From positions 1 to 36,078 of the forward strand of contig JASUSV010000014.1 of the NCBI GenBank assembly GCA_030445865.1: DNA of 36,078 nt, written 5' to 3'. The notes beneath the pieces were generated by a model, which saw only the letters and a list, made by a program, of their open reading frames with translations, was not told the origin of the DNA and ran no database searches. The translations under genes were made by a program, and so were the position numbers. This DNA is from Clostridia bacterium. Its GTDB lineage: Bacteria > Bacillota > DSM-521 > Neomoorellales > Neomoorellaceae. Below, piece by piece: positions 1-36,078 of the stretch. Position 1 is the stretch's first letter; every line of letters begins with the position of its first letter.

Positions 1-1161
1 TGGGTTTATGCCGCCGTTTGTTCTGGGTTTCGCGGCTATTTTCAGGGCATGCAATTTATGAGGGCCATAGCCGTGGCCCAGGTAAGCGAGCAGGTTGTGC
101 GCGTTATCAGCGGACTGCCCCTGGCCGTCTTTCTTTTGCCCCGGGGAATCGAATATGCCGCTGCGGGTTTGGCCGGCGGCATGGTTTTAGGTGAAATTGT
201 CGGCCTCCTTCTGAGTCTGGTTATCTTCTTTTTGGCCAGACCTTACTGGGAGATTGTCGGCGAGAAGGTGTCAAAATGGGAAGATGTTTTACCTGCAGCA
301 AGGCTGGCCTTTCCTGTGGCCCTGGCCCGTGTTGCCGACTGCAGCATGTTTACTTTAGAAGCCCTTATGATACCCCATTTGCTTCAAAACGCAGGTTTAA
401 ACGCGCGGGAAGCTACAGCGGCTTACGGTTGCTACTCCGGTATTGCCCTGACATTAGTACAATTACCCACAATTATTACCATTGCCGTAGCTACTACCAT
501 GGTTCCCGTAATAGCTGAAGCTATGGCCGTTAATAATCTCCGCCTGGTCCACCATCGTTGTTCCCAGGCCTTAAAATTGACCGTGATCAGCAGCCTACCC
601 TTTGCCGTTAGTTTTTACCTTTTTGCCACCGAACTTTCAGATTTAATCTTTACCGTTCCGGAAGCGGGCATACCTTTGCGCGTGTTGTCCTGGGGGTGTG
701 TCTTTCTTTACCTCCAACATTCTACTTCCGGTATTTTAAATGGCCTGGGGGCCATGAAAGTGACGCTTAAGACTACCCTAATAAGCGGGGGCCTGATAAT
801 TTTAGCCATTTATTTTCTGGTGCCCCTAAACGGCATAGCCGGGGCAGCCATAGCCTTAAATCTGGGCTCAATAGCGGCAGCCCTACTGAATATGCACTAT
901 ATCAACTCTCTTACAAAGTACAGGTTAGATATGATCCCGATTGTCATCTGGCCCTTGCTGGCTGCTATAGTTATGGCCGGCGCCGCCTACTATCTATGGA
1001 CATTATTGATTTCTCTACCTTTATTATGGCGCCTTTCTGTTTCGCTTTTTCTGGGGGGAGTTGTATATTTCAGTATTTTGCTGGCTGCAGGTATTGTTCA
1101 ATGGTCTTACTTTGCGGTTTTTTCTTGGCTGAGATTTAAACCCGATAAATGGTGTTGTTGA
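1..1161 (+). CDS. SpoVB-like polysaccharide/lipid flippase (MATE/MurJ superfamily), 5' truncated by window edge
   Basis: The frame is open from base 1, so the gene starts before the window; the ATG at 49 is internal. The first residues read FRGYFQGMQ, followed by AVAQVSEQVVRV, the typical SpoVB-family signature. The 386 visible residues contain many hydrophobic helices, as expected for a multi-pass transporter of the MOP superfamily. Family knowledge: SpoVB-type proteins are lipid-linked precursor flippases, several of them needed for spore cortex synthesis. The last 55 bp overlap the 3' end of surE on the other strand. Whether this copy is sporulation-specific or a general exopolysaccharide flippase cannot be told from the sequence alone. 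Confidence 0.85.
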   Translation, partial: WVYAAVCSGFRGYFQGMQFMRAIAVAQVSEQVVRVISGLPLAVFLLPRGIEYAAAGLAGGMVLGEIVGLLLSLVIFFLARPYWEIVGEKVSKWEDVLPAARLAFPVALARVADCSMFTLEALMIPHLLQNAGLNAREATAAYGCYSGIALTLVQLPTIITIAVATTMVPVIAEAMAVNNLRLVHHRCSQALKLTVISSLPFAVSFYLFATELSDLIFTVPEAGIPLRVLSWGCVFLYLQHSTSGILNGLGAMKVTLKTTLISGGLIILAIYFLVPLNGIAGAAIALNLGSIAAALLNMHYINSLTKYRLDMIPIVIWPLLAAIVMAGAAYYLWTLLISLPLLWRLSVSLFLGGVVYFSILLAAGIVQWSYFAVFSWLRFKPDKWCC

Positions 1162-1898
1162 AGTTCCGACAAAAATTGAAAGTTCGTCAGATCCAGTTGC
1201 AGAGGCGTTATGGAAATCATCTCCCGCGCCACGGCGCCGATGTCGGTATCCGGCGCCTGGTCGAGATCTTCCACTTGGCCTCCTAACCAATAGTAGGCCC
1301 GCCCCCGGGGGTCTAGGCGGCGATCAATGGCATTGATATAACGCCGCCGACCCAGACGGGTAAAGGCTACCCTGGGGGAATTTTTCAGCGCGGCTGCCGG
1401 GATATTGATATTTAAAAAGGTATCTACAGGAAAGCTAATGGAGGTTAGCTGTAGGCAGATAGCGGCAGTGATCCTGGCGGCGGCCGGAAAATCTTCGGGG
1501 TCTTCGCTTATAAGCGAAACGGCCAGGGAAGGGATACCGCCAATGCACCCTTCAATGGCCCCGGAAACAGTTCCGGAGTAGAGAACGTCGGTGCCTAGAT
1601 TTTCACCCCGGTTTATACCGGAGATGACGAACTCAGGTCGCTTTTCCAGCAGGGCTTCAAGGGCTAATTTCACACAGTCGGCCGGCGTGCCGTTTACTGC
1701 CACACAGAGGTCTACCGGCTCTTCCCACCTGACTTCCGTTACCCGCAACGGCTTATGCATAGTTATACCGTGGCCTATAGCGCTACGTTCCCTCTCCGGC
1801 GCTACTATGGCCACTTCCCCCACCCGTTTTAAGGCGTAGGCCAGGGCTTTAAGCCCTGGAGCCTGAATTCCGTCGTCGTTGGTTAAAAGAAAAAACAA
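1107..1898 (-). CDS. surE: 5'/3'-nucleotidase SurE
   Basis: A 263-aa SurE-family phosphatase that removes phosphate from nucleoside monophosphates in the cytoplasm. The N-terminal TNDDG (metal-binding D8, D9), the RERSAIGHGIT segment (S39) and SGINRGENLGTDVLYSGTV (N96) are the family's metal and active-site motifs. The start is TTG at 1898, preceded by AGGAG at suitable spacing; that Shine-Dalgarno overlaps the TAG stop of folE, so translation is probably coupled. Length is normal. Its 3' end runs 55 bp into the convergent SpoVB-like gene, so the two transcripts are antisense there. Confidence 0.95.
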   Translation of the reverse strand: MFFLLTNDDGIQAPGLKALAYALKRVGEVAIVAPERERSAIGHGITMHKPLRVTEVRWEEPVDLCVAVNGTPADCVKLALEALLEKRPEFVISGINRGENLGTDVLYSGTVSGAIEGCIGGIPSLAVSLISEDPEDFPAAARITAAICLQLTSISFPVDTFLNINIPAAALKNSPRVAFTRLGRRRYINAIDRRLDPRGRAYYWLGGQVEDLDQAPDTDIGAVAREMISITPLQLDLTNFQFLSELQQHHLSGLNLSQEKTAK

Positions 1899-1910
1899 AC
1901 CCTTACACTC

Positions 1911-2474
1911 CTAAACCTTAGCTTGAATAAGAGCAATGGCTTCGGCGCGCGTGGCTTGGTTAGTTTGGAAAAGCCCGCGGACGGCCGAAGTTATAGTCAT
2001 AGATCCCGGCTTTTTTACTCCCCGCATGGTCATACACATGTGCTCTGCTTCTATGACTACCAGAACGCCATGAGGGTTGAGGGCCTCCATAATAGAATCC
2101 GCGATCTGCGTGGTGAGGCGTTCCTGTAACTGGGGCCTTTTGGCAAACCCTTCCACTACTCTGGCCAGCTTAGAAAGGCCTGTAATGCGCCCACGGCGCG
2201 GGATATAGGCGACATGGGCCTTGCCGTAAAAGGGCAAAAGATGATGTTCGCACATAGAATAAAGTGGGATGTCCTTGACCAGGACCATTTCCTCGTGCTG
2301 TTCGGTGAACAAAACTTCCAGGTGATTTCGCGGGTCTTCATTCAGTCCGCAGAATATTTCCTGATACATGCGGGCCACGCGTTCGGGAGTATGACGCAAT
2401 CCTTCTCGATCCGGATCTTCGCCTATACCTTCGAGGATTAATCTTACCCCTGCTTCGATTTTAGCTGCGTCCAA
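1911..2474 (-). CDS. folE: GTP cyclohydrolase I
   Basis: A 187-aa type I GTP cyclohydrolase that converts GTP to dihydroneopterin triphosphate, the first step of folate synthesis. The zinc site is visible: C75 and H78 in [17 protein letters not shown], and C147 in [26 protein letters not shown] is the usual family block. The start is TTG at 2474 behind GGAGGG with about 8 bases of spacing. The gene lies 36 bp or more after the TPR gene and is tightly linked to surE. Tetrahydrofolate demand would be high in an acetogen (Wood-Ljungdahl methyl branch), but that link is inference. Confidence 0.96.
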
Positions 2475-2510
2475 AAAAGTCCCTCCTAAAATGTTGCGCC
2501 CGCCGGATTT

Positions 2511-3365
2511 TTAGGTCAGGCCAAGCGCTTTATTGTAGCACCGGGCGGCTGCTTCATTCTCACCTAGGCCTTCCCAAGCCAGACCCTGAATTTGCCAGGC
2601 CTGCCTTTCCTGGGGATCTAGATCCACTATCTTTTTGGTTACTTCAATGGCCTGGCGATATGCCTTCAGGCGTACAAGGCAAGCTGCAAGGCCTTTTAAT
2701 GCCGGCAACGCCCCGGGTTCTTGTTCCAGCGCTTTATGGTAAAATTTCAAAGATATGCCGGGCTTGTCCAACATTTCCAAAAAGCCGGCTATATTATAGA
2801 ATAAAGTAACATCTTTTGAATAACTTTTTAAGGCTCGCTCATAGCAAATTATGGCTTCTAAGAATCTTTTTTGCTGGATTAAGGCAGCCGCTAGGTTGCC
2901 TAAAATATCCGCTGCGTCCGGAGTTAGGTTTAATGCCTTAAGGTAATAATGGCAGGCTTCCGCCGGTTTGCCGTTATAAACGAGGCAGACTCCTATATTA
3001 TTTAAAAGATCGGCGTCTTCCGGGCTGTATTTTAGGGCTTTAAGAAAATATTTTTCAGCTTCTTTCCATAAGCCTAGGCGCTGGTAGCATAGCCCAAGGT
3101 TATTTAGAATTTGCGGATCTTGGGGGGCTATTCTTAAGGCCCGCCGATAACAGGACAGGGCTTTCTCGTTCTGGCCCAGGCTTTGATAGCAGTAGGCAAG
3201 GTTATTCCAAGCTCCGGCATCATAAATTCGCTTTTTTAAGTAGCGTTCGTACTTCGCTACGGCCTCGGCAAAAACCCCCTTTTCTAAAAGGCGGGTTGCC
3301 TCCTCTCTTTCGATAACAGCTTTTTTTAACCCGGTAGTTATAAATTTATGGGCAGGAGTGGACAT
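2511..3365 (-). CDS. Tetratricopeptide repeat protein
   Basis: A 284-aa protein made almost entirely of about seven 34-residue TPR units, with the typical W/L/G/Y/A/P pattern (for example AWNNLAYCYQSLGQNEKALS and ILNNLGLCYQRLGLWKEAEK). No signal peptide or catalytic domain is visible, so it is probably a cytoplasmic scaffold whose partner is unknown. I chose the ATG at 3365, which has GGAGGAG 8 bases upstream, over an ATG 48 bases further out at 3413 with no ribosome-binding site. It lies just upstream of folE on the same strand and may share its transcript. Confidence 0.85.
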   Translation of the reverse strand: MSTPAHKFITTGLKKAVIEREEATRLLEKGVFAEAVAKYERYLKKRIYDAGAWNNLAYCYQSLGQNEKALSCYRRALRIAPQDPQILNNLGLCYQRLGLWKEAEKYFLKALKYSPEDADLLNNIGVCLVYNGKPAEACHYYLKALNLTPDAADILGNLAAALIQQKRFLEAIICYERALKSYSKDVTLFYNIAGFLEMLDKPGISLKFYHKALEQEPGALPALKGLAACLVRLKAYRQAIEVTKKIVDLDPQERQAWQIQGLAWEGLGENEAAARCYNKALGLT

Positions 3366-3478
3366 GGGTATCGCTCCTCCATGTATTATGTTCCTGCCCA
3401 TATTTTTCGCCAACCTATTTTCCAGATCCTGCCTATTCTGTTAGAATTCTTCCGACAAAGCTTATCATAGAGTGACAA

Positions 3479-3913
3479 CTACTTACTGCACTTTTGACAA
3501 TAACCGTAAAATTTTACCTCATGGTCAATGATGGTAAAATTATTTTTCTTAGCTATGGCCTGCTCCAGAGATTCTAAAAAATCGTGGTCGAACTCCTCGA
3601 CCCGCCCGCATTTGAGGCAAATGAGATGATGGTGATGATGTTCACCTCGTTGGCCTATTTCATAACGGGTTTTGCCGTCGCCGAAATTTAGCTTCTGTAG
3701 GATTTCGAGCTCGGCCAACAAGTCCAGGGTACGATATACCGTCGCCAGGCCGATGTTCGGATCTCGTTCTTTTACTATATTATAAACTTCTTCGGCGCTC
3801 AAGTGCTCGGTGGCATTATCTATAAAAGCTTTCAATATAATCTGGCGTTGAGGCGTAATTTTATACTCCAGTTCGTGCAGGCGCTGGTAGATGTTGTCGA
3901 GGTTATACTCCAT
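3479..3913 (-). CDS. fur: Fur-family metal-responsive repressor, probably ferric uptake regulator
   Basis: A 144-aa Fur-family regulator. The winged-helix N-terminus contains ITPQRQIIL and the recognition helix NIGLATVYRTLDLL. The metal-binding half has HHHHH at 92-96 and two CxxC pairs (C99/C102 and C139/C142) for the structural zinc. The FxIxDHEVKFYGYC ending is more like Fur than PerR, but residues alone do not settle it. The start ATG at 3913 has AGGTGA six bases upstream. Two Fur-box-like palindromes precede feoA in this same window (30094-30153), so this gene is a plausible regulator of that operon. Confidence 0.9.
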   Translation of the reverse strand: MEYNLDNIYQRLHELEYKITPQRQIILKAFIDNATEHLSAEEVYNIVKERDPNIGLATVYRTLDLLAELEILQKLNFGDGKTRYEIGQRGEHHHHHLICLKCGRVEEFDHDFLESLEQAIAKKNNFTIIDHEVKFYGYCQKCSK

Positions 3914-4094
3914 AAGAGGTCACCTGTTTACTTAAAATTGTGGACTAGCTTATTTAATATATTAACAATTTTTCCTTGGTCAGGGCAACCCCGGCAAAGC
4001 GAAAAATATCGTATAATAATTTTACCAGGTCATTTTTATGGCTGAACCGGCATAAATTTTAGAGAGGTTAAAATAAGAGGTGGAGGTGAGTTTT

Positions 4095-4439
4095 TTGCTG
4101 CGGGCTACACTTTATGGTTTGCTCTATGCCTTAATAGCGGCCTTGCTTCTAGCGGTAGTAATCGGCATCCTGCTTCATGCCACCCCCCTTTCGGAAGCCC
4201 TCTTACCAGTTTTGGCCGGGCTGGCGGTGGCCCTGGCGGTATTTAGCGGTAGTATAAAAGCTGCCCGCATGGCGGGAGCTCGCGGCCTGCTGTACGGACT
4301 GGCTGTGGGATTGCTCTTTTTTATATTTACAATTAGTTGGACAAGCGCTCCTTTCATGACCGTCGCTGCAGGAAAAAAGTTGGGGATTTGCCTTCTGGCC
4401 GGAGCTATGGGGGGCATTGCCGGCATTGCCAGCCAATAA
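4095..4439 (+). CDS. TIGR04086-like small membrane protein
   Basis: A protein of about 114 aa with four predicted membrane segments, glycine/alanine-rich, resembling the TIGR04086 family of small Firmicute membrane proteins. Function is unknown. I prefer TTG at 4095 as the start because the strong Shine-Dalgarno GGAGGTGA at 4082-4089 sits five bases before it. The GTG at 4080, in the same frame, would place the ribosome-binding site inside the coding region. A TATAAT at 4012-4017 is a possible -10 box, but no convincing -35 was found. Its stop lies one base from the end of the convergent gene at 4441. Confidence 0.7.
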   Translation: MLRATLYGLLYALIAALLLAVVIGILLHATPLSEALLPVLAGLAVALAVFSGSIKAARMAGARGLLYGLAVGLLFFIFTISWTSAPFMTVAAGKKLGICLLAGAMGGIAGIASQ

Positions 4440-4440
4440 A

Positions 4441-5238
4441 TTATTTGGCGGCTTCCCAGTGTCCGCTGATTTTTGCCACCAGCCATTTATCTTTTTCTTT
4501 CTGTAACTCCACAATAACCGGCGTTTCTTTTTCTGCCGCGCTCAGGGGCCTCCACAGAACGTCGCCTTTCACCCAAGCTCGGTTGCCACTTTGGGCAAAG
4601 TCATAGATATAAAATACGACGTAGACGCCAGATTTGCTCTCCTGGCGTTCTTTTTGTAAGGCCCTTATTACGCCGCCTGCTTCCAGGCGGCGCCAGTAAG
4701 CCTCGAGGGTCAAGGATTGAAGGCGCTTCCAATCGGCATCTTCAATAGCTTGATAAAAATCGTCTGCCGCTTCTATCGGGGTATTATGTTGAATTTCTTT
4801 GATTTTCCACTTACCCCCTAGGCGCTGTAAAAAAATGGTGTGGGTCGCAGAGATTACTCCCCGGCGGGGCGACTGCCACTGCGCCTGGCCTCGGGCCCAG
4901 GCAGTGCCTGCCGCTTCATCGAGGTTCTGTTCAGATACCAGGAAGAGAACAAAGCGCAGGCCCGGATCTACCCTTTTTCTCCGCTGCCAGCGCTCCAGGA
5001 ATCTGTCGCGTTTTAAGAATTCCCAGAGAGCAGGAGTGGTGATCTCCTTAACTTTTTCCGGGTCATTTTGCTCTACGGCTTTATAGAAGCTGTAAATAAC
5101 ATCAAAGGGCGTCGGCGGCACCTGTAGCGCTTGGGCCTGCACGGGTTCGACTTTTCTTGCTGCAAGCCCATGGTTTATTCCTGCCATCACTATAGCGCCG
5201 AGTAAAAAACCCAAGAATATGTACCTGGCTTTATTCAT
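4441..5238 (-). CDS. Signal-anchored extracytoplasmic protein with two tandem NTF2-like/DUF4878-like domains
   Basis: A 265-aa protein starting with a basic N-terminus and one hydrophobic segment (about residues 4-22), so it is probably exported or membrane-anchored. The rest appears to be an internal duplication. Both halves begin TPfDviYsFYkAvE or TPIEAADDFYQAIE, continue through a W/L-rich helix, and end in a beta-rich part closing with GGKWKIKEIQ or KDKWLVAKIS. This layout fits small cone-shaped NTF2-like folds, by pattern and not by search. The ATG at 5238 is preferred to the TTG at 5253 because the latter's first codons are the G-run that acts as the ribosome-binding site. Function unknown. 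Confidence 0.6.
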   Translation of the reverse strand: MNKARYIFLGFLLGAIVMAGINHGLAARKVEPVQAQALQVPPTPFDVIYSFYKAVEQNDPEKVKEITTPALWEFLKRDRFLERWQRRKRVDPGLRFVLFLVSEQNLDEAAGTAWARGQAQWQSPRRGVISATHTIFLQRLGGKWKIKEIQHNTPIEAADDFYQAIEDADWKRLQSLTLEAYWRRLEAGGVIRALQKERQESKSGVYVVFYIYDFAQSGNRAWVKGDVLWRPLSAAEKETPVIVELQKEKDKWLVAKISGHWEAAK

Positions 5239-5244
5239 TTCTTT

Positions 5245-5268
5245 GCCCCCCAATAAATTTTAGGGGGG
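5245..5268 (-). promoter_or_regulatory. G/C hairpin covering the ribosome-binding site of the 5238 gene
   Basis: On the minus strand CCCCCC (5268-5263) and GGGGGG (5251-5246) can form a six-pair stem around an A/T-rich 11-base loop. The G-run is the only Shine-Dalgarno-like sequence before the ATG at 5238, so the stem would hide it. Regulation of translation is inferred. Confidence 0.4.
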
Positions 5269-5286
5269 ACCTTTGGACTTTATGCC

Positions 5287-5310
5287 AAAAAAAGAGAGGT
5301 TTTCCCTCTC
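5287..5310 (-). terminator. Intrinsic terminator after the dinG transcript
   Basis: On the minus strand GAGAGG (5310-5305), a five-base loop and CCTCTC (5299-5294) are followed by seven T residues (5293-5287). It lies between dinG and the next minus-strand gene and separates their transcripts. The surrounding 5311-5474 holds no gene I can support. Confidence 0.75.
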
Positions 5311-5474
5311 ATTGATGAAGTATTCTTCTCAGCAACCTTTTGAGAAAAGAAGGCAAAGGAATAAAATAGACGCGCATGGGTTTTCACCTCGCTTAAATCA
5401 TGGCCCGCTCGGTATTATATTATTAGCTCCCCGGGGAAGATGTGCATACAGAAAAGTTGCACGTCGAATATAAA

Positions 5475-8231
5475 TTAAGGCTCCCTCCAGGCATCCAACC
5501 GAGCAATAAGCTCTTCTAACTGGCCGACATAAAAGTTTTGTATGGGAAGAGAGGATAAAAAATATTTCCCGTAACGCCGGGATATAAGGCGCTTATCCAG
5601 GATAATTATCGCTCCCTTATCGGTGGCGCGGCGAATAAGGCGCCCGAAACCCTGGGCTAGGCGGATGCTGGCCTGGGGGAGGCTTAAATTTAGAAAAGGA
5701 TCCTGCCCCCGGCTTGCCAGATATTCCAGGCGGGCGGCAGTTAGCGGATGATTGGGCGCCGGGAAAGGTAAGCGCGGGATGAGGATGCAGCTTAATAAAT
5801 CTCCCGGCAGGTCGACGCCTTCCCAGAAGCTATTGGCCCCCAAAAGGACGGCTTTTTTATGCCGACAAAATTCCGTTAAAAGATGGGAACGGTTGCCGTC
5901 GATGCCTTGAGCCAGAACGGTGTAACCTTTTTCTTCCAGAGGAGCAAGGATTAATCTGTAGGTAGCTTGAAGCAGGCGGTGGGAAGTGAATAAAATTAAA
6001 GTCTGCTTGCCCCACAGGGTAATTATCTCCTGCAAAGCCGGGGCTAAGGCGGCGGCGTAATCGGCATCGCTGAGGTGCCCCGGGTTGGGTAAATCTGTTA
6101 CTACGCCCAGGAAAACCTGTTTATCGTAATTGAAGGGCGAGGGTTTTTTAAGGAAACGAAGCCGTTCCGAAGGCAAATTACCCAGGCCGCTGCGCTCCCG
6201 GAAATAAGCGAATTCCCCGCCCACCGTCAAAGTTGCGGAAGTTAAAATTACCGCTTCTTTCCGGCTGTAGATTAATTCGGCGAGCATCGGACCTGCAAGC
6301 AGAGGCGCAGCCCGGAGGAGCCATTCCCCCTGAGGCCGGGCTTCTACCCAGGTAACCGTCTCTTCGCTTTCGGCGTCTAGGATGCTGCTCAGGTTTTTCC
6401 TAGACTCGCGGGCTTGCTGGACGATGCCCTCCAGTTCATGGGATAAAGGAAGGGCGCCTATCCTTTCCGTGAGGCAGATTAAATCGTTTAATTTATTTTG
6501 CAGCTCATCCAGGTAAAACTCGAGATTTCCGGCTGCCGTTAAAAATTCTTCCCAGATTGCGAATTCTGTAAGAGGCGGGGCCAGACGCCAGGCCGTCTGC
6601 TCCTGGAATATTGGCTGTAAAACAAAATTTAATTTCTGCAGGGTTTCTGCGAGCTGGGCATTAACCTGCAAAACCTTAGCCAGCCCCTGCTTTAATTGCC
6701 GAGCCTCTTCGCCCGCCAGGCGTTGGGCCAATAATTCGATTTGCCGCAGGAGGCTGCTTTGGGCTGTCGCCTGCACCAGCAGGGATAATTCTTTATGTCC
6801 GCAGGATACCCCTAGGTGTTCGGTAGCTACCTCCTCAATATGGTGGGCTTCGTCAATAATCAGATAAGGGTAAGGGGGCAAAAGCTGGTTATGTAATTTG
6901 GCGTCCTCCATGAGGAGGGAGTGATTGAGGATCAATATGTGGGATGCTTCCGCCCGCCGCCGGGAACTCATAAGAAAACATCCATTATGGTACCAGGGGC
7001 ATTTTTCCCCCCGACAAGTTTCGGTATGAGCTGCTAAATAGTGACGCCACTGTTCCTCCTGAGGCAGAAGCTTTATTTCGTCCCAATCTCCGGTTTCAGT
7101 TTCGGTTAACCAAACCAGGAGGCGCATGGCAAAACGCCGGGCTGCTTCCGACTGCACGGCCATGGTGTCCAGCCATTGCCCGTATTTACGTCGGCAGAGA
7201 TAATGGGAGCGGCCTTTAAGGAGGGCTGCCCCAAACTTAAAAGGTAAAACGGCTTGAAGCCGTGGGATGTCCTTCTGCCAGAGCTGTTCCTGTAAGTTTA
7301 TGGTGTGGGTAGCGACGGCGACCCGTTTACCGGTAAATTTGGCCCATATAATCGCCGGTAAGAGGTAAGCCAGCGACTTGCCTATTCCCGTACCGGCTTC
7401 TACGGCCAGGCAAGAACCCTCAGCGAAAGCCCCGGCTACGGCGGTTAAAACCTCGACCTGCTGGGGCCGGTATTCGTAATTGGGATAAAAGGAAGCTATT
7501 AAGCCCCCGGGTTCAAGGAGGGCGGCGATGTTGGCTGGTTCAAAAGATAGAGGCTCTTTCTGTCCATTTTCGGGAAGCGGACTTTCTTCGCTCTTTCCCG
7601 TGGCAACCTCGTCCGGCGCTTCCCAGGGTTTGTCTTTGTTTAGCCTGGCGGCGGCTTGAAGCCAGGAAGCCAGGGCATTATCCTGGCCTAAATTAAGGGT
7701 ATTTAGCTGCATCAAAAGAGGCCAGGGTAAGCCCAGCGTTCTCTGCCAGAGGGCGAGGAGCAGTTCTACCGTCACTTGGGCGTCGGCCAAAGCCCGGTGA
7801 CGGCGGCGGGGGGTTAAAGATAGCTCCGTACTTAAGGACTCGAGGCTGTAGCTGGTTAGACGGGGCCACAGAATGCGGGCGAGCTCCAGCGTATCCAAAA
7901 CAGGGTTGGGTAGCGACCGGCCGAAAGCCCTGTTTAAGAAAGCAATATCAAAATTAGCGTTATGGCTGACCAGGGTGTACGTAGATATAAAGCCCAGGAA
8001 ATCGTCCAGGACCTTTTTAAGGGGAGGGGCGGTTTTTAACATTTCCGGTTCGATGCCTGTCAGGCGGGTGATGGCCGGCGGTAGGGCTTGTTCCAGGTGC
8101 ACCAGCGATGACATTTCTTCGACGACGCGGCCATCTTTAATTTTAATGGCCCCGATCTCGATAATGTGGTCTTTTTCGGGGTCGAGTCCGGTAGTTTCCA
8201 GATCGAAGACGACGTAAGTAGCCGGGAGCAT
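5475..8231 (-). CDS. dinG: DinG-family 5'-3' DNA helicase with N-terminal DEDDh exonuclease domain
   Basis: A 918-aa fusion. Residues 1-165 are a DnaQ-like exonuclease: D10 and E12 in FDLETTG, SHNANFDIAFL near 89-99, and HRALADAQ with H145 and D150. After a linker, residues from about 240 form an XPD/DinG superfamily 2 helicase with Walker A EAGTGIGKS (278-286), DEAH at 460-463, and four cysteines placed as in iron-sulfur helicases (C346, C406, C411, C418). The C-terminal motifs GANSFWEGVDLPG and QGFGRLIRR are intact. This exonuclease-helicase layout is normal for Firmicutes. ATG at 8231 has AGGAGG upstream that overlaps the ahcY stop region, so the genes are probably coupled. Role: DNA repair and replication restart. 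Confidence 0.93.
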   Translation of the reverse strand: MLPATYVVFDLETTGLDPEKDHIIEIGAIKIKDGRVVEEMSSLVHLEQALPPAITRLTGIEPEMLKTAPPLKKVLDDFLGFISTYTLVSHNANFDIAFLNRAFGRSLPNPVLDTLELARILWPRLTSYSLESLSTELSLTPRRRHRALADAQVTVELLLALWQRTLGLPWPLLMQLNTLNLGQDNALASWLQAAARLNKDKPWEAPDEVATGKSEESPLPENGQKEPLSFEPANIAALLEPGGLIASFYPNYEYRPQQVEVLTAVAGAFAEGSCLAVEAGTGIGKSLAYLLPAIIWAKFTGKRVAVATHTINLQEQLWQKDIPRLQAVLPFKFGAALLKGRSHYLCRRKYGQWLDTMAVQSEAARRFAMRLLVWLTETETGDWDEIKLLPQEEQWRHYLAAHTETCRGEKCPWYHNGCFLMSSRRRAEASHILILNHSLLMEDAKLHNQLLPPYPYLIIDEAHHIEEVATEHLGVSCGHKELSLLVQATAQSSLLRQIELLAQRLAGEEARQLKQGLAKVLQVNAQLAETLQKLNFVLQPIFQEQTAWRLAPPLTEFAIWEEFLTAAGNLEFYLDELQNKLNDLICLTERIGALPLSHELEGIVQQARESRKNLSSILDAESEETVTWVEARPQGEWLLRAAPLLAGPMLAELIYSRKEAVILTSATLTVGGEFAYFRERSGLGNLPSERLRFLKKPSPFNYDKQVFLGVVTDLPNPGHLSDADYAAALAPALQEIITLWGKQTLILFTSHRLLQATYRLILAPLEEKGYTVLAQGIDGNRSHLLTEFCRHKKAVLLGANSFWEGVDLPGDLLSCILIPRLPFPAPNHPLTAARLEYLASRGQDPFLNLSLPQASIRLAQGFGRLIRRATDKGAIIILDKRLISRRYGKYFLSSLPIQNFYVGQLEELIARLDAWREP

Positions 8232-8243
8232 ACCTCCCCTCCT

Positions 8244-9494
8244 TTACTGCCAGGTATGTAAGTAAGCCTCCTGCTCCGGGGTAAGCGCATCAATTTGTAC
8301 CTTTAAGGCTTCCAGGCGCCGCCGCGCGACGGCGATATCAATATCCGCGGGCACGGGATAAAGCCCGGGTTTAAGTTCGCGACCGCGCTGTGCCAGGTAG
8401 GCCAGGGTAAGCGCCTGCAGGGCAAAGCTTAGATCCATGATTTCCGTCGGGTGGCCGTCGCCGTTAGCTAGGTTGACCAACCGTCCTTCACCCAAAAGAT
8501 AGAGGCGGCGGCCGTCGGCAAGGCGGTATTCCTGCACTCCCGCCCGCACCTCTTGTATGCTTACAGCGATCTTTTCCAGGTCGGGCTTGGAAATTTCCAC
8601 GTCGAAATGGCCGGCATTAGCCAGGATGGCCCCATCGCGCATGCGCTCCAGGTGCTCGCGGCGGATTACATTGGTATTGCCCGTAACCGTAATGAAGAAA
8701 TCGCCCAAAGGAGCAGCTTCAATTAGGGGCATAACCGCCTGGCCATCCATTAGGGCTTCGTTTGCCCGGATGGGGTCTACTTCGCAGACAATAACCCTTG
8801 CTCCCAGGCCGCGCGCTCTTAACGCTACTCCCCTGCCGCACCATCCATACCCGATTACCACGGCTGTTTTGCCCGCTACGATTAAGTTGGTTGAGCGCAT
8901 AATCCCGTCCCAGACGGATTGACCGGTGCCGTAACGGTTATCGAAGAGAAATTTACAGCGGGCGTCGTTTACGGCAACCATGGGGAATTTTAAGATCCCC
9001 TCGCGTTCCATTACCCTAAGCCGCGCGACCCCGGTAGTCGTTTCTTCCGAACCGCCGATTACCTGAGGTAGCAGGTCGGCCCTCTCTTTGTGCAGTAGGG
9101 CGACCAGGTCGGCGCCGTCGTCTACCACTAGGTGCGGGCCCTGGGCGACGGCCAGGCGGAGGTGCTGGAAATATTCTTCCGGCGTGGCCCCGCGCCAGGC
9201 GAAAGCGCGTATACCCTTTTGAACAAGGGCGGCGACTACGTCGTCCTGAGTAGAAAGAGGATTGCTGGCCGTCACGGTGACTTCGGCGCCGCCGGCCTGA
9301 ACTGTTTCGGCCAGAAAAGCGGTTTTGGCTTCCAGGTGCAGGCACATAGTTATTCTTTTGCCTGCCAAGGGCTTTTGCCGGGAAAAATCCTGAAAAATGC
9401 CTTTAAGTACCGGCATATGTTCGCGCGCCCAGGCTATCTTTTTTTCGCCTTGAGGGGCGAGTTCCGGGCAGCGGATTTTGGAGGCCTCGTTCAT
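8244..9494 (-). CDS. ahcY: Adenosylhomocysteinase (S-adenosylhomocysteine hydrolase)
   Basis: A 416-aa enzyme splitting S-adenosylhomocysteine into adenosine and homocysteine with bound NAD. The substrate domain shows [12 protein letters not shown], the [14 protein letters not shown] block, and [18 protein letters not shown], which carries the catalytic Lys/Asp region. The NAD Rossmann motif is [10 protein letters not shown], followed by an acidic CEVDP strand end. At about 416 aa it matches the shorter form common in archaea and thermophilic bacteria rather than the roughly 470-aa type with an insertion. ATG at 9494 has AGGAG upstream. It sits between thiL and dinG on one strand with short gaps, so it is probably part of one operon. 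It recycles methyl-donor product and supplies homocysteine. Confidence 0.94.
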
Positions 9495-9520
9495 GGAGAT
9501 CTCCTCTCTAAGGAAACAAA

Positions 9521-10534
9521 TTACTCTATTTGAAAATGGGTATAACCGCCCTTTTTTAATTCTCCAACCCGGCCGTTTTGTTCAATAAGCAAACCTTTTT
9601 CAGGGGGGAGAACTTCGCCGATTACAGTTACCGGTATGCCGCAGGTACCGGCTACGGCCTCCTGGACTTTTTTTACCGCCTCCGGCCGGCAGGCCAGCAA
9701 GAGCTCGAAGTCTTCACCGCCGAATAAGGCGTAATCCAAGGGGTCTTTACCCGCCATGGCCGCCGCCCTAACGGTAGGCATGGCGAGGGGAATTTTTTCG
9801 GCGTAAATAACCGCGCCTACCCCTGCCGCCTTGCTTATCTCCCGAAGTTCGGCAGCCAGGCCATCGCTGATGTCGTCGGCAGCCGTGATGGCGCCGGTAG
9901 TGGCAGCCAGGCGGGCCTCTATGACGCGGGGTTGAGGTTGAAAGTGCCGCCGGCGGAGGTAATCTCGGTCTTCTTTATTCACGGGAAGCCCCTTTAAAAT
10001 TACCTCTAGGCCTGCCGCCGCCGCACCCAGGTCGCCGGTAACCAGAAGGTAGTCGCCGGGCCGGGCCCCGCTGCGTAAAACGGCCTTACCCTTTTCCACT
10101 TTGCCCAGGATGGTGACGTTTATAACCACCCCTTCAGGCGAAGAAACCGTATCGCCGCCTACGATATTGACGCCAAATGTGCGGGCACATTCCTTAAGGC
10201 CACGGTAAAGCTCATCGACAAAGCTTACTTCCAAATCGCCTGCGAGGCCTATGGAAATTAACGCCTGCTCTGGAATACCGGCCATGGCAGCAATATCGCT
10301 TATATTTACGGCCATAGCTTTATATCCGATCTCATATGGCGTAGCAGTATCGAGAGTAAAATGAACGTCTTCAACCAGCATGTCGGTAGAAGCTAGAAGG
10401 TGGTAGGCGTCAGACAGGCAAAGGACGGCAGCATCATCGCCGATGCCGCATAAAACTGTTTCAGGCTTTATAATAGTACCCTTTTTAATCCGGTCTATAA
10501 GCTCGAATTCACCGATGTCTTTCAGGCGCAACAT
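9521..10534 (-). CDS. thiL: Thiamine-monophosphate kinase
   Basis: A 337-aa ThiL, which phosphorylates thiamine monophosphate to thiamine pyrophosphate with ATP. The N-terminal [19 protein letters not shown] (about 30-38), the [11 protein letters not shown] metal-binding block, the GGDTVSS strand and [11 protein letters not shown] are the defining PurM-like superfamily motifs. GGEDFELL near the C-terminus is also present. Start ATG at 10534. It is the first gene of the thiL-ahcY-dinG minus-strand run; the 141 bp upstream (10535-10675) show no TPP riboswitch elements that I can recognise. Confidence 0.95.
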
Positions 10535-10675
10535 TTATTCCCTCTTCACTAAAAAACATCCTCAGTAGTATCTTGCCATACACACAAAGCTAGCGCAAGG
10601 CTCCGGCTTAAGTGAGTTGCCTCAGTTTTTGCTTAAGGTTTGGTTATAATGTTTTTTGCCTTCGCCTTTACCAAG

Positions 10676-11569
10676 CTAAAGCGGTAAAATTTGGGGCTGC
10701 CACCCTAAAGATGCTGCCAGCTCGGGATACTTCTCTGGCGATGCCTGGCCGCCGATAGCGGCAAGAACAGCTTCAAACGCGTTGGCTGCCGGAGAGATGC
10801 CTTCCCATATAGGTGTAGTACTGATTAGGTAGCTGGCGCCGCAAGCGCGGAGCATTTCCCTGTCTGCCGGTGCGGTGCCGCTGGCAATTACGATTTTCCC
10901 TCTTAAATTTCCCGGCAGGTAACGCCTGATAAAATGCCAGTCGCCGGCGATAATTTCGAAGCCGGTATAAAGGTAGCCGGCAATATATTTGCCTGCGAGG
11001 AAGGTTTTTGGCGAGGAATAAAGATATTTCAAGGGCAGGCGGGCGAGCAGGGGCATGGTGGCCACCGCAACCCGGCAGAAAGAAGAAAAAGGTAGAATAA
11101 CCGGCATCTTAAGGCCAAAGAAAGGATCTCCCGCCCAGACGCGGCAGCCTGCCTGTTTTAAACTCCAGGCCAGCCAGTAACGGTCGAGAACGGAAACTAC
11201 CAGGGCCTTTTTATTATTAAGATCTAATTGGAGTTTCTCCTGAATACAGGAAACTACCAACGGCTCCCCATATTGCTTCCAGCCGGAGCCATCAAATACA
11301 GGGGTACGTTTGGTTATGCGGGCCAGGCGAAGACCCTGCGGGCAGGGATAACGCCTCTTGCCTAGGTGATAATAAAAATTAGCCCCGCCGAGGCCCAGGG
11401 CAGCGACCTGGCCGTCAAGCTGGCGTAAAAGCCTGGCGGCGAGATCGGTGTTTTCCTGGCAGCCAACGCGCTCCAAAAATATTTGCTGCTCCTTGAGGGG
11501 GAGAATTATCCGGTAATCGCGTTTGGAGCTGCCTAAACTAACGCTTACGACTTTTTTAAAACCTAACAC
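10676..11569 (-). CDS. Conserved protein of unknown function, in a family often labelled quinate 5-dehydrogenase
   Basis: A 297-aa protein beginning VVSVSLGSSKRDYRI, with LDGQVAALGLGGANFYY and VFDGSGWKQY blocks and a later VVSVLDRYWLAWSL segment. I recall this pattern from a Firmicute family carried in databases under a quinate 5-dehydrogenase label; I see no classical Rossmann GxGxxG supporting that activity, so the label should not be trusted. The start is probably GTG at 11569, overlapping the end of the DUF3786 gene, so the two are translationally linked. No membrane segments. Function unknown. Confidence 0.6.
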   Translation of the reverse strand: MLGFKKVVSVSLGSSKRDYRIILPLKEQQIFLERVGCQENTDLAARLLRQLDGQVAALGLGGANFYYHLGKRRYPCPQGLRLARITKRTPVFDGSGWKQYGEPLVVSCIQEKLQLDLNNKKALVVSVLDRYWLAWSLKQAGCRVWAGDPFFGLKMPVILPFSSFCRVAVATMPLLARLPLKYLYSSPKTFLAGKYIAGYLYTGFEIIAGDWHFIRRYLPGNLRGKIVIASGTAPADREMLRACGASYLISTTPIWEGISPAANAFEAVLAAIGGQASPEKYPELAASLGWQPQILPL

Positions 11570-12237
11570 TCCTGGCCGTCCTTTTTGGCTATACTGGCCG
11601 CAGCTCTTTTCAGGTAACCGGCCAGGATTTCACCTAAAACAGCATAGTCCTCGGTTGGCATGAAGCCAGAAGCCGAGGCATCAAAAAGAACGGTAGCATT
11701 GGGGGGAAATTCCTCATCTCCTGCCCAAACAATATAGGCGACCGGGATTTCGGGGAAGGGGTATAACACGACGCTGGCATCGCCTAGACCCAGGGGTCTA
11801 CCGCCTAAAGTTCTGCCCGCATCCAGAAGAAGCCGGGGGCAGGAGCCGAATGCTTTTACAACAGGCCGTACCGCCCGAGCAAGAAAAGGCTGGAGGTATA
11901 TATTTCCTCCCGGCAGCTCCTTAAAAGTAATCCATTGGTTTTTTAGGGGTTGGTAGCCGCCCGTTAGATAATGCAGGATAAGAATTTGCAGTATAACATT
12001 GACATCTTCTCCCCCACTCTCTTTATTTATGTGACCCGAGGGATAGGCTATCTGGTAGGACTCATTTAGAAAAGGCAGGGTAAAAACCTGCGGTCCGGCA
12101 TCCCAGGATACTTTTTTAATCCGGGCGACCTCTTGCGGCAAGCACTGGGAGAATTTCTGCCGAGATTGGGTCAGAGCGTCGCTATACGGATTATTTTGAT
12201 GCACAATGAATTCCCCCATTCGTTTCCAATATAGCAC
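11563..12237 (-). CDS. DUF3786 domain protein
   Basis: A 224-aa soluble protein. The segments VFTLPFLNESYQIAYPSG, ILILHYLTGGYQPL and ITFKELPGGNIYLQPFLARA match the DUF3786 pattern I know from anaerobic bacteria and archaea. Biochemical role unknown. The start is uncertain: GTG at 12237 has little ribosome-binding sequence, ATG at 12219 has only a weak GGAAA, and GTG at 12204 has GGGGGAA six bases upstream and may be the real one. It overlaps the following gene by several bases, so both are made from one transcript. Confidence 0.7.
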   Translation of the reverse strand: MLYWKRMGEFIVHQNNPYSDALTQSRQKFSQCLPQEVARIKKVSWDAGPQVFTLPFLNESYQIAYPSGHINKESGGEDVNVILQILILHYLTGGYQPLKNQWITFKELPGGNIYLQPFLARAVRPVVKAFGSCPRLLLDAGRTLGGRPLGLGDASVVLYPFPEIPVAYIVWAGDEEFPPNATVLFDASASGFMPTEDYAVLGEILAGYLKRAAASIAKKDGQEC

Positions 12238-12267
12238 CTTGTAGTAACCTTTTCAACCTTAATCGGA

Positions 12268-12289
12268 GGGCTGGGGTATACCCCAGCCC
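12268..12289. repeat. Perfect 22-bp palindrome between convergent-facing gene ends
   Basis: GGGCTGGGG (12268-12276) and CCCCAGCCC (12281-12289) flank TATA, giving a complete GC-rich palindrome. It lies between the start of the DUF3786 gene and the end of the beta-propeller gene, both on the minus strand. There is no T-run on either side, so it is not a canonical intrinsic terminator, though it could still stabilise an mRNA 3' end. Confidence 0.5.
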
Positions 12290-12349
12290 TGGAGGCGGAA
12301 ATACAATGGTGATGAGGAGGTATTAGCAAGAAAATGATGAGCTTTTAGC

Positions 12350-14635
12350 TCAAAGTATAGATATGCTTTTTATTTCCCTTAAAGTATCTAATTGGTGGGC
12401 TTTGACCATGCTTCTGGATAAAGTATAAAGGGTGTCTCCTATATAAAGGATCCTTTCTATGTTTTTACTGCTTTCATACCACCTGTCTCCTGCTTTGAGG
12501 TAGTTTTCCTCGGATAGATGGGTTATTCTACCCTTTAAGGTGAACCCTTTGATAAGATCGACTCTATATACATACGCCCCCTGGAAACTAAATTGGCCGT
12601 AGGCAGGTATGCCGGTTGTTTCTTTCGAGGTTTTATCTTTTATCTCCATAACCGTTACCGGGAAAGCCAGCAGGTTTTTATCCTTGTCGAAAAGCAGGGC
12701 TTTGTGATTTCTTAAAATTTCCGAATCCGTTCCTCTATCCCCAATTACTTCTTTAAACATCTCTACGGGGTGCTGCACGTCGCTGACATCGAAGATGGCC
12801 ACCTTCATCCCCTGATAAAAGGCCATGCTTTCCAGGTTGTTCCCCTGCCGGTCTTTCGGGGTTATTTCTATCGTATCCTTACCGAAACCGATAACATGGT
12901 TTTCGTCATAGGGGTGCAGGTAATCGCTATATCCTGGTATCTTCAAGGCCCCGAGGATCTTGGGAGTTTTGGGGTCCTTTAAATCTATAACGAAAAAGGG
13001 ATCTACCTTTTTGAAAGTTACCATGTAGGCCCTATCTCCCATGAATCTTACGGAGTAGATCTTTTCTCCCGGTGCGATATCATCCAATTTACCTACCACA
13101 TTCAGGTTTTGATCCAGGATGTAGATGTTGTTTTTGGAAGCATGCTCATCGTTTCGCCATATGTGGCCTCTGGTAGTGGCCACCCGGAAATAACCCTGAT
13201 GTTCATCCATGGAAAACTGGTTTAAGACGGTGCCAGGAACCTCCCCCTTGCCCTGATAGGTTACCTTACCTTGATTTAGAGCAAATTTGTAGATAACGGT
13301 ATTTGCTTCATCAGGTGCTATGGCGGCATATTTTTCTTTCGGAGGCTTTACCTCTCCAGATTTATATTGGGTTAGGGCTACATAAAGGTTCTCCTGGGAG
13401 GCGTAAATATTTTCACCTGCCCCCAGATAAGTAGAAATATGGGCTTTTTCCCCAGGGCGGTCCAGATTTAATCCGGCGATTATCAAGTAATTAGGGCTTG
13501 GGCAATCGGGGAAATAACGGATTTCGGAGTAGTCGATCTGAGTAAAGTTGTCGCCTCTGGCCGTGTCCCGGTAGGAAGGAGTTGCTTTTTCTTTTTCTTG
13601 TTCTATTTGGTCCATAATGTAATAGTGAATACCCTTGTTGACGACCAGGTAAAGAGCGGACCCTACTTTCCTGGAGGAAATATAATTACCTTCCAGTTCT
13701 ATTTCGCGCAACTTCTTAATGTTTTCCTTATCGCTAATGTCGTAGATGATGGCCTTAACCGTGGTCTTCAGGCGGTAAGGGGGTGGATAGATTTCCGGCC
13801 TTACAGGGCCCTGTATGTATACAGGAGCGTCATAACCGGAAGACCCGATTACCACCAGGTACTTTTCATCTACATACAATTCCTGTGGGCTAAATCCTTC
13901 TTCAAACCGTAAAGTAGTTACAACCTCCATCTCCTCCGCAGGATAAGCCCGTACTATCACGACCCTGTGGTAGCCAACCGCGTAGATGTACTTGCCGTCC
14001 GTTTTGGCTATGTCGGCTTCATCCACACCCTCTACCTGGATATTGGTCGTTGAGTAGCCGACTCCGTCGCGGTTGCCAGCGGCTGTCGCCGCCGCTTCTT
14101 CTCTGGTCAAGCCGCCATAGATGGTTACAGGCGAGTCTTTTATCTTCTCCAAAATCGCCTTCAGGTTTTCGTAAGAGCCAACCGTAGGAAGGTCTTCCTT
14201 TTGGCTTTTTATATAAACCGTTTTATTTTTTGCATCCCATTCAACGGTCACTTCCAGTGCTTCACCGATAAAATTGATGGGGACAAGGATTCTATCCTTA
14301 ACAATATGGGGGGCTGTTTCAAGAATTATAGGCCGGCCATTTTTATATGCGATCTTTTGATGAACAGTTATCCGAAAGCTGGTACTACCTAAGGTTGCTA
14401 TAACAGATTTATTTTCTTGATCCCAGGAAACTTCTGCTCCCAGAGATTCCAAGGTGCTTCTTAAAGGAATCATTACTGTTTCATTTTCTACTACCGGGTT
14501 AACGTCAAAAGAAAGCTGGGCCCCATCTAGAAAAATTTTTATTTCTTCCTGGTTAGCTACGGCTATAGATGAGGTGATGCCCAACACTAAGATTAAGATT
14601 AGTAATAGCAATACTAAGGGTGAAAATTTTCTCAT
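12350..14635 (-). CDS. Secreted stalk-domain (Cu-amine-oxidase N-like) plus beta-propeller protein
   Basis: A 761-aa exported protein. Residues 1-27 form a signal peptide (MRKFSP, long hydrophobic core, AVA-N). Residues about 30-145 hold a copper-amine-oxidase N-terminal-like stalk domain (IFLDGAQLSF, VMIPLRSTLESLGAEVSWD, ILVPINFIGEALEVTVEWD). The remaining 600 residues match the secreted beta-propeller family distantly related to WD-40 (COG4880 type): TNIQVEGVDEADIAKTDGKY, then repeated strands ending in KTPKILGALKIPGYSDYLHP and HPVEMFKEV. I start at ATG 14635, which has AAGGGATG upstream; the open frame extends to 14770 without a signal peptide. A TATAAT-like -10 on the minus strand lies at 14800-14795. 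Likely a cell-surface protein; ligand unknown. Confidence 0.85.
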   Translation of the reverse strand: MRKFSPLVLLLLILILVLGITSSIAVANQEEIKIFLDGAQLSFDVNPVVENETVMIPLRSTLESLGAEVSWDQENKSVIATLGSTSFRITVHQKIAYKNGRPIILETAPHIVKDRILVPINFIGEALEVTVEWDAKNKTVYIKSQKEDLPTVGSYENLKAILEKIKDSPVTIYGGLTREEAAATAAGNRDGVGYSTTNIQVEGVDEADIAKTDGKYIYAVGYHRVVIVRAYPAEEMEVVTTLRFEEGFSPQELYVDEKYLVVIGSSGYDAPVYIQGPVRPEIYPPPYRLKTTVKAIIYDISDKENIKKLREIELEGNYISSRKVGSALYLVVNKGIHYYIMDQIEQEKEKATPSYRDTARGDNFTQIDYSEIRYFPDCPSPNYLIIAGLNLDRPGEKAHISTYLGAGENIYASQENLYVALTQYKSGEVKPPKEKYAAIAPDEANTVIYKFALNQGKVTYQGKGEVPGTVLNQFSMDEHQGYFRVATTRGHIWRNDEHASKNNIYILDQNLNVVGKLDDIAPGEKIYSVRFMGDRAYMVTFKKVDPFFVIDLKDPKTPKILGALKIPGYSDYLHPYDENHVIGFGKDTIEITPKDRQGNNLESMAFYQGMKVAIFDVSDVQHPVEMFKEVIGDRGTDSEILRNHKALLFDKDKNLLAFPVTVMEIKDKTSKETTGIPAYGQFSFQGAYVYRVDLIKGFTLKGRITHLSEENYLKAGDRWYESSKNIERILYIGDTLYTLSRSMVKAHQLDTLREIKSISIL

Positions 14636-14939
14636 CGGCACATCCCTTCTTTCTTTTTTTATCCAATTGGACGTTTTTAAGGGATTTTTTGTTCCCCGGG
14701 CGCGGTTCGGAATTTCACTCTCTCCCCCGACTGATCGTACTGACCTGCTGGCGCTGATATTTGGTGGCATGATGAAACCTTAACCCTGGCGAAAATTATA
14801 CAAATTAAGGATGGGTTATGCACGCAAATATGGGTGCAGGCAGGGCGGCTGTTTATCCTCATGGGCTTAGACCCGACAAACTGTTTGGCCGCCCCCTCGA
14901 CCCGCCAAATGGGCTAATATCCTAGACCGACGACATCTT
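14636..14939. other. Upstream region of the beta-propeller gene; no gene seen
   Basis: About 300 bp of leader and intergenic sequence. It holds the ribosome-binding site (14636-14650) and a possible minus-strand -10 box near 14795-14800. I see no riboswitch fold or supported small gene; the short open frames lack ribosome-binding sites. Confidence 0.5.
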
Positions 14940-15078
14940 AAAGACGACCTCTTTGCCGATTAAGCAGAAAAACGCGCTTTATACGACCTGCGCTTAAAAA
15001 GTGGGCCTGGGCATTTCCCTCGGGGAGGCGGGGTTCGACCATACGGATCTGACCCGGTTCCGGGCCAGGCGCTTCTAG
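14940..15078 (+). pseudogene. Decayed N-terminal fragment of an IS1182/IS5-type transposase
   Basis: Read across frames, this stretch spells DDLFAD, then ALYDLRLK, then GLGISLGEAGFDHTDLTRFRARRF before a TAG at 15076-15078. That order matches the DUF772-like N-terminal part of IS1182/IS5-type transposases (YDLRLRWALGLSL-GFDHSDLSRFRARL pattern, from memory). At least one frameshift near 14990-15001 and a stop codon break it, and the catalytic DDE region is missing. No inverted terminal repeats were found. It lies just before the tRNA cluster. Confidence 0.6.
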
Positions 15079-15119
15079 TCGGCGCCGTAGTTAATTTTAA
15101 ACACTAAGTACAGAAGGGT

Positions 15120-15148
15120 TTGACAGAAACCGAGCTTTAGGTTATACT
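15120..15148 (+). promoter_or_regulatory. Sigma-A promoter of the tRNA cluster
   Basis: TTGACA (15120-15125), a 17-base spacer and TATACT (15143-15148) form a near-consensus vegetative promoter about 15 bases before tRNA-Arg. It most likely drives both tRNA genes. Confidence 0.85.
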
Positions 15149-15163
15149 ATGTACTGTAAGTAA

Positions 15164-15240
<77 letters not shown>

Positions 15241-15254
15241 AAAATATAAAATAT

Positions 15255-16588
<1,334 letters not shown>

Positions 16589-16630
16589 TGGACTACCTCC
16601 TTTGTCCATATTTTCCAATTATACCGGCCT

Positions 16631-16719
16631 CAAATAGGCCCTTCTAAAACGCAGGCAAGGATAAATTTATTCCCACAGGGTTAGAGGGGCCTATTTGGGC
16701 CTTCTAGGAGCCTGTGGGA
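16631..16719. repeat. Nested inverted repeats upstream of the integrase
   Basis: CAAATAGGCCC (16631-16641) pairs with GGGCCTATTTG (16687-16697), and TCCCACAGG (16671-16679) pairs with CCTGTGGGA (16711-16719). A related GGCC(C)TTCTA follows each of the first two. They fill the 148 bp between hicB and the integrase start. They may be binding sites for element proteins; the role is not shown. Confidence 0.5.
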
Positions 16720-16736
16720 TTCCTGATAACCCCCAG

Positions 16737-16964
16737 CTAGGCCAGCCGTCCCAAATCTACCTGCACGCGCTCGGCAGTAGCTTCCGGCTGGGGCACGGGC
16801 AGGCCGTCTTCTAGAAGACCCTGGATATGCAGCTTTATGGCCTCGGCCATGTTCTCCCGTACTTCCTCCAGCGTGGCTCCTGTTGCTACACAGCCCGGCA
16901 AGTCGGGGGAATAGGCTGAAAAGTTTTCGCCCGCCCGCTCAATCACAATCAGGTATTCGGCCAT
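16737..16964 (-). CDS. hicB: HicB-family antitoxin
   Basis: A 75-aa protein with the partial RNase-H-like HicB fold pattern: EYLIVIERAGENFSAYSPDLPGCVATGATLEEVRENMAEAIKLHI. It would bind and neutralise HicA. The short C-terminal tail lacks an obvious helix-turn-helix or ribbon-helix-helix, so autoregulation may be weak or may occur through the complex. Its ATG shares a base with the hicA stop codon (TAATG), the usual toxin-first coupling. Carried inside the integrative element, where it may stabilise maintenance. Confidence 0.9.
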   Translation of the reverse strand: MAEYLIVIERAGENFSAYSPDLPGCVATGATLEEVRENMAEAIKLHIQGLLEDGLPVPQPEATAERVQVDLGRLA

Positions 16965-17161
16965 TAGAGCTTACCCTCCTTTAACCCGGCTTGTTTAAGG
17001 ATACTGTTTAGCGTTCCTGGTGCCAGGTCATCGCCCAGATTTCCTGCAATAGTTACCCTTCCTGGCTTTGTAGGGTGCTTAAACTGCCTGTGGCTCCCCC
17101 TCTGGCGCACCATAAACCAGCCGTCCTCCTCAATCAACTTTATGACCTCACGCACCTTCAT
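16964..17161 (-). CDS. hicA: HicA-family mRNA interferase toxin
   Basis: A 65-aa double-stranded-RNA-binding-like toxin. MKVREVIKLIEEDGWFMVRQRGSHRQF... contains the catalytic histidine H24 in GSHRQFKHP; the tail LNSILKQAGL is typical. Known members cleave mRNA and tmRNA on the ribosome. ATG at 17161 is preceded by GAGCAGG. It is followed with one-base overlap by hicB. Full length and apparently intact. Confidence 0.9.
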   Translation of the reverse strand: MKVREVIKLIEEDGWFMVRQRGSHRQFKHPTKPGRVTIAGNLGDDLAPGTLNSILKQAGLKEGKL

Positions 17162-17208
17162 TATAACCTGCTCCCGTTGGTAGAGTTAAAGCCCGCTAGC
17201 CGCACCCA

Positions 17209-17451
17209 TCAACGGCCTTGCTCCTCATCCGGCACATAGACCAGCAAATCCCCAGGCTGGCAATCGAAATACTTACAAAGCTTATCTATAACCTCCACAG
17301 TGGTGTTGTACGGCTTCTGACGTGGGTCAGTAAGTTTAGCTAAGGTGTTGCGATTAATGCCGGTATCTTTGGAGATCTCAAGTAGCGGAATGCGTCTTTT
17401 CTCTTTTTGCTGTTTTTCGTCCCACAGGTTTTTTACACGGTAAACAATCAA
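17209..17451 (-). CDS. XRE/Cro-type helix-turn-helix regulator (HTH_26-like)
   Basis: An 80-aa DNA-binding protein. IVYRVKNLWDEKQ, then ISKDTGINRNTLAKLTDP as the helix-turn-helix, then VEVIDKLCKYFDCQPGDLL, is the HTH_26 pattern of small phage/element repressors. I choose TTG at 17451, with AAAGGAGTGA and seven bases of spacing, because family members start at this IVYR point; an ATG at 17478 and one at 17505 lie upstream without a good site and within the operator region. It is divergent from the 17608 gene, and two TTTGC-(N)TATGC-type palindromes lie between them, so it probably controls both directions. Confidence 0.82.
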   Translation of the reverse strand: MIVYRVKNLWDEKQQKEKRRIPLLEISKDTGINRNTLAKLTDPRQKPYNTTVEVIDKLCKYFDCQPGDLLVYVPDEEQGR

Positions 17452-17492
17452 GCTTGCATCACTCCTTTCAATTACCATAATAGCATTTTTGC

Positions 17493-17562
17493 TTTGCGTA
17501 TGCAAATAGTAAAAGGCTTTTGCAAAAAGATATTGACAGAATAGATTTGCCTATGCTAAACT
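17493..17562. promoter_or_regulatory. Divergent control region: two operator palindromes and a plus-strand promoter
   Basis: TTTGCGTATGCAAA (17493-17506) and TTTGCCTATGCTAAA (17546-17560) are related palindromes 53 bp apart, about five helical turns. A plus-strand promoter TTGACA (17533-17538), 18 bases, TAAACT (17557-17562) is overlapped by the second site in its spacer and -10 box. Further GCAAA words flank it. The divergent XRE-type regulator is the obvious candidate binder; this is inferred. Confidence 0.65.
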
Positions 17563-17607
17563 TAAAGTGCAAACGCAAATAAAAATTGTCAAGAGGGGGG
17601 TCCCAAC

Positions 17608-18111
17608 ATGCTTAACAATCTAACCCAGGTTACTCAGGAAGGGAAAGGGGAACTGATAACGGAAATGCCTTACAACAATCTAGAGGAAGTCGTTAAGTTG
17701 GCAGCGGAGAATCTTGAGCGAAAAGACAGTTTTCTCCTGAAAGTCTGGATGTATCAGGCTTATCCAGAATTACATCCATTTAAGGGAAAAATTGGGATTA
17801 TAGCTAATGGGTCTTGTCTGGAGCGAATTGGGGTAAAGTCGTGGAATTTTGTTGTAATTCAACTCGGTAAATTTGATTATAAACCGGATGATGTTGTATT
17901 GGTGATCACTGCATTTAAAGGCCGGTTAATACGGATGCTAAAAGCATTCAATAAATGGATTGAGAAAGCCCTCATTGCCGAAGTCGGAACTCGCTATACT
18001 GATTCGAGTAAAGACTTCTCCTTCCTTGTGGCCGGTAGTCTTATTCTGGGAAAAGCAATTTATGTTAGTAGTGGTCTTGATACGGGTACTAAAATTATTA
18101 CAAAATTGTAA
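17608..18111 (+). CDS. Element-borne protein of unknown function (167 aa)
   Basis: I do not recognise a family. The protein starts at ATG 17608 behind AGAGGGGGG, is soluble by composition, and mixes helical (LEEVVKLAAENLERKDSFLLKVW) and beta-like segments (KIGIIANGSCL, FVVIQLGKFDY, DVVLVITAFKG). Only one cysteine is visible and no metal or P-loop motif. It is the sole gene of a transcript: an operator-overlapped TTGACA promoter in front and a strong intrinsic terminator directly behind. Direct control by the divergent repressor suggests it is made only when repression is lifted, as for an element induction or defence gene, but that is inference. Confidence 0.7.
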   Translation: MLNNLTQVTQEGKGELITEMPYNNLEEVVKLAAENLERKDSFLLKVWMYQAYPELHPFKGKIGIIANGSCLERIGVKSWNFVVIQLGKFDYKPDDVVLVITAFKGRLIRMLKAFNKWIEKALIAEVGTRYTDSSKDFSFLVAGSLILGKAIYVSSGLDTGTKIITKL

Positions 18112-18146
18112 GGCCGGGGGCACAAACTCCCGGCCTTCTCCTTTTA
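18110..18146 (+). terminator. Intrinsic terminator of the 17608 gene
   Basis: AAGGCCGGG (18110-18118) pairs with CCCGGCCTT (18129-18137), followed by a CTCCTTTT tract. It starts at the last base of the stop codon. Confidence 0.85.
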
Positions 18147-18321
18147 TGGTCCCGCGTGGCTAGGCTGTAGGGGGATATTTTCCAGCAGGCAAGCAAAGAC
18201 ACTCCCTCCCCCTCGCCTTCTTGGGTCTGGGTATCCCGTATTCGGCCAGCAGGGCGCTGGGAAGGCTCTGGCGAACCCCTACCGCTCCATACGCATAGGG
18301 TTTCCCGCCGGGTGTAAAATA

Positions 18322-18350
18322 TTTACAATATGAACAGGATTTTCTACGCT
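18322..18350 (+). promoter_or_regulatory. Candidate promoter for the 18388-19661 gene pair
   Basis: TTTACA (18322-18327), 17 bases, TACGCT (18345-18350), 37 bp before the ATG at 18388. A moderate match to sigma-A. The 18147-18320 stretch before it shows no supported gene. Confidence 0.45.
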
Positions 18351-18387
18351 AACGCTGAATAACTCTATAGCAGGAGGTGCGTTTAAC

Positions 18388-18621
18388 ATGCGCAAAAAGA
18401 CCATCCACTGGATAGCCCTAGCAGTAGGGATTTTGGAACTACTCACAAACATCCCTGCCGTAATGCATGGCTACAATATAGCCTACGCCTTACTGAATGC
18501 CTGCAGCGCGTACCTCGTCATTTACTTCTTACTTTACACAGCAGCCTGGGTGTTTAGTATCCTTGCCAGGGTTGCCTCCCGATTCCGGGAATCCTCGAAG
18601 GATGACCGTACCGAGCTTTAA
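18388..18621 (+). CDS. Small two-helix membrane protein (77 aa)
   Basis: Starts at ATG 18388 behind an excellent AGGAGGTG. Two long hydrophobic stretches (about residues 8-26 and 32-60, the second long enough for one or two spans) are followed by a basic, then acidic, cytoplasmic-type tail (ARVASRFRESSKDDRTEL). No known family recognised. It ends 41 bp before the WYL-nuclease gene and has no terminator between, so the two are probably co-transcribed. It could be a membrane partner of that protein, which has its own C-terminal anchor. Confidence 0.7.
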   Translation: MRKKTIHWIALAVGILELLTNIPAVMHGYNIAYALLNACSAYLVIYFLLYTAAWVFSILARVASRFRESSKDDRTEL

Positions 18622-18662
18622 TGCAACGGATTGCCGCAATCGCGTTGTGGAGCGGGTTGTAG

Positions 18663-19661
18663 ATGTCAGTTATGGTGGAGAAGGTACAACGTATATCGAA
18701 GGCAATCGAGTGTAAAAGGAAAATAAGTTTTAGTTATGTAGATGCTGAAGGGAAAAAGACAAAGCGGGCAGTGTGCCCTTTGGTCCTGTTTAAGTATAAA
18801 TCTATGGGTGAGACACGGTATTACCTGATGGCTTTTTGCGAATTAGATTTTAATTACAGGACATTTCGCCTAGATAGGATAAAAAAGATACACAGTTTAT
18901 CGACTGTTTTCAACCCGAATGAGTTTTCTGATTTTGATTCTTACGAGAAATTAAAGGGGGTCTTTACACGAAAAAGAGTGCGCGTAATTAAGAAGGTTGA
19001 TGGGGGAGAGAAGTTCGAGAGACAAGTGTGGTCACAATCTTTTCCAACCGGTGCTACCAGAGTTTATGGTTCTTTTGATGGTGATATAGAGATTGAGGAA
19101 CGCATTTATGGGAATTTTAACGATAGTTATCCTAAAGAGTGGTATTCCCGCAAGGTTAAAGGTAATTACTGTTTATGTCGTTCTCCTCTTGAGGAAACGG
19201 AATTCGAGAAATTGGATAAATCCGACGAAGTTGTTGCTTACGAGGTCGAGCCATTTAAAATTCGTTACTACGCAGGTTCAAAAGTTAGATATTATATACC
19301 CGACTTACTTATTACATACAAGGATGGAAGACGTGTAATAGCCGAAATTAAAACGCTCTCCGATGTTATGTTAAAGGAAAATCAAGCTAAGTTTAAGGCG
19401 ATAGAACAATATGCTAGAGAACACGGTTATAAATTTGAGGTCTGGGCGCGCAGAGGTATTGGGCGATTAACGGGAGCTATTTTCGATGCTTCAGATGAAG
19501 GGAACTATTCATCCTGGGAAAGTGCCGTAGAAGTAGCTGCACGTAGAATTGAGAAAAACGAAACCGAACGTCGTAGAAGGCAATTTTGGGATGAATGGGG
19601 CGGTTTAATTGTAACTGCAATAGTAATTGTATTTCTTTTGATAGTTTTATTTTTGCGGTAA
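18663..19661 (+). CDS. WYL-domain protein fused to a TnsA-like PD-(D/E)XK nuclease with C-terminal membrane anchor
   Basis: A 332-aa protein with three parts. Residues about 8-80 resemble a WYL domain: ISFSYVDAEGKKTKRAVCPL, YYLMAFCELDF and YRTFRLDRIKKI; the usual N-terminal helix-turn-helix of WYL regulators is absent. Residues about 192-265 resemble the TnsA N-terminal endonuclease: YEVEPFKIRYYAG, then YIPDLLITYKDGRRVIAEIKT with P213-D214, E228 and K230 as the PD-(D/E)XK triad, then an AIEQYAREHGYKFEVWARR tail. Residues 313-331 form a single hydrophobic span at the very C-terminus. Residues 81-190 are unassigned. Start ATG 18663 has a distant GGAG; ATG 18672 is possible. Domain calls are by pattern; function in DNA cleavage or anti-phage defence is inferred. 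Confidence 0.72.
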   Translation: MSVMVEKVQRISKAIECKRKISFSYVDAEGKKTKRAVCPLVLFKYKSMGETRYYLMAFCELDFNYRTFRLDRIKKIHSLSTVFNPNEFSDFDSYEKLKGVFTRKRVRVIKKVDGGEKFERQVWSQSFPTGATRVYGSFDGDIEIEERIYGNFNDSYPKEWYSRKVKGNYCLCRSPLEETEFEKLDKSDEVVAYEVEPFKIRYYAGSKVRYYIPDLLITYKDGRRVIAEIKTLSDVMLKENQAKFKAIEQYAREHGYKFEVWARRGIGRLTGAIFDASDEGNYSSWESAVEVAARRIEKNETERRRRQFWDEWGGLIVTAIVIVFLLIVLFLR

Positions 19662-20281
19662 TCGTTAAAGAACAATCTTGCTGGCACCCTAAAAAGGTTT
19701 AGACTAGAATGTACGACTACGACATTAACATTGAACTAAACGGTGATTTTATGCGGCCGGGAGCCAAGTAGTCAGGACCGAGTCGCTTGTCTACCTAGTT
19801 TGTCACTACAGGAGCCCCATGGCAAATTAATGTAAGCACCTGTTCGCCTGCCAAACTGGGACATCGCGGAGTTGTCGGAGTTAGGCTTTGAATGCTCATT
19901 ATTCAGCCGACAGCTTATGTTTCCAGATCTTCCAATAGGGCCGGTTTCACGAACCACTCCCCCGGCCGTACGTATGCTCCAAAACGAGTGCGGCTGCATT
20001 TTTTTTCGCTGGGGTTTGCCTGATTTTCGATTAATATTTGGCAGAAATACGCCCCCGCTTTCATGAAGGGCCTTATAGTGAACAGGGTCCGGGTTTTTTG
20101 CAGTAAGAGCGTATGGCGAAATGACTCTTTAGTATACGAAAATGCTGCAGTTTCTACTGCAGTAACGTAATGAAAATGTGGGTGAAGAGGGGTGATGGGA
20201 GGTTATTCCAAAACCCCGGAGGCCTTGATTCCTGGGTGGTAGGAGTGAGTACGGGTTAAGGGTAGTGAAGGCTCCTGTGCA
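19662..20281. other. 620-bp gene-poor right arm of the element
   Basis: No open frame here has a credible ribosome-binding site. The 75-codon minus-strand frame at 19772-19999 and a 64-codon plus-strand one overlap each other without family resemblance. Several imperfect inverted repeats occur, for example GGTTTCACGAACC (19943-19955 area) within a larger GGCCGG/CCGGCC pair. The right 21-bp repeat lies at 20145-20165. It could be a decayed insertion, a structured RNA or attachment-site DNA; I cannot decide. Confidence 0.4.
20145..20165 (+). repeat. Right copy of the 21-bp element-end repeat
   Basis: Same 21 bases and orientation as 15381-15401, ending 116 bp before the attR core. Flanking bases differ, so the identity block is sharply limited to the 21 bp. 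Confidence 0.75.
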
Positions 20282-20327
20282 ACTCTTAATCAGCGGGTCG
20301 TGGGTTCAAATCCTACCTGGCGCACCA
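20282..20327 (+). repeat. attR core: partial tRNA-Lys copy (46 bp)
   Basis: Exact copy of the tRNA-Lys 3' half (15285-15330) with no D arm or 5' acceptor strand before it, so it is not a tRNA gene. It marks the original chromosomal 3' end of the tRNA gene. A weak stem AACGCCA/TGGCGTT (20340-20346 with 20370-20376) just beyond may be part of the old tRNA transcription end. Confidence 0.93.
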
Positions 20328-20417
20328 GGAAAAACTAAGAACGCCAAAGGTTTTAGAACACAATGCCCCTGGCGTTTATCTTTACCGCAGTATTTTGGTC
20401 ACAAATTGGTCCCAGCG

Positions 20418-20455
20418 AAAAAAAGGAACCTCGGCGTACTACGAGGTTCCTTTTT
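20418..20455. terminator. Bidirectional intrinsic terminator
   Basis: GGAACCTCG (20425-20433) and CGAGGTTCC (20442-20450) flank an eight-base loop, with A7 (20418-20424) before and T5 (20451-20455) after. It can stop rightward transcription from the tRNA/element side and leftward transcription from the stalk-domain gene. Confidence 0.88.
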
Positions 20456-20472
20456 ACATTTACGTGGGGTTT

Positions 20473-21282
20473 CTATGGAGCCATTTCCGTAGCCTCATCC
20501 GCTGTATTATTAACGGAGGAGGCTTCTGTGCCTTCTATATTAACTTCATTTGACTGTTCATCGTAGCTAACCCTTTGGTTAAGCGCCTGGGCTATAAATC
20601 TAATAGGCACAAAAGTCCGGTTACTTATTAGTTGGGCCGGGACATCCAGAGCCATTTCCTGCCCGTTGACTGTAAATACGTTACTATTAAGTTTGAGGAC
20701 TATAATTGTATTATCTTTAGTGATAGTTACGGTTTTAGTCTCTGCATCCCAATTAACATCGGCACCCAGGCCCTCGCTTATCGCCCGCACTGGTACTAGA
20801 GTACGGCCCTCTTTAATCACGGGCGGCATATCCCACTTTACCTCTTTGCCATGAAAACGTATTTTTACTTGCTTTTCAACTCTTACCTGGTTCTCTTCGT
20901 TGCTATTATTTTCTTGTGTTGCAATCCGATTTTGGAGTTCGTTCCCAAGGTTGACTCTTTCTTGAGGGTTACTTTTTTCTCTAATTTCTTGCTTATACTC
21001 TGGTGTCTTTTTATCTTCTTGTTCCTCTTTCGACGCGTTACCTTGTTTGTCCGTAATTTTCCGGCCATCATTTTGTTGCTCTTCCTGTTCTTTTTGCTTA
21101 CCTTCAGCTTCAATCCCTATTTCTTGTCTTTCTCGCATTTCTTGTCTTTCTTCCAGTTGTTGTCTTTCCTTATACCCATTGCTACTTTTACTGCCATTGC
21201 TTTTAGGGGCGGCTAAGGCACTTACACTAAAGGAAAGGATAAAAATAAGCGCCAAGAAAAGAATACTTAAACGCTTAAACAT
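20473..21282 (-). CDS. Secreted stalk-domain protein with charged Glu/Gln-rich linker, c-di-GMP riboswitch-controlled
   Basis: A 269-aa exported protein. Residues 1-24 form a signal peptide ending ALA-A. Residues about 30-130 are a very polar, probably disordered or coiled segment rich in E, Q, K and R (LEERQEMRERQEIG and similar). Residues 137-250 form a copper-amine-oxidase N-like stalk domain with two half repeats (IKEGRTLVPVRAISEGLGADVNWD and ISNRTFVPIRFIAQALNQRV). A polar Ala/Thr tail follows. ATG at 21282 has AGGAGG about ten bases upstream. The leader carries a GEMM-I riboswitch and an SD-blocking helix, so expression probably follows c-di-GMP, in line with a cell-surface or adhesion role; that role is inferred. 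Confidence 0.85.
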   Translation of the reverse strand: MFKRLSILFLALIFILSFSVSALAAPKSNGSKSSNGYKERQQLEERQEMRERQEIGIEAEGKQKEQEEQQNDGRKITDKQGNASKEEQEDKKTPEYKQEIREKSNPQERVNLGNELQNRIATQENNSNEENQVRVEKQVKIRFHGKEVKWDMPPVIKEGRTLVPVRAISEGLGADVNWDAETKTVTITKDNTIIVLKLNSNVFTVNGQEMALDVPAQLISNRTFVPIRFIAQALNQRVSYDEQSNEVNIEGTEASSVNNTADEATEMAP

Positions 21283-21286
21283 TTTT

Positions 21287-21365
21287 CTGATTCCTCCTTG
21301 GGGTTAATTTTTGGATATTGACATCTATAATTTAAATGTTATTTTTTGGACCCCGGAAGAATCAG
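21287..21365 (-). promoter_or_regulatory. Shine-Dalgarno-sequestering helix in the leader of the stalk-domain gene
   Basis: On the minus strand CTGATTCTTCC (21365-21355) pairs over 11 positions (one G-U) with GGAGGAATCAG (21297-21287), which contains the ribosome-binding site. GGGG (21354-21351) pairs further with CCCC (21303-21300), leaving a two-A bulge. The helix sits between the c-di-GMP aptamer and the start codon and no T-run follows it, so translation control is more likely than termination. Confidence 0.65.
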
Positions 21366-21385
21366 CTTGAATTGCAAGAAAGCAT
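21362..21385 (-). CDS. Candidate 7-codon upstream ORF in the riboswitch leader
   Basis: ATG at 21385 encodes M-L-S-C-N-S-S then TGA (21364-21362). GGAGGGG (21397-21391) lies five bases before it, a strong site. The stop codon falls inside the anti-SD strand at 21365-21355, so translating it would disturb that helix. Four bases of its Shine-Dalgarno (GGAG) can pair with CTCC at 21482-21479 as the P1 stem of the aptamer. It may equally be chance; it is too short to be sure. Confidence 0.35.
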   Translation of the reverse strand: MLSCNSS

Positions 21386-21393
21386 AATTTCCC

Positions 21394-21482
21394 CTCCTTC
21401 GGCAGCCTGGCAGTCATAGCTTTTTAGCCTTAGACCCATGGCTTTGCGCCACCGCCTTTCGGCGGTTTTGCCTTTTCGGGAG
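21394..21482 (-). promoter_or_regulatory. Cyclic-di-GMP-I (GEMM-I) riboswitch
   Basis: The minus strand reads AAGGCAAAACC, a GCC-GAAA-GGC hairpin, GGTGGCGCAAAGCC, ATGGGTCTAAGGC, AAAAAGCTATGACTGCCAGG and CTGCCG. These are, in order, the P2 hairpin with GNRA tetraloop, the GCAAAGCC tetraloop-receptor/junction element, the P3 strands with TCTAAG and TATGA, and the closing GCCG of the class I c-di-GMP aptamer. It lies about 110 bp upstream of the stalk-domain start codon on the same strand. Confidence 0.92.
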
Positions 21483-21736
21483 CTTTCGCTTAAAACTTTC
21501 GGCTTTTATATACGCTTTTTGGGGGTTAAAAGCCAGCCAGTATTAACAACCACAAGTAGTGGTAAAGCCAAGCTAGTCCCGAAACGACCTCATTTCAGCC
21601 TTGCCTGCCAGCTTTCCGGTAATACATGTAAACCCTTCAACGGCACAAAGTCCGCTGTAGGATAGCTAGCTCAATTGATCGACTACCCCAGGCTCCAAAC
21701 GCCTTACCCTTAACATCTACGCATAATTAGCATTCA
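21483..21736. other. Intergenic region between the riboswitch and the germination operon
   Basis: About 250 bp holding the divergent promoters by position. TATATA on the minus strand (near 21508-21513) is a possible -10 for the riboswitch transcript, without a good -35. CATAATT before gerA resembles part of a sigma-G -10, weakly. No gene is supported. Confidence 0.35.
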
Positions 21737-23440
21737 ATGGTAAACAATATAATTACATCCATACTTAGCAGTATTGATTTAAAAAGTTTCGGAAAGGAAA
21801 GAAGGGAAATGATAGGGTTTCGCAAGCCGATTAGGGCCAAAACGCTGGGCCGGGGCAGCCAAAAAAGCCAGGGCAATATTGAGGGCGGTGCCCTTTCAAG
21901 CGTATCTCTAAAAAACCTCGTTTTAAGCCCGGATCTGGAAACCAACCTTCGGCAAATTAAAACCATCCTGGATAGATGTAGTGACGTGGTTTACCGGGAA
22001 TTTGTCTTTGCTCAAAATGAAGAAATCAGGCTGGCGCTGATTTATACGGATGGTCTGGCGGACAAAGTGCAGGTCAGCGACCAAATAATGAAGGCGCTCG
22101 CCCTGGAAGTAGCGATGGCCGCGCCCGGCCAGGAGATCACCAAAGCCCGGGCCCTAGAGTTTATTAAGCAGCGAGGCTTGTGCATACACCAAATTAAGGA
22201 AACCAATAAGGTAGAAGATATCATCGATGCCATTCTGTCGGGGGACACCGTGTTGCTGGTGGACGGGCATGCTACCGCCATCATCAACGGCGCCAGGGGC
22301 TTTGAAACGCGTTCCATTAGCGATCCGGAAGCAGAACCGACGGTAAGGGGGTCGCGGGAGTCCTTTATCGAATCCCTAAGGGTTAATACATCGCTTATCC
22401 GGCGGAAAATAAAAAGCCCAAACTTAAAAATTGAGAGTATGAAGCTGGGCGAGGTTACTGCTACCGACGTGGCCATAGCTTATATCGAAGGCATCGCCAA
22501 CGACAAGCTGGTGGCAGAAGTAAAAAACAGGTTGGGAAGAATCAAGGTTGATGCCATCCTGGAAAGCGGCTACTTGGAGGAACTGATCGAAGATAACCCC
22601 TTTAGCCCTTTTCCTACGGTTAACCATACTGAAAAGCCTGACAGGGTAGCGGCGATGTTGCTGGAAGGAAGGGTGGCGATAGTCGTTGACGGTACTCCCT
22701 TTGTCCTGACCGTGCCAAATTTATTCATAGAGTATCTCCAGGCTCCTGAGGACTATTACGAGCGGTTCATCTTTGCTACAGCTGTGCGGGTCATTCGGTT
22801 TCTATCCATGATCATATCCCTTGTGCTGCCTTCGCTATATATTGCCGTGGTGAGCTTCCACCATGAGATTTTTCCCACCACGCTTCTTTTAAATGTCGCC
22901 GCGCAGCGGGAAGCGGTCCCCTTTCCGGTCTTCATTGAGGTAATGATCATGGAAATGACTTTTGAAATTTTAAGGGAGGCCGGGATCCGCCTGCCGCGGC
23001 CCATCGGCCAGGCGGTAAGCATCGTAGGCGCCCTGGTCATCGGAGAAGCCGCTGTGCGGGCCGGGTTGGTGGCCGCCGCCACCGTCATTGTGGTGGCCTT
23101 TACCGGCATCGCTTCCTTTACTTTTGCTTACAGTGCCAGTATTGCCTTTCGCCTGTTAAGGTTCACTCTAATGGTCCTTTCGGCCACTTTAGGCCTTTTC
23201 GGGCTGGTCAGCGGTTTGGCGATCATAGCGATTCACCTGTGTACATTGCGCTCCTTTGGGGTTCCCTACCTGTCCCCGTTAGTCCCTACTATCGGCGCTG
23301 ACTTAAAGGACGTGATTTTGCGTGCGCCCTGGTGGGCCATGTTTTCCCGCCCCCGGCTGATTGCGAGGCAGGAGCAGATAAGACTGGAACAGGGGTTAAA
23401 ACCATCCCCTCCAGAAACCCGGCCGAAAGGTAAGGGGTAA
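21737..23440 (+). CDS. Spore germination receptor A subunit (GerA/SpoVAF family)
   Basis: A 567-aa GerA-family protein of the spore inner membrane, part of the nutrient-sensing receptor. The soluble N-terminal domain contains ILSGDTVLLVDGHATAIINGARG, the EPTVRGSRESFIESLRVNTSLIRRKIKSPNL block and TDVAIAYIEGIAN; the C-terminal half has about five membrane segments with VVSFHHEIFPTTLL and PRPIGQAVSIVGALVIGEAAV, all characteristic. The start is uncertain: ATG 21737 lacks a ribosome-binding site, while ATG 21809 (24 residues shorter) has purine-rich sequence ahead but at awkward spacing. First gene of a four-gene operon; normally sigma-G dependent, not shown here. Confidence 0.93.
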   Translation: MVNNIITSILSSIDLKSFGKERREMIGFRKPIRAKTLGRGSQKSQGNIEGGALSSVSLKNLVLSPDLETNLRQIKTILDRCSDVVYREFVFAQNEEIRLALIYTDGLADKVQVSDQIMKALALEVAMAAPGQEITKARALEFIKQRGLCIHQIKETNKVEDIIDAILSGDTVLLVDGHATAIINGARGFETRSISDPEAEPTVRGSRESFIESLRVNTSLIRRKIKSPNLKIESMKLGEVTATDVAIAYIEGIANDKLVAEVKNRLGRIKVDAILESGYLEELIEDNPFSPFPTVNHTEKPDRVAAMLLEGRVAIVVDGTPFVLTVPNLFIEYLQAPEDYYERFIFATAVRVIRFLSMIISLVLPSLYIAVVSFHHEIFPTTLLLNVAAQREAVPFPVFIEVMIMEMTFEILREAGIRLPRPIGQAVSIVGALVIGEAAVRAGLVAAATVIVVAFTGIASFTFAYSASIAFRLLRFTLMVLSATLGLFGLVSGLAIIAIHLCTLRSFGVPYLSPLVPTIGADLKDVILRAPWWAMFSRPRLIARQEQIRLEQGLKPSPPETRPKGKG

Positions 23441-23445
23441 GTCCT

Positions 23446-24552
23446 ATGTTGGAACAGGGTAAAATCGACAGCAAGCAGGCCATTATGTTGATGCTGAGCA
23501 CGATTTTGCCCACGGCCATCCTCACCGTTCCTGCCGTTACCGCGAAGTCCGCCAGACAGGATTCCTGGATGTCGATCATGATAGCAACTACAGTAGGACT
23601 GTTGATCGCCCGGCTGGTCGTAGTTTTAGGCCTTCGTTTCCCAGGGAAAACCCTGTTTGAATACGCAGAGGAAATTCTAGGCAAGGTGCCGGGGAAGATT
23701 GTCGGTCTCCTTTATATATGGCTGTTTTTTCTGTATATAGGCTCCGGAGTGATTAGGGAGTATGGCGTCTTTATGGTTACGGCCATAATGCCCGACACCC
23801 CGATCATAGTTTTTCACATTGTAGGGGTTGCCGTGGTAGCCTATATGGTCCGCAACGGCCTGGAGGTTTTAAGCCGGTTTAATCAGTTGACTATTCCCAC
23901 TACAGGACTGTTGGCCATCGTTTTCATTTTGTCTACCAAAGATATGAAGCTGGCCAGGCTGCTGCCGGTTTTCGACGCCGGCCCGCTTCCCATCGTGAAG
24001 GGGAGTGTTGCGCCCGCCATGTGGCTGGGAGAAATCGTCACCTTTGCTATGATCATTCCTTATTTGATAAGGCCCAGGGAAGCCCACCGGGTTGCCACCC
24101 TATCCATCCTGTTGTGCAGCTTTTTTTTGACGATGAGCATTCTGGAGGCACTGCTTATCTTTGGTCCTAATGTAACGGGCCACTGGATTTTTCCCGCTTT
24201 TAACGCGGTCCGGGTGGTTTCCATCGCCAATTTTCTCGAACGGCTGGAATCAGTTATTATGGTGATATTTATGCTGGGGGGGTTCGTCAAACTCGGGGTA
24301 TTTTACTATGCCGCCGTTTTGGGCAGCGCTCAGTGGCTGGGGCTTAAGGATTACCGGCCCCTGGTGCTGCCGGTGGGGGTAATTTTAGTAGCCCTGTCTA
24401 TCCCTCTTTGGGGCGAGAATATCGTAGAGGTGCTTCATTTTATTGGCCAGGTATATGCGCCCTTCGCCCTTATCGTCCTTGAGGTGGGGATTCCGCTGCT
24501 ATTATTGATCGTTTCTCTGACAAAGGGAAAGGGTGGGGAAAGTGATGCTTAA
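23446..24552 (+). CDS. Spore germination receptor B subunit (GerAB/ArcD/ProY family permease)
   Basis: A 368-aa, ten-segment membrane protein of the APC-type germination permease family, starting MLEQGKIDSKQAIMLMLSTILPTAILTVPA and ending in a hydrophobic run plus polar tail. Family knowledge: the B subunit binds the germinant in the spore inner membrane, in complex with the A and C subunits. ATG 23446 lies six bases after the gerA stop with AAGGGG upstream. Its stop overlaps the start of the C subunit by eight bases (ATGCTTAA), so the three are co-translated. Apparently intact. Confidence 0.93.
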   Translation: MLEQGKIDSKQAIMLMLSTILPTAILTVPAVTAKSARQDSWMSIMIATTVGLLIARLVVVLGLRFPGKTLFEYAEEILGKVPGKIVGLLYIWLFFLYIGSGVIREYGVFMVTAIMPDTPIIVFHIVGVAVVAYMVRNGLEVLSRFNQLTIPTTGLLAIVFILSTKDMKLARLLPVFDAGPLPIVKGSVAPAMWLGEIVTFAMIIPYLIRPREAHRVATLSILLCSFFLTMSILEALLIFGPNVTGHWIFPAFNAVRVVSIANFLERLESVIMVIFMLGGFVKLGVFYYAAVLGSAQWLGLKDYRPLVLPVGVILVALSIPLWGENIVEVLHFIGQVYAPFALIVLEVGIPLLLLIVSLTKGKGGESDA

Positions 24553-25738
24553 AAAAATTACCGTCTTTATTTTACTGGTACTTCTAACTGGCTTCTTGGT
24601 AGGCTGCTGGAGCCGTGAGGAAATCACCCAAATAGCTATTATTCTGGGTACAGGAGTTGATTGGACGGCAGACGGCCGCATCCGGCTGACCGTGCAGATC
24701 GCCAAACCCGGCTCTTTTGCCGGAGGCGCCGAAGGGGGAGGCAAGGGAAGGGAGCCCGCAAGCTGGGCAGTCTCCGCAGAAGGTAAAAGCATTGAGGAGG
24801 CTGAAAGGTACCTGGCCATGCGGGTTCCCCGCGATATTTACTGGGGCCATTGCATTACCCTGGTAATCGGCGAAGAAATGGCCAAAAAGGGAACACGTAT
24901 TGTTACAAGTTTTTTTCTTCGCGACAGGGAGCCCCGGGAAACCATGTGGGTGATGGTAGCTAAAGGAGAGGCCAAGGATGTTTTGGAAACCCATTCAAAT
25001 CTGGAGAAGACTTCGGCCCAGGCCGCAGGCCTTCTAGAGAGGATGAAAACCGGCTATTCCGTCCAGCTCAGGGAATTTGCCGAGATGCTAGCCAGCAAGG
25101 GAGTTCAGCCGGTAGTCACTCGGGTTGAGGTAAAAGAAGCGGGAGTTACCCCGGGGTCGGAGCAGGAGAAGAAGTCCCCGGCCCACAAGCAGGTGGAGAT
25201 TACCGGCGTAGGGGTATTCAAGGAGGATAAGTTAATCGGTTGGCTGGACGCCGAGAAAACCAGGGGACTAATGTGGCTCAAAGGCGAGCCTATGGAGGGA
25301 GTGATCACTGTCCCCAGCCCGGGCGAGCCAGATAAAGAAGTATCCATCCTGATCAGGCGGGGAAAAACCAAGATTGTACCAAAATACGACGGGAAAAGCT
25401 TACGATTTGACGTAAAGATTGATATGGAAGGGGATATGGTGGAACAGCAAAGCCTTGAGGACCTGGCTAAGCCTGAAAAAATCAAATTTCTGGAAAGCGG
25501 AATGGCCGAGGAGATAAAAAGAAGATGTAACCTCGCCCTTAAGAAAGCCCAGAAGGAGTATGCCGTGGACATCTTCGGCTTTGGCAACGCTTTTCACCGT
25601 AAGTACAAAAAAGAATGGCGGGAATTGAAAGACCGGTGGGATGACGTATTTAGGCAGGCGGAGGTTAACATTACCGTGGCGGCGCGCGTCCGGGTGATCG
25701 GTCTTTCAACCAAGCGGGCCGACGTACCAGAAAAATAG
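24545..25738 (+). CDS. Spore germination receptor C subunit lipoprotein (Ger(x)C family)
   Basis: A 397-aa lipoprotein. The signal peptide ends in the lipobox LVGC with the modified cysteine at C21, followed by WSREEITQIAIILGTGVDW, the standard GerC opening. Middle and C-terminal domains contain the family pattern up to KAQKEYAVDIFGFGNAFHRKYKKEW and the closing VNITVAARVRVIGLS. I choose ATG 24545 with GGTGGGGAAAG upstream; a GTG at 24533 would put the Shine-Dalgarno inside the gene. It would sit on the outer face of the spore inner membrane and complete the A-B-C receptor. Confidence 0.93.
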   Translation: MLKKITVFILLVLLTGFLVGCWSREEITQIAIILGTGVDWTADGRIRLTVQIAKPGSFAGGAEGGGKGREPASWAVSAEGKSIEEAERYLAMRVPRDIYWGHCITLVIGEEMAKKGTRIVTSFFLRDREPRETMWVMVAKGEAKDVLETHSNLEKTSAQAAGLLERMKTGYSVQLREFAEMLASKGVQPVVTRVEVKEAGVTPGSEQEKKSPAHKQVEITGVGVFKEDKLIGWLDAEKTRGLMWLKGEPMEGVITVPSPGEPDKEVSILIRRGKTKIVPKYDGKSLRFDVKIDMEGDMVEQQSLEDLAKPEKIKFLESGMAEEIKRRCNLALKKAQKEYAVDIFGFGNAFHRKYKKEWRELKDRWDDVFRQAEVNITVAARVRVIGLSTKRADVPEK

Positions 25739-25753
25739 AGGGGGACGAGAAAC

Positions 25754-25969
25754 GTGATCGTCTTGCTTATCCTATTGTTCGCCGGCATTATCCTGTTTGA
25801 GGTACCGGGCTTGGTAAAGAAGAAGATGTGGCGGGAACTGGCGGCCTTTTTAGCGTACCTGCTGATCGGTATGGCCTTAAGCATCCCGCAGGTGCTGGGG
25901 GTAAAACTACCTAACCCAACTAAAGCCATTGAAGCGCTGATTAAGCCCATATCGGAATTATTGAAGTGA
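25754..25969 (+). CDS. Small hydrophobic D-like germination protein (71 aa)
   Basis: GTG at 25754 with AGGGGGA upstream begins a 71-aa protein with two membrane spans (about residues 2-18 and 28-46) separated by a basic loop (VKKKMWRE) and a short C-terminal helix. It follows the C subunit by 15 bp on the same strand with no terminator. Some Bacillus gerA operons carry a fourth small two-span gene, the D subunit, which tunes receptor function. This gene matches in size, topology and position but not by clear sequence, so the assignment is inference. Confidence 0.7.
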   Translation: MIVLLILLFAGIILFEVPGLVKKKMWRELAAFLAYLLIGMALSIPQVLGVKLPNPTKAIEALIKPISELLK

Positions 25970-25987
25970 CGACGAGTTTTATACTTG

Positions 25988-26545
25988 CTAGGACATATTC
26001 CCTTTACATTCCTTTACTATAGTTTCCATCCGAGTTGCCAGATCTTTGAAGGCTTCCATCAAGTTAAGATACAAGGTAGAGGAGCGGGGAAGACAGATGC
26101 CTTTAATAAGCCGTTCTTCGTGTTCTGTGGTAAAACAGCGCATCTTATCCTTATACTCGGTGGTTTTCCTCAGAATGTATTGCGCAAGAATGGGATTTTG
26201 CGTCAAGAGTAGATCTTGCATATGGCGCATTAATTCATCCATCCCCTCGAAAAGTTCCCGCATCTCGAATATAGCCTTGTCGCTAAAAAGCACTCCTTCC
26301 TGAATTTTAATGTTTATGGTATCAGCTAGATTATTAATATCATTAAAAATATGTTGGAAGACAGGAGGGAAAAGCGAATCCTTTTTTTGGCACATAATAT
26401 TAAGTTGTTTATTGAGAGTTTTTAGTTCCTGCAGGTATTTATGATCGTGTTTTATAAAGGCTGTATAGATATTTTTTAAAGCTTTTCGGAGGATTTCAAT
26501 GGGAGTCTCTGATTTTGGTGATACGCTATACACCTTGCGAAACAC
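25988..26545 (-). CDS. PhoU-like helical domain protein
   Basis: A 185-aa, almost purely helical protein. Its C-terminal half (YKDKMRCFTTEHEERLIKGICLPRSSTLYLNLMEAFKDLATRMETIV) resembles the PhoU domain at the end of Na/Pi cotransporters, where a DHEERLxKGICxPxSxxxxxxxLxxLERIADH pattern is usual. It lacks the membrane transporter part, so it is a stand-alone domain. GTG at 26545 with AAAGGGG upstream is the likely start. Convergent with the germination operon. Possibly a phosphate-related regulator, low certainty. Confidence 0.6.
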   Translation of the reverse strand: MFRKVYSVSPKSETPIEILRKALKNIYTAFIKHDHKYLQELKTLNKQLNIMCQKKDSLFPPVFQHIFNDINNLADTINIKIQEGVLFSDKAIFEMRELFEGMDELMRHMQDLLLTQNPILAQYILRKTTEYKDKMRCFTTEHEERLIKGICLPRSSTLYLNLMEAFKDLATRMETIVKECKGNMS

Positions 26546-26699
26546 TCCTTCCCCTTTCTTTTTTACAAGAAAGAAGATAAACAGTCTATAAATATTAAAA
26601 ACTCTAACATCTTACAAGAAAGCCATCCCTCGGGCTAAAAGCCAAGACTTTTTTAATTAAGTAGGCAGGATGGGCAATTCCCTACCCCCTACGGCTTTT

Positions 26700-26897
26700 T
26701 CAAGATCTTTTCGTTAAATCACATTCAATCATGCCTTCGTAGCATTCGTCGCAGAGGAATTGGCCGCAGGTGGCACAGATACGCATGTCCGGCGGGTTTA
26801 TATCCAGGCATTCGTAGCAATAAGAGGTATCGCAGTGGCGGCAAATTATACCTTCTACATTTTGAGCTTTACAACGGTCGCAAACGGGTATCTTCAT
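26700..26897 (-). CDS. Cysteine-rich zinc-binding mini-protein (65 aa)
   Basis: ATG at 26897 behind GGAGG. The protein has five Cys pairs: CDRC, CRHC, CYEC, CATC and CDEC with a further C, arranged like a double zinc finger (B-box/RING-like spacing with YCYECL and FLCDECYEG). No membrane segment. It sits alone between the PhoU-like gene and pduL, separated from pduL by a terminator. Function unknown; structural metal binding is the only safe statement. Confidence 0.75.
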   Translation of the reverse strand: MKIPVCDRCKAQNVEGIICRHCDTSYCYECLDINPPDMRICATCGQFLCDECYEGMIECDLTKRS

Positions 26898-26973
26898 AAT
26901 CCTCCGACCTTATATACTTTTTTATTATATTTTATTCTCCCTGCTTTGCGTTTTTCCTCTTGTGTTTTTTAGG

Positions 26974-27010
26974 AAATAAAAAACCCCGAAGCACTTTTCC
27001 TCGGGGTTTG
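26974..27010 (-). terminator. Intrinsic terminator of pduL
   Basis: On the minus strand AAACCCCGA (27009-27001) pairs with TCGGGGTTT (26989-26981) and runs into TTTTTTATTT. It follows the pduL stop by about 20 bp. Confidence 0.85.
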
Positions 27011-27029
27011 TCCTTGTGGTTTCTATCTC

Positions 27030-27644
27030 TTAACCGGCCATACTTAGAGCTGCTGCATTTGTGGGTACTAGCACTTGGACATACATGTTATTTTGCAGTA
27101 AAGCGGCATTAGCCTCATCCGTATCTATATGAAATTCCAGGCGGAAATTAGGGCTGACCCTTACAAGAACGTTCTGGAAGATTAGCCCGCGCTCCCCATT
27201 AGTATAGATACTAACCAGGCTTTTATCTTTAAGCCCATACCGCATAGCGTCATTGGTATGCATGTGGATATGGCGCAAAGCGATAATAACGCCTTTATCT
27301 AATATTACCGCTCCTACCGGCCCCACCAGGACGCATCCCGGCGAACCTTCTAGATCACCAGAATAACGGACGGGAGGATTTAAACCTAACTTGAAGGAGT
27401 CCGACCGCGATATTTCGACCTGGGTGTATTTGCGGATCGGGCCCACGATGCGGACGTTTTCTAAAACTCCTTTTGGTCCCACAACAGTAACGCTTTCTTT
27501 AGCGGCAAATTCGCCAGGCTGCCTTAGGTCCTTAACTTTGGTCAATTGCGCCTCAGGCCCAAAAAGTTGGGCGAAATGTTCGGCCGACAGATGAACGTGG
27601 CGCCCTGAAATACCTACCGGTGCCTCCAGGAGTACATCCGCCAT
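27030..27644 (-). CDS. pduL: PduL-type phosphate acyltransferase (phosphotransacetylase)
   Basis: A 204-aa enzyme exchanging CoA and phosphate on acyl groups. GISGRHVHLS (H16, H18) and RHIHMHTNDA (H125, H127, H129) are the metal-binding histidine clusters of PduL; KESVTVVGPKGVLENVRIVGP and SRSDSFKLG lie between. There is no N-terminal microcompartment-targeting extension and no shell gene nearby, so it is probably a housekeeping form. In Moorella PduL homologues replace Pta in acetyl-CoA to acetyl phosphate conversion, which suggests the same energy-conserving role here. ATG 27644 has GGGGAGG upstream. Its promoter carries an unusual 21-bp-spaced repeat array. Confidence 0.93.
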   Translation of the reverse strand: MADVLLEAPVGISGRHVHLSAEHFAQLFGPEAQLTKVKDLRQPGEFAAKESVTVVGPKGVLENVRIVGPIRKYTQVEISRSDSFKLGLNPPVRYSGDLEGSPGCVLVGPVGAVILDKGVIIALRHIHMHTNDAMRYGLKDKSLVSIYTNGERGLIFQNVLVRVSPNFRLEFHIDTDEANAALLQNNMYVQVLVPTNAAALSMAG

Positions 27645-27683
27645 TTTTTAGAGCCTCCCCATCCATTCAATGTTTAAAAATAA

Positions 27684-27734
27684 CCGTTCGGCCTTCCTAA
27701 TCTACCGTTCAGCTTCATTATAATACTGTTCGGC
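27684..27734 (-). repeat. Three direct repeats at exact 21-bp spacing over the pduL promoter
   Basis: On the plus strand CCGTTCGGC (27684-27692), CCGTTCAGC (27705-27713) and CTGTTCGGC (27726-27734) share the pattern CYGTTCRGC. Each is exactly 21 bp from the next, so all face the same side of the helix. One copy lies in the -35/-10 spacer and the other two just downstream of the -10, an ideal layout for a repressor array. The binding protein is unknown. Confidence 0.7.
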
Positions 27735-27746
27735 TGAAATTGGCAA
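27717..27746 (-). promoter_or_regulatory. pduL promoter
   Basis: Minus-strand TTGCCA (27746-27741), 18 bases, TATAAT (27722-27717). The 5' leader to ATG 27644 is about 65 bases. Confidence 0.7.
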
Positions 27747-27788
27747 GGGGGAGGAAATAAGTTTTAATTTTAAGTTTACAAAGACAAT

Positions 27789-28004
27789 TTATTGGCATGT
27801 TAACTTACATCCCAGGCAGTTGCCGCTACAATGGAAGCTTAATGCCACGTTACACCGCGGACAGCGCCAGCCCTGAAATTGGCTGCTTGAATAACCGCAT
27901 TGGGGGCATGTGGCTAGCGCTTGATTCCGGCGCTCCTTATTTAAATTAAAACCCGGGATATTATTCCACCTATAAGAAAAGCCAGCAGCATAATTGTCGG
28001 CCAT
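27789..28004 (-). CDS. Zinc-ribbon mini-protein overlapping the feoB 3' end
   Basis: A 71-aa protein starting at ATG 28004, with GAGGGG eight bases upstream inside feoB. The first 21 codons overlap feoB in another frame. The C-terminal half is a cysteine cluster: CPQCGY, CPRCN, C-GNCLGC and a final C, like a zinc ribbon with an extra knuckle. No starting codon is found after the feoB stop, which supports the overlapping start. Position at the end of feoAB suggests a part in ferrous iron uptake, comparable in place to FeoC, but it is not a recognisable FeoC. Confidence 0.65.
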   Translation of the reverse strand: MADNYAAGFSYRWNNIPGFNLNKERRNQALATCPQCGYSSSQFQGWRCPRCNVALSFHCSGNCLGCKLTCQ

Positions 28005-29785
28005 ACAATCAACCCCTCTTTTATTCCGCGTTCTTTAAAGATAACCAGGGTGGAAGCAATGCAGGGTACAAAGATAGTTATGGTTATTAGGGCAACCAAA
28101 ACCTGGGACGGCGACAAGGCTAATTTATAGAGTCCCGCAGCGCCAAAGTCCCGGCGGATGAACCCCATGATGAAAGCAGTTGCCGCCTCTTTGGGTAGCT
28201 GCAACCAGTTAACCGTTAGCGGGGTAGCCAGATCTTGCAGCCGAACGAGCAGGCCGCTCACTTGAAGGATGCCAATAAGCAAAGCTCCTAGGGCAAAAAG
28301 AGGTGTAGCTTCTTTGATGAAAACGCTGGTGCGCGTTAAGGTTTTCTTAAAGACGTTGGTTGCGTTTGGGAGGCGAAGAGGCGGTAGATCGATTAAAAGA
28401 TCGTTGGGTTTGCCGGGCAATACCCGGTTAAGAAGCGTCCCGGTGAAGGCGAGGATGGTAAAGAGCAGGGCCACATATGCGGCTGCGTAGCCGGCGCCCA
28501 GACCGGCCAGCATGGCCGTAATTACCGCCAGCTGGGCCGAGCAGGGTATGTTCATAGCCAGCAGGAAAGTGGCTATACGCCGTTCACGCTCGCTGTTTAA
28601 AAGGCGCGTGGTGATAGTAGCGGCTGTAACACAGCCGAAGCCGAGGATGATAGGTATTATACCGCGGCCGTTTAAACCCAGCCGCATTAAGGCGCGGTCA
28701 ACCAGGACAGCGATCCGGGGTAAATACCCGGAATCCTCCAGGACCGAAAGACTCAAGTAAAATCCCAGAACAAGGGGTAGCAGCAGCCCCAAAATGTAGG
28801 TGATGGTCATGGTTAGCACGCCGAATTCGCCAATAAAAATAGTGCCCAGGGCCGAATGAGGCGGAAATAAAGGATTTAATAGGCTCCTGATAAAAGGTTC
28901 GTAATAGGTCTGCATAATACCTTCTTCCGTGATGCCTACAACGGTTTGGGCAATAAATACGCCTACGAACTCATAGAGCAACCAGAGGGTGAAGAGCAAG
29001 AGGGGTATGCCTGTAACCGGTTGAACCATCAGCCGGCTTAATTTTGCCTGCCAGGAGGCACCCCCATTGATTTCTCGAACGACTTCGGCGACAACGGCAT
29101 CAACGTACCGCCTCCGGGCCAGGTAGATTTCCTCCCGCTTGTCCATAGGCTTGATGCGGTGGCGGGCGGCGACATAAGGATCCCCCTCCAGGATAAGCAA
29201 AGCTTCCGCCCGGTTGTGCACTTTATCTAATAAAGGTTGAATCAGGGACTCGATTTCCGGCAGGCTATTGCCCACCCTGGCCAAGGCAACGGCTTTTTTC
29301 AATTCTTCAAACCCCTGCTTTTTAACGGCTACGGTGGGGATAACCGGGACGCCCAGGATTTCCTGGAGGCGTTGATGGTTTATCTTTAAGCCCTGCCTGG
29401 CAGCTTCATCCATCATATTTAGGGCTACGACTAGAGGCAGGCCCATGTCGATAATCTGCTGGGTGAGAAAAAGATCGCGCTCGAGGTGAACGGCGTCAAC
29501 GATGTTGATAACCACGTCGGCCGAAAGAATTATGTCCCTAGCTACCCGTTCCTCAGGATTAAAGGAAGAGATGCCGTAAACGCCGGGGGTGTCCAGGATA
29601 ACATCGTTGCCCAGGCGCCCATAACTTATTTCCAAGGTGGTACCGGGGTAATTGGAGACATCAACGTATAGCCCGGTGAAAGCGTTAAAAAACACCGATT
29701 TTCCCACGTTAGGATTGCCGGCCAGCACAACTTTGCGTGCGCCGGGCGGGATTTTTATTTCACAGGTAGCGCCATGACATTCCAC
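27941..29785 (-). CDS. feoB: Ferrous iron transporter FeoB
   Basis: A 614-aa inner-membrane Fe(II) transporter. The cytoplasmic GTPase domain shows G1 GNPNVGKS (about 23-30), G2 in SNYPGTT, G3 DTPG and G4 NMMDEA; the membrane half contains the paired Gate motifs, including GFGCVTAATITTRLL and FVPCIASTLVIFKERG. I place the start at GTG 29785, where the protein begins MECHGATCEI, like many Clostridial FeoB proteins; an ATG at 29863 is possible but would extend the overlap with feoA from 26 to over 100 bp. Downstream of feoA behind a Fur-type control region. Confidence 0.95.
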   Translation of the reverse strand: MECHGATCEIKIPPGARKVVLAGNPNVGKSVFFNAFTGLYVDVSNYPGTTLEISYGRLGNDVILDTPGVYGISSFNPEERVARDIILSADVVINIVDAVHLERDLFLTQQIIDMGLPLVVALNMMDEAARQGLKINHQRLQEILGVPVIPTVAVKKQGFEELKKAVALARVGNSLPEIESLIQPLLDKVHNRAEALLILEGDPYVAARHRIKPMDKREEIYLARRRYVDAVVAEVVREINGGASWQAKLSRLMVQPVTGIPLLLFTLWLLYEFVGVFIAQTVVGITEEGIMQTYYEPFIRSLLNPLFPPHSALGTIFIGEFGVLTMTITYILGLLLPLVLGFYLSLSVLEDSGYLPRIAVLVDRALMRLGLNGRGIIPIILGFGCVTAATITTRLLNSERERRIATFLLAMNIPCSAQLAVITAMLAGLGAGYAAAYVALLFTILAFTGTLLNRVLPGKPNDLLIDLPPLRLPNATNVFKKTLTRTSVFIKEATPLFALGALLIGILQVSGLLVRLQDLATPLTVNWLQLPKEAATAFIMGFIRRDFGAAGLYKLALSPSQVLVALITITIFVPCIASTLVIFKERGIKEGLIVWPTIMLLAFLIGGIISRVLI

Positions 29786-30038
29786 GCCGCTTCCGCTCCC
29801 TTTGATGTTTTTGAGGTAGAGGTATTTCTTCGGCTTCAATTCTTGCCGCCAGCCCCCTGCCAATGGCGATCTCCTGGCGATTTTTCTGGATCAGTACAGG
29901 ACCGCCGGGAACGACGGTGGCGCACCTAATTATTTCGCCCTCGGCAATGCCAAAGCGCAATGCCTGGGCCCTGATCTCCCTATTAGGCAGGGATTTGATA
30001 CGGTAAAGTCGACCTTCGCGGGCGTCGGCCAGGTTCAT
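29760..30038 (-). CDS. feoA: Ferrous iron transport accessory protein FeoA
   Basis: A 92-aa SH3-like FeoA protein with LADAREGRLYRIKSL, LRFGIAEGEIIRCATVVPGGPVLIQ and an EIAIGRGLAARIEAEEI ending. FeoA assists FeoB on the cytoplasmic side. ATG 30038 has GGTGA seven bases upstream and is preferred to ATG 30059, which lacks a site. The C-terminal basic tail (RERKRRGMSWRYL) overlaps the feoB start, giving translational coupling. First gene of the operon. Confidence 0.92.
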   Translation of the reverse strand: MNLADAREGRLYRIKSLPNREIRAQALRFGIAEGEIIRCATVVPGGPVLIQKNRQEIAIGRGLAARIEAEEIPLPQKHQRERKRRGMSWRYL

Positions 30039-30093
30039 AAGGTAATCACCATTTTCCATATTTATGCCGGAACTGCATAGACATGCAGACTAA

Positions 30094-30110
30094 TTGATAA
30101 TCTTTATCAA
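30094..30110 (-). promoter_or_regulatory. Fur-box-like palindrome downstream of the feoA -10 box
   Basis: TTGATAATCTTTATCAA is a 17-bp inverted repeat; its 7-1-7 core TGATAAT-C-TTTATCA differs from the classic Fur box (TGATAATnATTATCA) at one base. It lies just after the likely transcription start. Confidence 0.75.
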
Positions 30111-30124
30111 TCGCTTCCAGAATT

Positions 30125-30153
30125 ATTATATTGCGATTGAAAATCATTGTCAA
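30125..30153 (-). promoter_or_regulatory. Consensus feoA promoter overlapped by a second Fur-box-like site
   Basis: Minus-strand TTGACA (30153-30148), 17 bases, TATAAT (30130-30125) is a perfect sigma-A promoter. TTGAAAATCATTGTCAA (30137-30153, plus strand) covers the -35; its core matches the 7-1-7 Fur box with two symmetric changes. Binding by Fur would block RNA polymerase. Confidence 0.8.
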
Positions 30154-30169
30154 TCATGGCTCAAAAAAA

Positions 30170-30958
30170 TTATTTGAGGGTTTCGTATTCTTCGCGGCTG
30201 CGCACGTAACGAATATCCTCTTCTACCGGCAAATTGTAAGGATAACAAAGCTGCACCAGCCGGGAGACTGTCCGTTCACCTAAATATTCCTCTAATTCTT
30301 TTAAATCCAGGTTGCTAGTCACTACCGTTGGCAGTTCGTTCATCAGGCGGGAGTTAATTAAAGAGTAGATTTTATTGCAGGTCCATTCGGTATAGTTATG
30401 GGATCCCAGGTCGTCAAGAATCAGAACTTCGGCCTTGCGGGCCGTATCTAAAAGCTCAAGCTCAGTGTAGCTATCATCTTCCGGCCGCCGATCGTAGGTG
30501 GAGCGCAATTCGTCTAAAAGATCGGGCACCACAGTAAACAGCACCTGTTTACCGGCGTTTACCAGGGAATTGGCTATGGCCGCGGCCAGGTGGGTTTTGC
30601 CGCTTCCTACCGGCCCGAAAAGAAAAAGGCCTTTCGTGTGAGGATCTTTCAAACAAGAGGCGACGAATTTTTTGGCGGCTTCCAGGCACCTGCGCGCGCT
30701 TTCCAAGTGAGGCCGGGAATAATACTTTAAATCGAAGTTTTCAAAGGTAAAACGGCGTAACTGCGGCGTCAGGTTGGCCAAGCGAAAGCGATTCTGCAAC
30801 GTTTTTTGCTTCATACAGCGGCACCGGTAGGCTTTCCCTCCCTGGAGCACCACCCCGCGATCCTGACAGAGGGGGCAGTTGTAAGTAGGTGAAGGTAAGG
30901 GATTAAAAACCGCAGGTCGCCTCAGCAAATCCTGTGGGATGCGCAAGCGTTCTAGCAT
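30170..30958 (-). CDS. DnaC/DnaI-like helicase loader ATPase
   Basis: A 262-aa AAA+ protein. An N-terminal zinc-binding patch (CPLC at 28-31, CRC at 46-48) precedes the ATPase with Walker A GPVGSGKT (115-122), Walker B LILDDLG (about 174-180) and a sensor segment VVTSNLDLKEL; GERTVSRL is the arginine-finger region. Related to DnaI, DnaC and IstB. With a DnaD-domain gene directly upstream on the same strand rather than a transposase, a chromosomal helicase-loading role is much more likely than IstB. ATG 30958 has AAAGGGAG upstream and lies 15 bp after the DnaD gene. Confidence 0.9.
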   Translation of the reverse strand: MLERLRIPQDLLRRPAVFNPLPSPTYNCPLCQDRGVVLQGGKAYRCRCMKQKTLQNRFRLANLTPQLRRFTFENFDLKYYSRPHLESARRCLEAAKKFVASCLKDPHTKGLFLFGPVGSGKTHLAAAIANSLVNAGKQVLFTVVPDLLDELRSTYDRRPEDDSYTELELLDTARKAEVLILDDLGSHNYTEWTCNKIYSLINSRLMNELPTVVTSNLDLKELEEYLGERTVSRLVQLCYPYNLPVEEDIRYVRSREEYETLK

Positions 30959-30973
30959 AACTTTTCTCCCTTT

Positions 30974-31717
30974 TTAACTAAGGTATAAATCGCGGTACTT
31001 ATCTTTTTTGTTACCCTTACTTGCCGGTTGCCTGGACCTCTGGCGGCTACTGGCAAGGCGTTCTTCCAGAGCGGCAGCCTCCAAAAGGTTATGAACGTTC
31101 TTGCGAGCCCAGTCCCTGAGGATGCTGTCTATGTAGCGGAAGTTGAGGGCGCCGCGCAGGACGGCCCGGCGCAATGCCTCCAGCACCAGCTCGGGATCAA
31201 AGTTCCCGTTTAAGCACCATTCGGCTATCTGGTTGCTTTCGAGAGGTGACAGGGGGCGGCCGAACTCTTTTTCGAAAGCCTGGTAAACTTTGGCGAGGTT
31301 GGCTTCGCTTCTCTCTTTTTTGCCGGAGGCATTGGCTTCCTGTTCCCGGCTTTCCTGTTGAACCATTTCCATAATCTTACTCCAAAATCCTGCTGCCGTG
31401 AAGCCGTTTTGCCAGCGATTGGTAGCTTCATTGAAGTAAGGTTCGATGCTCAAGAATTTCTTTTCGATCAGGGAGGCAACCACGTTTTTTACCCGTTCTT
31501 CATCCAGGTTGGTGTAAAGGCTTAACTTATCCATAGATGGGAACCTGTTTTGTTCCACCTGGCGCCAGCGGAAAAGGTGCAGGAGGATCATGGCCTCCGT
31601 CTCGGAAAGGCCCAGTTTAGCGTAATATTGGAAAAATAAATCAGGAATGGCAACATCTCCTTTTTCCAAGAGCAAAGCTATGCCGGCGGGGTTATCTCTG
31701 TTAACCGCTGCTGCCAT
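30974..31717 (-). CDS. DnaD-domain replication initiation protein
   Basis: A 247-aa protein. The N-terminal half is a winged-helix domain (FPSMDKLSLYTNLDEERVKNVVASLIEKKFL); the C-terminal half is the DnaB/DnaD domain (VYQAFEKEFGRPLSPLESNQI, then ALNFRYIDSILRDWARKNV), with a basic tail. The ATG at 31717 with GGAGGT six bases ahead is chosen over a TTG at 31738. It would help load the replicative helicase together with the following gene. Divergent from the 31843 gene. Confidence 0.9.
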   Translation of the reverse strand: MAAAVNRDNPAGIALLLEKGDVAIPDLFFQYYAKLGLSETEAMILLHLFRWRQVEQNRFPSMDKLSLYTNLDEERVKNVVASLIEKKFLSIEPYFNEATNRWQNGFTAAGFWSKIMEMVQQESREQEANASGKKERSEANLAKVYQAFEKEFGRPLSPLESNQIAEWCLNGNFDPELVLEALRRAVLRGALNFRYIDSILRDWARKNVHNLLEAAALEERLASSRQRSRQPASKGNKKDKYRDLYLS

Positions 31718-31790
31718 GCCTCTACCTCCGCTTTCCAACCTTTAGCACCATAACCATTATACCAGCTTAAAAGCCCCGTGAGAAGCGACT

Positions 31791-31818
31791 TTGCACGGCG
31801 GGATTTTTTAATTATAAT
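31791..31818 (+). promoter_or_regulatory. Promoter of the P-loop/Asp23 gene
   Basis: TTGCAC (31791-31796), 16 bases, TATAAT (31813-31818), 25 bp before the GTG start at 31843. Confidence 0.65.
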
Positions 31819-31842
31819 TGTTTTACAGGGGGATCGGGGAAA

Positions 31843-32670
31843 GTGGAAGTTTTAGCTCTTATTGGCCCCAGCGGGAGCGGTAAAAGTTACCGCGCCCAGG
31901 CAGTAGCCCACGACTACAACGTCGAGGCCATCATTGACGATGGCCTCTTAATTCAAGGGGGGAACATTTTAGCTGGCTGTTCGGCTAAACAACAGCCTAC
32001 CCGGGTAGGCGCTATTAAAGCCGCCTTATTTCTGGATGAGCAACAGGCTCAGGAAGTAAGGCAAAAGTTAAATGAATTTAAGCCCCAGCGCATACTTATC
32101 ATCGGTACTTCGGAAAGTATGGCCCAGCGCATTGCCCGGAGACTACAATTACCGGAACCCGCGCGTTACATCTCTATTAATGAAATAGCTTCGCCCCGGG
32201 AGATCGCGCGGGCCCAGCAGATACGCCGGCGATACGGTAAGCATGTTATTCCCGCGCCGACGGTGGAAGTTAAGTCCCGCTTTTCCGGCACCATTATCGA
32301 ACCGCTGCGAATTTTTTTGCGCCGGCGTAACGCTCCTCCCGGCAAATCGCGCAATCTTTGGGTGGAACAGACGACCGTTCGCCCCACCTTCACCTTTTTA
32401 GGAAAGTTCTATATCGCCGACAGCGCTCTCATTCAGATCTGCGAGTATGTTTTAAAAAAAAGCGGGCTACTGCAGCCTCATATTCAGGTACAGAGCACGC
32501 CCGCGGGCATCAGCCTTCTAGTAGAGGTATCTGCCAACTACGGCCAGCCCTTGCGCCCGCTGCTGGAAAAGGCCCGGGACCGGCTGCAAGAGGTAATCGA
32601 AGAAATGACGGCCTTAAGGGTACTAAAGATTGACTTGATATTAAAAACCCTGGTGTTACCTGAAAAATAG
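31843..32670 (+). CDS. P-loop NTPase fused to an Asp23/Gls24 (YloU-like) domain
   Basis: A 275-aa protein in two parts. Residues 1-170 are a P-loop domain with Walker A GPSGSGKS (8-15), an acidic VEAIIDDGLLI that may be the Mg-binding strand, and GCSAKQQPTRVGAIKAALF. Residues about 178-270 look like an Asp23/alkaline-shock domain: VRPTFTFLGKFYIADSALIQICEYVLKKSG and LRVLKIDLILKTLVLP. Asp23-type domains usually stand alone and associate with the envelope. Start GTG 31843 with AGGGGGA upstream. Single gene between divergent and convergent neighbours. Function unknown. Confidence 0.75.
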   Translation: MEVLALIGPSGSGKSYRAQAVAHDYNVEAIIDDGLLIQGGNILAGCSAKQQPTRVGAIKAALFLDEQQAQEVRQKLNEFKPQRILIIGTSESMAQRIARRLQLPEPARYISINEIASPREIARAQQIRRRYGKHVIPAPTVEVKSRFSGTIIEPLRIFLRRRNAPPGKSRNLWVEQTTVRPTFTFLGKFYIADSALIQICEYVLKKSGLLQPHIQVQSTPAGISLLVEVSANYGQPLRPLLEKARDRLQEVIEEMTALRVLKIDLILKTLVLPEK

Positions 32671-32750
32671 CCGGATAACTAAATTACCTGTCGGCTGCCT
32701 TAATGCCAACCCCGGGTTGCTCAATTTGCTCGCTCTCTCCTTCTCTATCA

Positions 32751-34358
32751 TCAGCCTGCTTCTTTTTCCAAGTTTTCCAGATAAGCTTCCAGCTTTAATA
32801 AAAGCTGTCTGGTGCGATGATAATCTCTGGCGCGGAAGCCTTTATCCAGGACGGCCTTGAGGCTCCTCTGTAGCCGCATATAAGCGGCTTCAGCCTCGGC
32901 CGCCGCCTCCTGGGCGGCTAGCGCTTCCGCGCTGGCTGGATGGGCTAGGACTCCCGTCGGCCTGAGTTCAATTTCTTCCAGGTAGTGGGGTACGGTAGCT
33001 GTGATTCCGAGTTCAGAGGTAATTAGGCGAGCTAAAGTTAGGGAAGCCTGTTCTTCCCCGTGAGTTATGAAAATATGCCCTGGTTTTTTCTGGAAGCGCT
33101 TTAGCCAGTTTAAAAGCTCCGGCTGGTCGGCGTGGGCTGAAAACCCGTCAATACTGACTATTTGGGCCCGGACGGCGATCTCTTCGCCGTGGATCCGGAC
33201 TTTCTTTTCGCCTTCCAGGAGCCGCCTCCCTAGAGTGCCTTCCGCCTGAAATCCCACCAGGAGGATGGTGCATTCAGGACGCCAGAGATTGTGTTTTAAA
33301 TGGTGCTTGATGCGGCCGGCGTCGGCCATGCCGCTGGCGGAAATAATTATAGCCCCGCTTTTAATCTTATTTAAAGCCATAGATTCCTCGGTAGTGCGGC
33401 TGAAATGGAGGTTGGGTATCGTCAAGGGGCAGCCATCCTCATCAGTGGAGGCCAGCGCCCTGGTTTCCGCATCAAAATACCGGGCATAACGGCAGAAGAT
33501 TTCCGTGGCAGCTATGGCCAGAGGGCTGTCTACGAATACTTCCTGGGGCTGGATCTCCCCATGCTGAAGGAGCACGTTTAAGGCGTACAGCAAATCCTGG
33601 GTGCGCTCGACGGCAAAGGCCGGTATCACGAGATTGCCGCCTCTTTGGCGCGTCTCCTGGATTACCTGCCGCAGCCGTGCGATTTTGTCTTCATCGGTGT
33701 GGAAACGGTTACCGTAAGTAGATTCCATTACTACGTATTCGGCGGTATCAATAGGCGTCGGGTCGTTTACGATAGGTTGCCCCGGGTTGCCCAGATCCCC
33801 GGAAAAGGCGATTTTTAATTCCCCCTGCCCTGTTTTCAACCACATTTCTACTATGGCCGAGCCGAGAATGTGGCCGGCATCCTGCAGGCGGACGGTTACG
33901 CCGGGAGCTATTTCCTGTTTTTGGCCGTATTCTAGGGGGCGAAAATATTTAAGACAGGCCTCAGCCTCGGCCGCCGTATAGATGGGGGTCAGCAGGGGAA
34001 GGCCGGCGCGGCTGTTTTTGCGGTTTTTGCGCTCCACCTCCATTTCCTGAATATGCCCGGAATCCGGCAAAAGGACGGCGCAGAGATCCAGGCTGGGAGG
34101 GGTAGCGTAGACAGGCCCCCGGTAACCGTGTTTATATAACTTGGGTATGAGGCCGCAGTGATCAATGTGGGCGTGGGTTAACACCACGGCGGTAATTTGG
34201 GCCGGGTTAAAGGGAAAGTCGCCGTAGTTGCGTTCCTTGATGGCCTTGGAGCCCTGAAAGAGGCCGCAGTCTACCAGAATGCGGCTTTGGCCGTTATCCA
34301 CTAGGTAGCATGACCCGGTTACTGTGCGGGCGGCTCCGCAGAATTGCAATTTAAGCAT
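32751..34358 (-). CDS. Beta-CASP metallo-beta-lactamase-fold RNA-processing hydrolase
   Basis: A 535-aa enzyme with the zinc motif THAHIDHCG (H62, H64, D66, H67), a later DAGHILGSA and FSGDLG, and the beta-CASP motifs TYGN, PAFAVERTQDLLYAL, SGMADAGRI and the final SAHADQ. It is related to the CPSF-73/Ysh1-like family of RNA endo/exonucleases. A roughly 60-residue C-terminal coiled region (ALAAQEAAAEAEAAYMRL to the end) extends beyond the usual domain. ATG 34358 overlaps the aminotransferase stop by eight bases (ATGCTTAA), so it is co-translated with that gene although functionally unrelated. Confidence 0.9.
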   Translation of the reverse strand: MLKLQFCGAARTVTGSCYLVDNGQSRILVDCGLFQGSKAIKERNYGDFPFNPAQITAVVLTHAHIDHCGLIPKLYKHGYRGPVYATPPSLDLCAVLLPDSGHIQEMEVERKNRKNSRAGLPLLTPIYTAAEAEACLKYFRPLEYGQKQEIAPGVTVRLQDAGHILGSAIVEMWLKTGQGELKIAFSGDLGNPGQPIVNDPTPIDTAEYVVMESTYGNRFHTDEDKIARLRQVIQETRQRGGNLVIPAFAVERTQDLLYALNVLLQHGEIQPQEVFVDSPLAIAATEIFCRYARYFDAETRALASTDEDGCPLTIPNLHFSRTTEESMALNKIKSGAIIISASGMADAGRIKHHLKHNLWRPECTILLVGFQAEGTLGRRLLEGEKKVRIHGEEIAVRAQIVSIDGFSAHADQPELLNWLKRFQKKPGHIFITHGEEQASLTLARLITSELGITATVPHYLEEIELRPTGVLAHPASAEALAAQEAAAEAEAAYMRLQRSLKAVLDKGFRARDYHRTRQLLLKLEAYLENLEKEAG

Positions 34359-35550
34359 GGGCAGCTATCCTCTCTAGGCGCCTTAAGCGATGGACAAAAC
34401 GCTCCATTCTGTTAAGCGCTTCGGTAAGTTCCTGGAGGGAGGCGGCATAACTACAGCGAATATGCCCTTCCCCGCCGGCGCCAAAAACCGATCCCGGGAC
34501 CACGGCTACTCTTTCTTCGCGCAGGAGTGCTTCGGCGAATTCCTCGGAGGTAAGGCCCGTGGAGGCTATCGAAGGGAAAATATAGAAGGCCCCCCGGGGC
34601 TCAAAGCATTCCAGCCCCATATCCCGTAGGCGGCTTAAAACTAAACGGCGGCGCTGATCGTATTGCTCTACCATTTTTTGTACATCGGTTTCGCCGGAGC
34701 GCAGGGCTTCCAAGGCGGCCATCTGGCCCATGATGGGGGCGCAGAGGATGGTATACTGGTGAATTTTGAGCATGGCCGCTAAAAATTCCGCGTGGGCGGC
34801 CACGTACCCGATCCGCCAGCCGGTCATGGCAAAGGCCTTGGAAAAACCGCTGACCAAAATGGTACGCTCCTGCATACCTGGAAGAGAAGCAAAACTAAGG
34901 GGTTTCTCGCCGTAGCGCAGTTCGGCGTAAATCTCGTCGCTAATAACTACTAGGTTATGTTTTTTAACAATGTTCGACAGGGCAAGCATCTCTTCATAAT
35001 TAAGTACGGCGCCGGTAGGGTTATTGGGATAACAAAGCACCAGGATTTTGGTGCGCGGGGTAATCGTTTTTTCTACCTGCACTGGCGTGACTTTAAAGCC
35101 GTTCGAAGCCGAGGTAGGTATAACCACCGGGGTGCCGCCGGCCATAATAATACAAGGTTTGTAGGATACGTAACACGGTTCTACCAGCAGCACTTCATCG
35201 CCGTCATTCACCAGGGCGCGCAGGGCTATATCTACGGCTTCGCTGGCTCCTACAGTCACCATAATCTCCGTTTCAGGGTTGTAGGCTACTTCAAAGCGTT
35301 TCTCCAGATAGGAAGCCACGGCCCGGCGCAACTCCGGCAGGCCGTAGTTGGAGGTATACATGGTGTAACCTTTTTCGATGGCCTGTACGGCGGCTTCCCG
35401 GATGTGCCAGGGGGTGACGAAGTCCGGCTCGCCTACGCCCAGGGAGATGACGCCCTTGGTGTTGGCCACCAGGTCAAAAAAGCGCCGGATGCCCGAGGGC
35501 GGTATATTCTTCACTTTGGGATTAATGAATTTTTGGGGGTCAAAGGTCAT
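34351..35550 (-). CDS. Class I/II pyridoxal-phosphate aminotransferase
   Basis: A 399-aa fold-type I aminotransferase of the aspartate/alanine-type subgroup (PatA/AspC-like). PLP motifs: SLGVGEPDF, YPNNPTGAVL (N177), SDEIY (D205, Y208), SGFSKAFAMTGWRIGY with the Schiff-base lysine K238, and the carboxylate-binding arginine in GHIRCSYA. The amino-acid substrate cannot be told. ATG 35550 overlaps the upstream lrp stop by four bases (ATGA), so an Lrp/AsnC regulator probably controls this gene and its own operon. Confidence 0.92.
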   Translation of the reverse strand: MTFDPQKFINPKVKNIPPSGIRRFFDLVANTKGVISLGVGEPDFVTPWHIREAAVQAIEKGYTMYTSNYGLPELRRAVASYLEKRFEVAYNPETEIMVTVGASEAVDIALRALVNDGDEVLLVEPCYVSYKPCIIMAGGTPVVIPTSASNGFKVTPVQVEKTITPRTKILVLCYPNNPTGAVLNYEEMLALSNIVKKHNLVVISDEIYAELRYGEKPLSFASLPGMQERTILVSGFSKAFAMTGWRIGYVAAHAEFLAAMLKIHQYTILCAPIMGQMAALEALRSGETDVQKMVEQYDQRRRLVLSRLRDMGLECFEPRGAFYIFPSIASTGLTSEEFAEALLREERVAVVPGSVFGAGGEGHIRCSYAASLQELTEALNRMERFVHRLRRLERIAAHA

Positions 35551-36029
35551 GGCTGCACCACCTGCCGCCGCCCATCTTCCTGTTCGTCAAAAACTACCCC
35601 ATCTTGCTTATAGCGCTTGAGGATAAAGTGGGTTGTGGTGCTCTGGACGTGTTCTAAAGTGGCCAGTTTGCGGGAGACGAAAGATGCGACCTCTTTCAAG
35701 TTTCGGCCTTCTACTAGGACGGATAAATCATAGCTCCCGGAAATGAGAAAGACGGATTTCACTTCCGGGTAGCGGTAAATGCGGGAGGCTATCTCATCAA
35801 AGCCTACGTCCCGCTGGGGTATTACTTTGACGTCGATCAGGGCGGAAACATTTTCTACTCCTGCTTTTTCCCAGTTAATTAACGTAGTGTAGCCCAGGAT
35901 AACTTTTTCTTTTTCCATGTCCGCAATTTCCCGGGCGACTTCCTCAGGTGTCAGGCCCAACATGATGGCGATTTCCTTGGAGGTTAACTTGCTGTTTTCC
36001 TGGAGCAGGGTAAGAATTTTTTGGCGCAT
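35547..36029 (-). CDS. Lrp/AsnC-family transcriptional regulator
   Basis: A 160-aa regulator. Residues 1-60 hold the winged helix-turn-helix (KLTSKEIAIMLGLTPEEVAREIADMEKEKVILGYTTLINW); residues 65-145 form the AsnC ligand-binding/oligomerisation domain (VSALIDVKVIPQRDVGFDEIASRIYRYPEVKSVFLISGSYDLSVLVEG). ATG 36029 with GGGGAGAGG upstream. First visible gene of the lrp-aminotransferase-hydrolase run. Lrp proteins often sense the amino acid that their neighbour metabolises, inferred here. Confidence 0.93.
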   Translation of the reverse strand: MRQKILTLLQENSKLTSKEIAIMLGLTPEEVAREIADMEKEKVILGYTTLINWEKAGVENVSALIDVKVIPQRDVGFDEIASRIYRYPEVKSVFLISGSYDLSVLVEGRNLKEVASFVSRKLATLEHVQSTTTHFILKRYKQDGVVFDEQEDGRRQVVQP

Positions 36030-36050
36030 AAATCCTCTCCCCTTTTATTT

Positions 36051-36078
36051 AAAAAGCCTCCCGTCCCTTAAGGGACGG
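36051..36078 (-). terminator. Terminator before lrp, possibly the end of a T-box leader
   Basis: The palindrome CCGTCCCTTAAGGGACGG (36061-36078) followed on the minus strand by GAGGC and TTTTT (36055-36051) is an intrinsic terminator 22 bp before the lrp start. The CGTCCCT arm is the sequence that T-box antiterminators normally pair with AGGG. The rest of any leader lies outside the window, so it may simply end the upstream gene. Confidence 0.65.

Follow-up and report, generated by a model that had tools for sequence, protein, structure and literature searches.

A WYL and TnsA-like nuclease fusion with a C-terminal membrane anchor is a candidate single-gene defense or element-exclusion protein

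In the window (the whole 36,078-nucleotide stretch of DNA that was analyzed), we found that the gene at 18663..19661 (+) encodes a 332-amino-acid protein containing a WYL domain, a TnsA-like nuclease domain and a C-terminal membrane anchor, and that this gene is carried as cargo on a 5-kb element of a spore-forming bacterium. Judged from its sequence, this protein is best read as a membrane-tethered nuclease for defense or element exclusion, with a SNIPE-like layout but unrelated domains. SNIPE is a membrane-anchored nuclease that cuts phage DNA during injection and is prevented by its anchor from cutting host DNA (Nature 2026, PMC13190303). As a WYL domain, a DNA-cutting fold and an anchor occur here in one chain, following the same logic as SNIPE, we favor a nuclease that is tethered to the membrane and acts on incoming DNA. 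We assign a probability of about 0.5 to the whole explanation, namely a one-gene cargo module in which a membrane-held, WYL-gated nuclease cuts such DNA.

Domains and predicted active site

WYL domains are nucleic acid binders. The N-terminal segment that the original prediction had called WYL-like is a WYL domain spanning residues 7-76 (18681..18890, +), as identified by Pfam PF13280 (E 1.3e-15, 57.6 bits, curated cut-off 21.8) and by alignments to the PafBC chains; PF13280 also matches proteins P0002 and P0003 above its cut-off. The reading frame runs as originally predicted and has an alternative start, the ATG at 18672, which is where the homologue in G023, a genome from another family, begins. 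In PafB, single-stranded DNA (ssDNA) binding is abolished by mutating R181, Y196, the R211/R214 pair, or R181, R204 and R208 together (PMC11804915). Counting along an HMMER alignment, we matched these positions to R35 (R181), Y54 (Y196), R66 (R208), R69 (R211) and R72 (R214) of the 332-residue protein, with D62 at the position of R204, such that five of the six PafB ssDNA-binding residues are kept. A more distant homologue from Priestia megaterium keeps four of these PafB-matching residues and has a lysine in place of R69.

The TnsA-like PD-(D/E)XK nuclease domain covers about residues 172-263 (19176..19451, +). Pfam PF08722 matched residues 188-260 (E 5.6e-14, 52.9 bits, curated cut-off 26.5), the NCBIfam TnsA-like subunit model matched the protein with an E-value of 1.4e-14 but under that model's own cut-off, and a PHROGs search matched the phage head-closure family phrog_218 (E 7.9e-13). 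Profile searching thereby found both homologies, WYL (PF13280) and nuclease (PF08722), on which the original prediction depended. The protein was modeled with AlphaFold2 using phage relatives (mean pLDDT 54.7). Confidence was good only over the nuclease and the C-terminal helix and low over the WYL part and residues 36-145, and we therefore draw no conclusion from the model on how the WYL and nuclease domains are arranged. TnsA was the best solved fold for the confidently modeled part (1f1z/1t0f; Foldseek rank 1; top VIA-align match with Z 8.7 over 104 residues, model residues 163-280 on TnsA residues 45-168). Holliday-junction resolvases were close behind TnsA among the structural matches, and the ligand-gated nucleases Card1 and Can2 were also among them.

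When the protein was aligned by HMMER with a solved TnsA-TnsB fusion, the C-x-S-x-L-E, PD and E-x-K motifs lined up. Given this alignment and the structural match, we conclude that the predicted active site consists of E177, D214, E228 and K230, all of which are intact, with E177 lying within a CRSPLEE motif. The nuclease residues proposed earlier (P213-D214, E228 and K230) were thus correct, and E177 is the fourth residue of the site. The domain also contains an NQAKF motif at residues 240-244; the four predicted active-site residues and NQAK (240-243) are invariant in comparison with four phage proteins.

The last 20 residues of the protein form a hydrophobic helix following ERRRRQFWDEWGG, and the transmembrane segment itself comprises residues 312-331 (19596..19655, +) with RRRR before it. 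The 19-residue Kyte-Doolittle maximum of the protein is 3.14, and a maximum of 2.0 was reached in 68 of 20,000 shuffled sequences. A hydrophobic tail is found in five of five family members (Kyte-Doolittle maximum 1.72-3.14, with the Priestia protein the weakest at 1.72), whereas the 17 other TnsA-like proteins used as controls all lack an anchor (Kyte-Doolittle maximum 1.58). The hydrophobic C-terminus noted earlier is therefore a membrane anchor beyond chance. By the positive-inside rule, the basic residues ahead of it suggest that the N-terminal domains are cytoplasmic.

The element carrying the gene in the window

The gene had been proposed to lie on a small mobile element, and the element is indeed bounded exactly by a 52-nt direct repeat (98% identical) that is a duplicated tRNA-Lys 3' end. 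One attachment repeat (15285..15336) lies on the tRNA-Lys side, in the 3' half of the tRNA-Lys gene (15255-15330), and the other (20282..20333) forms the distal, right end; these two copies were the only ones found in the genome. We also observed an identical 21-nt palindrome, CTGCAGTTTCTACTGCAGTAA, at 15381-15401 and 20145-20165, just inside both element ends, where it can form a stable hairpin; these palindromes are possibly integrase or excisionase arm sites. The tyrosine integrase (15293..16618, -; PF14659, PF00589 and frame translation) is in two pieces, 15890-16618 and 15293-15769, and has a single in-frame TAG at 15890-15892 (-), with the rest intact including the catalytic tyrosine region. 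Unless this stop reflects an assembly error, the integrase can probably no longer mobilize the element.

Beyond the integrase, the element encodes a HicB-like antitoxin (16737..16964, -; PF15919, E 8.5e-13), a HicA toxin (16964..17161, -; PF07927, E 5.1e-24) and a Cro/C1-type HTH regulator (17209..17505, -; PF13443, E 3.5e-14). These are followed by a 167-aa ORF of no known family (17608..18111, +) with a strong terminator-like hairpin after it (18110-18137); Pfam, NCBIfam and PADLOC returned nothing for this ORF, PHROGs gave a weak match only, and the ORF is not common to the homologous loci. A 77-aa protein with two transmembrane segments (18388..18621, +) ends 41 nt upstream of the 18663..19661 gene, with a good ribosome-binding site (AGGAGGTG), and the two genes are probably co-transcribed here. 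Phage structural genes were not found nearby, and we rejected a role as a phage head protein.

Homologues, selection and rarity

One homologue, a WYL, TnsA and anchor protein with 78% identity, is encoded in G023 on a separate 2.86-kb element, which is flanked by perfect 47-nt copies of a tRNA-Thr end and contains integrase remnants only. Between the window element and the G023 element, DNA similarity is confined to 18670-19666 (83.6% identity), breaking off precisely where the gene begins and ends, and elsewhere only the tRNA genes are similar. As these two independent tRNA elements share one gene, we conclude that this single gene makes up the functional unit. The original prediction had left open a single-protein or a two-protein system; the one-gene unit stood, and the pairing with the 77-aa membrane ORF was rejected, as that ORF has no counterpart at any homologue's locus, including those of G023 and Priestia. 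As a separate observation, the region immediately beyond the distal tRNA-Thr repeat of G023 contains an integrase C-terminal remnant (L032 11508-11699), which suggests repeated integrations at this tRNA.

The dN/dS ratio of the gene is 0.27 overall, 0.21 for the nuclease, 0.26 for the WYL domain and 0.09 for residues 263-310, the 48 before the anchor. The gene is under purifying selection; with this ratio and with intact frames, we rejected the interpretation that it is a relic or pseudogene.

A third WYL, TnsA and anchor protein, 31% identical, is encoded on the Priestia megaterium plasmid pFDU301C. Its neighbors include a homologue of Bunzi-type BnzB (E 1.1e-65), a weak match to PDC-M09A, dut and a gene for an SprT-like metalloprotease, and complete type I restriction-modification genes (hsdR/S/M) lie beside it. 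The defense-island link comes from this one plasmid locus. In the same island, next to dut, we noted a protein that combines a dCTP-deaminase-like domain with membrane segments at its C-terminus (L002 6116-7222, -) and is possibly a membrane nucleotide-depletion protein. E177, D214, E228 and K230 are complete in all three WYL-bearing members. With three such members, conservation is thin.

Two further members, from two species of one genus (G357 and G821), consist of the nuclease and anchor without a WYL domain and lie at different loci, as short TnsA-plus-anchor proteins (L033 6020-6598 and L061 6043-6654). A different catalytic residue is missing in each (E228 is replaced by V in G357 and D214 by T in G821), which argues that nuclease activity is not the sole thing that selection keeps in the wider family. 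Actinobacterial plasmid proteins carry a sigma-like HTH with the same nuclease type and no anchor; at L059 2284-3498 and L060 2347-3294, the HTH, judged by eye, is of sigma-region-4 type and the TnsA-like nuclease contains NQAKF or NQNKF.

When we searched 398 Bacillota genomes, the fusion was found in G000 and G023 only and the short form in G357; extending the search to two classes (399 and 151 genomes) brought in G821 only. The family is very rare, with about four occurrences in roughly 950 Bacillota genomes, and two of these lack the WYL domain and carry a damaged active site. Searching with short exact peptide patterns, a method that cannot prove absence, found no WYL-TnsA relative in species-genome contigs and, in viral contigs, phage nucleases only. 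The neighbor survey of homologues called for in the original prediction found that all five loci lack tnsB and tnsC, so homologues are not always neighbors of these transposition genes.

Proposed function and comparison with known systems

The proposal of a membrane-tethered sensor-nuclease, taken apart from its two-protein version, fits the domains, the catalytic residues, the conserved anchor, carriage by two tRNA elements and one plasmid defense island, and the lack of tnsB and tnsC. We propose that the C-terminal helix would hold the protein in the cytoplasmic membrane with the WYL and TnsA-like domains facing the cytoplasm. The WYL domain may bind a nucleic acid as its ligand, with single-stranded or otherwise exposed DNA the most likely candidate, and in its ligand-bound state would position or switch on the PD-(D/E)XK nuclease. 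The nuclease would then cut DNA entering or lying at the membrane, whether injected by a phage or transferred as a plasmid, and the anchor would keep the enzyme away from the host chromosome. Phages or plasmids are probably the target of a cutter posted in this way. Small integrative elements and plasmids may carry the gene because the host, or the element itself, would be protected from competitors.

The main rival to this proposal, which we regard as unlikely, is an abortive-infection effector, in which a ligand produced during infection binds the WYL domain, inhibition of the nuclease is lifted and host DNA is cut, with the cell killed or arrested. WYL domains sense nucleic acids and nucleotides, HicAB is also on the element, and the match of the nuclease fold to Card1 and Can2 fits ligand gating. 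However, the anchor would limit access to the chromosome, as it prevents host cleavage in SNIPE, and a ligand-making partner is not conserved beside the gene. The carriage of all three WYL-bearing copies on mobile DNA, together with the role of TnsA itself as an element-processing nuclease, is consistent with an element-maintenance or conjugation/replication accessory that processes its own element's DNA or excludes competing elements and has no phage role. We consider this rather improbable, as the integrases are unrelated or decayed, the tRNAs differ and the window integrase contains a stop, yet the gene is under purifying selection; nor is a relaxase, replication or transposase partner conserved.

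It is also improbable, in our assessment, that the protein is a membrane-bound regulator that uses its WYL domain and nuclease fold to bind nucleic acid in signaling, with cleavage not the main function. Retention of the anchor in the two WYL-less relatives despite their lost catalytic residues is in line with such a role, as is the occurrence of WYL domains mostly in regulators, but the protein has no DNA-binding HTH, and all four catalytic residues are kept among WYL-bearing members only 31% identical. The PF08722 match and TnsA fold could point to a transposition protein that cuts transposon ends with TnsB. We rejected this very improbable role, as the element moves by a tyrosine integrase, tnsB and tnsC are missing from all five loci, and the C-terminal, TnsC-binding domain of TnsA is missing, with no Pfam match to that family up to E 1 and a long helix and transmembrane segment in its place.

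The membrane-tethered nuclease reading also bears on novelty. With somewhat less than even confidence, we put the protein forward as a new single-gene system directed against phages or plasmids, in which a TnsA-like nuclease, gated by its WYL domain and anchored by its C-terminal tail, would cut incoming DNA at the membrane and would be independent of SNIPE in origin. A PADLOC search returned no system-specific match; the hits were confined to generic WYL models and to the WYL portion of a DRT-associated protein. In the open-access literature, we found no description of a WYL-TnsA fusion, nor of the TnsA-like nuclease, C-terminal anchor and one-gene mobile carriage seen here. WYL-nuclease fusions as such are already known, as fusions to Mrr-like REase and HNH were listed in 2014 (Makarova 2014, PMC4012209). 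The WYL-Mrr-like REase resembles the protein here in joining WYL to a restriction-type nuclease as a predicted ligand-gated defense enzyme, whereas the WYL-enzyme fusions in the relevant passages of PMC4012209 include no TnsA-like nuclease and no WYL-nuclease-transmembrane layout.

Compared with Tn7 TnsA (1f1z, 1t0f), the protein shares the N-terminal catalytic fold and active-site residues but lacks the TnsC-binding C-terminal domain, has no TnsB or TnsC, and adds the WYL domain and transmembrane segment. The closest nuclease sequences in phage contigs are the phage T4 gp4-like head-completion nucleases (phrog_218; PMC7824862), which have RS..E, PD, E-x-K and NQAKF in common with it but belong to phage structural gene clusters and have neither WYL nor a transmembrane segment. 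If our reading is correct, the phage-type branch of TnsA-like nucleases would gain a role beyond transposition and capsid filling. The WYL regulators PafBC and BrxR share a WYL domain with conserved basic pocket residues, but they are HTH transcription factors and the protein here has no HTH.

SNIPE is likewise a single protein with a transmembrane anchor, a DNA-binding domain and a nuclease, with the orientation of the protein here predicted by the positive-inside rule only. There is no sequence relation between the two, neither DUF4041 nor GIY-YIG was found in a Pfam scan of the 332-aa protein, and PMC13190303 does not mention WYL or TnsA. If the reading holds, discrimination of self from non-self by position, through a membrane-tied nuclease, would have arisen at least twice from unrelated domains, with the nucleic-acid sensor here in the same chain as the nuclease, and the gene, being small and self-contained, is easy to test. 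The two layouts differ throughout, as SNIPE has an N-terminal transmembrane segment, a middle DUF4041 and a GIY-YIG nuclease, whereas the protein here has an N-terminal WYL domain, a TnsA-like PD-(D/E)XK nuclease and a C-terminal transmembrane segment.
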